Shown piece after piece: positions 1 through 64,000 of a stretch of DNA of 64,000 bases. The stretch lies in the NCBI GenBank assembly GCA_010015675.1, contig ML976993.1, positions 168,829-232,828 on the forward strand, given 5' to 3'. The translations under genes were made by a program, and so were the position numbers. Within the stretch, counting starts at the first letter, position 1. The number at the start of each line of letters is the position of its first letter. The notes beneath the pieces are model-generated. The model did not search any database. It saw only the letters and a program-made list of their open reading frames with translations, and was not told where the DNA came from. Source of the DNA: Byssothecium circinans (lineage: Eukaryota; Ascomycota; Dothideomycetes; Pleosporales; Massarinaceae).

Positions 1-687
1 ATAAGATCAGAGATAGCTGCTTGTATTGCTGCTTCGCGATTTTCCATTTTGGGTAGCTGAGTGTTGAGAAATCACGAGCGTTGAGAGGGGTGGCTGATTT
101 CGAGAGGTGACCAAGAACCCCGGGTGATCAGGAACCCGGTCGGCTAGCTTACCGGGAAAAAATAGTACACTTCGATTCCACTCTGTCAGCAACAGTACTG
201 AGAGTGGATGTTAAGTGACGTATTTATATATTATAACTCTAGCAAAACGACTCTACAACCTGGGCTCTCAAAATCGTACCTATGTGCTTAACAAGCCCCC
301 AATACCCTGTTTGTATGAGGTTTTGTACGGTGTGAGGGTTGCTGATGTAAGCGTGTCGTTGCTGATAAAGTAGAGTTGAAGTGTATTATTTTCCCCCGGT
401 TGGGGGTGATACGCTAAAGATATCATCATTTGCGCCTTTTAATATAGATTTACGGCCTTAAGAAGCTATCCTCGCTTTGGTAAACTAACTTGATCTTAAA
501 AATGAGTGGAGTTTGGAGGGCTCGGTCTCTGCGCTTATTTCTTCATATAAGATGCCGGGGTTTCCCAAAGGCGTTAGTGCGTAGCGTATCCTTTAATCGA
601 CCTTGGAAGCTCCAGAGGAAGCAATCTTACCACTGACTTCTACAACCACATCTACAACGCCCAGCTCATCCAAGCTATCTATCTGCA
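1..687. other. AT-rich non-coding stretch
   Basis: No supported gene. The stretch around 220-480 is visibly AT-rich, with stop codons in all frames. The final 100 bases probably hold the promoter and leader of the kinase-like gene that starts at 688. Confidence 0.5.
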
Positions 688-1587
688 ATGGACATACAAG
701 CCCGGATTCTAGAACGCCGCAAACAGCTAAAAGAAGCATCCACTGTACCACGTCCACCCGCACCACCAGCCCCACCCGTCCCACCAGCAATCCGCGACAT
801 AGCAGACATACCCAAAGAAGCAACCGACATAGCCCCCGGAATATTCCATCTCCCTTCCCAGGACATGGTCCTAAAAGTAGGTCAATATATACGCGTATCT
901 GAGGCGGAAGCCCTTCGCTTTATTCGCAATCAGACCTCTATTCCCGTTCCTCAGGTTTACGACGCTTATGAAAGAGAAGGCATCGGTTACATATTCATGT
1001 CAAAAGCTGAAGGCTTCCCATTGTCCAAGCTATGGAGGCAGTTCACTGAACCAAAAAGAGCATTTGTCATCGAACAACTGAAAGAGCACGTACAGTCGAT
1101 GAGAAACTTGACGGGCGATTTCTACGGTAGCATTGGTCACCTGGCATCTGAGGATATCTTCTTCCACCACCTCTGCGTCGCAAAACCTGGAGAACAAAAA
1201 TATGGTCCGTTTAGTTCGAGGAAAGAATACAACGACGGTCTTGTTCGTGCTTTGCACAACTCACGACCCCCTGGGGAGTTTAATAACGAAGACAAAACTC
1301 TGGCGGCACGAGTGCGAGCACTTACCAATGAAGAGAAGATATTCTCACATGGCGATCTACATGTTGGAAACATCTTCGCCGATGACGATGGGAAGGTCAC
1401 GAGTATTATTGATTGGGGAGGTGCTGGTTTTAGCATTCCGGAGCGGGACTATCTCGAAGCGCGATTGCGAGCCAAGGACGCTACCTGGGAGGCTGCACTG
1501 GAGGCTATATTTTCAGATGATGCGAAGGTGAATTATGACATATTAAAAGAACTAAACAATGCACTTGTACGCTACAGTGGGTTATGA
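688..1587 (+). CDS. APH-fold phosphotransferase family protein
   Basis: Intronless 299-aa protein of the aminoglycoside phosphotransferase / choline kinase-like fold, a large fungal family whose substrates are mostly unknown. What is visible: a proline-rich N-terminus (residues about 20-35), an N-lobe segment with the hinge-like YIFMSKAEG (about 100-108), the catalytic loop SHGDLHVGNIF (about 221-231; Asp and Asn of the Brenner motif), and the metal-binding IDW (about 241-243). The ATG at 688 is the first in frame after the upstream stops. The protein is somewhat short for the family, so the N-lobe may be reduced. It stands alone next to non-coding DNA. Actual drug-modifying activity should not be assumed; the family assignment is secure, the substrate unknown. 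Confidence 0.75.
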   Translation: MDIQARILERRKQLKEASTVPRPPAPPAPPVPPAIRDIADIPKEATDIAPGIFHLPSQDMVLKVGQYIRVSEAEALRFIRNQTSIPVPQVYDAYEREGIGYIFMSKAEGFPLSKLWRQFTEPKRAFVIEQLKEHVQSMRNLTGDFYGSIGHLASEDIFFHHLCVAKPGEQKYGPFSSRKEYNDGLVRALHNSRPPGEFNNEDKTLAARVRALTNEEKIFSHGDLHVGNIFADDDGKVTSIIDWGGAGFSIPERDYLEARLRAKDATWEAALEAIFSDDAKVNYDILKELNNALVRYSGL

Positions 1588-2584
1588 TAAGACAAAAGTT
1601 CCCCCGCTTGACACTGCGGTTTCCAGCCCTTTGACCTGTAACCAACATCGAACCAGTCGCACTTCAGGACAGCTATATGGCAATGATGGTCTATATTATT
1701 GGGGAATGATTGCGTTCACCCCTAATGCTCAACATTCAATCTGAGTGCTCAATCCACCACCAATGGTTACTCTTTCACTCCACAAGAAAAAGTTTACTCG
1801 TGCATTGTACCAAAAATATAACTACTGTGCCTCCCGCACGATTGCAAGTTGGCGCTTTGAGAACCTGTAGCATGATCACTCAGTGGATACAGCCCGTCAT
1901 TTCGAACGTACTTTGAATATCACATCTCACAAACCGCGCGCCTTCCACATCTTCCAAACCGCATCAAATACGAGTGTTCAGCCCATCGCCAATGGTTTCT
2001 CTCTGCTCTCCAAGAAAAGTTTTGAAGTGCCGCATACCGAAACTACAGAGACTGTGCCTCCGGCACCATTGCAACTCGGCGCTTCTAGGAGTCACAGCAT
2101 TAGCAACCCAGTGAATATAAACCATCATTTCCGAGTCTTTCTGTCTACTCTAGGCAGCATGTCTTACAAACTGCGCGCCTTGTTGAGTCATTCCGTTTCA
2201 ACATGGTGATTGTCATAAATATGATTCATCGCACGCACGCGCTTCTACGGCACAATCTCCACGCGCTGTCCGATATCCAACGGCGTAGTCTACCACCAGT
2301 GCCTCTTGGGGACATTTCAAGCGCTGACAAACAAGACCGAACTTGTAGACACAGTATTCTAGTCTTAGGATTCCATCTACACTTTACACCATCTATCGCA
2401 CTACGCAAAACACTCACAACAAGCACCAAACAGAAAAGGAGAAGAAGATGCAAAGAAACACAAAAAGAACGTGTATATCAATAGTATCCACAGAAAGAAT
2501 CGAAGTAAAAGAACGCAAACAATGCAAACCCCAAACGACGATGACATGTACATGAACGACAGTCCCTATTACCAGACAGGCCCA
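1588..2584. other. Intergenic region containing the diverged repeat
   Basis: No gene supported. Several open frames of 60-108 codons exist, but they lack family motifs and splice structure. The diverged tandem duplication annotated separately fills much of the interval. Confidence 0.4.
1743..2180. repeat. Two diverged tandem copies of a ~230-bp unit
   Basis: Unit 1 (about 1743-1942) and unit 2 (about 1972-2179) align in order through several anchors: GAGTGYTCA at 1743 and 1972, CAATGGTT followed by an AGAAAA-GTTT block, ACTGTGCCTCC at 1824 and 2051, and AAACYGCGCGCC at 1931 and 2168. The offset drifts from 227 to 237 because of small indels. No frame stays open across both units, so this looks like an old non-coding tandem duplication. 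A weaker third copy may begin near 2240. Confidence 0.6.
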
Positions 2585-2800
2585 TCATCTCCTGAATCTA
2601 CCCGCCCTAAACATACGAACCATTTGTAAAAGCCACCCAACAAACCACCCTGCATTCACCAACAAAAGGGCTTCCTCCTCCGTAACGCGCCGCTTCCGCT
2701 TAACCGGCTCGTCTTCAAAGTCGTCGAGGGGTTCAATGGTTTCTGATAGTCGCCTTTCTATTCTGATAATCACCGGTATAGCTGGACATGTCGACTCCAT
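2585..2800 (-). CDS. Possible small hypothetical protein
   Basis: A 71-codon ATG frame just downstream of, and on the same strand as, the GH72 gene (about 60 bp from its stop). It encodes an acidic/basic stretch with a KRKRR cluster and a short hydrophobic patch (GWFVGWLLQMV). It could equally be chance coding inside the GH72 3' untranslated region. No family recognised. Confidence 0.15.
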   Translation of the reverse strand: MESTCPAIPVIIRIERRLSETIEPLDDFEDEPVKRKRRVTEEEALLLVNAGWFVGWLLQMVRMFRAGRFRR

Positions 2801-2859
2801 CGCCGCCGGACCCGTACCCGTACGCAATGATGGAAAAATAGACACTATATCACAAGCTT

Positions 2860-4599
2860 CTACAACATCAGCACAGCGAACGCCAATCCAGCAACGAGCC
2901 CCCAGCTGCTAGCAAGCTTACTAGCAGCACCCTTCTCCGGCACCGGGGACGACGCAGGCGCAGCCGCGGGCTTGTTGGAAGAGATGCCCGAGCCCGAACC
3001 CGTGGTACCCGTAGCCTCTGGGCTCGACACCTGCGGCACAGTAACGTTAGTCAAAGGACCAGTCCCGTTTGTGTAGGGTGGCCCGTTGCTGGACGGCGCG
3101 GTAGTGTTGGCCAACGGAGAAGTTCCGTTGGTCACAGAGTACGGAGCAGTGGAGTTTGACGACGTGGAGTTGCTTGAGGAAGGAGCACTGGTAGTGGGGT
3201 TGCTAATCACCTGGCCGTTAGGAGCATTGGAAGCATCATTAGAGACAATCTTCAGCTCCAGGTCCTTGACCTCGCCGCCCTTGGATCCGTAGCATGCGCT
3301 TGGTGATTTGGTGTCCTTGACCTCTACAATCTTTCCCTTGGATGCGTCTGCGATTCCGTTCTTGATCAGGGCGTCGCAATCGGGGCAGACGGCGGGGATG
3401 GTGAAGTTGGAGTCGAAGGCAGGGTTGGTGATGAGCTTGGCGTCGCACTTGGGAGCCGTGACGGACGTTTGCGAGGCGGAGGCAGTTTGGAGCTTGGCCA
3501 TGTCGAGTTTGTTGTATTGCTTCTGGAGGTTGTCGTAATCGGGAAGGAGAGAAACGGTGCCGTCGCTGTTGATCTCTGCGAGACCGTAGTCGTTTGATTC
3601 CTGGGTATATTCGTAGACCAGGCCGCCGGAAAAACTCTTCATCTTGTCGCTGTATAGGGCGGCAACTTCGTCGAAGACACGGGGGGAGACTTCGTTGCAG
3701 CCGTATTCAGAAAAGAAGACAGGTACGCTCGTAGCTTTGAACATGTCGACTAGGGTGTTGTAGCCTGCGGACTCGAAGGTGGCCTTGCCACCGCACCAGG
3801 AGTAGGAGTTCAGGCCGAAGAAGTCGGAGTCGGAGTTGTCGCCGTTGGCACACTGCATGTACGCCCATGTGTCTTGGAGAATCTCACGGACATCGGCGGC
3901 AGAGTAGCCTACTGGGATCTTGCGATCGGCGTGGTTCTTGATATAGTTCTTGAGATCACGTTGGACGGCCTGTATTGATTAGTATACAGTCATTCCTAAT
4001 GTGATTTGGCTAGACTTACACGAATGTACTGAGGATTGACCTTACCAGTCTTCAGGTCATTCATAACCTCATTCGCCGAGAAGAAAGCGAGCGTGTTGGG
4101 GTAGTTCTTGAAGTTCTCGACAACACCAAAGATCCTGTTGAGATAGCCCTTGTGGTAGCTGGTCCACGGTTCTGCACGGTTGATAGATTCTCCGGATGCC
4201 GGGCCATTGACATCAATGACCATATAAATACCAGCGGCATTGAAGATGGACGCGCAGTCGTCGTGGTTGAGCTTGGGGTCGACGTTGTATACACGGATCG
4301 TATTGGCGCCCAACTTCTGGATGTTGATGGCGTCTCGAAGGCAGGTGGCCTTGTCGGTCAAAGGGTCACGCTTATCGGTCAAGCCGCCCTGGCCTCCGGG
4401 CTGGTAGTCCACACCCACCATCATGAAGCGCTTCTGGGTCTTGGAGTCGATGAAGTCTTGTCCTTTGACTTCGATGGGATTGACTGCAACGGCGGCGCTC
4501 ATGAAGAGCGCGGCGGCGAGCCCGAGCGATTGTGTGAGCTGTCATACATTGTCAGCCTTCTGTTCAGCTCCCACTTGGAAGACAACATACCGAACGCAT
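2860..4599 (-). CDS. gel1: GPI-anchored 1,3-beta-glucanosyltransferase (GH72, Gel/Gas)
   Basis: Cell-wall enzyme that cuts and rejoins beta-1,3-glucan chains at the outer face of the plasma membrane. Exons 4599-4591, 4538-4020 and 3969-2860; introns GTATGT..ACAG and GTAAGT..ACAG; 545 aa. Exon 1 encodes only M-R-S, so the start rests on the signal peptide that appears after splicing (MRSLTQSL..ALFMSAAVAV). GH72 marks: acid/base Glu in FFSANEVMND (about residue 160), nucleophile Glu in FFSEYGCNEV (about 263), and FFGLNSYSWCG. The C-terminal cysteine region is the Gel1-like kind without an obvious CBM43 Cys-box. A Ser/Thr/Asn-rich stretch and a hydrophobic GPI-attachment tail follow. The symbol reflects the closest type, not proven orthology. 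Confidence 0.93.
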
Positions 4600-5470
4600 G
4601 ACTTCGATGTGATCGGAAAAATGACAAGTTTAAAAAGTTTCTCTTCCGGCTCTTAACGAGTTTAGCGAGAAGTGGACGAGGTAGTAAGACGAAGAGTTGG
4701 CGAAGTGGTTCGATGACAAGTAAACAGGCAGTTTGCGCTTTCCACACTTCACACAAAGTCAAAGGAGCGACAGTACGGCAGTACGAACGGTAGAGAAGGA
4801 ATGAACGGATGCGACTGGCGCAGCAAGCAAGCGAGCAAGCAAGAAAGAAGTTGAAAAAGTGAATGAAAGTGAGTGTATGAAGTTAGGAGCGAGAAGAAGA
4901 AGAGACCTAAACCACAACCCACGTCGGAGCAGGTCCCACAGATAATCCTCGCCTCATCGAAACATCAAACAGGGCGTTCCAAGGCGCCTCTCCCGCCTTC
5001 CATCGCGCTAACATCATTTCCGAAACAGTGGCTTAGTCGCTGCGAGAACCAATAAGGGCCGCAATGGGGAATTAACGGCTTTCGCTAATGTTTCGGACTT
5101 CCTCTCACGGCAACACTGTGCGCCAGCGGATTTGCACAGCCTGGCCGTACGAAAACACTTGGGGGTCCTGATACTTGGGGTGAGCTTGACAGGTCGGGAG
5201 TCGAAGATACAAGAGGATGATTGCGCATGTTGACTTCATAAGGAGCTGGGGAAAGCCGAACTGACATTGCGGTGCAGCCATGCGCCAAAACTCTGATAGG
5301 GCTTTTCCCACAGTTGCTGTCTAGCAATACACTGCAACACTTCTCCTTAGAATCAACATGATGCGTTTTCGTCTATCCGACTCCACTGCTCAATACTAGG
5401 AATACGTGTACTGTACTCAACCGCCTATTTGACACATCGATGTCACCCACACCAGGGAGCCAGCCAAGCA
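4600..5470. other. Promoter of the GH72 gene and 3' flank of the Arf-GEF gene
   Basis: No gene supported. Bases 4600-4870 carry the GA/AAG-rich leader expected upstream of the GH72 start. The remainder contains only short unsupported frames. Confidence 0.45.
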
Positions 5471-8400
5471 TTACTCTGCTGTTTTCTCCTCGTCGTCAAT
5501 CTTCTCTGCCACCGGCGCCTTCTCGACCACCTTCTCGCTCTCCTTGCCCTTGCCCTTATCCTTTCTCTCCCCTTTCGGCTTCTTCGCCTCTTCAGGGAAA
5601 AGTTCAGCGAAGAAGTTGGGCAAGAAACGGTTGATGCGTTTCCACGTCTCAACCCATAGCTCTTCTCGTTCGGGTTCCTCGTCTGGCGGCGCGAGGAAGC
5701 CGCCATTGGCCATGACGAGGAGCATGTTCTTGAGATTTTCGGACACAGCTTCCTCCAGATTATCACCCTGACCACTATTGATCAGACGGTCCATTATAGT
5801 AATAATCTTGAGCCATAGGTCGAGCAGCTCATCCGTCTCCGAAAGCATGTTAAGGTAGTGCAGGAACACCTTGGACAGCAACGTCGCAGCTCGAACCCGC
5901 GTTTCACTCATACCAAGTGGATCCGACTGGTACACTTCTGGCTTGAGCAGTTGAGTAATTAGTGGGAAAAGGACTTCGCTGAAGATGTCGGTCCATTCGG
6001 TGTGCTTCGGTGACGCAAGTTCGTTCGACAACAGCGTTCGTTGCAACGAGCCGAATGCTTGCTGTCGGATCTCGCGACAGGGGTTGAGGCATTGATGTGT
6101 CAGAGTCTTAAGAATAGGCGACCAGTATGCCGTCCACGCTATTTATAGTCAGCAAATGTAAAGTTTTGGCAATTGTGTCGGGAATACATGCCTTCAGTGG
6201 CTTCAAGCTGGGACTGCTCGATGAACGTGGGCACACGGCTCGACATCTGGAATACAATCATCATAGCCTTGCTACCACGCACGACGACTTCGTTACTCCT
6301 GCGTTCAATCAGTAGTTGTCGCATCGACGGATGTATAAGAACTTACTCGGGCTTCTTTGACTTCTGTGCCTGTCCTCGTCGAACAGCTTGATCGTGCAAT
6401 TGCTCTTGTCTGGCACCAACCTGCGCGGCAGTAGCAAATTCATTGAGCAGTGCTATCGCAGCTTCGTAATTGTCGGCTGTGATACCAGGCTGCGGCGATG
6501 TAGTGAGGTCTTCAACAAGCTGGAAGACTTCGCCGGCAACTTCCGGTACTTGATGCAGTGTGTTGAGAATAGCCCAGAAGTCGGGCGAGCTGGACAACTC
6601 TATGCGAAGTCCATTCACACCTTTGCAGCATTCAGAGAGTCCTTTCAAGAGCGGGTCTGCGCACTGCTTAAGAAGCTCCTTGTCGAATGTGGAGAAAGTG
6701 TGGAGGAGAACGGGGCCTCGAATGAAGTCGTAGTCCTGCTATTGTTAGTGGAGATCTAACACCACAGATTTTGGGCGGCTTACATTGCTGGCTTTCAACA
6801 GCACTAGAAGGTAGTAAACCGCTCGTGCAACGACCACAGGGTGAAGCTTAGCTGCATTTCGAATGACAGTTGACAAAGCATCTGCGACATCCTTCGCTAG
6901 CTCCCTGACCGTCTCTTCGTCTCGGACTGCGAGCATCGTCGCTAGCTCCAGCACGAACACTAAGCTAGGATCGTATGTTGGGCGATTCGGCTTCGTCCTG
7001 TTGCCATTGGTTCGCGGACCGGGTTGAGCTGGAACTTCGGGCTTCACCACGATAACACGCGGTGAACCATCTTCAGGGATTTGCTCCAGAAGAGACATGA
7101 GTAGCGAGCGTAACGACTCCACTGGTAGTTGACTGATATTCGCCAAGATGTCCTCAAAGTGACACTCTTTGACTGTATCCACGGTGCAGAGCGTGTACTC
7201 GATCTCTTGATCCGAAGGTTCCGGTGGCTCGTCGTTCGCAAAGCTTGATACGTATGATGTGAACGCAGAGAAGATGCCTGCATCTGCGGGCCGTTCGGCA
7301 CGGTCAATTACCTGAGCCGGGCTCTGGAGTGGTATGGGTGGTAAAGCAAGTGTCTTTTGGAAAGACAGGAAGTATGGGGGTATCAAAGAATTGACGAAAA
7401 GGTTGACCATGATATGTATAAGCTGTGTATGTTAGCCTTGCGCAAACTGTATACTATGGGTTAGCTTACATTTTTCCATCCATCCCTAATGGAGGCTTCA
7501 CTTCCTTTGATGACTTGGAACAGCACCACTGTAGCTAGCTGAGCCCTTCCGTCACGTCCAAATCGGACCGCTGTCTCGCTGACCATCACGCTCTTCTTTT
7601 CCACCTGGACCTCAGTGTTGAGTGCAGTGCTAGGAGGGACGTCTGGTGCCAACGTGCTGATGGAGGAAAGGCACGAGATGATGCGGTCCAATGCATCGGT
7701 CAATCCTGCCTTCGCTGCGATTTGTGCGCACTGGTCAAAGCCAGTGACTACGCGAGAGAAGACCGCATCGTCTGTGGCAGACATGAACACGTAGGACAAT
7801 GTTGCTACGATAGGCTTCCAGGTGGCAGCGAACATGTCCGTATCGAAAATGTTCGTATCGCATATGACAAGGTCAGGCGTAGATTGGATCTTGATCAACA
7901 ACTCCTTCCAAGCGTGGTCGTAGGCATGTCGATCTGCATGCTCCTCGGGAAGAATAATCTCACGGTTTTTGATCGATTCAAAGATAGCTTTTAAAAAGTC
8001 CTGATCAAAATTCTTGCCGTCGTTGACTCCTCGTAAGTTCTTCGCGAAGTCTTCAAATGTCATACGTTTCGAGGTCTTTCCCAGATTCGGATTGTGTTGA
8101 TCTGTGTTGAGCATGATGACGGCGTAGATGAGCACATAAATCGCGTCTTCATTGGCGATATCCTCCGGCTGTGCCTGCTCGTAATACTGCTTGGAGAATT
8201 CAATGACAATTCTTTCAATGAGTTGGGATTCGCCTGGCAGTCGGAATGAGTTCAGCAGCTGTCGTAGTGCTTCATCGACACGAAGACCCTTGAAGTCGAA
8301 CAGACACATGAAGGCGTGAAGTAGCGCCTCGTTTGATCTTTTGGAGATGAACTCTCCAAGCACCTTCTTGTCGATCCTCGTCGTACCTTTTACGAACTCG

Positions 8401-10406
8401 GCAATGCACTTCGGGTCTTCAGCATCTTTGATGATTCCCTGTGAAGTGAGGAATGCTATGCCGGCTTTCGGACTCTCGTTGAATTTAGTAGCGCCGCGGA
8501 TGATGATCTTCTTCCGCGCTCGTTGTTCACGAAGGGCATCGGGGTTTGGGTAGCCTTCAGTAACTGGCTCGTCATCCAGACGATCTGCTATTGATTGGAT
8601 GAAACCAAGCAGAGCGTCCAGACACAGAGGAGGCACATTGACTGTGCTCCAGGTTGCCGAATCGGGAAAAGCGTTTCGCGATAGAAGCCCGACAATGTCC
8701 ATACAGATGTCCATTCGATCTGTCTCACAGTCGAAATTGACGAACAGTTCAGCCATGAAGGAAGGTATCCGAACCAGGCCGCCTAAGTTCTCTACCATGG
8801 CTTCTCGGGCATCAGGCTTCCTGGCACCGCCTTCTAAGCCAAGCTTTTGCCTATCTTTCACTGGGACGGGTGTTGATCGGCCGCTGGTGCTGTTTTGCTG
8901 TGGTGCTGGTTTGGCTATGCTGGGGGCTTGCGGAACGCCTTCGTATAATGAAGGCTCAATCCCAGGCTCCACTGGGATCTCAACTCGGGGAAAGAGACAT
9001 GCCACCAAATATGAGAGGTACAACTCTTGCTGCAATTTGAGGACACTTCGACATGTGGCAAGCAATGTACCAGCGACGCGCAGTGACTCGTTCAAAACAG
9101 CCATATTCTCCGAGCGAACAAGCTGGAAGAGGTGTCGGCAAAGCGTGTCTTTGGCTAGGTTTGCAAGACTTGGGTGGCTTGCTATTGAAGGTCCAGCAAC
9201 TTCGAGCGCAACATCCACTATCCGTAGTGCCATGACACGCATCGTGTCGGTATGGTTCCTGTCATGCGGATCTAGTAAGTCTACGAGTACGCGGAACAAC
9301 TCTCGAATGCTAGGTAGCGAATAAGGTTTGACTTCGGCGGCTGGTTGCTCGGGCCCTGTCGTCGCTAGCAAGTCTACTGAACTCCCTGCTGGGTTCGGCG
9401 CGTTGCTATCGGTATCTTCTTGACCTTTCTCAGACGTGCTCGGTTGTTGAGGTTCCTCGACTTTGCTCGATGGCCCATTGTCACTTTCCCTGCCCATAGA
9501 AGGGTCCATCTTCAAGCCATCCTGATTGTCATCGTTGTCCAATTCTTCGTCCAACGCATCAAGCTCATCTGGTGACTCGATCTCCAGCGCTTTTAAACGC
9601 TTAAATATGACCGGACACATGGACACCATGGCAATCTCTGCAGACCGACGCAACAGTTCAGATAGTCTAGCCTGACAGCACATGCTGAGTCCCGTCTCCA
9701 TCATCTCGCAGATGCTTTCGTCCCCAAGTATCTCGCCACATGGCCCCGAAACCATGCCCTCCATAAGCTTCAATATCCGTAGGAGTACGATCTCATCGGC
9801 AGCAGTGTCGCTGGCTTCGAACCGGCAATGCGTAATCGCGGAGGAGAGCTGCTGCATAGCTTCTGGGAGTCGTGGCGAGTCGCGCCCGATGATATTATAC
9901 GCTAGAAACTTCGTAATGGCAATAAGAGCCAGCGAGGTGATGGGTGCAGAGGTCGACGAGGAGCGAATGACCTGAAGAAACGGGTGCAGTATCGAGGGCG
10001 TATCGAACGTCTTGATATCTTTACAGCCCTTCAACTCGTTTCTCAAGCGCGCAAAGGCAGACATGAGCGGATTATCCTGCATGCTCTTTCCCTTCTTGCC
10101 TCGCAATCCCCATCTGCTCGGCACGGCCTCCTCTTGCTGCCCCTCTCCGCTTACAATGCCCTGCCCAGCACGATCTCGCTTCTGTATTGCAGGTGTCTTG
10201 TTCGAGGAGCCTCCCAAGATGGCGGAGACAGAAGAATGCGCCCAGCGGGCATGCTTGCGCATCGCCGACGTGACGGTTATACATTCTGTGACCACGAGCG
10301 CTACCGGGTTGACCGCAACGGATATGGGTCGGGGTTGGGGTTGGAGGCTCGCTGCGACATCGTGGAGAGTATCTGGAGGCGTGTTTTCGCTTCCAATGCT
10401 CGACAT
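5471..10406 (-). CDS. gea1: Golgi Arf guanine-nucleotide exchange factor (Gea1/2, GBF1 family)
   Basis: Activates Arf1 at the early Golgi for COPI vesicle formation; brefeldin A target family. Exons 10406-7470, 7422-6784, 6735-6347, 6298-6192 and 6138-5471 give 1579 aa, a usual length for the family. Order seen: N-terminal DCB/HUS-type helices, a linker with many acidic/Ser residues (about 285-350), NFDCETDRMDIC of the HUS region, the Sec7 domain (about 635-830; entry at KAGIAFL, catalytic glutamate in FRLPGESQLIERI near residue 724), then HDS helices. The last splice uses a GC-AG pair (intron 6191-6139, GCATGT..ATAG): only this join restores AWTAYWSPIL, which the family expects. The acidic/Lys-rich tail is poorly conserved. 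Fungi usually have one or two Gea genes; which one this is cannot be decided here. Confidence 0.93.
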
Positions 10407-11420
10407 TATGGATATGAAGTCTATGTCGCGCCGTTCGAGCCTGTGCAGGGCGGAGGAGGAGTGCTGAAAGCGGTGGTGGGTACTGCCAGCTGGACTATGG
10501 GGTGGACGTCAGCAGGCTCAGGAAAAGAACTTCATGCTCTTAGAGATTTGCCTGGGCCAGCAGCTTTTAACAATAAATTCTGGCGACCGTGTTGTCATCG
10601 GAATTATTGCAGGCATCAACCATCTCCCGTAAGCTAAAGTCCACTTTGAGATGTTGGTCTTGGCATGCCCGACTGCCCGATTTTCTACACGCAGAAAACC
10701 GGGCTCCAGAACAGCCAGCAAATAGCGATGTGCCCACTGGGCGTTGTGTAAAGCTCTATCAAAGTTTTGATACAGCGATTTATGCTGGTTGAAGAGGTCG
10801 CATTGGTTGGGCTTTTATATCAATCCCCAACCATGTGAAACCCAAGTACAGAGGACAGATGGCAGCGCCGTCCAAGAAGACTATGACTGTAAAGGGGGCA
10901 GATTTCTCAAGATTATGCTCACGAATGTTGCTGCCTTTGGGTCTTCGTTACCAGAAGTTCGAACATGTCAATATATTCGTACAAGCTCAGCACTCCCCTA
11001 CCTTGATTGAACTCGCACATACAAACGCCCCATGATGCTCTCTAAATTTATATACAACATCAAACACATAGTTCTGGGCCCATGAACGCCGGCAGATTTA
11101 AAGAAAAGAGAAATAAAAAGTCGAGCTAGAATGCATCAGCGCGTGCAATCCCGGTCCAGCCAACCCTCGCTCCATCCCTCTGGGAGGTTCGAAAGGGGGC
11201 CTCGACGGTATAGGCTGAAATTTTCCGTGACGGCACGTAGGCAGCCATTATGGCTATTACAAAGGTTATGGTGATGAGGACACATCTATACCGAGTCCAA
11301 GCATCATTCATCAAAATTCGTGGTTACCGCGATCCTTCGTACCATTACGCCAACGCCTCCGGGCTTTTGGGTCTAGCTTAAGCGTTAGGACATGCATTGA
11401 TTTGAACGTCTGACACCATC
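10407..11420. other. Intergenic: Arf-GEF promoter and Anp1 3' flank
   Basis: Contains the upstream region of the Arf-GEF gene and downstream DNA of the mannosyltransferase gene. A 61-codon frame at 11126-11311 (minus) with one hydrophobic segment is not convincing. Nothing else recognised. Confidence 0.45.
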
Positions 11421-13181
11421 TTACTGTTTTGGTTGCGGTTTCGTTTTCTCCTCCACTCCCCGCACCTCGTGAATCTCCTCTGGCTCTTGGAATCCCCTCG
11501 CCTGTTTGGCAGCCTCTTCCTTGGAGTCTTCCTCTGCGTCTGCCTTCTTCGCTTCAGCTTCGGCTTCAGCTTTGGCTTTTGCTTTTGCTTCCTCCAGTTC
11601 CTTCTTTTTCTTCTCGGCCTCTTTTTGCTCGTTCTTGGCCTTTTGCACTAGATTTTGAACCGCAGCCTTTTCCTTCTCCCAGTCCTTGTTTTTCGAATCA
11701 AATTGGTTCTTGAGCTTTTCCTCCTTTGCTTTCTTCGCAGCCTCTTCGGCTTCCTTGGCCTTCTTTTCCTTCTCCATCTCCTCCATGTGCCGGATGTCGT
11801 CGACGCTAGGCTCATATAAATGCCATACGGTGTAATGGGGCAGACCGACGACGGAGAATTTCATGCGCTTGGCCATCTGCCGTTCTGTTAGCTACATGCC
11901 CTTCGGTGCATGTGGAGTTCACTGACCTTTCCGAACCCTTCGGTTTCGGCATGCTTCTCGAAACTGAATGCAGGGAAGTGGACCCCTTGCCGGAAGACCT
12001 TCGCCTTCGCGAGAATAGAGACACCACCTACGCCGTCAATCTCCATCTCCATGTCTGGGTCGCCATAGGGGTCGCGGAGGTAGGCCAGATGCGGGCGCCA
12101 GGTAGCATACTCTGCGTATCCTTCGACGATAACAGCGTCCTCATCAAGAGTATCTGCGAGGGCGAGGGCGGTCTCTGACTCCTGCCATGAGTTCAGATCA
12201 TAGGGTTGTTCTCCTCCGAGCCAGTCAGGCAAGGGTCGCCAGACATCTAGAACGAGTCAGTAAGCATGGTATGACGTATGGGTGGAGTGGGAGAACGACT
12301 TACTGGGAACAATGACATCCTTGTTGTGCCTCATGAGATCTTCCAAGATAGTGAATGGAGCAGTCTCGACGTCGACATCTCTCCAGTATACCCAACTGTG
12401 GGTAGGTCGGAGAGCTGCGCTCAGGAGCCAATTGCGGGCTTGAGCCATCGACTTTCGGCGTCCAGCCTGGGCCGCAAAACCGTGTCGGCTCTCAACATCC
12501 TGTTCAACCTTTTGTCCAAAGTCTTTCTCCATGACGGAAATCTCTCCGAATGTCTGCTTGGGGTCTGGGTTTGCCTGAAGATCCTCCAACTTCTCATTCA
12601 GCTTCGCAATCGTGTTGTCTTTCGAATCTCCGACGAGGAAGGCGAGATCGATCAGGTTATGCGGGTATGTGAGGTTCTTCAGATGGCTGAAGAACATGTC
12701 CAGATGCGGTGCGGCGTCTCGCAACGGCGCGCATATCAATATCCTCTCCTCTCTTTCCCAGCCCCTTGCCGTGCCTTGCACATTGCTCAAATCATAGTAT
12801 CGTACTGTCTCCAACTGTGCATCCTCGCTGCCGGCAAAGTAACTGAGGGGTCCGGAGCCCAGGTTCGGCCGTAGATTCGGGAAGAAGAAGAAGACGACGG
12901 TACAGAAGATGGAGCCGACGAGCAGTAACCGCTGGATCAGCTGTCTCCGCCGCCTCAGGGCTGGCTGTGATCGTGGCTGGAACCTACAGTGGCAATGGAA
13001 ATTAGCATCGTGTGGCCATGTGTGGTGATGGTGCAGGAGCGTGGTGATATCTGGCGGGAGAGGCGCGCTCAACATGGCGGCTTTGTGAGAGGACGTACTT
13101 GTGCGGTTGGATGGAGAAGGTGCTTCCGCCGCCTACTGATGGATATGCTGCATGCCCGTTGGAAAAGGCATGGCGATGCAT
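11421..13181 (-). CDS. anp1: Mannan polymerase subunit, Anp1/Mnn9/Van1 family (GT62)
   Basis: Type II Golgi membrane mannosyltransferase subunit that extends the alpha-1,6-mannan backbone. Exons 13181-13099, 12981-12304, 12246-11937 and 11876-11421; 508 aa. The first intron (13098-12982, GTACGT..GTAG) removes an internal in-frame ATG and gives a cytosolic tail rich in Arg followed by a clear transmembrane segment (LLLVGSIFCTVVFFFF). Family marks are RILICAPLRDAAPHLD, a D-x-D motif in WRDVDVE (about residue 229) and RPLPDWLGGEQPYDLNSW. After the catalytic domain, about 110 residues form a Lys/Glu/Ala coiled coil; this tail favours Anp1 over Mnn9. An upstream in-frame ATG nine codons earlier is possible. 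It neighbours the Arf-GEF on the same strand, both secretory genes. Confidence 0.88.
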
Positions 13182-15150
13182 CTTCGACTCTGAATGTAAG
13201 GGCAGCATCCAGGAGGGCGAATGAAGGGTCGGGGTTGGGCTGAGGATATCCCTTGAGCACCCCCGGTACAGGCAGAGGCAGCCCGCGAGCTCACTGGACC
13301 TCAGTACAAAGGGTGTCGGCTCCGGGGCGGGCTGCAGCTGGTGCTCTTGTGCGATTCGAATTGATGCCGCGACGGCAGCGGACAATGGCGGAGGTGAGTG
13401 AAAACGATGCGTTTCCTTTGCGTGATGGTGGGTTGTCCCCGATCTCCGTACGGCTTAGCCCTGGATTTATTTCGCTAAGGCCACCGTTGTCAAGATCCGC
13501 TGAGCCTTGCACGGACTGATCCAAGGGAGAAGCAGGGGAGGGCTGACGGCGCACACGTGAACACTTTGTGAGGAGGGTGATGTCAAAGCTGTTCGCGTCT
13601 GCATGTATCTATTGTACGCGACGGTAGCGGAGTGCGCGTCAGCTTGTGAACAGCCGCGGGTCTGCCAAGCACGCTACCATCTACGTTTCAAGGTAATTGA
13701 GATCGGTTGGGTCAAGCTTTTAGCAGCATGACAGCGTTCCAATAAGAGGAAGCGTATTCATTGTCAGGGCTATACTAATTTTAGCTGATTTCGTACCTGT
13801 ATCAGCCTGCCGTATCTAGACATGACATTGCTGATGTATTCTGATTGATGGAGGCCAAGTAATGTGCACTGATCATGTCTTAGAAGCACGTGAAAAAGCA
13901 TTGCCTTCTCAAAACACACAGTTAATGAGTCGTTCCTCCCTCAAGCTCAATTCCTCCACATGTACCTCTCATAAACAAGCAGTCAACGAGCTGTAGATGG
14001 GTTTAAATTGAGAAATAGCTATTAATGAATTGTTCCGAGAAGGTAGGATCTCTCTAAGGTATTGCTACATATATAGAGACTATCTGAACTAAAGCCCCAA
14101 GGACCATTCACGGCTTGGGATCTTCGAGACAATACAGGTTTTCTATTCGCAAGTCAGCCGTGGTCTCGTCGAGCAGATGAGAACCAGGAGGGAAAGGTTC
14201 GAGCTCAGAAAGCCGTTTTAGTCATGCCCTACCGCCGGCCTCAGATCGTAGCAGTTCAAGACGAAAGGCGACGCACCTTGGCACTAAGACCACAATTACG
14301 CGCCTTCAGCAAGCTTCCAGCGCAACTCCACAACTCATCATCCCAGCCTAAGCTGGTAGAGTGCGGGAGGGTGACCCGGCGGTAAATGTCGTTGAATGGA
14401 TCGACTGGTTTTCATCCTGGCAAAGTACGTAGCGGAAGAACAACGTACCATGAAAATGTTCAGCTCGGCTAGAGCATACCGTTTGCTAAGGCCTGAGAAC
14501 AATCAGTAAAGCTGAACTCGCAAATGGATGAAGAACAGAGGGAAATCAGGTAGAGATCAGACAATGGTAAGCTTGGTATGCGTTTTCTTCAACTGAAATT
14601 CAGTAGCAGAACTGTAAAAGATAACACTCATCATGAAAGTGATGCCGAGCATCAGAAAGAGAAGAGACTGTCAACTTACTAGTCAGGACCGACCAGAGCA
14701 CAAGCCAATAGCCATCATAGATGGGGCAAATAAGAAGCCGATCTGGACCTTCTATCGACTGCTACGTGCGCATCAGAGCAGTGCCTAGTCATTGTTAGCT
14801 CGTGCCTCCAACCAATGCTCAACAATCGATAGAATTGAATCGAGAGTATCAGACGGTGGTGCATGTTCAAAGCTCATCGATAATCGCAAGAACAGTTCAG
14901 AAGGTATCAATCATAAGATCCAGCAGGACAGAAAGGAGGGGAACACTCGGTACATACCATGAGAGTTGCCGCACCTCGAAAGTGTGAGGTGCGGTGGTTG
15001 TGGAGGGAGAAATGGAAGCTCGCGCACGAAAAGAAAAAGTCGTTGTCGAAATCTTGGCGGCTTAGTCATCTACATTTTGCAACTTCAAGTTCCCGAAGCA
15101 AGCGCAAGCAAGCATAGGCATTCCACGATTGAGAGTTACCAGGACACACA
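13182..15150. other. Long divergent intergenic region (~2 kb)
   Basis: Lies between the divergently transcribed Anp1-like and Mtr3 genes, so it must hold both promoters. No coding frame shows family motifs. Several GT..CTGAC/CTAAC..AG-like combinations occur between about 14400 and 14960 but cannot be assembled into a supported gene; a non-coding transcript is possible but unproven. Confidence 0.4.
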
Positions 15151-16276
15151 ATGGCGGCGAATACCGACCGGAGGAGAATCAATGCGCCGAGTGGAGGTAC
15201 ATCGGCGCCTGTGTTTGCGAAGACACTCAAAGAGGGGGGATATCTGGAGAAGCTGCGCCCGCGAAGGACGAGAGGGCAGAACGAGCTGAGGAAGATCTGT
15301 AAGTTTGGACAACATCCATATGGATCTGGCACAGTACAGTCAAATTCCATAGTCTAGCAACGCTTGCCATAGCCTAGGCTTAGACAAGTGTTGCAAGACT
15401 TTCGGCTCAACACTGTACCATCCAAACAGAAGCTAACCTCCCGCAGTCCTACAAACCTCAATAATCCCCTCCGCCTCCGGATCCGCCTACCTCGAACTCC
15501 CTTCCCAGAATACCATTTCAAGAAACACATTAATCCCCCCGACCTCCTCCTTAAAAATCACCGCCTCGATCCAAGGCCCGAAACCCCTCCCCCGCAACGC
15601 GCCCTTCTCGCCTTCCGTCCTACTCACCACAACCGTAAAATTCGCTCCCTTCGCCACCCGCCACCGACGAGGGTACATACGTGACGCTGTCGAGCGCGAC
15701 CTTGGTGTACATCTTGAGACAGCTCTCCGGGGAGTGATAATAGGTGAACGGTGGCCGAAGAGCGGTGTCGAGGTCGTTGTTACGATTCTTGAGGGCGATG
15801 AGGATGCTTGGTGGGGAGATGATGCTGGGGGAGGTGACAATGGAGGAGGTTGGGGACTGTTGAATGTGCTTGCGGGATGTATAACGGTTGCGGGAGCGGC
15901 GATTGTGGATGCGGGGATTGATTGTGTGGATATGGTGTCTGGGGGCGTTGCTGCCATCACTCGGAATCCTTCGGACGAAGACAAAGAAGGGGCTAGGATA
16001 TTGGATCCGTGTCCCGCGGAACACCAAGACATTGTCGCTGCGTGCGCGGTCGGGTATCTGGCGTCAAGAGATGAGATTACAGAAGTTTGGGTGAAAGGGG
16101 ATGTGGGTGAAGATCCGGACAAGCTTATTGAAGGGGCCACTTTTGCGGCGGTGGGAAGTGTGGGTGTGATGAAAGAGGTTCTTCTTGAGAGCTTACAGCA
16201 GAAGTTCATGGAACAGGCTGGTGGGCAGAATGGAAGTGGGAAGAGGAAGCAGGACGACGTAGAGATGACAGGTTAG
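15151..16276 (+). CDS. mtr3: Exosome core subunit Mtr3 (RNase PH-like)
   Basis: Non-catalytic RNase PH-fold ring subunit of the nuclear/cytoplasmic RNA exosome. Exons 15151-15298 and 15447-16276 (intron GTAAGT..CGCAG) give 325 aa, slightly long for the family. Visible: N-terminal RRRINAPSGG and RPRRTRGQNELRKIFLQTSII, then SGSAYLEL (the strand usually read as KGSAY.E), RRGYIRDAVERDLG in the middle, and an RNase PH C-terminal half with a hydrophobic Gly/Ala-rich core. The phosphorolytic residues of active RNase PH are not evident, as expected. The C-terminus ends in a short Lys-rich, acidic tail. The splice is needed to join the two halves of IFLQTS. Confidence 0.9.
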
Positions 16277-16650
16277 AAGACCGCATCAAGGGAAAGAAAA
16301 TGGGACCTGGATCCGGTGCGACTTTTCTCTGCATAGCGACGGCGTTGATCAAGGACATACCAAAGGCTAGGCATATTGGAGACGTTTTCAGGACGGTGCA
16401 ATGGAAATCTGCACGATGTCACGATACACTCACCTCTCAAAGCGCAACCGGCACTTTATGAATCATAAGCTGAATTCCTCATCTTGTTACGCCTATACTA
16501 TATCCTCACGTTCCCAATTTTCAAACCAACGCCGCCCCCGACCAAAGCCATTGGATATCATGACTCGCGCCGAAAATAGAGGGACAGCTGTCATGATGCC
16601 GAGCTCAATGTAATGGGAAGTGTAGCCGGACGTTTGGCACAAGTCTGTCC
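16277..16650. other. Convergent 3' region
   Basis: Lies between the ends of the Mtr3 gene (+) and the La/Arb1 gene (-). No gene or repeat seen. Confidence 0.5.
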
Positions 16651-18525
16651 TCAGTCCAGATCCGACTCATCATCCGCGAACTTCTCATCATCATCATCAT
16701 CCGCAACGCTCTCCCCATCACGCTGCCCGCCATTCACCTTAACCTGCTCTCCCTCCTCCTGACCATCCACGCCATCCCTGTCCCTGATAACCACTTTTTT
16801 CGGATTCCGGTCCGACATGAGCAGGTAATTCGGCAACCACTTATAGAAGCTGCAAAGAACCTGGCTCACTTCATCCAGAATCGCTATGCCACCCTCCAAC
16901 GTCAGAATGCGACCGTACATCTTCATGCCGATGAAGCACTCCTCCAAAATACGATCCTCAACCCAGAACTCGTACTGCTTACCGTCTGCCGTCTTAGGTA
17001 GACAGCCTTGCGGGTACTTGTCCTTGGGGAGATCGTACTCGTTGCTGTCGTTGATGTGGATGGAGCGGCAGGTCAAAATGCCTAGGGGTTCGAGTTGTAG
17101 CTTGGAGGCGTATTCTTTGTTCTGGAACTCGTACGCCTCACGGGTGACGTCGGTGCAAGGGGTGATGGACAGGATTTCGAGCATGAACGATTCGTCATTG
17201 ACGAGTTTAAAATTCTTCGTGTACAGAAGTGCGTCTTGCTCGTCGGTCCCCATGATCGAGACACCTGTCATGAATGTAATCCTCGCCTGATCGTCCCTCA
17301 TGCCCATGTCACCCAGCTTGATGCCATCGTTCCTAGCCTGGATAGCCCACTCCTTGTCGCCTGTGTAAGTACCGGCTTTGGAGCCATCGAAGATAGCGCT
17401 CGCGGCGTTGTTGAACGATCCCGGAAGTGACAGACCGGCAGCGCAGACCTTGGGGAGCTCGGTTTCAGCGAGGTCGCACAACGCGCGGGCTTTCTCTAGA
17501 TTGGCCCTGTACTCGGGGCAGACGGAGTGGTAGAGGAGGTAGTTGTAGAATGAACGCAGAACTTTGCAGGCGTTCTCGATCTGGTTCGGGGCGAAGCCGA
17601 ACTGGTCTGGGAAGAAGGAGGACCTACAAACTCGTCAGCGCAGTCGTTTCGAAGAACAATGGGATCTAGTGGCTGACATGAAAGCTTCTCCAACGCCGAC
17701 GAAATCGACAGCCCACAGCTTCTCGTCAGCACGATCCCACGGAACGTGATGAGTAGCCAGAGCCCTCGCAATCTCTTCGCTGTCCATCTCAGCCTTATCA
17801 TTGTTGGTCAGACCCCCGAACATGCGCGGCCCGCACTCTACACCTCCAAACTTCATCCACTTGTTGAAGGCAATGGCGTACATCTCGTGCATACGACGCT
17901 TCGATTTGAACCGCTGGATGGCGAGTTCTATGCGCTCTACGAACGGCTTCTCCGGGTCATACATGGCCAGCTCTTCCTGTGCCTCAGCGGGCGTGATGGG
18001 CGGCTCCACATACGTTTTCTCGAAACCCGTCGGCTTCATCATGTTCTTAGTCATGCCGGGCGGGTACTCCTTCTTCGTCTGCGGTAGCAGAGGGACCGGG
18101 TGGACAGCCGGCTTTCGCGCGCGCGGATCATACGAAATCTCGTCATCGTCTTCGAAGAAGTCCGGGTCTGTAGCACACGGTCCTTGGAGAGGCTCTTTTC
18201 GCGCGATTTGCTTGCCGTCTTCCGTGACCTGAAGGAGCGGGGACTTGCGAAGGGCGGCGGCTATCTGCTGCTTGCCCTTGTAGGCGCGCATCTTCTTGAA
18301 GCCGCAGATGCGAGAAATAGACACGGGGAGGTTGTCTCGGCCGCCACAGCATTGTAAAAGATGAAGATCGGTCCTGAGGTTCTCGTCAGAGAAGTAGTAT
18401 TCGACCTGCAAGTTGTCAGTGAGTGAGCGTGTAGCGATGGTTGGCTGTGTGCGTACCTGGCGCCGGATCTCGGGTCCTTGGGGGTGCTCTTCAGGGAGAC
18501 CTGGCTTCTCTTCCATTGCCGCCAT
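16651..18525 (-). CDS. arb1: La-motif / Arb1 fusion: putative Argonaute siRNA chaperone subunit
   Basis: Exons 18525-18457, 18405-17678 and 17623-16651; 589 aa. Arb1 is known in fission yeast as a subunit of the ARC complex that holds Argonaute with duplex siRNA. Here an N-terminal La-type RNA-binding motif comes first: EIRRQVEYYFSDENL across the first splice, ending at ALRKSPLLQVTEDGKQI (about residues 20-95). The Arb1 region (about 195-540) follows: KWMKFGGVECGPRMFGG, VDFVGVGEAFMSSFFPDQFG (across the second splice), YNYLLYHSVCPEYRANLEKA and FNNAASAIFDG. The tail is Asp/Glu-rich. Intron 1 (18456-18406, GTACGC..GCAG) is 51 nt and stop-free, so it could be retained. The start is ATG 18525; the frame is open to a TTG at 18540. 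Both parts are clear; the joint function is inference. Confidence 0.82.
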
Positions 18526-19203
18526 CACTGCCGCCTTCAATTGACTCTGAAACTGAGACTGGTGGTGGTGGTGGTCAAGGATAAGAGGTGAAGGATAGAG
18601 GAGACTTTAAAGAGCGACAGCAGACTAGTCAAGAAACAAATTTAAGTGAGGATTGATACAAACGTCAACTGATTGCCTAGGTAACCGGCATCAATCTGCG
18701 TTTGCGAGGGTGCGGAGGTAATAGCACTCCCCAGTGAGGCAAGAGCGATGATCCAGCGGTGCAACACCGGAATAGTGAGAAAATCCAGTCTTGAACACAA
18801 CGACCCTGTCTTCAAATTCAACTATTAGATCGTGAGGATACAAGTTCCTGGAAGTACAATCAGAGGGAGGATTTCCTCTTTCATGGGCAATCTTTTGGTT
18901 ATCATATCTCATCTTTCAACAAGCCGGCATAACCAGATTGTCACAATTTTCTAAATGAATAGCAGAAGTTTCTGCGTGTACATAGTTACCGTAGTGTCAG
19001 GGTTCAGAAGTGGAATATATGTTATACCCCAAGATCTCAGCTTAGGACTGAGAAGTATTGTCGCGACTCAGGGGCGCCCTGACTCGACCTCAGACCCTGA
19101 TCGCGGGGTCCACTGACCACAGCTCAGCCCTGCCCACTCTCTTCCACATCTACCCAGAACATACACTGCCTACCTTAAACAAATCGACATTCAACCTACC
19201 ATA
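18526..19203. other. Divergent promoter region (La/Arb1 and IPMK)
   Basis: No gene supported. The last 60 bases are a C-rich, A-ending leader typical of fungal 5' untranslated regions before the IPMK start. Confidence 0.45.
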
Positions 19204-20295
19204 ATGCCCAAGAAGCAATTCGACCCTTCTAAACTCCAAGCCTTCGGCAACGCCGCCGCAGGACAGTAAGCGCCCCTCTCCTTCTCCCTCGCACCCTCCT
19301 CCCGCATACTAACCCTCTGCAGCGATGGCGTCCTCTCCGACCCCACCGGCGCCGTCGTAGTAAAGCCCTGCACCACCGCCGAAATCGCCTTCTACGAATC
19401 CGTCGCCGAGTCGCACCTGGATCTGGCCCCTCACCTCCCCACCTTCCTCGGTTCCCTCACCCTCTCCAACGACCAAGAAGCCGCCCGCGCCGCCGCCGAC
19501 ACTGGTACAATTATCACTGCAGAGGGCACTATCGAGCGTTTACACGGCAGGAAACTAGACACGGAACTTCATATTGTGTTGGAGAACATTACGCATGGGT
19601 TCACGAAGCCTAATGTGCTGGACTTGAAGCTGGGGAAGCAGTTGTGGGATGAGCAGACGAAGCCGGAGAAGAGGGCTCGGTTGGATGAGGTTGCGAATAG
19701 TTCGACGAGTGGGAGTTTGGGGTTTCGGATTGCAGGGATGAGGACTTGGAAGGGGGAGAGTACGCTTGAAGTCCCCAGCGACCTGAAAGAGTTTGTGGAA
19801 GGGAAGGATGGCGATGGCTATTGGGTGTATAACAAGATGTATGGCCGGAAATTTACGACGGAGGATATTAAAGAGGGATTTGAGGCGTACATTTTGCCTC
19901 AGGGCTCGGCGCTGGAACATCTCGCTCGCGCGCAGGAGGTTCTGGCGTTCTTTTTGGGGGAGGTGAAGGATATTATCTCTGTGTTTGAGAAGAAGGAGTC
20001 GAGGATGTATTCTGCGTCGATCTTATTAGTGTATGAGGGCGATGTCGATGCGTACGCGAAGACGAAAAAGACCCTGAGATCGGTGGGTCTTGAGGATGAG
20101 GCGGATGATGACGAAGAGGAGGATCTACCGAAGCTGGCGGCGGTCAAGATGATTGACTTTGCACACGCGACGTGGACGGAAGGACAAGGCAGTGACGAGA
20201 ACGCGTTGAGGGGAATGCGGAGTACGGCGGGTATTCTGAAGGAGTTGCTGGATAAAACAAACAAGGAGTTGGACGCCGCTGATGAGGAATCGTAA
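19204..20295 (+). CDS. Inositol polyphosphate multikinase (IPMK, Arg82-like)
   Basis: Phosphorylates inositol tris-/tetrakisphosphate towards IP5, acting in nucleus and cytoplasm. Exons 19204-19265 and 19323-20295 (intron GTAAGC..TGCAG) give 344 aa, normal for fungal IPMK. Marks: the inositol-binding P-x-x-x-D-x-K-x-G as PNVLDLKLGKQLWD (about residues 115-128), STSGSLGFRIAGM, the SSL-type strand SASILLVYEGD, and the metal-binding IDFAHATW near the C-terminus. An acidic insert (DDDEEED) precedes the last motif. The short first exon carries only the N-terminal tail. IP6K/Kcs1 is less likely because of the small size. Confidence 0.92.
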
Positions 20296-20459
20296 GGGGA
20301 ACGTCCGGTACGAGTAATTGTGTTGATGTGCTTTCTTATTTTCGTCAGATAGAGCTGGGTATAAACCCACTATCAGAGCAGACCCAAATTCGTGTGACAA
20401 AATCAACCATTTGTCCCCAATCTGCCGTTGCTTATTTCACTTATCCATCGCACTTTTGC

Positions 20460-22125
20460 CTACCCGAGCAGTCCCTCGACAGCCTCGGGCCACCTTCCCA
20501 GAATCAGTGCATTAGGCAAAAGAATCCCCGGCTGTGGACATAGGAGTTTGACCTTCTTTCTCGACTCATCCACATTCGCAATCCACATATACCCCGTCAC
20601 GCTCGAATCCCTGATATCCTCCTGTCGAGCACTGGCCGGCACGGTCGTGAGCGCTAGTAACTTGCCTACCAGATCCGCGCTCGGCGTAACCTTTTCAAAG
20701 ATCGGAGGCGACGTGTTGAAAATCTCGTGTGTGTCTTGATCAGCTGCTGATGTGTCGCCTGTTATTATGTTAGCTAGCATTCTTCTTCGAGACTATGGGA
20801 AGTAGAGGATGGAGGCGAAACATACTCTCGATGAACCGGAAGATGTGGAGGTCGTCGAAATCGGCGGTCTGACTGTGTGGGGCGAGTGAGTATTCTGCTG
20901 AGTGGCCGAAGAAGTAGGCTTTGACTTGAGCGTCTCGTAGTGTCTTCATGTATTCTTCGCTTCGGTCGACGCAACCACCGGACTTGTCGAGGCGGAGGAC
21001 GTGGATAGCTTCGTCGCCGGTGCGGGAAGAGTATTTGCGGGTAAGGTCGGAGTAGAGGCGTTCGGAGCCGATGGTGATGAGGATGTTGACTGCGAAAAAG
21101 TTAGCATTTTTCGCTCAAGGAGTTTATTACTGTTAGGCAGGGGAAGGTGTATAGCAAAAACAATGAGAAAAATCCACTGTCATCGAAAAGATAGAGCGCA
21201 CATATGCAGGCAAATGACGTTTGCAGTTACACGCACCAGAAAGTTCAGATATTATATGATCTATAATCTCGTACACACCCGTTTTCCCCTGACTGATGAC
21301 CCCCGGACTATCGATAATATAGCCAGAATGCTTACTCGCCGAATCCGCCATCAGTCTCGTCGATACAGCCGTTGCCAAACGTGATACCAGTGCTTTGAAC
21401 AGCTTTCCCTCCTCTGGATTCTCCAGACCGTAGTGGTACACCAACGGCATCTTCACGGGTGTAGGGCTTGGTCCTGATATCGGACTACTCCCCCAACCCT
21501 CCTCAATGTCCAGGATAGAGGAAAAGGCCGCGGCGGTGAGAGATCCAGGGATGGAAAGCATGCTCTGTCGAGGGTCTAGGTTGACGACTATAGGCTGCCG
21601 GCCTGTCTTGACCGCGTATGAAGTCAGTGTCTTGACGAAGGAAGTTTTGCCTGCACCATCAGAACCGACGACAAGGACCCTCGGCCCCATAGCCTCAAGA
21701 TCCAGCCTGTCGGCATCTGATCTGCCATTCAAACGTGCAGCTTCGACCTGAATAGCTCGATCTCGTAGCATTTCGAGTGCAAAGTGTGTGTTCGCACAGC
21801 TCATCATCTGCGTCTCTTCTGCCACGTATTCCGAGTCTGCATCACCGCCAATATCCAGCTTGCAACCGTGCCATGTGAAGACCGCGCCCTTTGTGCCTTG
21901 GAATGTGTAGGGTTGTGAGGGCGCGAGCTCCGTGCCGAAGAACTCTGCGGTGCCGGAGAGCAGCTTAATGGTGAGGCTATGATCGAAACCAACTTCGAAT
22001 CGATACTCGGTGTTTGCGGCGAGGTCTTGTTGGCGCGTGGTTGCTACGGGAGGTTGGCTGAGGGCTTCGAGGGCTTGCGCACTGAGGTTGAGGCCTGGGA
22101 GACCTGGGAGGCCGGGGAGGGCCAT
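20460..22125 (-). CDS. clp1: mRNA cleavage factor Clp1 (P-loop polynucleotide kinase family)
   Basis: Subunit of cleavage factor IA for pre-mRNA 3'-end formation. Exons 22125-21237, 21089-20826 and 20758-20460; 483 aa. The first intron (147 nt, GTGCGT..CGCAG) and second (GTATGT..ACAG) restore SVNILITIGSERL and FIESDTSAADQD. N-terminal beta domain with EYRFEVGFD and FTWHGCKLDI; P-loop GSDGAGKTS near residue 155; NLDPRQSMLSIPG and YIIDSPGVI, a Walker-B-like strand; C-terminal domain ending ALILGRWPEAVEGLLG. The start is the Met of MALPGLPGLPGLNL at 22125; an upstream frame extension has no family support. Fungal Clp1 binds ATP but is generally not an active kinase (known of the family). Confidence 0.92.
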
Positions 22126-22738
22126 GGTTTCGCGAGGGTTCGGCGACCAGGTAGAAAGGCAGCGGTTCGTAACCCAAGGCTTATACAAAGAGCTATGGGT
22201 GAAATTGGAGTTCAATTGTGGTATGCGATTAGCCAGGCCTAGGGTGGAGGCGCTTGGAAGGGAATGCGACTTTTTATCGAACTAGCTTTTTCATTCGCAC
22301 TATGTAGCCACAGGTTAGCCGGAAAAGAAACGCTCAATGCCAAAGACCCCAGTAGAGAAGTCGGGCGTAAAGTGAAGAGAGCAGACCGAGGTGTGGGTGT
22401 GGGTGTGAGGTGTGAGGGTCTCAGTGAGGTGAAGAGCTGAGCTTCTGCCACCGCGGAAAGCAGCCGCCTACGCGTTTCCGCCAACAAGCCACTTGAATCA
22501 TCAACGACAGGTCGCCGTTCGCATCAAACATGCCAGCAGCTGTTTGATTCTGTCTCTAATCCAACCTGACCCTTCCTTGACATCTGAAAGATCATGACCC
22601 GGATCCTCCCTCGTTGAGCGCCGATTGACCGAGCCATTACTGCACCACCATTCCTCGCATCGCTCCACTTGCGCGAATCTATTCGTTATTCCCGAAGTCT
22701 ATCTTAGACACCAACTAGATTGCAAATAGATCTTCAGG
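22126..22738. other. Divergent promoter region (Clp1 and GH125)
   Basis: No gene supported. A short GTGTGGGTGTGGGTGTGAGG run lies near 22390. The DNA just before 22739 resembles a fungal leader. Confidence 0.45.
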
Positions 22739-24425
22739 ATGAAGTCGGGTCGCGCTGCATTGCCTTTGGGGATCTACGCTCTCTTGGTTTCCGTTTCGGC
22801 CAACGTGGGCGCTGGTCAGGATCCATTGAGAGTGGGAATTGATCCGCTGAAGTATAAAGCAGCATGTCCCGATTACAAGAGCTATGCCATGCACCAGCAG
22901 TATGTGTCTTGGAGATACTTAGAACGCTATAAAGCTAATTGAAATAAGTCCACCATACAGCGAAGGCCCGCTTGAGCTGCCGTTCCAACGCCCATCAAAG
23001 TACTGCCGCACCTTTGAATCGCCCCTCGTAGAGAAAGTCATCGATGACATGAAAGCGCAATTGGTGGATAAGGATCTCGCCCGTATATTCGAGAACGCCT
23101 TCCCCAACACACTGGACACGACCGTTCGATGGCATGTTGATGGGACAGTGAAGCCAACGGCAAAGAACGCCTGGGATGCGAAAACATGGAAAGGGCCTCA
23201 GAGCTTCATCGTAACGGGAGACATCAATGCAGAATGGCTTCGTGACTCTACAAACCAACTGCAGCAGTATCAGTCGCTAGCGAAGAAAGACAAAGACATC
23301 CACCGACTTATTCTCGGTGCGATCAATACGCAAGCCGAATATGTCATAGCATCGCCCTACTGCAATGCATTCCAGCCTCCACCACCAAGTGGTTTGAATC
23401 CTACTTTCCAAGGCGATGGCGATACCGTCCACCCAGCATACGAGAACTCCAAAGTCTTCGAATGCAAGTACGAGCTTGATTCTCTAGCACACTTTCTATC
23501 TCTCGCAAATCAATTTTACAATCACACTGGCTCCACCGAATTCGTCAATGACCGCTTTGTTCTCGCCTTGGAGACAATCCTTGACGTCCTAGTAGCGCAA
23601 TCTAAACCCACTTTCAACGAGAAGACGGGCGCTTTCGAGCGTAACGAATACCGTTTCCAGCGTCAGACGAACCTGGGCACCGAAACACTCCCCCTGGCAG
23701 GCAATGGCAATCCTTTGAACGGCGGCACAGGCCTTGTTCGCAGCGCGTTCCGACCTAGCGACGACGCAACTATACTCGGCTTTTTTGTTCCCGCTAACGC
23801 TATGATGAGCGTAGAACTCAAGCGTGCCGCTACCATGCTCCGCAAAGCCAACAAAAAGGAAATGGCCGATAAGTTGCAAGAATGGGGCCAGAAGATTGAA
23901 GATGGAGTCTGGGAGCATGCAGTTGTCCAACACAAGACATTTGGTAAAGTCTTCGCCTATGAAGTCGACGGCTTTGGTTCTTCCATTCTGATGGATGACG
24001 CAAACTTGCCCTCTCTCCTCGCACTCCCTCTCCTCGGCTTCGTATCCGCAGACGACGAAGTCTACAAAAACACACGCAAAATGATTCTCCAAAAGCAAGG
24101 AAACCCTTATTACCTCACTGGTTACGATTTCTGGGGAATCGGCGGGCCGCACGTAGGTCTTCAACACGCTTGGCCCATGAGCGTGCTTGTCCAAGCTATG
24201 ACCAGCGACAGCGATGACGAGATCATGAAGTGTCTTGGTGCAGTGAAGAACGTCAGTCAGAATGGATTAGTGCATGAGGGCGTCAACGTGAATATTGGGA
24301 GGGATTATACGAGGAGTTGGTTTGCGTGGGCGAATAGTGTTTTTGCGCAGACGGTACTTGATCTAGCGCAGAGGAAGCCCGAATTGCTGTTTGGGAAGGG
24401 GGCGCAACCTTATAGTCTTGGGTGA
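22739..24425 (+). CDS. Secreted exo-alpha-1,6-mannosidase-like glycosidase (GH125)
   Basis: Metal-independent mannosidase family that trims alpha-1,6-mannose, here predicted to enter the secretory pathway. Exons 22739-22899 and 22949-24425 (intron GTATGT..ATAAG, branch CTAATTG) give 545 aa. An N-terminal signal peptide (IYALLVSVSANVGAG) is clear. GH125 motifs: SFIVTGDINAEWLRDSTNQ, ECKYELDSLAHFL, SAFRPSDDATILGFFVPANA, MDDANLPSLLALPLLG, DFWGIGGPHVGLQHAWPMS and ARSWF-type RSWFAWANSVF near the C-terminus. Length and motif order fit the family. No GPI or transmembrane tail is visible. It may act in wall mannan turnover or on glycoproteins. Confidence 0.92.
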
Positions 24426-24899
24426 GAAGACGGTTGAGATATAACGTGTTTACGATAGAGTTATAGGGAGAGGTAGACCGGTGTTTAGGGCTGAATTGAT
24501 ATCCATCCGATCTTCAACGACTATACTGCTTTCATTGTACTGGAGTGGCTTGTAGCCATCTCATGGAAGCGTTCATGTCTACGTCAGCAACACAGCCATC
24601 AGTCGCGAGGCTGATATTGCGCATGAATGTATGGCTACATATTGTACTGCTCGGTCTCCAAAGGATTTTATGAGCATGCTTCCAAACCAATCATCGTTAT
24701 CAGACTACTAAAGTGTGCCTGTGGCTTTTGTCGATCAGGCAAAGCGCAAGGCAGATCGGAGACGCGCCGGTCTTGTGCGCTGTTTCTTGGCCTCACACTC
24801 AAAGTTTGGCGTTGTTGTATCCTCGCTATCAGCTTGACGACTGCCAGTTGTCCATATTTGGGTCTTCATCTTCTATGCCCTGCCAACCATTCCCTCCTC
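24426..24899. other. Convergent 3' region
   Basis: Lies between the GH125 (+) and Pop4 (-) gene ends. No supported gene. Confidence 0.5.
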
Positions 24900-25625
24900 T
24901 CAGACATCAGGCTGATAATGCATGCGAAACTTTTTATTCGCCCGATCCGCTCCCCTCGCCTGGAACATCTCCCCCAAGATCTCAAAAACCAATGGTTTCT
25001 TCCCTTTGCCCTCTCCCTCGTCTCCGTCCACTGCAACATCCCGCTCCTTTGCCTCGCCTTCTAGCGGCACCTCAAACCTGAACATGGTATGCTCCTTCGG
25101 CACATTCTTCACCTTATTCCTCTCCGTAATAATCTCAAACGTAAACTTCGTATCCCTAACTACAATCCCCCTTATCCCTACCCGACTCACACACCGACTC
25201 CTCACCACCTCCACAAGCGCGCCATGCATATCCGCACTCGCCAACACCTGCCCCGCACCCGCCGCCGTCACTAACGCCCGTTCCTCGCTCACACCGAGCA
25301 CTTCGCGCATGTACCCGCACCACAGGTTGTGCAGCCCCTCATATATCGTGTATTTCTGCTCGTCCTTTGGAATCTCTAGAAGACCGAGGGAGCGTTTCTT
25401 TGCGGCGGATAAGGGGCGCGGCTTTTGCTTGCTGCGCGTTCTGGATGCTTCTTTTCGCGCGTTGAGGGTGCGGCGGCGGAGCGCGCGCGCGGAGGGCGTG
25501 GGCGAGTTGGCGCGGATGTAGAGGGGTCGCTTGAGGATACGCTCTGTGTAGTGCTTTTCGGCGGTGGTGGGGGAGTGGGCGCGCGCGAGGAGGGTTTGGG
25601 GGAATGGTATTGGTGGTTCTGCCAT
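24900..25625 (-). CDS. pop4: RNase P/MRP protein subunit Pop4 (Rpp29)
   Basis: Protein of nuclear RNase P (tRNA 5' maturation) and RNase MRP (rRNA processing). Intronless, 241 aa from the ATG at 25625; the frame upstream has no other ATG. A basic N-terminal region (KEASRTRSKQKPRPLSAAKKRSLGL) leads into the Rpp29 fold: IYEGLHNLWCGYMREVLG, SADMHGALVEVVRS, RVGIRGIVVRDTKFTFEI and NVPKEHTMFRFEVP, ending near RANKKFRMHYQPDV. A short acidic/Gly/Lys insert sits before the last strand. Assignment is clear by motif order. Confidence 0.93.
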   Translation of the reverse strand: MAEPPIPFPQTLLARAHSPTTAEKHYTERILKRPLYIRANSPTPSARALRRRTLNARKEASRTRSKQKPRPLSAAKKRSLGLLEIPKDEQKYTIYEGLHNLWCGYMREVLGVSEERALVTAAGAGQVLASADMHGALVEVVRSRCVSRVGIRGIVVRDTKFTFEIITERNKVKNVPKEHTMFRFEVPLEGEAKERDVAVDGDEGEGKGKKPLVFEILGEMFQARGADRANKKFRMHYQPDV

Positions 25626-26326
25626 GTTCGAGTGTGTTGGGTGGGTTGGAGAGCTTGGTTGAGTAGGCAAGGCAGAATTTGGAGGTTGTGGAGTTGAGGA
25701 TGACGCAGTGTGATGGTGAGTGCTCGTATTTGAGGATTTGGATCGTTAGAGCCATAGCTCCGACTAGCGTGTCCAAACCAAGTCTAGCGGCGATCCATTT
25801 AGTGCCCGAACCAGCATGGAAGTGAATGGGACGGACCCACATCGAGTTCACCATCCCATTATGTTCTTCCTCTCTCATACAACCCTTGCCTATTTAATCT
25901 GGCGGATCTTGCGAGCGAATTACGTGTACAGCATGTCTAGTTCCACAAATTACAGATTGTACCCAAATGAAAGTCCCTCGTATTCGCACCCTGATATCTC
26001 AGCGCTCCAGATCGGTCTAACCAATGCGAGGGTTGGACGAATACGGGTGGCTGTCGCAAGGCGGAGTCCTGAATTTCAGGCTGCCAATTGATAGATATGA
26101 AGGAAAAGTGCTTGCGCGGCCTGGTGTTGTTTGGATTTCACAGCCTCAATCATATCACAGCTTTCGCATCTTTCGCATTCGGACTTCCATGATATCAACG
26201 TCTCTGCGTTGAAGGCTGAAATGGAGATGCTTTGAATGTGATATATTCCAATCCGTTTCTCCGTCTTCTTTATCGTTTCGTTCTATATTATCTCTCATCT
26301 GATTAACTTTCTCACTACTATTCACC
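25626..26326. other. Divergent promoter region (Pop4 and ABC transporter)
   Basis: No gene supported. The leader before 26327 is T/C-rich. ATATCACA near 26154 and TGTGATAT near 26237 form an imperfect inverted pair of unknown meaning. Confidence 0.4.
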
Positions 26327-29300
26327 ATGAGCACATCTCTCCTCATCCGGCAAATATGGACTCTGGCATGGAAGGACTTGCTCCTGGTCTTGAACAGTGA
26401 GCGGAGACTGTCGACCACCTTCCGTGCGATCTATATCCCTATTATCTTTGTCGTGTACATGTCCTTCATCATCAAGGTCTACTGGCCAAAAGAGATCTAC
26501 GGAATCGGCAATCCGAGCACCGTCAGGCTTCTATCCCAAGCTATTGGCGAGGCCGTTGGAAACAGAAGAACACTTGCGCTATGTAATTACGGTCAGACTG
26601 GTGGAGATATCGACAGAGTGATCGAGCTTGTCAGTTCGAAAGCAAGGGGCAGTGATGGGCAGATTGTGGAAGTCGTGCATGATCCTACAGAGCTTCAAAG
26701 TCTGTGCAAGTCTTCGCTTTCCGGAGTGACGAAGTGTTATGGGGCTGTTGAGTTCTACTCGTCCCCTCACGAAGGTGGGAATTGGTGCGTATCTTCCGCT
26801 TGCCCAGTGGGTTTTTGAGCTTCCACTAACAAGACCCTGCAAATTGTAGGAACTACACTATCAGGGTCGACGGCGCCCATGGGTACAAGATCAACGTCGA
26901 GAACAACAAGAACGATGCAGAAGTCTTTGTGATACCGCTTCAACACGCGGTGGATTCGGCAATTGCAGAAGTCAGTACCGGCGCTGGGGCTAGGACACTT
27001 CCCGAGAACATCGAGGAATATCCGTATACGTCGAAGACACAAAAGGAATGGGATGACTCTTTGGTCACGACAATCCAAAATGCCATGGCAAAGTACATCT
27101 CCATCGTATGGTACATCGGCTTCATTGGACTCTGTTATCAGTTGGTTGGTGTTGTGGCACGAGAGCGTGAGCAGGGAATGGCAGACCTTTTGGAGTCGAT
27201 GATGCCAAACGTGAACCGCTGGCAGCCACAATTTGCCCGGATAATGGGTCATTGGATTGCCTTCACCATCGTAAGTTTCACTACTTTCCTTCTGAATCCG
27301 CTAACTCTTCTTGGGTCTACTTTCCGTCATGGATTATCATTGCCATCATAGCAAAGATTGGTCTCTTTCCCAAGACAAACTTGGGCATTCTGATCATCTA
27401 CTGCATTCTCTCTGGTCTATCTCTGAACTCGTTTTCCATCCTCGGCTCTTCGTTCTTCAAGCGAGCACAGCTAAGCGGCATTACCGTTGTGATTATCACG
27501 CTCGTCCTAGGTATCGCAGCTCAGATATCAGCAAAGACGCTTTCGACCACTGCCGTCATCATACTCAGTCTGCTCTTCACACCGACGACGTTCGTCTTCC
27601 AAATGATCTGGCTCGCTCATCACGAGCATCGGCAGGTCTCCCCCAGTTTGGTGAAACCAGCGCCGGATACAACCTGGAGAGTTTCCGGCCTCATTTTCTG
27701 GATATTTATGGTGCTTCAAACCATCTTGTATCCTATCCTTGCTGCCCTTGTCGAAAGGAGTCTCTACCACAATAGCTCGCAAGGACGAAAGACTATATAT
27801 GGTAATGCCACACAGCCCGTCATTCTTTCGAACTTCACCAAGCACTACAAACCGAATTGGTTTTGGCGGACTATTGCTTCCTGTTTTGGTGTCAAGAAGG
27901 ATACTGTTCAAGCCGTTAATGATGTGTCGGTTGCCCCTATGAAGGGTCAAATCATGGTGCTTGTGGGTGCAAATGGTTGCGGCAAGTCAACGACTTTGGT
28001 AAGTGCACTGGCAAGGCCGTAGAATACATCAATTGACGGTCTCTTAGAATGCTATCGCTGGGCTTGGCGACGTGACTAGTGGTACCATATCCGTTGACGG
28101 GTCTGGTGGCATCGGAATCTGTCCCCAAAAGAACGTGCTCTGGGAATCCTTAACAGTGGAGCAGCACGCCCGAATCTTCAACCGAATTAAATCAAACACA
28201 ATCAGTCCCACTGCTGACTCCGACCTGAGCCAACTGATTTTTGACTGTGGGCTCACGCACAAAATCAAAGCTCAATCTCGAACACTATCGGGGGGGCAAA
28301 AGCGCAAGCTTCAGCTCATCATGATGCTGACTGGAGGAAGCTCGGTGTGTTGCGTTGATGAAGTTTCGGGAGGCTTAGATCCGCTTTCAAGACGAAAGAT
28401 CTGGGACATTATGCTAAAGGCTAGGGGTCAGAGGACGGTGGTTTTGACAACGCATTTCTTGGATGAGGCTGAATTTCTCGCTGATCACATGGTCGTCATG
28501 GCCAAAGGCTCGAAAGTTGCTGAAGGCTCTGTATCGGAGCTCAAGAGCAAGCTCGGCGATGGCTATCGGTTCCGTTTCCTTCACGGTACTGGATACGGTG
28601 AACTACCCGAGATTGAAGACCTCTTCCTTGGTGAGCCGAAAGAAACACTGTTCGATCAAACAATCTTCACGGTGAAGGACAACCAACGCTCGGTGCGACT
28701 CATCAAAGAGCTTGAGGGTCGAAGCATCAAGAACTACCAAGTCACAGGACCGACGATGGAAGAGGTCTTCTTGAAGCTTGCCGGCGATTCAGACATCACT
28801 CTTCCCTCCTATACTACGACCGATCATGACACCAGCCCTCCATCGACCGAGAAGTCGCCGCATGTAGCCGTCAATGATTCTGTCGACGACCATCTCATGA
28901 CAGGCAAGCCCGTTGGCATCTTACGACAAGCATGCATCTTTTTCAAAAAGCGCATGATTGTCCTTCAGCGCAACTATCTACCATACGCCGCCGCTTTCTT
29001 AATTCCAATCGTCGCCACCGCCTTCATCTCGCTCTTGATCAAGAATAAAAAGTACCCCGGATGCAATCCATCCCAACAAAATCGCGAAGCGGATCCAGAG
29101 ACCTTATCTGATAAGTCGGACTACAGGCCGCTGCTCGTTGTCGGTCCAACGAGTGCTCTAGCGAGCGCCAACTTGACGGCCTTCCAAGCATCGCTACCTT
29201 CTCAATTTGGCCAGGCCGGGGCGTCGGTTGATGCGCTACAGAATTACATCAGGATTGTTGAGACTCTTGACGATTTTCATGCCTACATCAAGGCGAACTA

Positions 29301-31523
29301 TAGCAAGGTCACACCTGGTGGCTTCTTCCTCAGTGAGAAGCCAGTATTCAGCTTCTACTCCAATCTAGGCTTTCTGGGGCTGTACTCGTCGATTTTCATG
29401 CAGAATGCGATGGATGTGCTTCTCACCAACACAACCATAACAACAAACTTCAAGTAAGCAGTGTTTTGCACCCTTTCAGATTAAACAGCTGACATATTAT
29501 AGATCATTCAACATCCCGTGGCCGCAAGACGCTACCAACCAGATTCAGTTCACCCTGTATTTCGGACTGATCATGGCTTGTTATCCTGCTTTCTTCACGC
29601 TGTATCCGACGCGAGAGAGACTGCTCAACATCCGAGCACTACAATTTGGAAATGGGGCTCGACCACTCCCACTTTGGTAAGGACCGGTCTGTTGTCCCGG
29701 CCAAGTCACTCAATGCTGACAGCTATGATTCAGGCTTGCATATCTCTCATTCGACTGGCTGAACATCTTGATCACTAGCGTTATCATGACTATCATCCTA
29801 GTTGCATCTGCCTCAAGCAACTGGTGGCACGCAGGCTATCTCTTCGTTGTTCTATTCCTTTACGGATATGCGTCACTTCTGTGGTCATACATGGTCTCTC
29901 TATTTGCTAAATCTCAATTATCTGCGTTCGCTATAGCAGCAGGTTCTCAAGCGTTCGTCTCCCCCACCTCAACCAATGATGATGCTAACAATCAACAGGT
30001 TTCTGCTTTTGATGTATTTCACTGGAGTGATGAACATCACCACAAATATGGAAGCCAGCAAAGTCGACTCCACAAGAGAAATCTTCAACTTCACATTCAA
30101 CCTAATTACTCCCATCGGAAACCTCATGAGATCGCTCTTCATCTCTATGAACATGTTCTCGTCTCTTTGCCGCGGAGCTCCATCGCATATAGCCACATAC
30201 CCTGGCGAGATCAAGCTATATGGCCAACCCATCCTTTACCTCATCGGACAATCTCTCCTCATGTTCTTCATCCTCATGATCGTAGAACACAAGTGGGCGG
30301 CTACTTGGTTCCATAAAAAGTCACCTGCCAAAGATGCCGAAGACCAAGACACTCGCGAGAAAGAAGTCTCTGACGAAATCAAGCGCGTTGCCTCCGCTAC
30401 ATCCGGTCTTCGCATTCAGCACCTCTCTCGGATCTTTAAGTCGTATGATCAGGGCAAGATGACCGCAGTAGACGATCTCACGTTCGGTATCAAGAAAGGA
30501 GAAGTATTTGCAGTGGTCGGACCAAACGGTGCAGGAAAATCAACCACCATTGGCATGCTCCGAGGCGAAATACAACCTTCGCAAGAAGGCGCTTCTATCC
30601 ATCTCGGCGATATCGACGTGATGGGCGATCGCCGCACGGCACGGGCACGAATGGGTGTATGTCCTCAGTTCGACGCCGTCGACCAGATGACCGTCCTCGA
30701 ACATCTCGAATTCTACGCAGGAATACGCGGCGTTTCCGATGCAAAGCGCAATGCACGCCAGATTGTCACTGCTGTTGGCCTAGACAAATTTGCTAACAGT
30801 ATGGCGTCGCGACTTTCCGGGGGCAACAAAAGGAAACTCAGTCTGGGCATCGCATTGATCGGAAACCCGGAGCTTGTATTACTGGATGAACCAAGCAGTG
30901 GAATGGACCCCGTCGCCAAGCGCATAATGTGGAAAACGTTGGCCAAGTTTGTAGAGGGAAGAAGTGTACTACTTACAACGCACTCGATGGAAGAGGCGGA
31001 TCATTTGGCAGATCGTGTAGGTGTCCTAGCGAAGAAGATGTTGGATGTTGGGACTACGAGGCATTTAAGGGAGAAACATGGATACGGATTCCATGTGCAG
31101 ATTATTTGCAAGTCAGCTCCGCACACATCTCCTGACGAAATCGACATCGTGAAGAAGTGGGTTGAGGGTACGCTCCCCGGGGCGAAGGAAGAAGGATATG
31201 CGTATCATGGCCAACTTCGCTACAATATCCCCTCGCACAGCCCTCAGACCTCGGATGAGGAGCACCCGGCGACGAATACCGACGGAGAGGAAATGTCGGT
31301 GGGTAAACTGTTCTTGTTGTTGGAGGAACGGAAGGAAGAATTGGGGATACAGTTTTACTCTGTTTCTCCGTCAACGTTTGACGAGGTGTTCTTGAGGGTT
31401 GTGGAGAAGCATGGGGTTGGTGAGGAGGATAGAGTGACTTTGAAGAAGACCTGGAAAGACTATGTTAAGTTGGTGATTAGGTATTGGTTGTTCTGGGGAT
31501 TGAAGGTGCCGTTCTTAAGGTGA
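26327..31523 (+). CDS. Full-length ABCA-type ABC transporter
   Basis: ABC exporter of the A subfamily, usually lipid-related, with order TMD1-NBD1-TMD2-NBD2. Exons 26327-26784, 26850-27270, 27315-27998, 28048-29453, 29503-29676, 29734-29952 and 29999-31523 give 1628 aa. NBD1: Walker A GANGCGKST (about 512-520), signature LSGGQKRKLQL, Walker B as CCVDEVSGGLDP, H-loop LTTHFLDEAE. NBD2: GPNGAGKSTT (about 1295), LSGGNKRKLSL, VLLDEPSSGMDP, LTTHSMEEAD. N-terminal helix RAIYIPIIFVVYMSFIIKVYW begins TMD1. Oddity: the second intron (27271-27314) must end in GG, not AG, to keep VYFPSWIIIAIIAKIG in frame. If unspliced, a TAG follows at 27349. An in-frame AG at 27355-27356 would skip 14 residues of a helix. 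Confidence 0.88.
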
Positions 31524-32014
31524 GAGGGGATGTTGAGCATAACTGAACTCTCTTTCTTTCACGCGCTAGGTATTCTCCCCTGTACAATATTTCTTTGGAA
31601 TCTCCTGCTCCGCAGTACGGTTTAGATACGAGGTCTGCGGCTCTCGATGAAGATTTATGAAGTCTAGGACCTAGACTTACATCTTGAAATAGCTCCTTTC
31701 TTGACTGCACTCTTACGCGTTAGTTGAACATTCTAACGGAATTGCCGCATTGAGCAAGGCATGTGAAAGCTTGAAACACGTGACTTTCAGAGAAATTGGA
31801 TTCAGCTCGCACATGTAATCTTGTCAATAGGCGACCAATAGACAGTCGGGTTGCGCTAAAAATGGATGACATCACCCCACCTTTGCACCTTTGTCACCCA
31901 ACAAACATTTCACACCTCAAGTGCATTGATTAGTTTTGATCACTAGTCAAACTACAGGAATACCACGTGCCTCATTCAATAATCTCCCCTAATGCAACAA
32001 TCATCCACTTGTTA
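31524..32014. other. Intergenic, ABC 3' flank and PNPO promoter
   Basis: No gene supported. A GTG-initiated extension of the next frame at 31967 is not a credible fungal start. Confidence 0.45.
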
Positions 32015-32845
32015 ATGCGTCGCCCGCCTAAAGACTTCCTTAGCTCATTTCGCACTCCACTGAAAAGTCACTCCATCTCTACTCACTATAAATCAATCCT
32101 CTCGAGTCATAGTCTGCATAACCCTCCCAAATCACGATACAGAATGCTCCATTCGGCAAATCCAGACGCATCCAAACGCATCTTCGCCCCAACAGGCGGC
32201 TCCTCCGACCCCGGCCACGCCGTCCAATACCAACGCGGCAGTCTTGGAAAAGACGACCTCTCGCCCTCCCCGACCTCCCAATTCCACACCTGGTTTCAAG
32301 AAGCCCTCTCCGCCAACGTCTACCAGCCGGAAACCGTGACGCTATCCACCGCCTCGCTCCCCGACGGAAAGCCCTCGGCCCGCATGGTCTTCATGAAAGA
32401 GCTCGACGACCGCGGCTTCGTCATCTACTCCAACTGGGAAACGTCGCGAAAGAGTAAAGATGTGGCGAGTAACCCGCAAGCCGCGCTGACATTTTGGTGG
32501 GGCGAGGTTGAGAGGCAGGTTAGGGTTGAGGGGAAGGTGGAGAGGTTGACGAGTGAGGAGAGTCAGGCTTATTATGATACGAGGATTAGGGGGAGTCGGA
32601 TTGGGGCTTGGGCGAGTCCGCAGAGTCAGGTGCTGGAAGGGAGAGAGGAGCTGGAGAAGAGGGTTGAGGAGGTGGAGAAGAAGTTTGGGGGGAAGGATAA
32701 GATTCCTGTGCCTGAGTTTTGGGGTGGAATTAGAGTTCTCCCTGAGGTTGTGGAGTTTTGGCAGGGGAGGCAGAGTAGGTTGCATGATCGGTTTAGGTAT
32801 ACGAAGGTTGGGGAAGAGTGGAAGGTTGAGAGGCTGAGCCCGTGA
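32015..32845 (+). CDS. pdx3: Pyridoxamine 5'-phosphate oxidase (PNPO, Pdx3)
   Basis: FMN enzyme making pyridoxal 5'-phosphate from PNP/PMP. Intronless; 276 aa from ATG 32015 or 233 aa from ATG 32144. Family marks: SLPDGKPSARMVFMKELDDRGF (FMN-binding strand), YSNWETSRKSKD, AALTFWWGEVERQVRVEG, RGSRIGAWASPQSQVL (the R-x-S-x-IGAW..S-x-QS element) and the terminal EFWQGRQSRLHDRFRY. The 43 residues before the second Met are Ser/Arg/Lys/His-rich and almost free of acidic residues, as in a mitochondrial presequence, so two products from two starts are possible (inference). The enzymatic domain is complete. Confidence 0.92.
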   Translation: MRRPPKDFLSSFRTPLKSHSISTHYKSILSSHSLHNPPKSRYRMLHSANPDASKRIFAPTGGSSDPGHAVQYQRGSLGKDDLSPSPTSQFHTWFQEALSANVYQPETVTLSTASLPDGKPSARMVFMKELDDRGFVIYSNWETSRKSKDVASNPQAALTFWWGEVERQVRVEGKVERLTSEESQAYYDTRIRGSRIGAWASPQSQVLEGREELEKRVEEVEKKFGGKDKIPVPEFWGGIRVLPEVVEFWQGRQSRLHDRFRYTKVGEEWKVERLSP

Positions 32846-33526
32846 TGGTGGTGGGGCATGGTGATGTGGATAGCAAAGGGAAGGAAAAGTAGGCATGTAT
32901 CATGGAGATGGTATTTTCGGGTGGAGATATTGATGGATCCATGCAACTACCAACTGAAACTGAGGTCTGAATGTGCACTCGGTATCTAGTGACTGCATCC
33001 ATACAATCCCAACACTTATGTTCCGGCTCCTCCTGAAGTAGGATAGACTAAGCGTAAGACAAAGCGCTCAATTGACGAATACCAGTAGCTTCCAGGTTGG
33101 AACCACTTATGCTGTGGTGGAGTAGGCGGAAATTTAGGAAGGGCGGATAATTATTTGAAATAGAGGCCCTGTTTAATCAAGCACGAAGTTTTAGTAAGTG
33201 ACTTGTTAAAGCGTTTGGACATCTCATACGGGTATATATTGCGATGAGAAGAGACGAGCGTTTTTGGATCTCTAATAATGTACAATGTGCAGATGTCACC
33301 TGTCAGCATCGTCAAACATGTGTACCTGGGTCACCTCAAGCAGCTAAGCTCTATACAGTCTAGCTCCAATGATCATCCGATGACGCAGAGCGTTGAAATA
33401 ATCGGAATGCTCTCGAACCATCTTTAGAGTTCATAACGAAAAGCACAAAACGTCGAGTAAATCACACTTCAATTAATGCCTGTAGTTTCCCGCGACTCCT
33501 GATATCATCATCTGAACACAATAACG
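32846..33526. other. Intergenic, PNPO 3' flank and Hikeshi promoter
   Basis: No supported gene, repeat or RNA. Confidence 0.5.
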
Positions 33527-34180
33527 ATGTCGTTTGGTGTGATCGTATCTGGTCGACCCATCCTCACCGACGCACAAGCGATCTCAGAAACCCAATTCGC
33601 GTTCCAAATTCCTTCAGTCCCCTTCTTCTCACACATCGTCGTGTTCCTCCTCCCAGGAGTTACACTGCCCGATGGCACGGCTGCCGCAGTCTACGCACAA
33701 TTGCCTAACACGACCGAATTCAAGCTCCTGGGCGCGATCGCGAACGAGAAACCGAGCGCGATTTTCAAGGTCAATAACAAGGCTGCTGGACCAGCTGGTG
33801 GAGGTTTAGGCGACGATGACGCCATGGTCGATGATGCGAGCGCCGCGCCTGTGAATGGCGCTGTGCCTCCATTAGCTTTGGGCATTTCGGTCGAGCCTGC
33901 TGTACAAGTCGCGGCGAATTTGGAACAGAAGAAAGCACAGGAAGCTGCGGCTGGGGTTGGGGCCGCACCGTCGTCCGGGGGTAAGATTGTGCTGCGTGGA
34001 CAGAACACGATCACGACAAAGGTACTGGCACAACGCATCATCAAGAACTGCTATGACTTTTTGTCGAGCTGGGGCACTGGTGACATGGTGCCAATGAAGG
34101 CATTCCAAGCTTGGTGGACCAAATTTGAGAATAAGATTGAGAATGATCCCGCCTTCCTGGAGCGGAGTGACGGGGGTTGA
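33527..34180 (+). CDS. opi10: Hikeshi/Opi10 family protein
   Basis: Homologue of the Hsp70 nuclear import carrier Hikeshi (yeast Opi10). Intronless, 217 aa, the usual size. N-terminal domain: MSFGVIVSGRP, FAFQIPSVPFFSHIVVFLLPG, FKLLGAIANEKPSAIFKV. The middle is a low-complexity Gly/Ala/Asp linker (about 90-130). The C-terminal domain has VLAQRIIKNCYDFLSSW and VPMKAFQAWWTKFENKIENDP. In yeast, loss of Opi10 affects inositol regulation; the role here is by homology only. Confidence 0.92.
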   Translation: MSFGVIVSGRPILTDAQAISETQFAFQIPSVPFFSHIVVFLLPGVTLPDGTAAAVYAQLPNTTEFKLLGAIANEKPSAIFKVNNKAAGPAGGGLGDDDAMVDDASAAPVNGAVPPLALGISVEPAVQVAANLEQKKAQEAAAGVGAAPSSGGKIVLRGQNTITTKVLAQRIIKNCYDFLSSWGTGDMVPMKAFQAWWTKFENKIENDPAFLERSDGG

Positions 34181-34334
34181 AGCACAATATCTTCGAGGAT
34201 GAGGGCCGAAGCAAATAAGGAACGGGATGCATTATTTCGATCATCGGACTACTCATGAACATCATCTCCCCCATTGAGAGATTCCACACCCCACACAGCA
34301 TGGTGACCACCGTTAAGACAAACCTAGCGATAGC

Positions 34335-35015
34335 TCACGCTATAAAGGCCTTATTCACGCCCCTCCAACCCGGATTCGCCAAATGACTCTGATACAAACC
34401 TCCTGGCCAAGTATGGCCGGGTGCCTTCTCCGGATTTTTCACCGCTTGCGCAACAACTGCATCGCCCAAGACCTTCTCGATCTCCTTCCTCTCGTACCTC
34501 TGCTCGAACGTCGTCTTCAGCCCAGCCAGGTCAATAGCCGTGACTTCAGACTTCTTGCCGAAGTCGATCTCGACAGCCAATCTCACAGTAGCACACAACT
34601 CCCCCATCCGCTGCACGACTCCATTGCTAGTATGCAAAGCGATGGCATTCCAAACTTCTTGCTTGTCTGAGTCGTCAATGCCGAACTTGGAAAGGTGCGC
34701 GACTGCGGCATCGGCACCGTCGACTTCGAAGCGGTTGGGCCCGTTGTAAGTGTCAGTGGTTCCGATGTCGTGGAGGATGCAGGCCGTGAAAAGGAGATCC
34801 TGCTTCGAGGGGTTGGTGTAATACACGGAGTTCGAAGATGCAGCGAGAGCACGGGCGTAGAGGTAGACGCGGATGCTGTGGTTGAGGATCGCTGGGTGCA
34901 AAAGCGATGAGGCGAGCTGGAAAGTTGCTTTGCTAGTTTCGCTGCGTGGGACGAAGGAGTCCGGATCGAGAGATGAGCCGGTCATGGAGGTTGAGAGGCC
35001 TTCGGGTGGACACAT
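34335..35015 (-). CDS. HD-domain hydrolase, cyanamide hydratase-like
   Basis: Intronless 226-aa metal-dependent HD protein. Visible metal ligands: His46 in NHSIRVYLYA, His82-Asp83 in ACILHDIGTTDTY, and a later His128 in IALHTSNGV. The spacing and the ARAL and NRFEVDGADAA segments match the fungal cyanamide hydratase (Ddi2/Ddi3) type, which hydrates cyanamide to urea; that substrate is inferred, since the family also contains uncharacterised hydrolases. A 14-residue extension (MCPPEGLSTSMTGS) precedes the fold. It ends 154 bp from the convergent Hikeshi gene. Confidence 0.8.
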   Translation of the reverse strand: MCPPEGLSTSMTGSSLDPDSFVPRSETSKATFQLASSLLHPAILNHSIRVYLYARALAASSNSVYYTNPSKQDLLFTACILHDIGTTDTYNGPNRFEVDGADAAVAHLSKFGIDDSDKQEVWNAIALHTSNGVVQRMGELCATVRLAVEIDFGKKSEVTAIDLAGLKTTFEQRYERKEIEKVLGDAVVAQAVKNPEKAPGHTWPGGLYQSHLANPGWRGVNKAFIA

Positions 35016-35507
35016 CTTGAATCGTTGAAGAGAATTCGACAGTGCTGGGCTTTTGTGGTTGAGTTGAGAAGGAGTTTTGTGGTTGAGATGCTTGTCTACT
35101 AGATGAGAAACTCAACAGTATTTATATTCTTGTCCACGCTGCCTTGTGTTTGGCCTGGATTCAACTGTTTTGCAATGCTTAGTATTTTCGAGCATTGGTC
35201 ATCGCGCCTTATGGCCATGTTCATCCGAATCCAGGCTAGCGCGCCTTAATGTCGTCGGCTGCCGGATCCGGGTGCGACAACCGAAGGTATGGGTGTACAA
35301 CATGCCCGTTCAAAATTTGCTGGTGTACTTGCTTTGAAATACACTGTTATGAGAAATACGTAGTATAAGATTTTGTTTTATTCTAACTCCCATTGCGCTA
35401 TATGCAAGTCTATGTCCAATCATCTTTCTCTACTGCCTTCAAGCAAAAGTTGAAACCTTGCAAGCCGTGGGAAATGTATCTAAATATTAAGTATACGACT
35501 AGAGCTC
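35016..35507. other. Intergenic
   Basis: Promoter of the HD-domain gene followed by the 3' flank of the asparaginase gene. No other feature seen. Confidence 0.5.
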
Positions 35508-36734
35508 CTAAGGCAAAGGATACCCTAACGCAAAAAGTTTCTTGATCTCCCCATACCCTAGACCCTTCGTCAGCGCCAACTGCAGCAATATCCGCGCCTT
35601 CTGTGGATTCAAAAAACCTCCCGCAATCGTAAAATCCTCTTTATCACTCACAAATCCATCTGCACTACGACGACTCGCGACAATTGGGATTCCAGTTGCA
35701 TTATATAGCGCCTCGGCTGCCTGTTCAACCTTTGCAGGCATGCCCCCAGCGCCGACGCCAGCATACACGATACCTTTGGCGCCAGCAGCGTACGACGCGC
35801 TGAAAAGGGCGGGGTTCATGTTTTGGTGCGCGTAGAGGATGTCAACTTGGGCGAGATCGGTGGTGTTGGCTAGGTCGAAGTAAGTTAGGCCGATAGGGGT
35901 GCTGGGCGCGTAGTAGAAATATGGGACTTGGTTGATGAAGAAACCTAGTTGGCCGGCTTCGGTAGAGTAGAATGTGTCGAGGGAGTTTGCGTTGTTTTTG
36001 GTTGTGTAGAAGGCGGAGCCGATGCGACTATTCGGGTATTAGTATACTATAATATGAGTTGGGTGGACAAGTTTGGCAACGCTTTCTACAATTCGGGCCT
36101 GATCAAGTGCAGTACGGCCTTCCACACTGAAACTGACTTACTCGTTCAGAGTGATCATCGTCCCACGCCCCTTGGCGTTTTCGCTCGCTGCGAGAGTGAC
36201 GGCTTGGAGAAGGTTGAGAGGACCATCTGCGCTGAGCGCTGTTGCTGGTCGCATAGCGCCTACACAAACAACAGGCTTTGTTGACTTCACGGCAAGCTCT
36301 ATCAAGAAAGCCGTCTCTTCCAGAGTATCCGTTCCGTGCGTGATCACTACGCCAGCAACCTCATCCTTCGCTAACTCTTCATTGATGGTATGCGTCAGCT
36401 TCAGCAAAACCGTCTGGTTGATATTCCCGCTGGCCACGTTCGAAATCTGAAAGCCGGCAATATTCGAGATGTTTAAAATTTCGGGTACGGCGTCAATGAG
36501 TTGCTGGACACCGAGGCCAACGGAATAACCGACAGTTTGTGTGCTCGAAATGCCTTGAGAAGCTATTGTGCCACCGGTAGCGAATATGGTGACATTAGGA
36601 AGAGAAGCATTGATCGGGGTTTGAATATCTTGTCGTGTGAAAAGGTGTTGTTGGGTCACTGAGGGAATTTCTATGGGCGATGCCAAGATCAGCGCCGTGA
36701 AGGCAGGAAGCACGTGAGAGCTGGTGATTTTCAT
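35508..36734 (-). CDS. Secreted type II L-asparaginase
   Basis: Hydrolyses asparagine to aspartate and ammonia outside the cell. Exons 36734-36142 and 36027-35508 (intron GTAAGT..ATAG, branch CTAATAC) give 370 aa. A signal peptide covers roughly residues 1-19. Catalytic elements: TGGTIAS at 53-59 and HGTDTLEE at 133-140 (the two Thr of bacterial-type asparaginases), plus VCVGAMRPATALSADGPLNL. Several N-x-S/T sites agree with secretion. The splice joins ITLND to RIGSAFYTTKNNANSLDTF, a conserved segment. The upstream frame extension has no credible signal sequence, so MKITSS is taken as start. Confidence 0.93.
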
Positions 36735-38040
36735 CTTGTCGGACGGAACAGAGTGGAGATTGATGGCTGTGAAGAGCCTCTGCCACCGGTGTGAAGGCAA
36801 ATTCTTCTCTTTATAGCTTTCACCCCCGAAGAATGCCGATCTGAAAATGTGTTAGACAACTTTTGATGCATGCCTCCGTTATCTCTCGCAAGGATCCGGC
36901 CTATTGTCTTCCACAGCAGTCAAATCCCGCGAACATGCCCTGTCGCCAATTGTACCGCCAAAAGCCAGTGCCTACCATGCTCACAATCGGGATTTAGGTA
37001 AGTCGACGCAGGAAGTGTTCGTGATGGCCGTTCGTTATCAGTGGAGAATGCTGGTCCTATCCGCACTGCCAAGACGCTATGTGATATCGAGCAGTTTGCG
37101 AAGAGAGGCGCTTTTCTCTAAGTGTGCATTTGGTATGTATCTCGCTTGAGCTAAGAAACGCTCGGCTTTTATATGGGGTGAGGTCATGGTGGTTTTCCAA
37201 AAGTATGGAGGTCTTTTTCGTGATCCGACGAGCTTGGGGGTTGCAACATCGGCAAATGTTTGGCTATCTTGCCCTCTGTTAAATAGTAGGGAACCAGGTA
37301 CCTAGTTAGTAGTATCTTGATGTTGTTATTGAAAGAAATGATTCTATGAAGCAAGACCAGTGGCCGGGCGGGCTTCATGATTAGTCCAACCAGCTTGTCA
37401 TTAGCCGTACCGTACTACCTCACAAGGCCAAAATGTTCGGTAGAAATAAATAAACTCCAGTACGAAATAGACCCCAGTACGTCGAAATAAGAGGGCGCTG
37501 ATAATTGTTGGTGGACATGGGGCGAAAGTTCACGTCAGCTTCGAGATTTTCACAGGAAGGACTATTTCGCTTTAGGCTAGTCTCAACCTCACGAACCCGC
37601 CGCCTTTGAGCAGCCACCATTTTAATGTCAACGAGTCCTATTTGTCTAGTAATTGACTTTTCCTTTGTTTATACCGCTATTTCTTCATTCAATCTATACA
37701 CCGATCTGTGTTGCTGGCTGATTCTTTAGACCTGCTAATGGACCGGACTAGGTCGCAGTGAAGCCCCCCGCCGCACGGCTTCTGTTCGGTGAATGCATGA
37801 ATGCGATTCATAGTATTTACATAATCGTACAGAACATATTTGCCAAATTTTCTCACACAATTCAAGAGTTCCACGTGCAAGCCAGCCACCCAACAATGCG
37901 GTTCTCAGCCCTAAAACGTACGCACGCGTTCGCCTACGTCATGACTTGACTACCTTTCCAGGCAGAATCGCAGCGCGTACTTCCACTGCTTCAAGGTTCA
38001 CAAGAGGTTATCCAACCATCTATTCTCAATCGTCTTCAAT
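36735..38040. other. Divergent intergenic region (~1.3 kb)
   Basis: Between the divergent asparaginase and OSBP genes. No coding frame with motifs. A short direct repetition of CCAGTACG occurs near 37458-37475. The rest is unexplained non-coding DNA. Confidence 0.4.
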
Positions 38041-39462
38041 ATGCCAAACTCAATCGCCTCCAACCGTTCCACATTGAAGGAGTTCCTCGCATCTATTGCG
38101 ACAATACAAGGCGACCCCTCAAATATAACCGCGCCTCCTTTCGTTCTCGGAGAATACTCGGCCGTCGAGCTCCCGCAGTATTGGGCCGATCATCCATCCC
38201 TGTTCATTGCACCCGCGTTGGAGGAAGATCTCGAGAAAAGAGCAGTGCTGGCCTTGAAATGGTTTCTGGGGTCTTTAAGAAACCAGCAATATGCGGGCCG
38301 ACAACCGGAAGACGGCGTGAAGAAGCCACTCAATGCATTCCTCGGAGAGCTGTTCATAGGGAGCTGGAAAGGTGAAGAAGTAGGCGAAACAAAGTTGATC
38401 TCTGAGCACGTCAGTCATCATCCGCCTGTCACAGCATGCTACCTATGGAATGACAAGCATGGGATTAGGGCAGAAGGCTTTACACAACAGGAGATCACAT
38501 TCTCAGGAAGCATCAGCATTAAGCAGAAGGGGTATGCAATTTTGCATATTGATCGTTACGACGAAGACTATTTAATACCAGTCTCGAATGTGAAAGTCAA
38601 GGGCATCTTGAGTGGAACACCATATCCCGAACTAGTTGGGACGTACTCCATTATCTCGTCCAGTGGTCTCGTATCGGATGTGAAGTTTGAAGGAAAGGGG
38701 TTCTTCGGCGGTGGCAACAAGAACGGGTTCGAGGCACACGTCTATAAGGCCGAAGCGCCTTCAGATACGCTATATACCGCCCAAGGGCAATGGAATGGGA
38801 GCTTCACGATCCATGATAGCCGAAGCGGGAAGGAAGTCGATAGTTACAACATCAATACCGCAAAATCGTTGATAATTAGTGTTGCCGACCAATCCAAGCA
38901 AGATCCCTGGGAGTCACGCAAAGCTTGGGGTGGCGTTATTGAAGCTCTGGGCCGCGGCGATATGAAGGGTACGACCTATGCTAAGTCAAAGGTTGAAGAA
39001 GGACAGCGTCAAATGCGCAGAGATGAAGAAGCTAGCGGTGAGGAGTGGTAGAGGGTTTTCTTCCGGAAACAAAGTGAAGACACATTATTCCAGAAGCTGG
39101 TGGCAGCCGACAATGAGACGTGCTTTACTGTCGATCCAGCTGGTGGGATATGGAAAGTCGATCAGGATGCCATCAAGAAGGTGAAAAAGCCATATCATGG
39201 CGACAAACTACCCACCGGTCAGGTCTTCAAGAGCTAGAGGATAGAGACGAAGAATGAGGTCAATGATCCGGAGAGTGGTCGCAACACACCGAAGACTGAG
39301 CAGCAACTGTATAGTGAGAAATTTAGTGAACTGCAAGCAGCAAGAGAGCAGAAAGATGATTTGGGGGTCGTGCAACCAGAGCATGGAAAGAGTGACCAGG
39401 ATCAACAAACAACGAAAGGGAATGTGAGCAGTGACAAGAAAGAGCAATTGGAGAAGATATGA
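38041..39462 (+). CDS. Oxysterol-binding protein (Osh/Kes1-like) with two in-frame TAG codons
   Basis: Lipid-transfer protein exchanging sterols and PI4P between membranes. ATG 38041; the continuous frame ends at TAG 39049-39051 (336 aa). The ORD fold is clear: LGELFIGSWKG, the fingerprint EHVSHHPP (about 122-129), GTPYPELVGTYSI and GQWNGSFTIHD. The family normally continues after the helix ..GQRQMRRDEEASGEEW. Here the same frame does go on, with RVFFRKQSEDTLFQKLVAAD and GIWKVDQDAIKK..PYHGD, to a second TAG at 39235-39237, and then a further hydrophilic 74-codon stretch to TGA 39460-39462. Both TAGs are one C-to-T change from CAG. Either the product is truncated within its conserved end, the stops are read through, or this is a decaying gene. 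Confidence 0.8.
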
Positions 39463-39649
39463 ATCGAGGAGATGCTTCGTCACAAGTACAGCTCGGCTCC
39501 ACGGTGGTAGTCCACAAGATACAGAAGGAACGAGTTGCAAAGTTCTGAACTTATGTAGTTCTGTTTCAAAGGTATTACAAGGTATATTCCATTTTTCAAT
39601 CCGCTCGTGTGCGCTAATAACGAGATGGTTCCAAAATCCGGTGTTCGTA

Positions 39650-40969
39650 TCAGTGACCCCTTCCCGCAAACATATTGTCCTGCATCGTGACCCCTCGAAT
39701 CGACGATTTGTTCAAATCTTCTTCACTATCCCCGGCTTGAATCCTCCACGTCGAAAACCCTTTGTCATGTGGCTTTTCTTCATCGCTTTCCGCTAGCGGC
39801 AGGGGTGGCAAGTCCCCCAATGTGTATTCCTCCGAATCGCCGTCAGCCCGCGCCTTCTCTGGGCGTGTCAGAGTGATGAGACTGAATGGTCCGCTTCTCT
39901 TTGGCTTGTTGCTCGAGGGCGTTTTGTACCGTTCTTGAGTCCCCTTCCCTGAGGCTTTCTGGTTCGAAACGAAGTGCGAGAGGCCGAAACGTGCGGCGAA
40001 GACGCGGTAGAGGGGGCGCAGCGTAGCGAGTGATCCAGCGGTGATGGCGAGACCTTGTTCGATATCCGACCAAATAGCGATGTCGAGAGTAGCCCATAAG
40101 AAGTCAGGGCTCCTAAAGTCCATGACGAAGGGCATTCGCACGATGACGGCGACACTGGCAACGCAGGCCATACTCAAGATCGGAATCAACATGAGCTTCG
40201 AGTTCCGACTCATGTTCAAGTTCCATACTAGAAAGATGGGTAAGATTCCGAATGTGCCATCACTGAGGGCGGAAATTGCCGAGTAGAGAAACGTAAGGCC
40301 GATAATGACATTGACGTCAATGCAGCTGCCGCGCTCTCCGACGAATCGACCCCAGAAATAGGAAACGGGGGTGCATTGCAAAAGAGTGACGAAGAAGAAG
40401 ACGAGGCCGGAAACGAGTGTAAGCGTCATAGCGGTGTATATGATATAGCGATGCAGCTTTGTGACGGTGACGCGCAGGAGGAAGATTCCGATGGACATTT
40501 TGGCCGCGATCATGGTCGTACAATAGGAAACGTAGCAGAGCCACCAGAACTGTTGATTGATCAGCATGCAAGTACCAAAGCATGAATTTGGGAATGAGTG
40601 GCGCACCCTCATGGCCTTCATTTTATGTTCGGCATCGAGCTCGTACATATGTCGTCCAGTTCCCCAGTGGACGCCACTGATTGCGCAGGCCGTGAACATG
40701 ATGTAGGTGAGCTACTAGAGCGTCAGCTTTGCAAGAGAAGATGGTTATTGTTGAGAATTATCACTCACCATGGCTAATACCATCCACCCATCATCCCATC
40801 CAAAGTTCCGAACCATCCGCAGCCGCACATGCACACGCAATACCGTCGACACAAACGCCATAGCCACGAACGTCGAACATACCTACTGCTATCAGTAATA
40901 GTCACCGCATCAATACCATGCATACAAAATACTTACTGCCGTCAGCTCCGGGCCCCGGTTGTCCACCAT
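39650..40969 (-). CDS. Seven-helix receptor-like membrane protein (SAT4/rhodopsin-domain family)
   Basis: Exons 40969-40937, 40882-40769 and 40711-39650 give 402 aa. Introns are GTAAGT..AGTAG and GTGAGT..AGTAG. Family marks: RPEL-type N-terminus followed by RNFGWDDGWMVLAML (the D-D-x-W/L element), GVHWGTGRH, LCYVSYCTTMIAAKMSIGIFLLRV, LLQCTPVSYFWGR and the last helix region ATLDIAIWSDIEQGLAITAGSLATLRPLYR. The C-terminal about 100 residues are cytosolic, Lys/Ser/Pro-rich. No CFEM cysteine domain precedes the helices, so it is the shorter class. Ligand and coupling are unknown. Confidence 0.87.
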
Positions 40970-42199
40970 TGTGTGTTCCGATTTCCAAAGGACTCTTCCA
41001 CTGAAGTGGACCGCCGGATGGTTTGATCTGGAAAGTGGATTCAATGAAAGTTGCCCTTCAACTGCTAGGTTAATGAACGAGTTTTGCGACCACTAAAACG
41101 ATGAGGGCAGACTCAGACATGAAGAAGCATCAAGGCCTCCCGCCCTACGAGATCCCTGAAACCGTGCGCCTCATGCAGGAGGGACATGATTAGGGACAGG
41201 GTGTTCAAAATAGGAAGGATCACCGTCTGCGAGGGACATGGAGTGGCGGCGATCTGCTCCGCCTTCTCTCACTTTGTAGCCGGCGACGTCCAGTGCCCAA
41301 GCCAGCCTAGCACATGCTAAGATGCTCGGTAGTTGGGATAAAGGTTGGGAGGGAAACATACAGCGGGATTTGCCGTTGCTAATTCATACCATGGATGGCC
41401 TAGTGCGAAAGGTACCATAGATCGATGAGGCCTGACAGGTGCTTGTTGGTCATAACCGTGAATATTGTCGTACAGCGTAGATATTTTGAAGAAAGTTCTA
41501 TTGAAAAGGACCAAATGCAAACAAGCTGCATCCATAGTTGTCTCGACTGTCGACCCGCCCCACACCGGCGTATTCTCGGCGTACATCGGCTAATTACGTA
41601 CCTGGGAAAATTTAGTCGTCTCAACATCACATCCCTGCATGCCATCAATGAACAGGCGGGAGGAACTGACTGTGCCACGCGACAGACATGCTCCGAGGCT
41701 CATCCTAATGCGGATGAACGGCCGAAACGCTAGTCTATCTATGGTAAAGATAGTGAATTCAACAGCACTAACTATCATGTCGATCCCAGTTTCACTATGA
41801 TACGGAGACCCTCTTCAGGTTAGTGGAAACGTGTGAAGTGGAGATGAGGATGCAAGCGGCGAAAGAAGGGGGAGGTTGTGCCATGGTGGGATGAAGCCGG
41901 GTGACCGGAGGGCAAGGTGCAAGGTGCAAGGTGCAAGGAAGGGTTTGGGCGATCAGCAGAGGTTACGTGGGAAAGGAGGAGGGCTTTTCTGTGTTGTGTA
42001 TTTCGCATACATAATTGCCATGATTCCTGAATCGCAAATTTTTAGCATTGGGCACCATCGAACAAAGGGACCAATACACAAGCGGGGGCAGTCTTCCGTT
42101 GCGTAGGCCAGCGACTGTCCTCGAGTCATTGCCATTGAAATTGAGATAACTGCCTACGTGCTACCGCCCGCTGCTCATGCGGCGGAGAACATCCAAATT
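40970..42199. other. Intergenic with short heptamer repeat
   Basis: No supported gene. Bases 41919-41940 hold about three to four tandem copies of GCAAGGT. Open frames here are short and without motifs. Confidence 0.45.
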
Positions 42200-44013
42200 T
42201 CAACAGCATGATGTTCGACAGTAGCAAGACGACCTCACGTCGACGTCAGCGACTGCTTGTGCCACTCGTAATTGCTGCTGGATCATTTTCGCCTCTTCAG
42301 TTCGTCCGAGTTTGATTAGGCACTCATAATAACCTTTCAGAAGCGAAGATACCAAGTCAGTGAAGATCATAAGAGCATACAATGGGCATTGAATATCGAT
42401 GCTTACCGTGCAGGGCCCACACATTGTTCGGATGTTGACGTGCCCGGGGTAGTGCTTCGTCGAACCCTAGATCTTCTGCGTATGCTTTAGTGGCCTCATC
42501 GATTCTTCCCCTTTCCATCTGTTCAAGGGGAAGACAAGCCGTCAGTAATTGTTTTGGTCACATTCGAATGGTCAGCACGTACCAATAATGCAGCATAAGC
42601 ATGTCGAGTAGGCATCATCCAAGGCCAGGGCTCCGCGTAAGTAAGCGCATCGTCCCGTTCAATCGCTGTTCGAAGATGTTTGAATGCGGCATCGTAGTTG
42701 CCTTTTCGATACTCCAATTCGCCGTCTAACATGGCCATACCGACTTTGAGAACGACGTTCGCCAAGTTTGGGAAATCTCCCGATATTCGGGAATCAGGGA
42801 CCTTCTCGATTGCAGCGTGGAGCGCATCGCGATGCTTAATTGAGTTGTCAATATCGCCCGTGGCAGCGTACGCTACTCCTTTCCCGTAGTGTATCATAGC
42901 TGCTGTTACGCAGTATAGATGCAGATCTTTGGGCACTGTGAGGGCGATAATATCATCCCATCGCCCAAATCGAACCAATACGTGGACGCGCACCGAGGCG
43001 AAGTTCTCGACCCAATCAGCCATAGGGGGGCTTTGGATTCGAAGAAGAGACTCAGGGAGTGACGCTTCCACTCGCTTTACCGTGTCCATGGAAACCTTAT
43101 GTTGACCAGCGAGCATAGCGGCGTATATCAAACTATGATAGTCATGCATACGATAAAACGTGTAAAAGTTGTCGCCTCCATACGTAGCAAGGAACTTCTC
43201 GTCAGCACGACAGGCATCAGCATTCGATGCTATAGCTCTTCGATAATCGCCGACCAAGACGTCGAGATGCGACGGCATATGGACAAGGTGGCCAGCATCG
43301 GGCGTCAGATTGCGGAGGTGATCTGCGGCGACCAATGCCACTTCAGGTGTCTTTGACATTTCCATGAGGTGAATGTAGAGATGCAGAACCCCCGGATGGA
43401 CACTTGCACCTTCTTGGGCCAATGCCTTTTCCAGCACAGCTTTTGCCTCCAGAGAACGCGAGCCAGGCGTCGGTTCGCCGGTCTTGAGATCCCACAGGTC
43501 CCATGCGGATAAATTCATGATCGAATCGGCGTAAAGGGCTGCAATGTCCAGATCCTGGGAGTATTGCTTGTATACCGATGCCATCGCTTCAGCATATGCT
43601 TCGTTGCAAGCACGGAACGCAATCTGGTCGAGACCGTTCGGAACACGTACTTGTACTGCGTCAACAAGCGCCTTTTCGATATCCGTGGCATTTGTGGCAT
43701 GCTCTTTTGCTTTTGCATTCGCGCCGTTGATCTTTTCCAGTGTCGATCTGAGCTCTTCTCCGTCGAACAAGTCCCAAGGCTTGTTGTAGTTCGGACCGAG
43801 AGCAAATGCAAGACCCCAGTAGGCCATTGCGCAGGTTGAGTCTTCATTGATCGCACGTTCAAAGCATCTTGCTGATTCTTCATGGTGAAAGGCATAGCAC
43901 CATGTCAGTCCGCGATCGAACCATTTCTGCGCCGCCGAAATCTTCGTGCTGACGTTACGCTTGAAATCGCCGAGATCGTATTGGTACGAGTAGGAATCGA
44001 ACTGAACACTCAT
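42200..44013 (-). CDS. TPR-repeat protein
   Basis: Exons 44013-42583, 42518-42407 and 42333-42200; 558 aa. The first ATG in frame is MSVQFDSYSYQYDLG at 44013. Helical tetratricopeptide-like repeats run through the protein: AAQKWFDRGLTWCYAFHHEESARCFERAI (about 25-55), CAMAYWGLAFALGPNYN, LHLYIHLMEMSKTPEVAL, DAGHLVHMPSHLDVLVGDYRRAIASN, YGKGVAYAATGDIDNSIKH and YRKGNYDAAFKHLRTAI; the last repeat follows the splices. The H-x-P-S-H segment recalls bacterial TPR proteins of unknown role, so a bacterial origin of the family is possible. The C-terminus after LRVAQAVADVD is Cys-rich and may be the product of a missed intron. Function unknown. Confidence 0.75.
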
Positions 44014-44529
44014 TATAGATTCCAAGTGTGCTGCGAATATAGTATAGTATAATCGGGTGGTATCACAAAGCTGTGGAGGTGGCGTGGCGTCGAGGAGGTG
44101 GGGTGGAAGTTGAATGGTTTGATACCTGGAAATTCACGCAAGAATGGAAGCTCTCTGTGTTCAAGTCTGAAAGGGTGAAGCACTTTTGTAGGATGCTTTT
44201 AGATGGATGAGATATTGGAAGGTTGATGAATCCAAGTTTAGGTTGAGGGTACGTGATACAAAGTACGATTGAGCTTAGTAATAGGCTCGACCTCCCTAGG
44301 TATGACGTGTCAGTGCTTCAGCTCTGCAGGTGGCATATCATTCTTCTGCTCCAAGAACGCAACATAGATACAATACGGAAAAGTCTATAAATGAAAGGAT
44401 ATCATTTGTTTATGCTCTTACGATGGAGAATGCATCACGTGATTTGCATTGTCTTGATCCCATAATATCTAAATCCATGCAAAATTATACACGTAACAAG
44501 CAATAAGTAGACATAAAAGCATAACAGTA
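44014..44529. other. Intergenic
   Basis: Promoter side of the TPR gene and 3' flank of the regulator fragment. No supported feature. Confidence 0.5.
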
Positions 44530-45483
44530 CTATCTCAAACTTCCCAGCTCTTCCATGAGCCCGCACAAAGCCCTCAAAAGCGGTGGCCCATTCCGTCTCT
44601 CAACTCCCGGGTGCGCAGCTTCAAGCAATGCAACACCAGCCTTCATGATGTGTGACGGACTCCTAAGGTCGCAAATAGCTTGTGTTCTCACGGAAGATTG
44701 TCTCGTATTATCTGTAGTAGCCGCACAATTCCGAAAATGCGACATGATGTGCAGACACGGTCGCCCAGCGTTCATGAGAATAAAAGCATCAATACCATGT
44801 TGCGTTTTAAAAGACAAATCGTCGAGAAACAGTGGCTCTGTTGATGAATTTGGAATGGCAGCCTCTGATGGTCCTCGAATCGGTGTCGCGGTTCCCGTCC
44901 GTCTTGCTCGCGCTTTCATCATCATGCTATAAGCCCAGAGAACCATAGTTGCATGATACACCATGAAAGCATCTTGTCCTCTGATTTGAAAAGGTGGTAT
45001 TCTTCTTGCAGCGCAAAGCAATTGACCACCATGCCATACTGCAGTACGAGCTGCCTTGGTCTGACTCCATGGTTGAAGATGGGTGTATGCATTGCGCGCT
45101 TCTTCTTCGCCATACTTGCCAGAAAAACGTGCTATAGTATCGAGGCTGACATGCAAGTTCATATATAAAAACTGATGGACAACGCAGGATATAGCTGGCG
45201 AATCGTCGAGGGAGTATGCGGCGTTGTGGAGGCATTGGTCACTAATCATTGTGTAAGCAAGATATTGTGGAAGGGTTTTCATGAACGTACAGCTTCTGCT
45301 GGCGCGATTGTATCCACAGCTGCGACGATGGATCACTCGTTTGTAGCACAGCAGACTGCTGTGTGTGTTCCCATACTTGCGCGGCAAGGCCATAAAGATG
45401 TACAGATCGCGCCAACTGCACATCTGTTGCAGAAGAGAGGCAGAGTCGAGCAGTTTCATCTTGGAGGAGGCTCTTGAGTGAAT
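44530..45483 (-). pseudogene. 3' half of a split fungal transcription factor
   Basis: C-terminal part of the C2H2/Zn2Cys6 regulator whose 5' half lies at 52827-54971. It begins at the target duplication 45470-45483 and reads SLLQDETARLCLSSATDVQL..VHLYGLAAQVWEH..WIQSRQQKL. The frame then slips by one base near 45282-45290 and continues as MKTLPQYLAYTM..MYLHVSL-type MNLHVSLDTIARFSGKYGEEEARNAY..AVWHGGQLL..AFMVYHATMVLW to the stop at 44530. These are family marks of fungal C2H2 regulators. It has no promoter or DNA-binding domain of its own. The slip and the separation make it a fragment. Confidence 0.8.
45470..45483. repeat. Target-site duplication 1, copy a
   Basis: GCTCTTGAGTGAAT, the reverse complement of 54958-54971. 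It marks the 3' edge of the element insertion in the regulator gene and is now separated from its partner by the inversion. Confidence 0.8.
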
Positions 45484-45638
45484 CAAGAAGGAGCAATCAT
45501 CACCACTAGTACTCATGTGAGTACAGTAGGGTATCAACACAAGGAAAAAACACGATAAGGATAAGGCGCACCGGCCTCAGAACTCGAACGACTTCGGATA
45601 AACGATTACGTAAGCGGAGCGGATTAACCTGCGTCCGA
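45482..45638. repeat. Inverted repeat arm A (157 bp, identical to 54972-55128)
   Basis: Base-for-base identical to the reverse complement of 54972-55128 by direct reading. This is the shared homology in which the inversion recombination most likely took place. Confidence 0.95.
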
Positions 45639-45753
45639 CAGAAAAAAATTCGTGTTGAACCTCAACATTTTGGCAACCATGGTACGAGTGGAGTGACCAC
45701 TGTTGCCTGCTTGGCGCCACCGAGGCCTTTGGCCCACGGCGGACCAGATAAAT
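45484..45753 (-). mobile_element. SINE-like/non-LTR-like element, long copy (270 bp)
   Basis: Element in the hydrolase lineage of the rearrangement. On the minus strand its 3' end (..TCCTTCTTG) is shared with the 155-bp copy at 54972-55126; its 5' 115 bp (45639-45753) are missing there, a 5'-truncation pattern. Flanks: target duplication 1 on the left, duplication 2 (45754-45766) on the right. Internal features: GTACTCA/TGAGTAC and TGTTGA/TCAACA hairpins, runs of seven T and six T on the element strand, no coding frame and no terminal inverted repeats. Absence of a poly-A end is unusual for a SINE or LINE. The class is inference; the element boundaries are set by the duplications. Confidence 0.65.
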
Positions 45754-45766
45754 ACTGCGAACGTAT
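45754..45766. repeat. Target-site duplication 2, copy a
   Basis: ACTGCGAACGTAT, the reverse complement of 55127-55139. It marks the element insertion point inside the hydrolase coding frame. Confidence 0.8.
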
Positions 45767-46770
45767 ATTGGAACGATAAGCGCGCCGATATGACCAAAAT
45801 CGAAGTCCCTGTGTTTATCAGCGGCAGTGACTTCAGTAGTATTCATACTATGGGAGCAGTGCGTGGCTAGATGGAAATACCGCATGATAAGAAGTGGATA
45901 AGGTGGTCTTCGAATCAAGAGTGGTATGAGTTGTACTGTGTTGATCACTCTGACAAGGAGCTTCACAAGTACTTCGACAAGTACCTTAGAGACGTGGACA
46001 ACGATTGGGAAAAGACGCCCAAGGTGCGCTGGTCGGCGCTACAGTTCGGCGATCGCGAGGCCATTGATGACATCGAATTCGCAGACTTTCCCGTCCCAGG
46101 AACGGAGTACCGAGAGCTGCATCTCTCAAGTTCGGGCCTGAGCGAGCAACTTGTTTCTAAAGACGGCATCGTAACGTACAACTCCGAGGACTCAAATTCA
46201 GTTGCTGACTTTACGTACACGTTCCCACAAAAGAGCAGGTTGATCGGACTCCCCAAAGCGGTCTTGTACATGTCGGCGCCCTCACATAACGACCTCAACG
46301 TCTTCGTCATCCTCCGAAAGCGCGACAAGAATGGGAAGCTGTTAATGCACCTATGCTTCCCTTTCTCGGCTATACCGAAGGCATACAAGAGCATTGACGA
46401 TATCCCGGAGAAGGAGAGGGCAAGCTTGAACTTGCATATGGGAAGCGTAGGTGTACTGAGGGCGAGCCACCGAAAATTCGACCTGGAACGATCGATTCAC
46501 CCACAATTTCCTTTCCATCCACATGATGTTGAGGAGAAGATCACACCTGGAGAAGTCGTGAAACTAGAGATTGGAATATGGTCTATGGGCATTGACTTTG
46601 ATGAGGGAGAGTCGATAAGCGTGCAGGTGTCGGGTTCATTCCCGTCTATCGCGGAGTATGCGGCATTCTCCAAGCCGCGACCGGAGGAGGAGAAGAACAA
46701 GGGCGAACATAGGATCCATTGCGGTCCGCAGACGCCCAGTCGAGTGATCCTTCCATTCGTACCATTGTAG
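45754..46770 (+). pseudogene. 3' half of a split CocE/NonD-type hydrolase
   Basis: C-terminal half of the alpha/beta hydrolase whose 5' half is at 55127-55910. The frame runs YWNDKRADMTKIEVPVFISGSDFSSIHTMGAVRG, then TAG at 45868-45870 where the family has Trp (one G-to-A change from TGG), then MEIPHDKKWIRW..EWYELYC and the jelly-roll PepX C-terminal domain (about from LQFGDREAIDDIEFADFPVP) to the stop at 46768-46770. The domain is otherwise intact. It lacks the nucleophile Ser and Asp of the N-half. An ATG-started product from 45871 (299 codons) would be a domain without catalytic residues. Confidence 0.85.
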
Positions 46771-47371
46771 ATAGCCTTCTCAAACAGTGTTCCGTTTTCT
46801 CGCAACATAGTCGACTTCCGTGGTGCAGTGCATTCAGAATGCTGAGCTCCAGTGGTAGCGAAAATTTGGTTAATAGGTTCAAGATGGTAACAGTGCCCAG
46901 TGAGTGCTTTGCTTAGAGTATAAACTGTCAAGACCTCATTAATGCTCAAGATTCTTTTTCCGTGAAGGATTGACTCGCCGAAATTGCGCATGCTGAAAGC
47001 TGACCATTATTATGTGTGGTCGTGATTGGCCATCCTTGTCCACCTTCCGAGCGCTAAAGCCGCCATCTGCTACGCAACATGCCTGTAGACGTACCCCGCA
47101 AACTGGGCAAGGGATTGCCATTCCAATTCCCCGGACCAGATCATGGACCCAAAAACTTGGAGACGGTATGTGGAGAAGGTCCGGGGTCGGCTTGTGTGGG
47201 AATGTTGACAAGGGGAGACTGCCACGATAGTAGGGCCGAGACAACATCGACGTCGTATATGACACGAACAAAACTACGGCCACGGGTTTCATCCCTCATT
47301 CTTTGAGATTCGGCTTTGAACTCTATGCTCTTCCCTTGATCGGACGAGCGGGTTAACTTTTATTTTATTTC
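46771..47371. other. Intergenic, MFS promoter
   Basis: No supported gene. The leader before 47372 contains TTTTATTTTATTT. Confidence 0.5.
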
Positions 47372-49200
47372 ATGGCATCCAACACCTACGAACAAATAAG
47401 TCAGCAACGAGGCGACGATATGGCGATCGAGACGAAAGACTTGAAGTCGACGGAGATGATGGTGGAGCAATATGAGACAATATCGGACGGAGGGGAGGGC
47501 GCAAAGGTAACCCATCAGCCTGCGGCTATGGGCACTGTCACGATTTCAGACTTGGAGGAGATCTTCCTGATTCCTGCTCCGAGCGCTAATCCTCGAGACC
47601 CGTTGAACCTGTCGAAATGGAGGAAGGTTGTATTCATCGTTTTGACCTCGATCTGTGAGTTCATATGGCTACGCCTCGACCGTCTTCTCCTATTCTGACG
47701 ATGAACAGTCTCCAGCCTTGGTCTGTCTCTCGTATCCGGCTTCGGAGGTCTTCTTGGTTTTTATATTCCCATCTACGCTGCCAAAGGTGCGACATACGCC
47801 GATATAACTGCTCTCATGACGTACCCATCTATGTTCATGGGTGTTGGGAACCTTATCTGCATGCCACTCGCTTTATCGATCGGACGGCGCCCCGTGTTTC
47901 TTGGATCGTTGGTGATGCTTATGGCTGCTGCACTCCTGGCGGCATATTCTAAAGACTACAACTGGCATCTGGGAGCACGCATGCTTTTGGGCTTTGCTGC
48001 GGGTCAGAGCGAAGCGCTGGTGCCAATGATGATTCAGGAAATCCATTTTGTTCACGAACGAAGCACTTTTCTGATGTGGCAGTCAGCGGTCCAGACCACG
48101 CTGACCGCCGTCTATGTCATCTGCGCATCTCCTATCGCTGGCGCTATCGGTCCGGGGAATTGGTACATCCTTGGAGCGGGTCTGTGTGGAGCGTGCCTCC
48201 TCTTATCTGTACCATTCGTTCCCGAAAGTCATCACGATCGCTCTCTCTCTTCGTACGGCCAGTTCTCAATCGCCGAAGGAGGTGAAGGCAATAGGTCTAG
48301 GTCCACGGCACCCATGCCTGTGCGTATCTCTGAAAGGCCTGCACTTGATACCAACAAGTACCTCCCGCGAACAATCTGGTCGGACATGCGATTGAAGAAT
48401 GGCAAGATTGACAGGATGGAGGGTTATTATGGCTTCATCGTAAGCTTAATCCACTATTGTCTTTACCTGGCTAGCACTAACGATTCTTAGAACACCTTTC
48501 AAATCTTACTGTTTCCGAATGTCTTCTGGGCATTTTGCTTAAATGGTTTGACAATGTACGTGCCCTCCTCGAGCGATATCTGAACGTTGTCGCTGATACA
48601 GAATGCAGCGGTGTGAACATTGCCATAGGAACTACCTATGGTCACATCACAGCGGCCCCGCCGTATAACTGGCCCGATAGCTCAGCATCCTATGTCAACG
48701 CTGGACAGATCCTTGTCGCCTTTGTCGCCCTTGCCTTGCTAGGGAATGGTTCCGACTTCATCATCAAATGGCGTGCTAAACGCAACGGCGGTGTCCATGA
48801 GCCTGAGAATCGGCTCCTGCTTCTTTGGATTCCGCTTGCGGTTGGCATACTTGCGGCAGTGCTTTACGGTCAAGCTGCTGAACACCCGTTCAAGTATCAT
48901 TCGTTCGTGTATGTTTTCGCCAACGCAGGATACTATTTCGCGTTTGTGGGCGCGAACATCGCTGCCATCACTTACTTGCTCGACTCGTACCCGGCACGTT
49001 CTGGTCCAGTCCTTGTTGTCATCACGGCCTTCCGCGGCTTCATCAGCTTCGGCGTGAGCTATGGTGTTGCGAAATTTATCGACACGGCTGGCTATGACGG
49101 CTCTTTTGGGACATATGCCGGTCTAACGGGCCTCTTCGGATTGCTCGGCATACCCGTTTTCATCTATGGCAAGCGCATCCGCGAGTTCACCGGTCGCTAG
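47372..49200 (+). CDS. MFS transporter (DHA-type, 12-helix)
   Basis: Proton-coupled exporter or importer in the plasma membrane. Exons 47372-47654, 47709-48439, 48491-48555 and 48609-49200 give 556 aa. The last acceptor is the second AG (GCAG at 48605-48608), because only it keeps LTIGVNIAIGTTYG in frame. A hydrophilic N-tail of about 90 residues leads to helix 1. MFS marks: the loop 2-3 element IGRRPVFLGSLVMLM, RMLLGFAAGQSEALVP in helix 4, the central loop with RSRST, and six more helices from LNGLT to IPVFIYGKRIREF. It lies within the inverted segment and appears intact. Substrate unknown; the neighbouring oxygenases suggest a small metabolite. Confidence 0.87.
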
Positions 49201-49925
49201 GCGGTGAAGCATCGGAGCGGGCATCCTTCCATGTCTCATTGAGGCTGTTTCCGTGAAGTTTGTGGATGGTGATTGCCAGAGGTCACTTCATTGTGGGTAT
49301 CGGGGGCGGGGCGCGTGAGGTTTTGGAATCTTAGATGTGTTCTCATTGCTTCGTCGTAGCTGTACTCTCTAGCGTTAGTATCTGCCAATGCGCAAATGTG
49401 ACCATTTTACGTATGTTCCTTGCCGTGCGACGAGAAGACCTCAGCCTTTGTAGGTTGCCTAAGGAAGGCTGTAACTTCCTGAAGGTTGAGCCTTTTCGCG
49501 ACCCTCAAATGCGCTGGACTCAGGTGAATAACCGCACTTGCTCTCCTAAATGAAAATATCGAACCTCTTCTGCGCACATCAGTTGCTGTCCAACCCTAAA
49601 GCCGGTGCTGTGCGCCATGCTTGCTGGAATTTGAGGTTGGTTGTTTCTGGGGGTTGAGCCACGGTCTGCGTATGTTCCTCGACGGCTACCAGCCCTGAGT
49701 CAAACTGCAAATTGGAGTCATGATCCCCGTTGCCGGATAAGGAGATGCCTGGTCCTGGTGTTGGCATCGAAGAAAGAGAAGAAAGAGACCAAGGAATCGA
49801 CTGTGATGCATGGATGATACTTTGCTGACTAAGCCACATGAAAATAAGGGAACGAGCACGAGCCACCGCTCAACATCTAATCTCTCGCGTCTCTATTCAT
49901 ACCTAACTCCATCCAAACTCTCCCT
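49201..49925. other. Convergent 3' region of MFS and PhyH-1
   Basis: A 95-codon frame at 49579-49866 (minus) opens with GTG and lacks motifs, so it is not called. Nothing else is recognised. Confidence 0.45.
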
Positions 49926-51040
49926 CTACGCCTTGATGTAAGGGATGCCGGTTAGCTTGAAGGTGCGCTCGTCCATCACCGGCTTGTTGACGGGCTCAAA
50001 GCGATTGTGCGGGTCATCCTCGCCGTCCCGCTTGGCAACATTCGACCCCGTGTATCGCGCGTTCGGCCAATGTGTGGTGCCTACGTTACGCTCGAAGGCG
50101 TCCTTCTTCCGCAGCAAGTCCTCCTGGCTGGCGTGGGCCACGGGCATGTAGCATGTATACACGCAGAAGCGGGGCTGGGTCGTCCTCGAGCTCAGATTGT
50201 AATGCGGCGTACGGGAGTCCCAAACCAAGAGATCACCTGGGTCTGCACAAACTTTGACCCATTTGCAGCCCTTTCCTTCCAACCACGCCATTCCACGATC
50301 GGTGAATCCATACCACTCTGGCGTCCAGGCAGGGATTCGCGGCTCGTCCTTCATGTCACGATGGAACTCATCTGATAGCAGGTGGCCTTCGGGGCAAACG
50401 ATAAGTCCGCCGTCGTCGGGCCCATTGGGCAGTAGGTTCACTAGGCCCTGAAGACAACGGAAGCCAGGCTTCTCAGGGTCTTGATCCTGGTGTGGCCATG
50501 GCTTGTTGGGAGGGATATCTGTCCGACTACTGGAATTAGCTCGTGGTTGTTTTCTCCCAGATGCCATTCACTTACTTGGGGAACCCAAAATTGATGGCAT
50601 CGAAGGACACCAGAAGATCCTCGGTGTTGTATACCTTCTCAAAAGCTCCGACAACTCCAGGCTCGCCGCGGATTGCCCATGCAAAGTCTTCGTGCGTCAC
50701 GGCATACTGCGAACACATGCCCTTCTCAGTGATGGCAGGGAGCTTGTCTTTATGGACCGTAGATAGATCGTTCCTGTCGAAGCCGAGATTGCTGACAACG
50801 CTGTTAGTTCTGTTTGATTACCTAGTTGGAGACGCACAATCCCTCTAACCAGCTGTACATCTTGTCGGCGTAGCCAAGGGCTCGTTCCTGTGGAATGGCA
50901 CCTTTGATGACAGCATATCCGTCACGCGCGAGGTCATCTCGCCAGTTGCCGTAAGACATGTCGGTGCCATCAGCCTTCATCGCGCTCGTCTGCGTACCCT
51001 TGAGCACCAAAGGCGACGTATGGGTGGTGGTGGCAATCAT
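49926..51040 (-). CDS. PhyH-family Fe(II)/2-oxoglutarate dioxygenase (copy 1)
   Basis: Exons 51040-50838, 50791-50576 and 50526-49926 give 339 aa. Introns GTGCGT..GTCAG and GTAAGT..AGTAG. Non-haem iron facial triad: His152 and Asp154 in WPHQDQDP, distal His248 in DSRTPHYN; a 2-oxoglutarate-binding Arg is plausible at RFCVYTC. Domain start at WRDDLARDGYAVIKGAIP; FDAINFGFP and LVNLLPNGPDDGGLIVCPEG are shared with copy 2 at 56363. The C-terminus HWPNARYTGSNVAKRDG differs. Known relatives act on lipids, halogenated or aromatic small molecules; the substrate here is unknown. It sits inside the inverted segment, adjacent to the FMO. Confidence 0.88.
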
Positions 51041-51542
51041 ATCGGAGTAAGACCTTTGAGTTGACTGAGGAATTCAATGCGGTCCGTAGAGTTTGATAAG
51101 CCAATTGCCAACTGAGCAGACTTGCATGAAATACCTATGCGATCAACTGGCTGTATTGAGACGAAGGATCGGTGGCAACACGGGTGTTCCCCTTGCGATT
51201 GACGACTGCATTATACGCCCACTAATCCCGAACCGCTTCCGAATTACTTACTTAACCCCACCACTTCCGAAGTACCGTTGTCGGGATGAGGAGGGAACTC
51301 GGCCCTATTGCAATAAAAATGCGGCAAGTTACGGCGGATCGCCGCTGCGCGGCTTGATGCATCCTTCTTGATTATGGAGAGGAAGGTATTGGTCCACTGG
51401 AAAGCCTTGTGACTACATCCATATTCTGGAAATCGTTACTTCACAGAAACTCGTTCATACGAATACTCTCACCAATCCTCAAGTCCACATTTCCTCTACT
51501 GTTTTCTTTGCAGCCCTAGCTAATTCTGAGACTCTTCAGAAT
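51041..51542. other. Divergent promoter region (PhyH-1 and FMO)
   Basis: The 502-bp interval separates two divergent cluster genes and is the likely shared control region. No binding site can be named with confidence. Confidence 0.45.
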
Positions 51543-52809
51543 ATGCCGTTCCGGATCATCATCGTGGGCGGAGGTATAGCAGGTACAGCAGCAGCCATAG
51601 CTCTTCGAGGGCCAAATCGCGAAATCACCATTCTCGAACAGTCAAGACTGAACAATGAAATCGGGGCCACCATCTCCCTCCAACCAAATGCAACGCGCAT
51701 TCTTGAGCGCACCTGGGGACTTACCGGTCTCTTGAAAGATGTGAACGGCGTGATCGATCACGGCTTTCGGATCTTTAACGTCGAAGGAAAGATGGTCAAC
51801 GAGATACCACTATTGAGCAAGAATGCATACGAAGCCGATCGCATAATATGGCATCGGCAGGATATACACAATTACCTCAAACAGGCTGCAACCGACTCAC
51901 GCAGAGATGGACCACCGGCTCTTGTACGCACATCTTCACGTGTCACTCGTTGTGATTGTGAGCGTGGGGAAGTGACCTTGGAGAGTGGCGAGACACTGAC
52001 GGCCGAGTAAGTATTGCCCGTGTATGGAATGTATTCGAGGCATATACTAACTTCGTACTCCAACTTTTAGTCTTGTCATTGGTGCAGATGGTATCCATAG
52101 TCGCATTCGATCCTGCGTTCTTGGCAAGGAAGTAACTGCCGTCCCAACTGGTACATCCGCATATCGCCTCATGATGCCATCCCAAATATTGGAAAGCAAA
52201 GTTCCACACTTTACAGACAGGATCAACACGCGAGAACCCTACACTTCAATGATTATGGCACATGACTGTCGACTTATTATGGGACCTGCTCGAGGCGGTG
52301 AACTCTATAGTCTCGTTGGGCTTGTACTCGATCACAGAATGAACGAGGACCCGAATAGCGCACAATCGTGGGTTGCCGAAGGCGATCTGAACAAGATGCT
52401 AGATACATTCACTTCTTTTCCCGATTCGACCAAGGATATGTTCCGACAAGCCGAATCTATTGGATTATGGCAACTCCGCGATCTTGACCCTCTAGAAACA
52501 TGGACGAAAGGGCGAGTGATTTTGATTGGAGATGCGGCGCATGCAATGCTACCCACGCAAGGACAAGGTGCCAGTCAGGCGATCGAGGATGCTGAAGCTC
52601 TCGGTGCTCTCTTTGCTGATCTGGATACTGACGCTCCTGTATCAGAGAGGGACCTTTCGTCCATTTTAAGACGAGTCTTCGACTGCAGACACGAGCGCGC
52701 AAGCTTGGCGGACACAACGCTAGTCATGTCCGCTCCCCACTTCCCGACACCTTGCCCACCCTCAATCTCAATCCATCCAATCGCTCCGAATATGCTGACT
52801 GCGCCTTGA
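51543..52809 (+). CDS. FAD-dependent monooxygenase (salicylate hydroxylase-like)
   Basis: Group A flavoprotein hydroxylase. Exons 51543-52006 and 52071-52809 (intron GTAAGT..TTTAG) give 400 aa. Motifs: Rossmann GGGIAG at residues 9-14, the R-x-D-x-h-region WHRQDIHNYL, the DG motif LVIGADGIHSRIR (about 156-168), and the FAD-ribityl GRVILIGDAAHAMLPTQGQGASQAIED (about 302-328). After RRVFDCRHERASLA the usual family helix is missing and the sequence becomes Pro/Ser-rich to the stop. That suggests a damaged C-terminus or an unrecognised intron. The stop lies only 17 bp before the regulator start. Aromatic hydroxylation is the family expectation; the substrate is unknown. Confidence 0.83.
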
Positions 52810-52826
52810 GAAAGACTGTCAGGGCA

Positions 52827-54971
52827 ATGGGCTCACAAGAGATGCGCTCACCGTCGACATCGGCCGCTAGCCGACCCAAGAAGCGTCAACGCTTCTCGGA
52901 CGGGGAAGCATTGCAATGTCAGGTCTGCTTCCGTTCGTATGATCGTGCCGACCACTTGAACCGACATTTAGACTCTCGTACGCAAGACAGCCGTGATGAT
53001 ACGCACGCTCTGAGAATTTACAGATCGGAACGAGCGACCTTTCCGATGTGAGAAGTGTCCTGCAGCATTCAACCGCCGGTAGGGAACCCGAGAATAGCAT
53101 CGATCTGATCTCAATACTAACATCATAAATCAGAGACCTTCTGTTGCGACACCAAGTAGCGCATGACAAACATGCCGCTGAAGGTCAGGTTGGCCCCAAC
53201 CGTACGGCTGGGAGAGCTGTCAAAGCATGCGATGCTTGTGTTGTTAGTAAAAGTAAAATGTGACAATACGCGGCCTTGTCAGGTAATACCCGCTCCTTTG
53301 TCTTGCCATTTGATATTCTTCGCTGATCCGTAATATGAAGCGATGTCGGAAAAAAGGTTTGCTCTGCAGTACTAGAGCAGGCGGCCCTCGAACAGTATCA
53401 CCCATTTCGCCTGCAGATCGGTCTCACGCGTCTTTTCCAACGCCTCCAGAACCCCAAAGCCCAGTCCCACTTGAAGCGAATCCTTCCGCACAGGCCAGCC
53501 AGGAACTTGGAAGCATCCCTTATGAAAGCGCGGCCGCAGATGCTCAAGCACTGCTCAATTTGTATAACGGAATGCATCCAAGTGAAGGCATTCCATCTTT
53601 TTTCGAACAGATCATGATGCCTGATCTAGATGTAATTGGCTCAGACCCAACTCAGCTGCCACCTACATTGACGACTTGGATGCCAGAGGTAGACTGGCTT
53701 GGAGACATGGACCTTTTCGGAACCGAGTTTGCTCCAGCGATTGATCAGACGTTTGAGACCCAACAAGTGCTGAACGAGTTCTTTTCGTCTGCCCCAGCGC
53801 TCGACTCCACAGCTACAGAAGCGAACGAAGCTTCCAACGCGACTTCACAAGATGATAGTGCAAGAAAGAGACATGCCATCTTTCAACGATCACCGTGGTA
53901 TGTGGATTCGTGATGAGAGTTTTGCAACGCTATATTAATGAGCGGTAAGGCTGTGGGTACCAGACCGCAATCAGCACGCTTTTAGCGAGCACCATGGTCC
54001 GCTTCTTGATGAGCGAGATGTCGATTTAGGCACCTCACCACATGAGCCTTATTCATCGAGCATCACCATCCCTGACCAATTGTCGTTTCAGTCCCGCGAT
54101 AGAATTTTTCAGCTCGTCTCCAAAACCACCCAAAGTCAAGTTGCCATTCCTTCATTCCCATCTGCTGAAACGCTAGACAAACTCATCAAAGTTGGAATTG
54201 CGAAACGAACTGAGACCGACGCCTGGATACACCCTTTCACTTTCTGCAGCGAAACGGCGAGGGTTGAGTTTTTGACCGCGCTTGTTGCTGCAGGGTGCGT
54301 TTGCTTTGGTATTCCATCTGTGAGCAGGACAGGTTTGGTGCTGCAAGAGATTGTCCGAGTAGCGCTTCAGAGGCTAGTACGTCTGTTGTTCGGATAAACT
54401 TGGCCCCTATACTGACTGCTGATAGAACGAAGCTGACAATAGCACCATCCGAGACTTGCAGTATCTTCAAGCTTCTATGATATGGCTCGATATTGGAGCG
54501 TTCTGTGGCTTTAGGAGGAAGATGGAGGTCGCTGAGTCCAACCTGCAACCGCTCGTTACCGCAAGTGCACGTGGCTATTTCTCTAAGATTTTGCTAACGA
54601 TGCATAGGCACTACGTCGCGCAGGCAAGCTGGAGCACGTTGGCTACATCAATGTCACACCGAGCGCTGACGACAGCGAGGAAGTAACAGATCAAAAATGG
54701 CGGCAATGGGTTGAGCAAGAATCTTATAAGCGGCGAGTAACCCCAGTGGAAAAATAAGCCAGACTAACATTCCCCAAGCCTTGTATATCATCTCTACGAA
54801 CACGACCTCAGCATGACAATGGTCAACCACCGAAATCCTCTCATGTCCTACTCTGAACTAACATTAATGCTGCCTGGGCCCCGGAATCTGTGGCTCGCGA
54901 CATCGGCTGAGGAGTGGAAAACACGATGGTTGGCTGCGAGTGACCAGGGCTCCCGATATTCACTCAAGAGC
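52827..54971 (+). pseudogene. 5' half of a split C2H2 + Zn2Cys6 transcription factor
   Basis: Two C2H2 fingers: CQVCFRSYDRADHLNRHLDSH, then after an intron (52978 to about 53023) CEKCPAAFNRR and, after another intron, LLLRHQVAH. Next comes a Zn2Cys6 cluster CDACVVSK.KC..C.RCRKKGLLC, in which one extra A in the runs at 53249-53257 breaks the frame, followed by an intron. The middle region is acidic/Pro-rich (about 53380-53890). The fungal transcription factor domain follows from about 54000 (DRIFQLVSKTT..DAWIHPFTF..LQASMIWLDIGAFCGFRRKME). The frame runs to ..RYSLKS at 54971, where the element and inversion junction end it. Its continuation is at 45470-44530. One splice near 54730 appears to need a GC donor. 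It was probably the cluster regulator. Confidence 0.8.
54958..54971. repeat. Target-site duplication 1, copy b
   Basis: ATTCACTCAAGAGC, partner of 45470-45483 in inverted orientation. It lies inside the coding frame (I/Y-S-L-K-S) of the regulator. Confidence 0.8.
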
Positions 54972-55126
54972 TCGGACGCAGGTTAATCCGCTCCGCTTAC
55001 GTAATCGTTTATCCGAAGTCGTTCGAGTTCTGAGGCCGGTGCGCCTTATCCTTATCGTGTTTTTTCCTTGTGTTGATACCCTACTGTACTCACATGAGTA
55101 CTAGTGGTGATGATTGCTCCTTCTTG
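54972..55126 (+). mobile_element. SINE-like/non-LTR-like element, short copy (155 bp)
   Basis: Shares its whole length with the 3' 155 bp of the element at 45484-45753. Its 5' end (TCGGACGCAGG) is truncated relative to that copy and abuts target duplication 1 on the left; the 3' end (..CCTTCTTG) abuts duplication 2. Being flanked by two different duplications, neither paired locally, shows that it is a recombinant junction copy. Confidence 0.7.
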
Positions 55127-55128
55127 AT
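54972..55128. repeat. Inverted repeat arm B (157 bp, identical to 45482-45638)
   Basis: Exact reverse complement of 45482-45638 by reading. The final AT belongs to both the arm and the target duplications. Confidence 0.95.
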
Positions 55129-55139
55129 ACGTTCGCAGT
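55127..55139. repeat. Target-site duplication 2, copy b
   Basis: Reverse complement of 45754-45766; the hydrolase coding frame breaks here after SPTANV. Confidence 0.8.
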
Positions 55140-55910
55140 GGGCGACCTACGATACATCTCGGCAAAGTCTTCGATGCCGCCTCCGGCAGTATTCGTTTTG
55201 ATGATGAAGTGAGTGATTAAATCGAAATTGGACATGGAAAATACTCCTCCCCGGCAGAACTGCTCTCGGTAGATGTCGCCGGATCCTTCCCAGGGCGCAA
55301 TAGCTGCGAGATGTGGTGGACGGAGCGCAGCAACCAGCCACTGGATGATGGCGAGAGCCGAGTTGCCCGCCATACCAACTTTTCCGTTGCACCATTCCAT
55401 TACAGCGATGGCCTCGATAACATCATAGCAGTCCTCCGCATCTTGAGAACCCATGATGGGAATGCAGCCATCCGAGTTGCCAGTCCCGCGCGAATCCACC
55501 GAGATGATGGCATATCCGCGCGGGCACCAGGTCACTGGATCTAGTCCCTCAAACTTCTCCAGCCCGCTTAGTGCTTCATTGGGAACACAGCAATTCCAAA
55601 CGCAAATGGGCAGCATGGACAAGGCGGAGTATTTCTTGCCGTAGCAAGACCAACTGATTATGGCGGGCAGCTTTTCGTCGGGCTTCGCATCAGCCGGGCG
55701 GTAAAGGTCAGCGTAGAGACGGACGCCATCTCGTACTTTGATTTCGACGTCGTGATCAATTCGGATGTCGGATTCGAGAGGTCGGGCGTTGTATGGATTC
55801 GAACCTTTCTTGAGGACTTCGGTTTTGCCGCGGGTGAAATCCTGATAGTTGTTCACACCAATTTCGGGCTTGGAAACCGGTTTGTAGGCGATCTCGAGTG
55901 GGATTGGCAT
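55127..55910 (-). pseudogene. 5' half of a split CocE/NonD-type hydrolase
   Basis: N-terminal catalytic half of an X-Pro dipeptidyl-peptidase/cocaine esterase-type alpha/beta hydrolase. From MPIPLEIAYKPV (ATG 55910; an ATG 15 codons upstream is also open) it shows VEIKVRDGVRLYADLYRP, AIISWSCYGK, GYAIISVDSRGTGNSDG, the nucleophile element GMAGNSALAIIQW and ALRPPHLAAIAPWEG. The frame ends at the element junction. With 45767-46770 joined, 596 codons result, the family length, still with one internal TAG. Alone it lacks the catalytic His, part of the Asp region and the jelly-roll domain. Confidence 0.85.
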
Positions 55911-56362
55911 GGTGAGGAAAGCCCAGAAACTCCGGGGTCTATGCGAAGAGAGCATGAAATTGGCGAGAGCTTGTTGGCATGGCAGTGCAGCTTTACTTGA
56001 AGATTCAAATGTGACGCGACGCGTTCTTCAGCTTTCGGACTTTCCGAAGCCTCGGTATCGGAAATACAGATGGAAATATCTGCCGGACCCATCCCCACAT
56101 TGACCGGCGCCATGTGACTGGCTGAGAAGCTTCCCACATCTCCCGAATGACTTCGGAAGGTGGGCGTCTCGGGAACTAGCTTCTGCTCTTCCACGCGAAC
56201 TAAACTTTACGGTACTGTCTTTCATGCGCAGGCACAGATTTATATATCACAAGTCTATCGATTTCATTGCACATTTCACTTTCACAAGCAGCATTTCCAT
56301 CTTGAAAACACCTCATCTCGATTCTCTTCTCCACTCCCCCCTTACAAATTACAATATACATC
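55911..56362. other. Divergent promoter region (hydrolase and PhyH-2)
   Basis: No gene supported. The leader before 56363 is C/T/A-rich and typical of fungi. Confidence 0.45.
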
Positions 56363-57443
56363 ATGGCACCTCACGCTGAAGAGCCAAAACCTGATACTGG
56401 TATCGACCTTATCCAGCACGACGGCACAGTCTATGGCGACTGGCGCGACGAGTTCCACCGCAACGGATGCGCCATCGTCAAGAACGTGATAAGTCCCGAA
56501 CGCGCGGAATATTACAAGCAAAAGCAAATCGAATGGCTTCAATCCTTCGGTCTCGGCTTCGACCCCAAAGATGAATCGACATGGACACAAGAGCACCTCC
56601 CCGTCAGCTTCAAAGGCGGCATGTACTTTGCCTATTCCAGCACACATGAGAAGTTCGTCTGGGAAGCCCGCACGGAGCCCAAGATCATCGAAACCTTCAG
56701 CAAGCTCTGGGGTACGGATGAACTTTTGGTGTCTTTTGATGGTATGAACATTACGCTGCCGCGACAGAAGGATCTAACGTGGAGTCCGTGGCCGCATTGC
56801 GATCAGAGTCCTGCGAGGAAGGGCATGCAGTGTGTGCAAGGATTGGTGAACTTTCAGCCCAATGGCCCAGATGATGGTGGCTTGATCTTGATGAAGGGAA
56901 GCTCCAAGCTGTTTGATGATTTCTTCAGGGAGACTAGGGAGCAGGATGATCATGCGGATAAGCCGCCGGAGGAGAACTTCAAGGACTTGTTCATCTTCAA
57001 GGAGAGCGATGTTAAGTGGTTCGAGGACCATGGCTGCACTTTGGAGAAGGTGAACCTCGAGCCTGGAGACCTGGTAAGTTTCGACTTTCTTACATTACTT
57101 CGCCATGATTTTGGTTGTAGAGTGAGCATATGTTAACATACCAAAGGTTCTCTGGGACTCTCGCACCTTACACTACGCCTGCTTTCCCAAGGGCGACCGC
57201 ATTCGCCATGTACAATACGTTTGCATGACGCCAGCCAAGTTCGCGAAGAAGGAGGATCTCGAGCTCAAGGCGAACATGTTCAAGACATGGCAGGGAACAA
57301 CACACTGGCCGCACTGCAACATTCGCAAGCAAGGTCCACCGATGAGAGATGGAAAGGAATGTCCCCTGAACAGGACAGAACCGTTAGAGAAGCCCGAGAT
57401 TACGGACCGGTTGCTTCAATTAGCTGCTGTGAAGGCTTATTGA
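56363..57443 (+). CDS. PhyH-family Fe(II)/2-oxoglutarate dioxygenase (copy 2)
   Basis: Exons 56363-57073 and 57147-57443 (intron GTAAGT..CAAAG) give 335 aa. Iron ligands His145 and Asp147 in WPHCDQSP and His246 in DSRTLHYA. Shared plan with copy 1: WRDEFHRNGCAIVKNVISPERAEYY, LLVSFDGMNITLP, LVNFQPNGPDDGGLILMKGS and THWPHCNIRKQG at the end. Clear paralogue of the gene at 49926, but diverged, with a different intron pattern. It lies just outside the inverted segment, so the inversion changed its distance and orientation relative to the other cluster genes. It appears intact. Confidence 0.9.
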
Positions 57444-57894
57444 GGACTGGAGGGCGGAGTGTGGGTGATGGTCTTGCCTTGTACTTTGTTATGTAGTTAG
57501 CCAATACGTTTCCAATCTTATGTCAAACAATGCTTGTGCTTCTTTAATATCGGATGTATCTAACGTGGATGCGGCGCAGGTTTGCTTAGTACGCATCTAA
57601 AGGTGAAAGGCTAAGTCACGTGTACATCCAAATCAAAGAAACACTGCCGCACCATCTGCCTATTCGTCCAACAAGAGTCTCATTAATAAATTTTCTCTGT
57701 ATAGCTTCCCGTAAGTTCTCTCTATCCCATTGTATAAGCTCGTCATATGTGGTCTATCCGGTTCTATCAACTTTACGACCGCAATCTATCCGCCGGGTAA
57801 ACCCACAAACCATCTCACACCAGATCATCGCCCACAACCTTCTTGCCAACATACACCCTTATTTACACATTATCTGCTCAACCTCATCTTGGCA
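57444..57894. other. Intergenic, LPMO promoter
   Basis: No supported feature besides a C-rich leader before 57895. Confidence 0.5.
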
Positions 57895-58980
57895 ATGCCT
57901 CCCAACATGCGCGTCAATTTTCTCCTCTTGACCTCTTGGCTATCTTCCATAACACAAGCACACTGTACGTTCCTCACCCAACCCAACAACCCTCTACACC
58001 CTCATTCCCTTCCAACCCCACACAGACAGCCCCCATCTCCCCCAACCATCAAAAACTAATCACACCAAGCAAAGATGTGTTCAGCCGCTTCCTCTTCAAC
58101 AACACCATAACCGAACAATGGGAATACGTCCGGCACCTTTCCCTCTCACCCTTCCCCTCCATCCACCCCCCTCACCAACCCCCACCTCAGAAACATAACC
58201 CAAGGCCCCGCCGCCGACTCCGGCCTCACCGACCAATACATGCCCTACTACGACATCTACGACGCCAACATCCGCTGCGGCCGCGGCGGCGCCGCCTCCG
58301 GCCCCGGCACAAAAACCGCGCTTCTCAACGCCGGCGAGCAGGTAGGCTTCGTGGTGGGTCGGAGCGCGGATGAGCCGCTGGAGCCGTATGTAATGTATCA
58401 TAATGGGCCTGGGCAGGCGTATCTGAGTAAGAGTTTGGTTGAGAGGGGGTTGGTGGGGTTGGAGAAGTATGAGGGCGACGGGGACTGGTTTAAAATTGCG
58501 AGTTTGGGGACGGAGAGTGATGATGTTTGGAGTACTAGGGGGAAGACTAGGGTGCGTGTTTTCTTTTCCTTCTTTTTGGGGGGGAGAAGTGGAGGCATTT
58601 GGGGTGACGGTGACTAATGGCTGCGGGTAGATGAACTTTACTATCCCCGAGACGACGCCGCCGGGGCACTATCTACTACGTGTCGAGCATCTATATGTAC
58701 GTCCTACGTACAATACGAAGCAGTTCTACATCGCTTGCGCGCAGGTCGAGATCCGTGGGCCTGGGGGAGGGGATCCGAAGCCGTTGGTCAAGTTCCCGGG
58801 GGCTTATGATTTGAGTGATCCCGGTAAGTGTTCTATGTGTCGGATATGAAATGGTATGAAGGAGAAGTACTGACATGCTTATGTACGGCAGGTATCTGGG
58901 TTGAGCCTCGTATCTATGAGTATCCATTGACGGGACTGCTGTCGTACGTGGCTCTTGGTCCGCCAGTCTGGAGAGGATAG
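57895..58980 (+). CDS. AA9 lytic polysaccharide monooxygenase (GH61)
   Basis: Secreted copper enzyme that oxidatively cuts cellulose or hemicellulose. Exons 57895-57964, 58075-58132, 58191-58551, 58631-58823 and 58892-58980 give 256 aa. Signal peptide to Ala22, then the mature N-terminal copper-binding His23-Tyr formed across the first splice (QA/HYVFSRF). Second ligand His176 in [12 protein letters not shown]; the axial Tyr196 in [11 protein letters not shown] with its Gln. WEYVRNITQ and [10 protein letters not shown] are family marks. The second intron works only with a GC donor at 58133 (GCACCT, weak) joined to the AG at 58189-58190; other choices break the frame. No CBM1 or GPI tail. Confidence 0.87.
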
Positions 58981-59197
58981 GAGGGTTGATGGAAACATGA
59001 AGCATAGCACTGCTGTCCTACTGGATAGAATAAGGCTGTATTATCATCCTATATCATACGTTATCGTACTGTTCGCTCTGGTATTCTGCTGTAGCCCTTC
59101 GACGACATCCATCCCATTAACAAGATCTGCACACATCTCCGACAAATTGCGTCCTTCTCTTAATCTTCCTCCTTCCTTTTCCTTCTCACCTGCCATA

Positions 59198-62190
59198 TTA
59201 GCCTCCCACCCTAAACCCATGCGCAGCAGAAACCCACTCCTGATCCAGGAGCGCATTCACCCTTGTCAATATGCGATTTCCGCCTAATAGCGCTTGGAAA
59301 CCCTCCACTCTTTCCTCTGCAGACATCATAAGGAAGCTCTGTAACCCAAACGTCGACACAGTTCCCGATGGACCTCTCGTAGTTGGACTCAACGAATACT
59401 CAACTTGATTTCTGAGCCAGGAGATGATGGCTTGGGCGGCGAAGGCGTTGAGACCCGCACGGCGAAGAAAGAGTTCCCACTACTCTTTGTCAGCTTGAGG
59501 AAATCATCATCTAGTGGCCATACTCACATTCGTTACGTCAGCAAGCGGCTTGATGTCGCCAATATCTTTCGATCCGTATGGTAGTCCAAAGTTCGCCATT
59601 TCGATAATAACAGACCGCGAAAGCGCTTGGTCGCCGCCGGGCACAAACCGCACCAGCACATCTGCCTCCATCTTGCCCGAAAATTTCTCAAACGCAGTGA
59701 TCGCTTCCAAATCACGAGTATCAACAGGCCGGCCAGTCCCACGTTCCTCCATCTCGCGACTTAGTCCCTCACTGACCATGACGACTAGTCTCTCATATCT
59801 ATGTTGAAGTGATATAATCCGATATTTAAGCTCCGAGTGATCGGGCTGCCCGGGAAGTGCGCGTTGTTTTATTTGTTGTAGAGTAGCGAGGATCAAGCCC
59901 GTCGAGGGAGATAGCAACAGATCAGCCTCCCCGGCTGTTGAGTGTGGTAGATCAAAGTCGCGACTCACGAATTCTGCATGTGGATATAGTTTCTCGATCT
60001 TTCCTGTCAGGTGTCGCTTCTGTAGAAGCGCAGATGAAATGATAAATGAACACTGGGGAAGATTTTCCGGAATCGACGGCAGCTTTGGCAGTGACGGCGG
60101 TGTGACTGCTTTCTGAAGACGATTTGAGCCTGTGCACGAGCTGGTTGATAGTGGACGGATGACAGGTGTCTTTGAAGTAGTTGGGAAATGTTGAGAGGAG
60201 GTCGCTTGATTGAGATTTTCTTTGCGTGGTTTCCCCTCCATTCCCTGCATAGCCATGAAGTGGTCCATAGCGTTGTTTGCAGAAAATATACCCCCAAACA
60301 TGACACTCTCGTCAAGTTCCTTGGCCTTTTTTGAAGTGTGTGACTGCTTTCGCTCACGCTTGGGTGGCTTGCCGTGGCGTTGGGGAGCGGTCGGTTTCAC
60401 CGGCACTCTGTTCTTCCAGTGAGGACTCTCAGCACTCTCCTGGATCGAGAGTGGGAGTCCATGAGCCTGAGAAGGCTCGATAGCGTGGGGCCGTCGCTTT
60501 CGTTCACTTTCAGCGAGGGCCTCGTCTATCTCTAACTTTCGCTTCCTGATAAGAGCATCGACATCCCCACGCTCTTGCAACTCCAAAAGTTCTAGCTCCT
60601 CGTCAGCCTCCTCGTTCTCTTCAAGCAAGCGGAGTCCATCTCTTTTCCAGATGCCAGTCGAACTTGTCACGATCTCATCCATAGTTGATGCCAAGAGTAT
60701 GTTGTTGAGGTTTCCCTCGCCATGGAGTTTTTCCTCGATGGTGACTTGCACCGATTGCAGAGGGAATGGGACTGAGGGTAAGTCCCTCTCGAGTGCCTGA
60801 ATCCCATGCCATGAAGAAGCCCCAAGTTTCCGTTTGATGTGAAGTATGAACTTGCTCTGAGCTTGCAACTCGGATTTGTTAAGCCCAGCATCTTCACGGC
60901 TTCGTTTGTAGACATCCCAAGGAGCCACTGGTAGTGTGAAGTCAACCTTGGGTACTTCGACACGCTTCGTTGTATCGGCCTCTGAAAGATTCTCGTGCTC
61001 CGCTTCCCAATTCACCTCCTCAGCAATGGGCTCAACTTCCTTATAGAAACCTGCGAAGTCATCCTCGGAATTTAGCACGTCCTCTCCGCTCTCATGTACT
61101 GATGGTAATTCATAGATATGATGTGGAATGTCCGCAAATGTTACCGTTTTCAGCTTCTTCGAGTCGGACCCGGAAAACATTGGTGGCGTGAGGGGGGTCT
61201 CGACCTTGAGCTCATCCACTTTACGTTTGAGTATTGACTTTGGCTGATCAGGATTCGAGCTGAGTGGTACTCCTTCAGCTATATCGAACAACATCTCATC
61301 ACTACAGTTCGAGCAGTTGGTCACAAAAACATCCGCGCCCATGATCTGGTCCTCGAGTGCTTTGGCTTCTGCGGCGGTCGAATTGGAATCTTCCGAAAGG
61401 ATTTCAAGTTGGTTCGCAGGCGATGAAGGGATATAAGGCGCCATTGGAGGCGAGAGAGGGAGCAGTGGAGGTGTAATAGGCTCAACCGCTGTATTCTGCA
61501 ACGATCAGTAGAAGCTTTTCGAAGAGTTTACCCACTCACTCGCTTGTATCCTAAAGCCTCCTCTTGTATCGCCTCGCCATCAAGGACGGTATACACATCC
61601 TGGACAGCATCCTGCAGATACAGCAAGTGCTCCCTCTTCATCTCAAGCCTCGAACTCTCCGCCTTTGCCCATTCGTCCTTTTGCGCCGGATAAGCCCAAT
61701 ACTTCTCCGGCCATTGCATCCCCTCATCATTTGCTTCATCAACAGGCTCGAGAGGTATCCGAAGGTCAGTAAGATCAGGCGTTTCGGTGCTGCCGAAACT
61801 CAACATATCGAGCTCGTTGTCCGTTCGCAGAACCGGTACTTCCAATTTCAGATCTCGAATGCGTCCTCTTTTATCCCAAGTCGCATCATGCTTAACGGGC
61901 GGCTCTGCGAAAGAGAAAACTGATCTCAGCAGCAATGCGCTTTGGTTGCTAATCGCAATCGGTTCCTTCGTTAGTTCGTGCGCTCGGTTAGTGGGGATAG
62001 GAGCATTTGTCGGATCGCGAAGATCCTGATCAATGGCCTCGGCGGACGGAGGCGTGATGAGGCCATTTGGCACTCGTTCCAGAGTGTAGTCCTCGCACAG
62101 GCCGTGGAAGCGTGCGTATTCCAGCACGCTCGGCTCGGGCTCTGGCGGCTGCTCTTCGCGCAGGTCATCGAGACCAAGGTCGAGCTCCAT
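59198..62190 (-). CDS. Large conserved fungal protein, possibly XPF-like/HhH
   Basis: Exons 62190-61540, 61495-59528 and 59479-59198; 966 aa. The N-terminal two thirds are low-complexity and charged, with LEVPVLRTDNELDMLSFGS, SILKRKVDELKVETPLTPP and VDFTLPVAPWD. The C-terminal about 300 residues look folded: CSFIISSALLQKRHL, EADLLLSPSTGLILATLQQIKQRALPG, RYERLVVMVSEG, AFEKFSGKMEADVLVRFVPGGD, then LRRAGLNAFAAQAIISWL, which resembles a helix-hairpin-helix. The layout recalls inactive XPF-family proteins such as Zip2/SHOC1, a meiotic crossover factor; this is inference only. The start is the Met before ELDLGLDDL; an ATG 17 codons upstream is open too. Confidence 0.7.
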
Positions 62191-63004
62191 GGCGGCTGTC
62201 GTGAAAGAATGTACATCAGCCGGCAGGATGAAGAATAGCAATGGGTATGGTCTGCGACGATTTCATGTTGTCGGGGTGGTTGGGTGGAGAAGGGTGAATG
62301 TTAAGGTCGCGTCCGAACAAACGTGAGAGGAAAGTGCGACCAGACCCGTTCCGCGCCATCACGTGTATTCGTGACTTGGGAGGAAGGCACGGCAGCTCCT
62401 GAGTCATGACCATCAATTTTTGATGCAGTGAACACGACTTCAAGGTCGTTTCAACGCTAGCGTTTCCCGTCACCGCCTTCCTCTTTCCCAATCTCGGCCT
62501 CGCGATTCTAGAAAGCTTCCTCAGGCACAAGCTCCACCAAGCCGCGCACTTCTCCTCGTTTCACGCTCGTCACAACGCCACTCGGAAACAAGTCCTCAGT
62601 GGGGCAAGTAATCAGGTTACAAATTTGTTTCGGGAAGTGGAATTGGTTAGGGGTAACAGCCCGCGGAGCATATCCAGCTACCGATGCCGAGAAAGATGAA
62701 CATGCGGGAGGCTTCAGTGCGACAAAGAAGAAGGTGGTGAGATGGGTATAGTGATAGTTCATTCATATTCTATCATCTGAATGCCGCTGTTCGGGAGGTG
62801 GTTCCTGGACCCTCTTCTCTCTCTGAGTGATCCGCCGTCTTTCCTCTCCGCTGTCCCAAAGAAACCGCTCAATGACTGCGATCCCATGACGATGCTGAAA
62901 ATAAAGAAGAAATTATGTACAGTTCTACGCTTTCAGGCCAAGCATATCAACAACGAACACACACCTCGCACAGCTCTTCTTCGCGCGATCCAGATTACTG
63001 AATT
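62191..63004. other. Intergenic
   Basis: Promoter of the large conserved protein and 3' flank of the protease. An 84-codon minus-strand frame at 62508-62762 lacks motifs and is not called. Confidence 0.45.
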
Positions 63005-64000
63005 TTATGCGACCGGGGGCTTCTCGCCGAACCCAAGGGACTGGTTGCCGCCGTTGAAAGCAACAAGCTGAGCCTTGAACATGGTGTCACCGAAGATCTG
63101 GAGGCCAGCGCCTTGGTTACCCTGAATACCACCAAAGCAAGTCGTGTTGGCCCTGTCGACAGTAGCGAAATTGATTTGGTTGCCGGGGATCTTGGCCATG
63201 TACGTGTCGCCGATGGCAACGGCCATGTCGGGAAGCTTAGCAGCGCAAGGGTAGATGAAGCCACCGACCTGAGCATTCAACTGAGCACCCTGGACCTGAG
63301 AGTAATAAGCTTCGGCGACGTTCTGGTCGACGAGGAGGAGCGATGTTCCGGTGTCGGCAATGGCCTGCGAGGCAGTCGGGTTCTCTTGAACCTTGCCATT
63401 GACGGAGAACTTGGTGGACGGGAACTGCCAGAAGCCAGAGCTGGCGTTGACGGGGATCCAAGCCATTTCTCCAGTGAACTTCGTCTGGTCGATCTTGCCG
63501 AACTCGTAGACGCCAGTGCCATCGGGGTCGAGATCAGCAGTGAAGACCGGAAGGTCAAGGTTGCCCATGACGTTATCAAAGAAGGTCTTCTGCGGGATTT
63601 TCTTGGTGCCATCGTTGACTGCGGAAGTTAATATACTACCGAAGAATGGAAGGAAGGAAGGAAATACTGACCAGTGTTAAGCTGGGAGAAAGCAAGACCA
63701 ACAAGACCGTCAGTGTTGGTGTCCTGGACGAAAGAGCGCGAGACTTGGTTGGCAAGTTCGACAGCCTGGTTCTCAACAGTAACACCACCGATCGTCACCT
63801 TGTCAGTGCCAACGGTACCAGCCGCACCAGAGCCATCACCATATGAGATCCTGAACTGGGCGCCCTCCATCTTTTTAAATGTGGTCGACTTGGAAGCATC
63901 GAAGGCGGAGTGCTGGCCGATGGACGCTTGCGGAAGATCAGTGCTGAACATCCAGCTAAAGCGAGGTCAGCCATTGAGGATCCATCATTCATTCCATGGT
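63005..64000 (-). CDS. Pepsin-like aspartic protease (A1), 5' end outside the window
   Basis: Partial. Exons within the window are 63955-63672 and 63618-63005; the DNA from 63956 to the window edge is the end of an intron (acceptor TTTAG), so the first catalytic DTGS-type Asp lies beyond 64000. Visible: LWMFSTDLP, the flap Tyr in ISYGDGSGAAGTVGTD, DGLVGLAFS, FWQFPSTKFSV, the second catalytic Asp in IADTGTSLLLVD, and the terminal QIFGDTMFKAQLVAFNGGNQSLGF. These fit a secreted penicillopepsin/aspergillopepsin-type acid protease. The intron between the exons is GTCAGT..CGCAG. Confidence 0.9.

What the first reader, a model, noticed from the sequence alone, without database searches (positions are those of the whole stretch)
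45470..55139. A ~9.3-kb inversion with swapped target-site duplications
Arms 45482-45638 and 54972-55128 are identical and inverted. At each junction the element is flanked by halves of two different duplications (GCTCTTGAGTGAAT and ACTGCGAACGTAT); each duplication's partner lies at the other junction. That is the exact signature of recombination between two inverted copies of the same inserted element. Few rearrangements can be read this completely from one genome.
Basis: seen in the sequence. Interest (0 to 1): 0.9.

Follow-up and report, generated by a model that had tools for sequence, protein, structure and literature searches.

The report
Small inversion made by jumping-gene copies
In a fungal chromosome, two short copies of the same jumping element had landed in two neighbouring genes and then recombined, flipping about 9 kb between them and splitting both genes; the event is of a known kind, but it can be read here base by base and suggests how fungal chromosomes get shuffled.

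Summary
The arms 45482-45638 and 54972-55128 are identical (157/157) and inverted, and each is flanked by halves of two different duplications whose partners lie at the other junction. The arms are copies of a dispersed, 5'-truncated non-LTR-type retroelement (50 places found in a 48.4-Mb genome; the count is a lower bound). 38 of 49 copies examined carry their own target duplication; the window pair lack their own and match each other. Decisive new evidence: both breakpoints lie inside genes. Six of six uninterrupted CocE/NonD-hydrolase homologues and six of six zinc-finger regulator homologues split exactly at the two element junctions, on the strands that one inversion predicts. Best explanation: one retroelement copy in the regulator, one in the hydrolase, in opposite orientation, then recombination between them. 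This is a retrotransposon recombination-mediated inversion, known in primates, with the same signature in Drosophila. New here are a clean example from this fungal group and the suggestion that copies too short for repeat-induced point mutation supply the substrate. Assembly error at the 157-bp repeat cannot be excluded without reads.

The parts
44533..45481 (-). C-terminal part of a zinc-finger (C2H2-type by homologue names) transcription regulator gene
   Evidence: tblastn of 6 of 6 uninterrupted homologues: their C parts (from residue 384-614, depending on the homologue) match 45481 (45487 in one) down to 44533 or 44536
45470..45483 (-). Target-site duplication A (ATTCACTCAAGAGC), copy at the left junction
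   Evidence: exact partner at 54958-54971; only two occurrences in the window
45482..45753 (-). Retroelement copy at the left junction, 272 bp (element reads on the minus strand; its constant 3' end at 45482), flanked by A on one side and B on the other
   Evidence: 40 matches scored genome-wide; boundaries and duplications
45754..45766 (-). Target-site duplication B (ATACGTTCGCAGT), copy at the left junction
   Evidence: exact partner at 55127-55139
45754..46770 (+). C-terminal part of a CocE/NonD-type hydrolase gene (PepX_C domain), with an in-frame TAG at 45868-45870
   Evidence: homologue residues 258/259 to 594/595 (255-591 in P0126)
47372..49200 (+). MFS transporter gene region, inside the inverted segment
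   Evidence: MFS_1 on ORF 47816-48490; the neighbouring ORFs 47372-47698 and 48535-49200 gave no Pfam match
49926..50567 (-). PhyH-type dioxygenase ORF, inside the inverted segment
   Evidence: PF05721
51543..52809 (+). FAD monooxygenase gene region, inside the inverted segment
   Evidence: FAD/NAD-binding families on 51543-52010, FAD_binding_3 on 52171-52809
52839..54971 (+). N-terminal part of the regulator gene, ending at the element; matched in several pieces and frames (introns or decay, not resolved)
   Evidence: 6 of 6 homologues end at 54965-54971; five start at 53491-53614, one (P0244) at 52839; weak zinc-finger match below the family cut-off
54958..54971 (+). Target-site duplication A, copy at the right junction
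54972..55128 (+). Retroelement copy at the right junction, 157 bp (constant 3' end at 55128), flanked by A on one side and B on the other
55127..55139 (+). Target-site duplication B, copy at the right junction
55131..55910 (-). N-terminal part of the CocE/NonD-type hydrolase gene (Peptidase_S15 domain), ending at the element
   Evidence: 6 of 6 homologues: residues 1 to 260/261 (1-256 in P0126) at 86-89% identity; PF02129

Best explanation
A short, 5'-truncated copy (157 bp) of a non-LTR-type retroelement inserted in a zinc-finger regulator gene (site A), and a longer copy (272 bp) inserted in opposite orientation in a CocE/NonD hydrolase gene about 9.3 kb away (site B), each making its own 13-14-bp target duplication (read from the sequence). 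The two copies then recombined within their 157 bp of shared sequence, inverting the segment between them without visible loss or gain of a base (shown by the exact duplications and by homologue matches that abut at both sites; the crossover itself is inferred). The result is two copies with swapped duplications and two genes split across the inversion. The original order was regulator(-), FMO(-), PhyH(+), MFS(-), hydrolase(-) (inferred). The copies were short enough to escape the C-to-T mutation, probably repeat-induced point mutation, that has marked many longer copies of the family, so they had stayed near-identical (inferred).
For: Arms identical and inverted; two exact duplications, swapped. 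Dispersed family with constant 3' end, staggered 5' ends and own duplications: 38 of 49 copies have their own; the window pair score 8 and 6 for their own and 13 and 14 for each other's; the best cross-match of any other copy is 12, apart from L025/L026, which lie in one duplicated flank (14). Six of six hydrolase and six of six regulator homologues split exactly at the junctions with the strands one inversion predicts. No other close copy of either gene found in the assembly. Both arms share two C-to-T departures from the majority sequence that no other lightly mutated copy has together (2 of 34; six of the nine heavily mutated copies also have T at both), as expected if recombination homogenised them or if they came from one template. 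In one distant paralogous cluster of the same genome the hydrolase and regulator lie on one strand, as deduced for the state before inversion. The lack of loss or gain argues against most forms of aberrant transposition (passages of PMC2775673), which in any case concern DNA transposons.
Against: No reads were available, so a false join at the 157-bp repeat would look the same. Gene order in relatives was not seen; in Paraphaeosphaeria sporulosa the two gene tags are consecutive, so the three genes between them here may not lie there. 157 bp is short for crossover in a filamentous fungus (general knowledge). The crossover point cannot be placed because the arms are identical. 11 of 49 copies, the window pair among them, lack a clear duplication of their own, and in 6 of the 38 counted (L027, L028, L036, L038, L039, L044) the score does not exceed the best of 48 decoy flanks, although the match lies at or within a few bases of the element's edge.
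Confidence: 0.85

Rival explanations
1. Assembly artefact: the two insertions are real and ordinary, each with its own duplication, but the assembler crossed from one copy to the other at the identical 157 bp, giving a false inversion.
For: A false path through a 157-bp inverted repeat gives exactly this picture. Some fetched stretches of the assembly hold runs of N, which may be gaps or withheld sequence.
Against: Only weak: the window has no N, and an inverted pair of copies 84.7 kb apart on contig C1 (L018, L024) keeps its own duplications.
Confidence: 0.12
2. Inversion by replication template switching or end joining at the repeats, not by a reciprocal crossover.
For: 157 bp of homology is short for crossover in filamentous fungi (general knowledge), and the exchange point is not visible.
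Against: Nothing visibly lost or gained at either junction, and the exchange lies inside the homology; end joining would usually leave scars (general knowledge).
Confidence: 0.08
3. No inversion: two insertions with duplications that match by chance, in genes that were always arranged like this.
For: None found.
Against: Flush 13- and 14-bp reciprocal matches; both genes are split with halves on opposite strands while the homologues tested are uninterrupted.
Confidence: 0.005

Closest known systems
Retrotransposon recombination-mediated inversions (L1 and Alu) between human and chimpanzee (PMC2603318; passages seen)
   Same: Inverted non-LTR copies recombine, elements become chimeric, duplications no longer match within an element, genome size usually unchanged; 49 loci, about half in genes.
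   Different: Here a fungal element, 157 bp of homology, and both genes at the breakpoints split by insertion and inversion.
Drosophila Galileo inversion 2z3 (PMC2775673; passages seen)
   Same: Two copies in opposite orientation, exchanged target duplications, chimeric copies, no loss or gain.
   Different: A DNA transposon with 7-bp duplications; the non-inverted arrangement was sequenced there, not here.
TE-bordered inversions in the Leptosphaeria maculans complex, Pleosporales (PMC4210507; passages seen)
   Same: Order Pleosporales, to which our closest named protein hits belong; 30 inversions of 1.3-355 kb, median 9.5 kb, 70% bordered by transposable elements.
   Different: In the passages seen the link is proximity (82 bp on average) and the families named are DTM_Sahana and RLx_Ayoly; no swapped duplication is mentioned there.
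Inversions underlying mesosynteny in Dothideomycetes (PMC3516569; section 8 read, other passages seen)
   Same: Intrachromosomal inversions in the same class of fungi.
   Different: That study links breakpoints to simple repeats and calls the exact mechanism unknown.
Non-LTR retroelements (LINE/SINE) inserted by target-primed reverse transcription (general knowledge)
   Same: Constant 3' end, 5' truncation, 5' inverted segments, duplications of variable length, many starting AT.
   Different: Parent copies of about 1.14-1.19 kb with a fixed 5' end and no readable ORF seen; no encoding partner found; no poly-A tail.

Membership tests
Retrotransposon recombination-mediated inversion | Two copies of one element in opposite orientation at the two ends of the segment | tested here: met
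Retrotransposon recombination-mediated inversion | Target duplications exchanged between the two copies | tested here: met
   only such pair among the 49 copies examined
Retrotransposon recombination-mediated inversion | Flanks fit together without loss or gain in the unbroken order | tested here: met
   6 of 6 homologues of each of two genes abut at the junctions; flanks were not joined
Retrotransposon recombination-mediated inversion | Ancestral arrangement seen in a relative or another isolate | not testable with these tools
   no relatives of this genome are held; only protein names and contig lengths were seen
Non-LTR retroelement | Constant 3' end with variable 5' truncation | tested here: met
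   49 of 51 alignments reach the 3' end; 5' ends range from q65 to beyond q272
Non-LTR retroelement | Target duplications of variable length | tested here: met
   38 of 49 copies; clear in four of the five long copies with both ends found
Non-LTR retroelement | Own or partner reverse transcriptase/endonuclease with the same 3' end | tested here: inconclusive
   150 reverse-transcriptase places scored; only the 4 fetched loci of about 3.5 kb were compared with the element, none matched; an endonuclease family gave one partial hit
SINE (polymerase III head) | tRNA- or 5S-like head with internal promoter | tested here: inconclusive
   no Rfam match at E<=1 in 45400-45800, no tRNA in the window; a B-box-like stretch is read by eye only

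The most novel reading that the evidence does not exclude
In fungi with repeat-induced point mutation, long repeats are mutated apart and cannot recombine, but truncated retroelement copies below the length threshold stay near-identical; such copies in opposite orientation would then be a main source of the small inversions that scramble gene order (mesosynteny) in Dothideomycetes.
Probability: 0.15. Interest if true: 0.75.

Novelty: new member of a known kind. Interest (0 to 1): 0.45.

Why it matters
Fungi of this class keep genes on the same chromosome but shuffle their order, and PMC3516569 states that the exact mechanism is unknown, with simple repeats over-represented at breakpoints. This locus shows one small inversion whose cause can be read at base level: two short retroelement copies recombined. 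Its size (9.3 kb) is close to the 9.5-kb median in Leptosphaeria (PMC4210507). The swapped-duplication audit used here needs only one genome, so it could count such inversions across many fungi and test whether copies too short for repeat-induced point mutation are the main substrate. The locus also shows two neighbouring genes interrupted by insertion and then scrambled.

Tried and rejected
Rfam search of the left element: nothing. tRNA search of the window: none. Reverse-transcriptase search: 150 places scored, of which 4 came back as loci of about 3.5 kb and were compared with the element; none of the 4 matched, which does not exclude a partner with a longer 3' part or among the other places; the one long readable frame (L052) looks like an LTR-type polymerase by eye. 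Endonuclease family PF14529: one partial hit, not followed. Readable ORFs in long copies: none of 90 aa or more in L054, and three overlapping repetitive ones in L055 outside the element; nothing that looked element-coded by eye in the seven copies. Polymerase-III SINE idea for the short copies: set aside by eye, since runs of T lie inside the element. A structural reason for the pile-up of 5' ends at q156-164: the RNA strand of the 272-bp copy folds better than shuffles (z -3.45), but no hairpin that would clearly stop a polymerase there was identified. Decay of the regulator by frameshifts: not claimed, because introns explain the frame changes about as well. A first claim that the arms' two shared changes are unique among all 43 copies was dropped. 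A tree of the copies was not built.
Full report
WHAT WAS CHECKED. The two arms are as described: 157 nt, fully complementary, 9333 nt apart, and the only inverted repeat of 30 nt or more listed for the 64-kb window (exact seed 14). The left copy runs on to 45753, so it is 272 bp long. Each flank carries one half of two exact duplications. ATTCACTCAAGAGC lies at 54958-54971 (+) and 45470-45483 (-); ATACGTTCGCAGT lies at 55127-55139 (+) and 45754-45766 (-). Neither occurs elsewhere in the window.

WHERE IT IS FROM. The window lies in a 48.4-Mb genome of 109 contigs. A protein from 59507-61501 has its best named match at 61% identity in Massarina eburnea; most other named hits belong, by general knowledge, to Pleosporales (117 hits listed). 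The species was not identified.

WHAT THE ARMS ARE. The own-genome search scored 40 of 62 first-look candidates for the 272-bp copy; a second search, with 79 bases of its 3' end (40 of 60 scored), added ten places, 50 in all and a lower bound. I fetched the flanks of the 48 places outside the window and analysed 51 alignments (50 places plus a second piece of L013), of which 49 reach the 3' end. Read on the minus strand of the left copy, these 49 share a 3' end (CTTCTTGAT or CTTCTTTGATA with small variants), while 5' ends vary from q65 to beyond q272; 27 of 51 alignments stop within q156-164. Of the 43 copies that reach q150 or further, 11 of 19 with a 5-base deletion and 16 of 24 without it have this stop, so it recurs in both subfamilies. 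Longer copies run on upstream to different points. Of twelve long copies fetched by their 5' end, five also had the 3' end: L076, L077, L078 and L079 are 1140-1189 bp long and L080, whose 3' part is doubled, 1475 bp. Four of these five (L077-L080) have a clear duplication (scores 11-16) and L076 a weaker one (9); in the other seven no 3' end was found within the 2 kb fetched. Most of these five lie in AT-rich blocks. L013 holds an inverted 5' segment and L014 a 5' hairpin inside their own duplications. These are features of insertion by target-primed reverse transcription (general knowledge). No encoding partner was found.

THE DUPLICATION AUDIT. Every upstream flank (up to 600 nt) was compared with the 3' flanks of all 49 copies. 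38 of 49 copies match their own with a score of 9 or more at or within a few bases of the edge of the aligned part or, in six long copies, at a point 124-297 nt further upstream where the insertion begins (37 of the 38 score 10 or more). In 6 of the 38 (L027, L028, L036, L038, L039, L044) the score does not exceed the best decoy. Eleven have none by this measure: the two window copies, both L015 copies (one scores 9 but not at its edge), L011, L041, L063, L066, L067, L068 and L070. The window copies score 8 and 6 against their own and 13 and 14 against each other's, flush with the element. The highest cross-match elsewhere is 12, apart from L025/L026, which share a duplicated flank (14). So the swap is a property of this pair, not of the family.

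THE DECISIVE TEST. Both breakpoints fall inside genes. Six CocE/NonD-type hydrolases chosen from the 120 listed of 484 hits (P0121, P0122, P0123, P0124, P0126, P0129; 591-595 aa) were compared with the window in six frames. In all six the first 256-261 residues match 55910 (55898 in one) down to 55131 or 55128 on the minus strand, and the rest matches 45754 or 45757 to 46767 on the plus strand, overlapping by two to four residues, the duplication. Six regulators chosen from 16 hits (P0240, P0241, P0243, P0244, P0245, P0246; 682-908 aa) do the same at the other site: their N part ends at 54965-54971 on the plus strand and their C part begins at 45481 (45487 in one) on the minus strand. One inversion restores the order and strand of both genes. 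The regulator's N part is matched in several pieces and frames; introns and decay were not told apart. PDB comparison agrees for the hydrolase: N part to residues 38-242 and C part to 287-437 and 453-559 of the same chain, 3ib3. The own-genome searches found no other close copy of either gene: other matches are at 45% identity or less for the hydrolase and 33% or less for the regulator.

WHICH COPY WAS WHERE. The 5' part of each copy stays with its own flank, so the 157-bp copy had inserted in the regulator (site A) and the 272-bp copy in the hydrolase (site B). The deduced original order is regulator(-), FMO(-), PhyH(+), MFS(-), hydrolase(-). In P. sporulosa the regulator and hydrolase bear consecutive locus tags (DPSP01_009048 and _009049), though the longest contigs listed for the two differ; in Aaosphaeria arxii and Boeremia exigua the two are listed on contigs of equal length. 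This supports linkage, not the exact order. A distant paralogous cluster on contig C3 has hydrolase, regulator and FMO on one strand, with no match to the window's MFS or PhyH; it fits the original orientation but is a single distant case.

AGE AND STATE. The arms are one of four identical pairs among 903 (43 copies); two of the other three are duplicated flanks and the third is L023/L024. Both arms share two C-to-T departures from the majority sequence; among the 34 lightly mutated copies only they have both, while six of nine heavily mutated ones also have T at both. The hydrolase carries an in-frame stop at 45868-45870 but otherwise aligns without gaps to five of the six homologues and with a one-residue gap to P0124, so its loss looks young (inference).

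REPEAT-INDUCED POINT MUTATION. C-to-T and G-to-A changes rise with the length of the insertion (Spearman 0.52, p 0.0004) while other changes do not (-0.08, p 0.60), over 43 copies. Means are 1.9 in 28 copies up to 170 bp (half of these changes in L066 alone), 10.6 in 9 copies of 171-300 bp and 7.5 in 6 copies above 300 bp; 1 of 28 short and 8 of 15 longer copies have nine or more. Exceptions go both ways: L066 and L019 are short but mutated, L009, L013 and L014 are long and little mutated, and several lengths are lower bounds. A threshold of about 400 bp, or 1 kb for one arrangement, is quoted from Neurospora work in passages of PMC5555474. That short copies escape and so remain recombination substrates is an inference.

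COMPARISON. Target duplications, with BLAT and PCR, were used to read 49 human/chimpanzee inversions caused by L1 and Alu (PMC2603318, passages); exchanged duplications and chimeric copies to read a Galileo inversion in Drosophila (PMC2775673, passages). In Leptosphaeria, 30 inversions of median 9.5 kb were found, 70% bordered by transposable elements (PMC4210507, passages). PMC3516569 (section 8 and passages) holds inversions responsible for mesosynteny and the exact mechanism unknown. PMC4112212 (passages) reports ectopic recombination among elements of Cochliobolus by recombination-detection programs. A 2026 study of 43 long inversions in Sphaerulina musiva (PMC12778737, passages) names no such mechanism in the passages seen. 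In the listings of my searches I saw no fungal inversion with swapped duplications, but only listings, beginnings of abstracts and the named passages were seen, lists were capped, and the library holds open-access papers only.

VERDICT. Observation confirmed, interpretation supported at 0.85; the chief doubt is assembly error (0.12). Novelty: new member of a known kind.

Noticed in passing
L076-L080 (own genome); window 45482-45753: The parent element is about 1.14-1.19 kb with fixed ends and no readable ORF seen; its 5' half also occurs with other 3' parts (L054, L055, L081-L086), some of which look interrupted by other elements.
   Followed up: partly
51 alignments, q156-164: 27 of 51 alignments have their 5' end within nine bases, in both subfamilies, next to a run of T; cause unknown.
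   Followed up: partly
L015 (own genome C38:243985-244712): Two copies lie head to head about 0.23 kb apart, with no clear duplication on either.
   Followed up: partly
L025/L026 and L038/L039: Element copies with matching flanks on different contigs: segmental duplications or near-telomere copies.
   Followed up: no
L087/L088 (own genome C3:1.661-1.669 Mb): A paralogous cluster with a CocE-like hydrolase, a related regulator and an FMO.
   Followed up: partly
window 45868-45870: In-frame stop in the hydrolase's C part, apart from the split.
   Followed up: partly
window 56363-57136: A second PhyH-type ORF just outside the inversion, next to the hydrolase's N part.
   Followed up: no
L057 (own genome C12:84000-93900): A 1.6-kb stretch repeated at 99.2% identity in an AT-rich block, with a run of N between the copies.
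   Followed up: no
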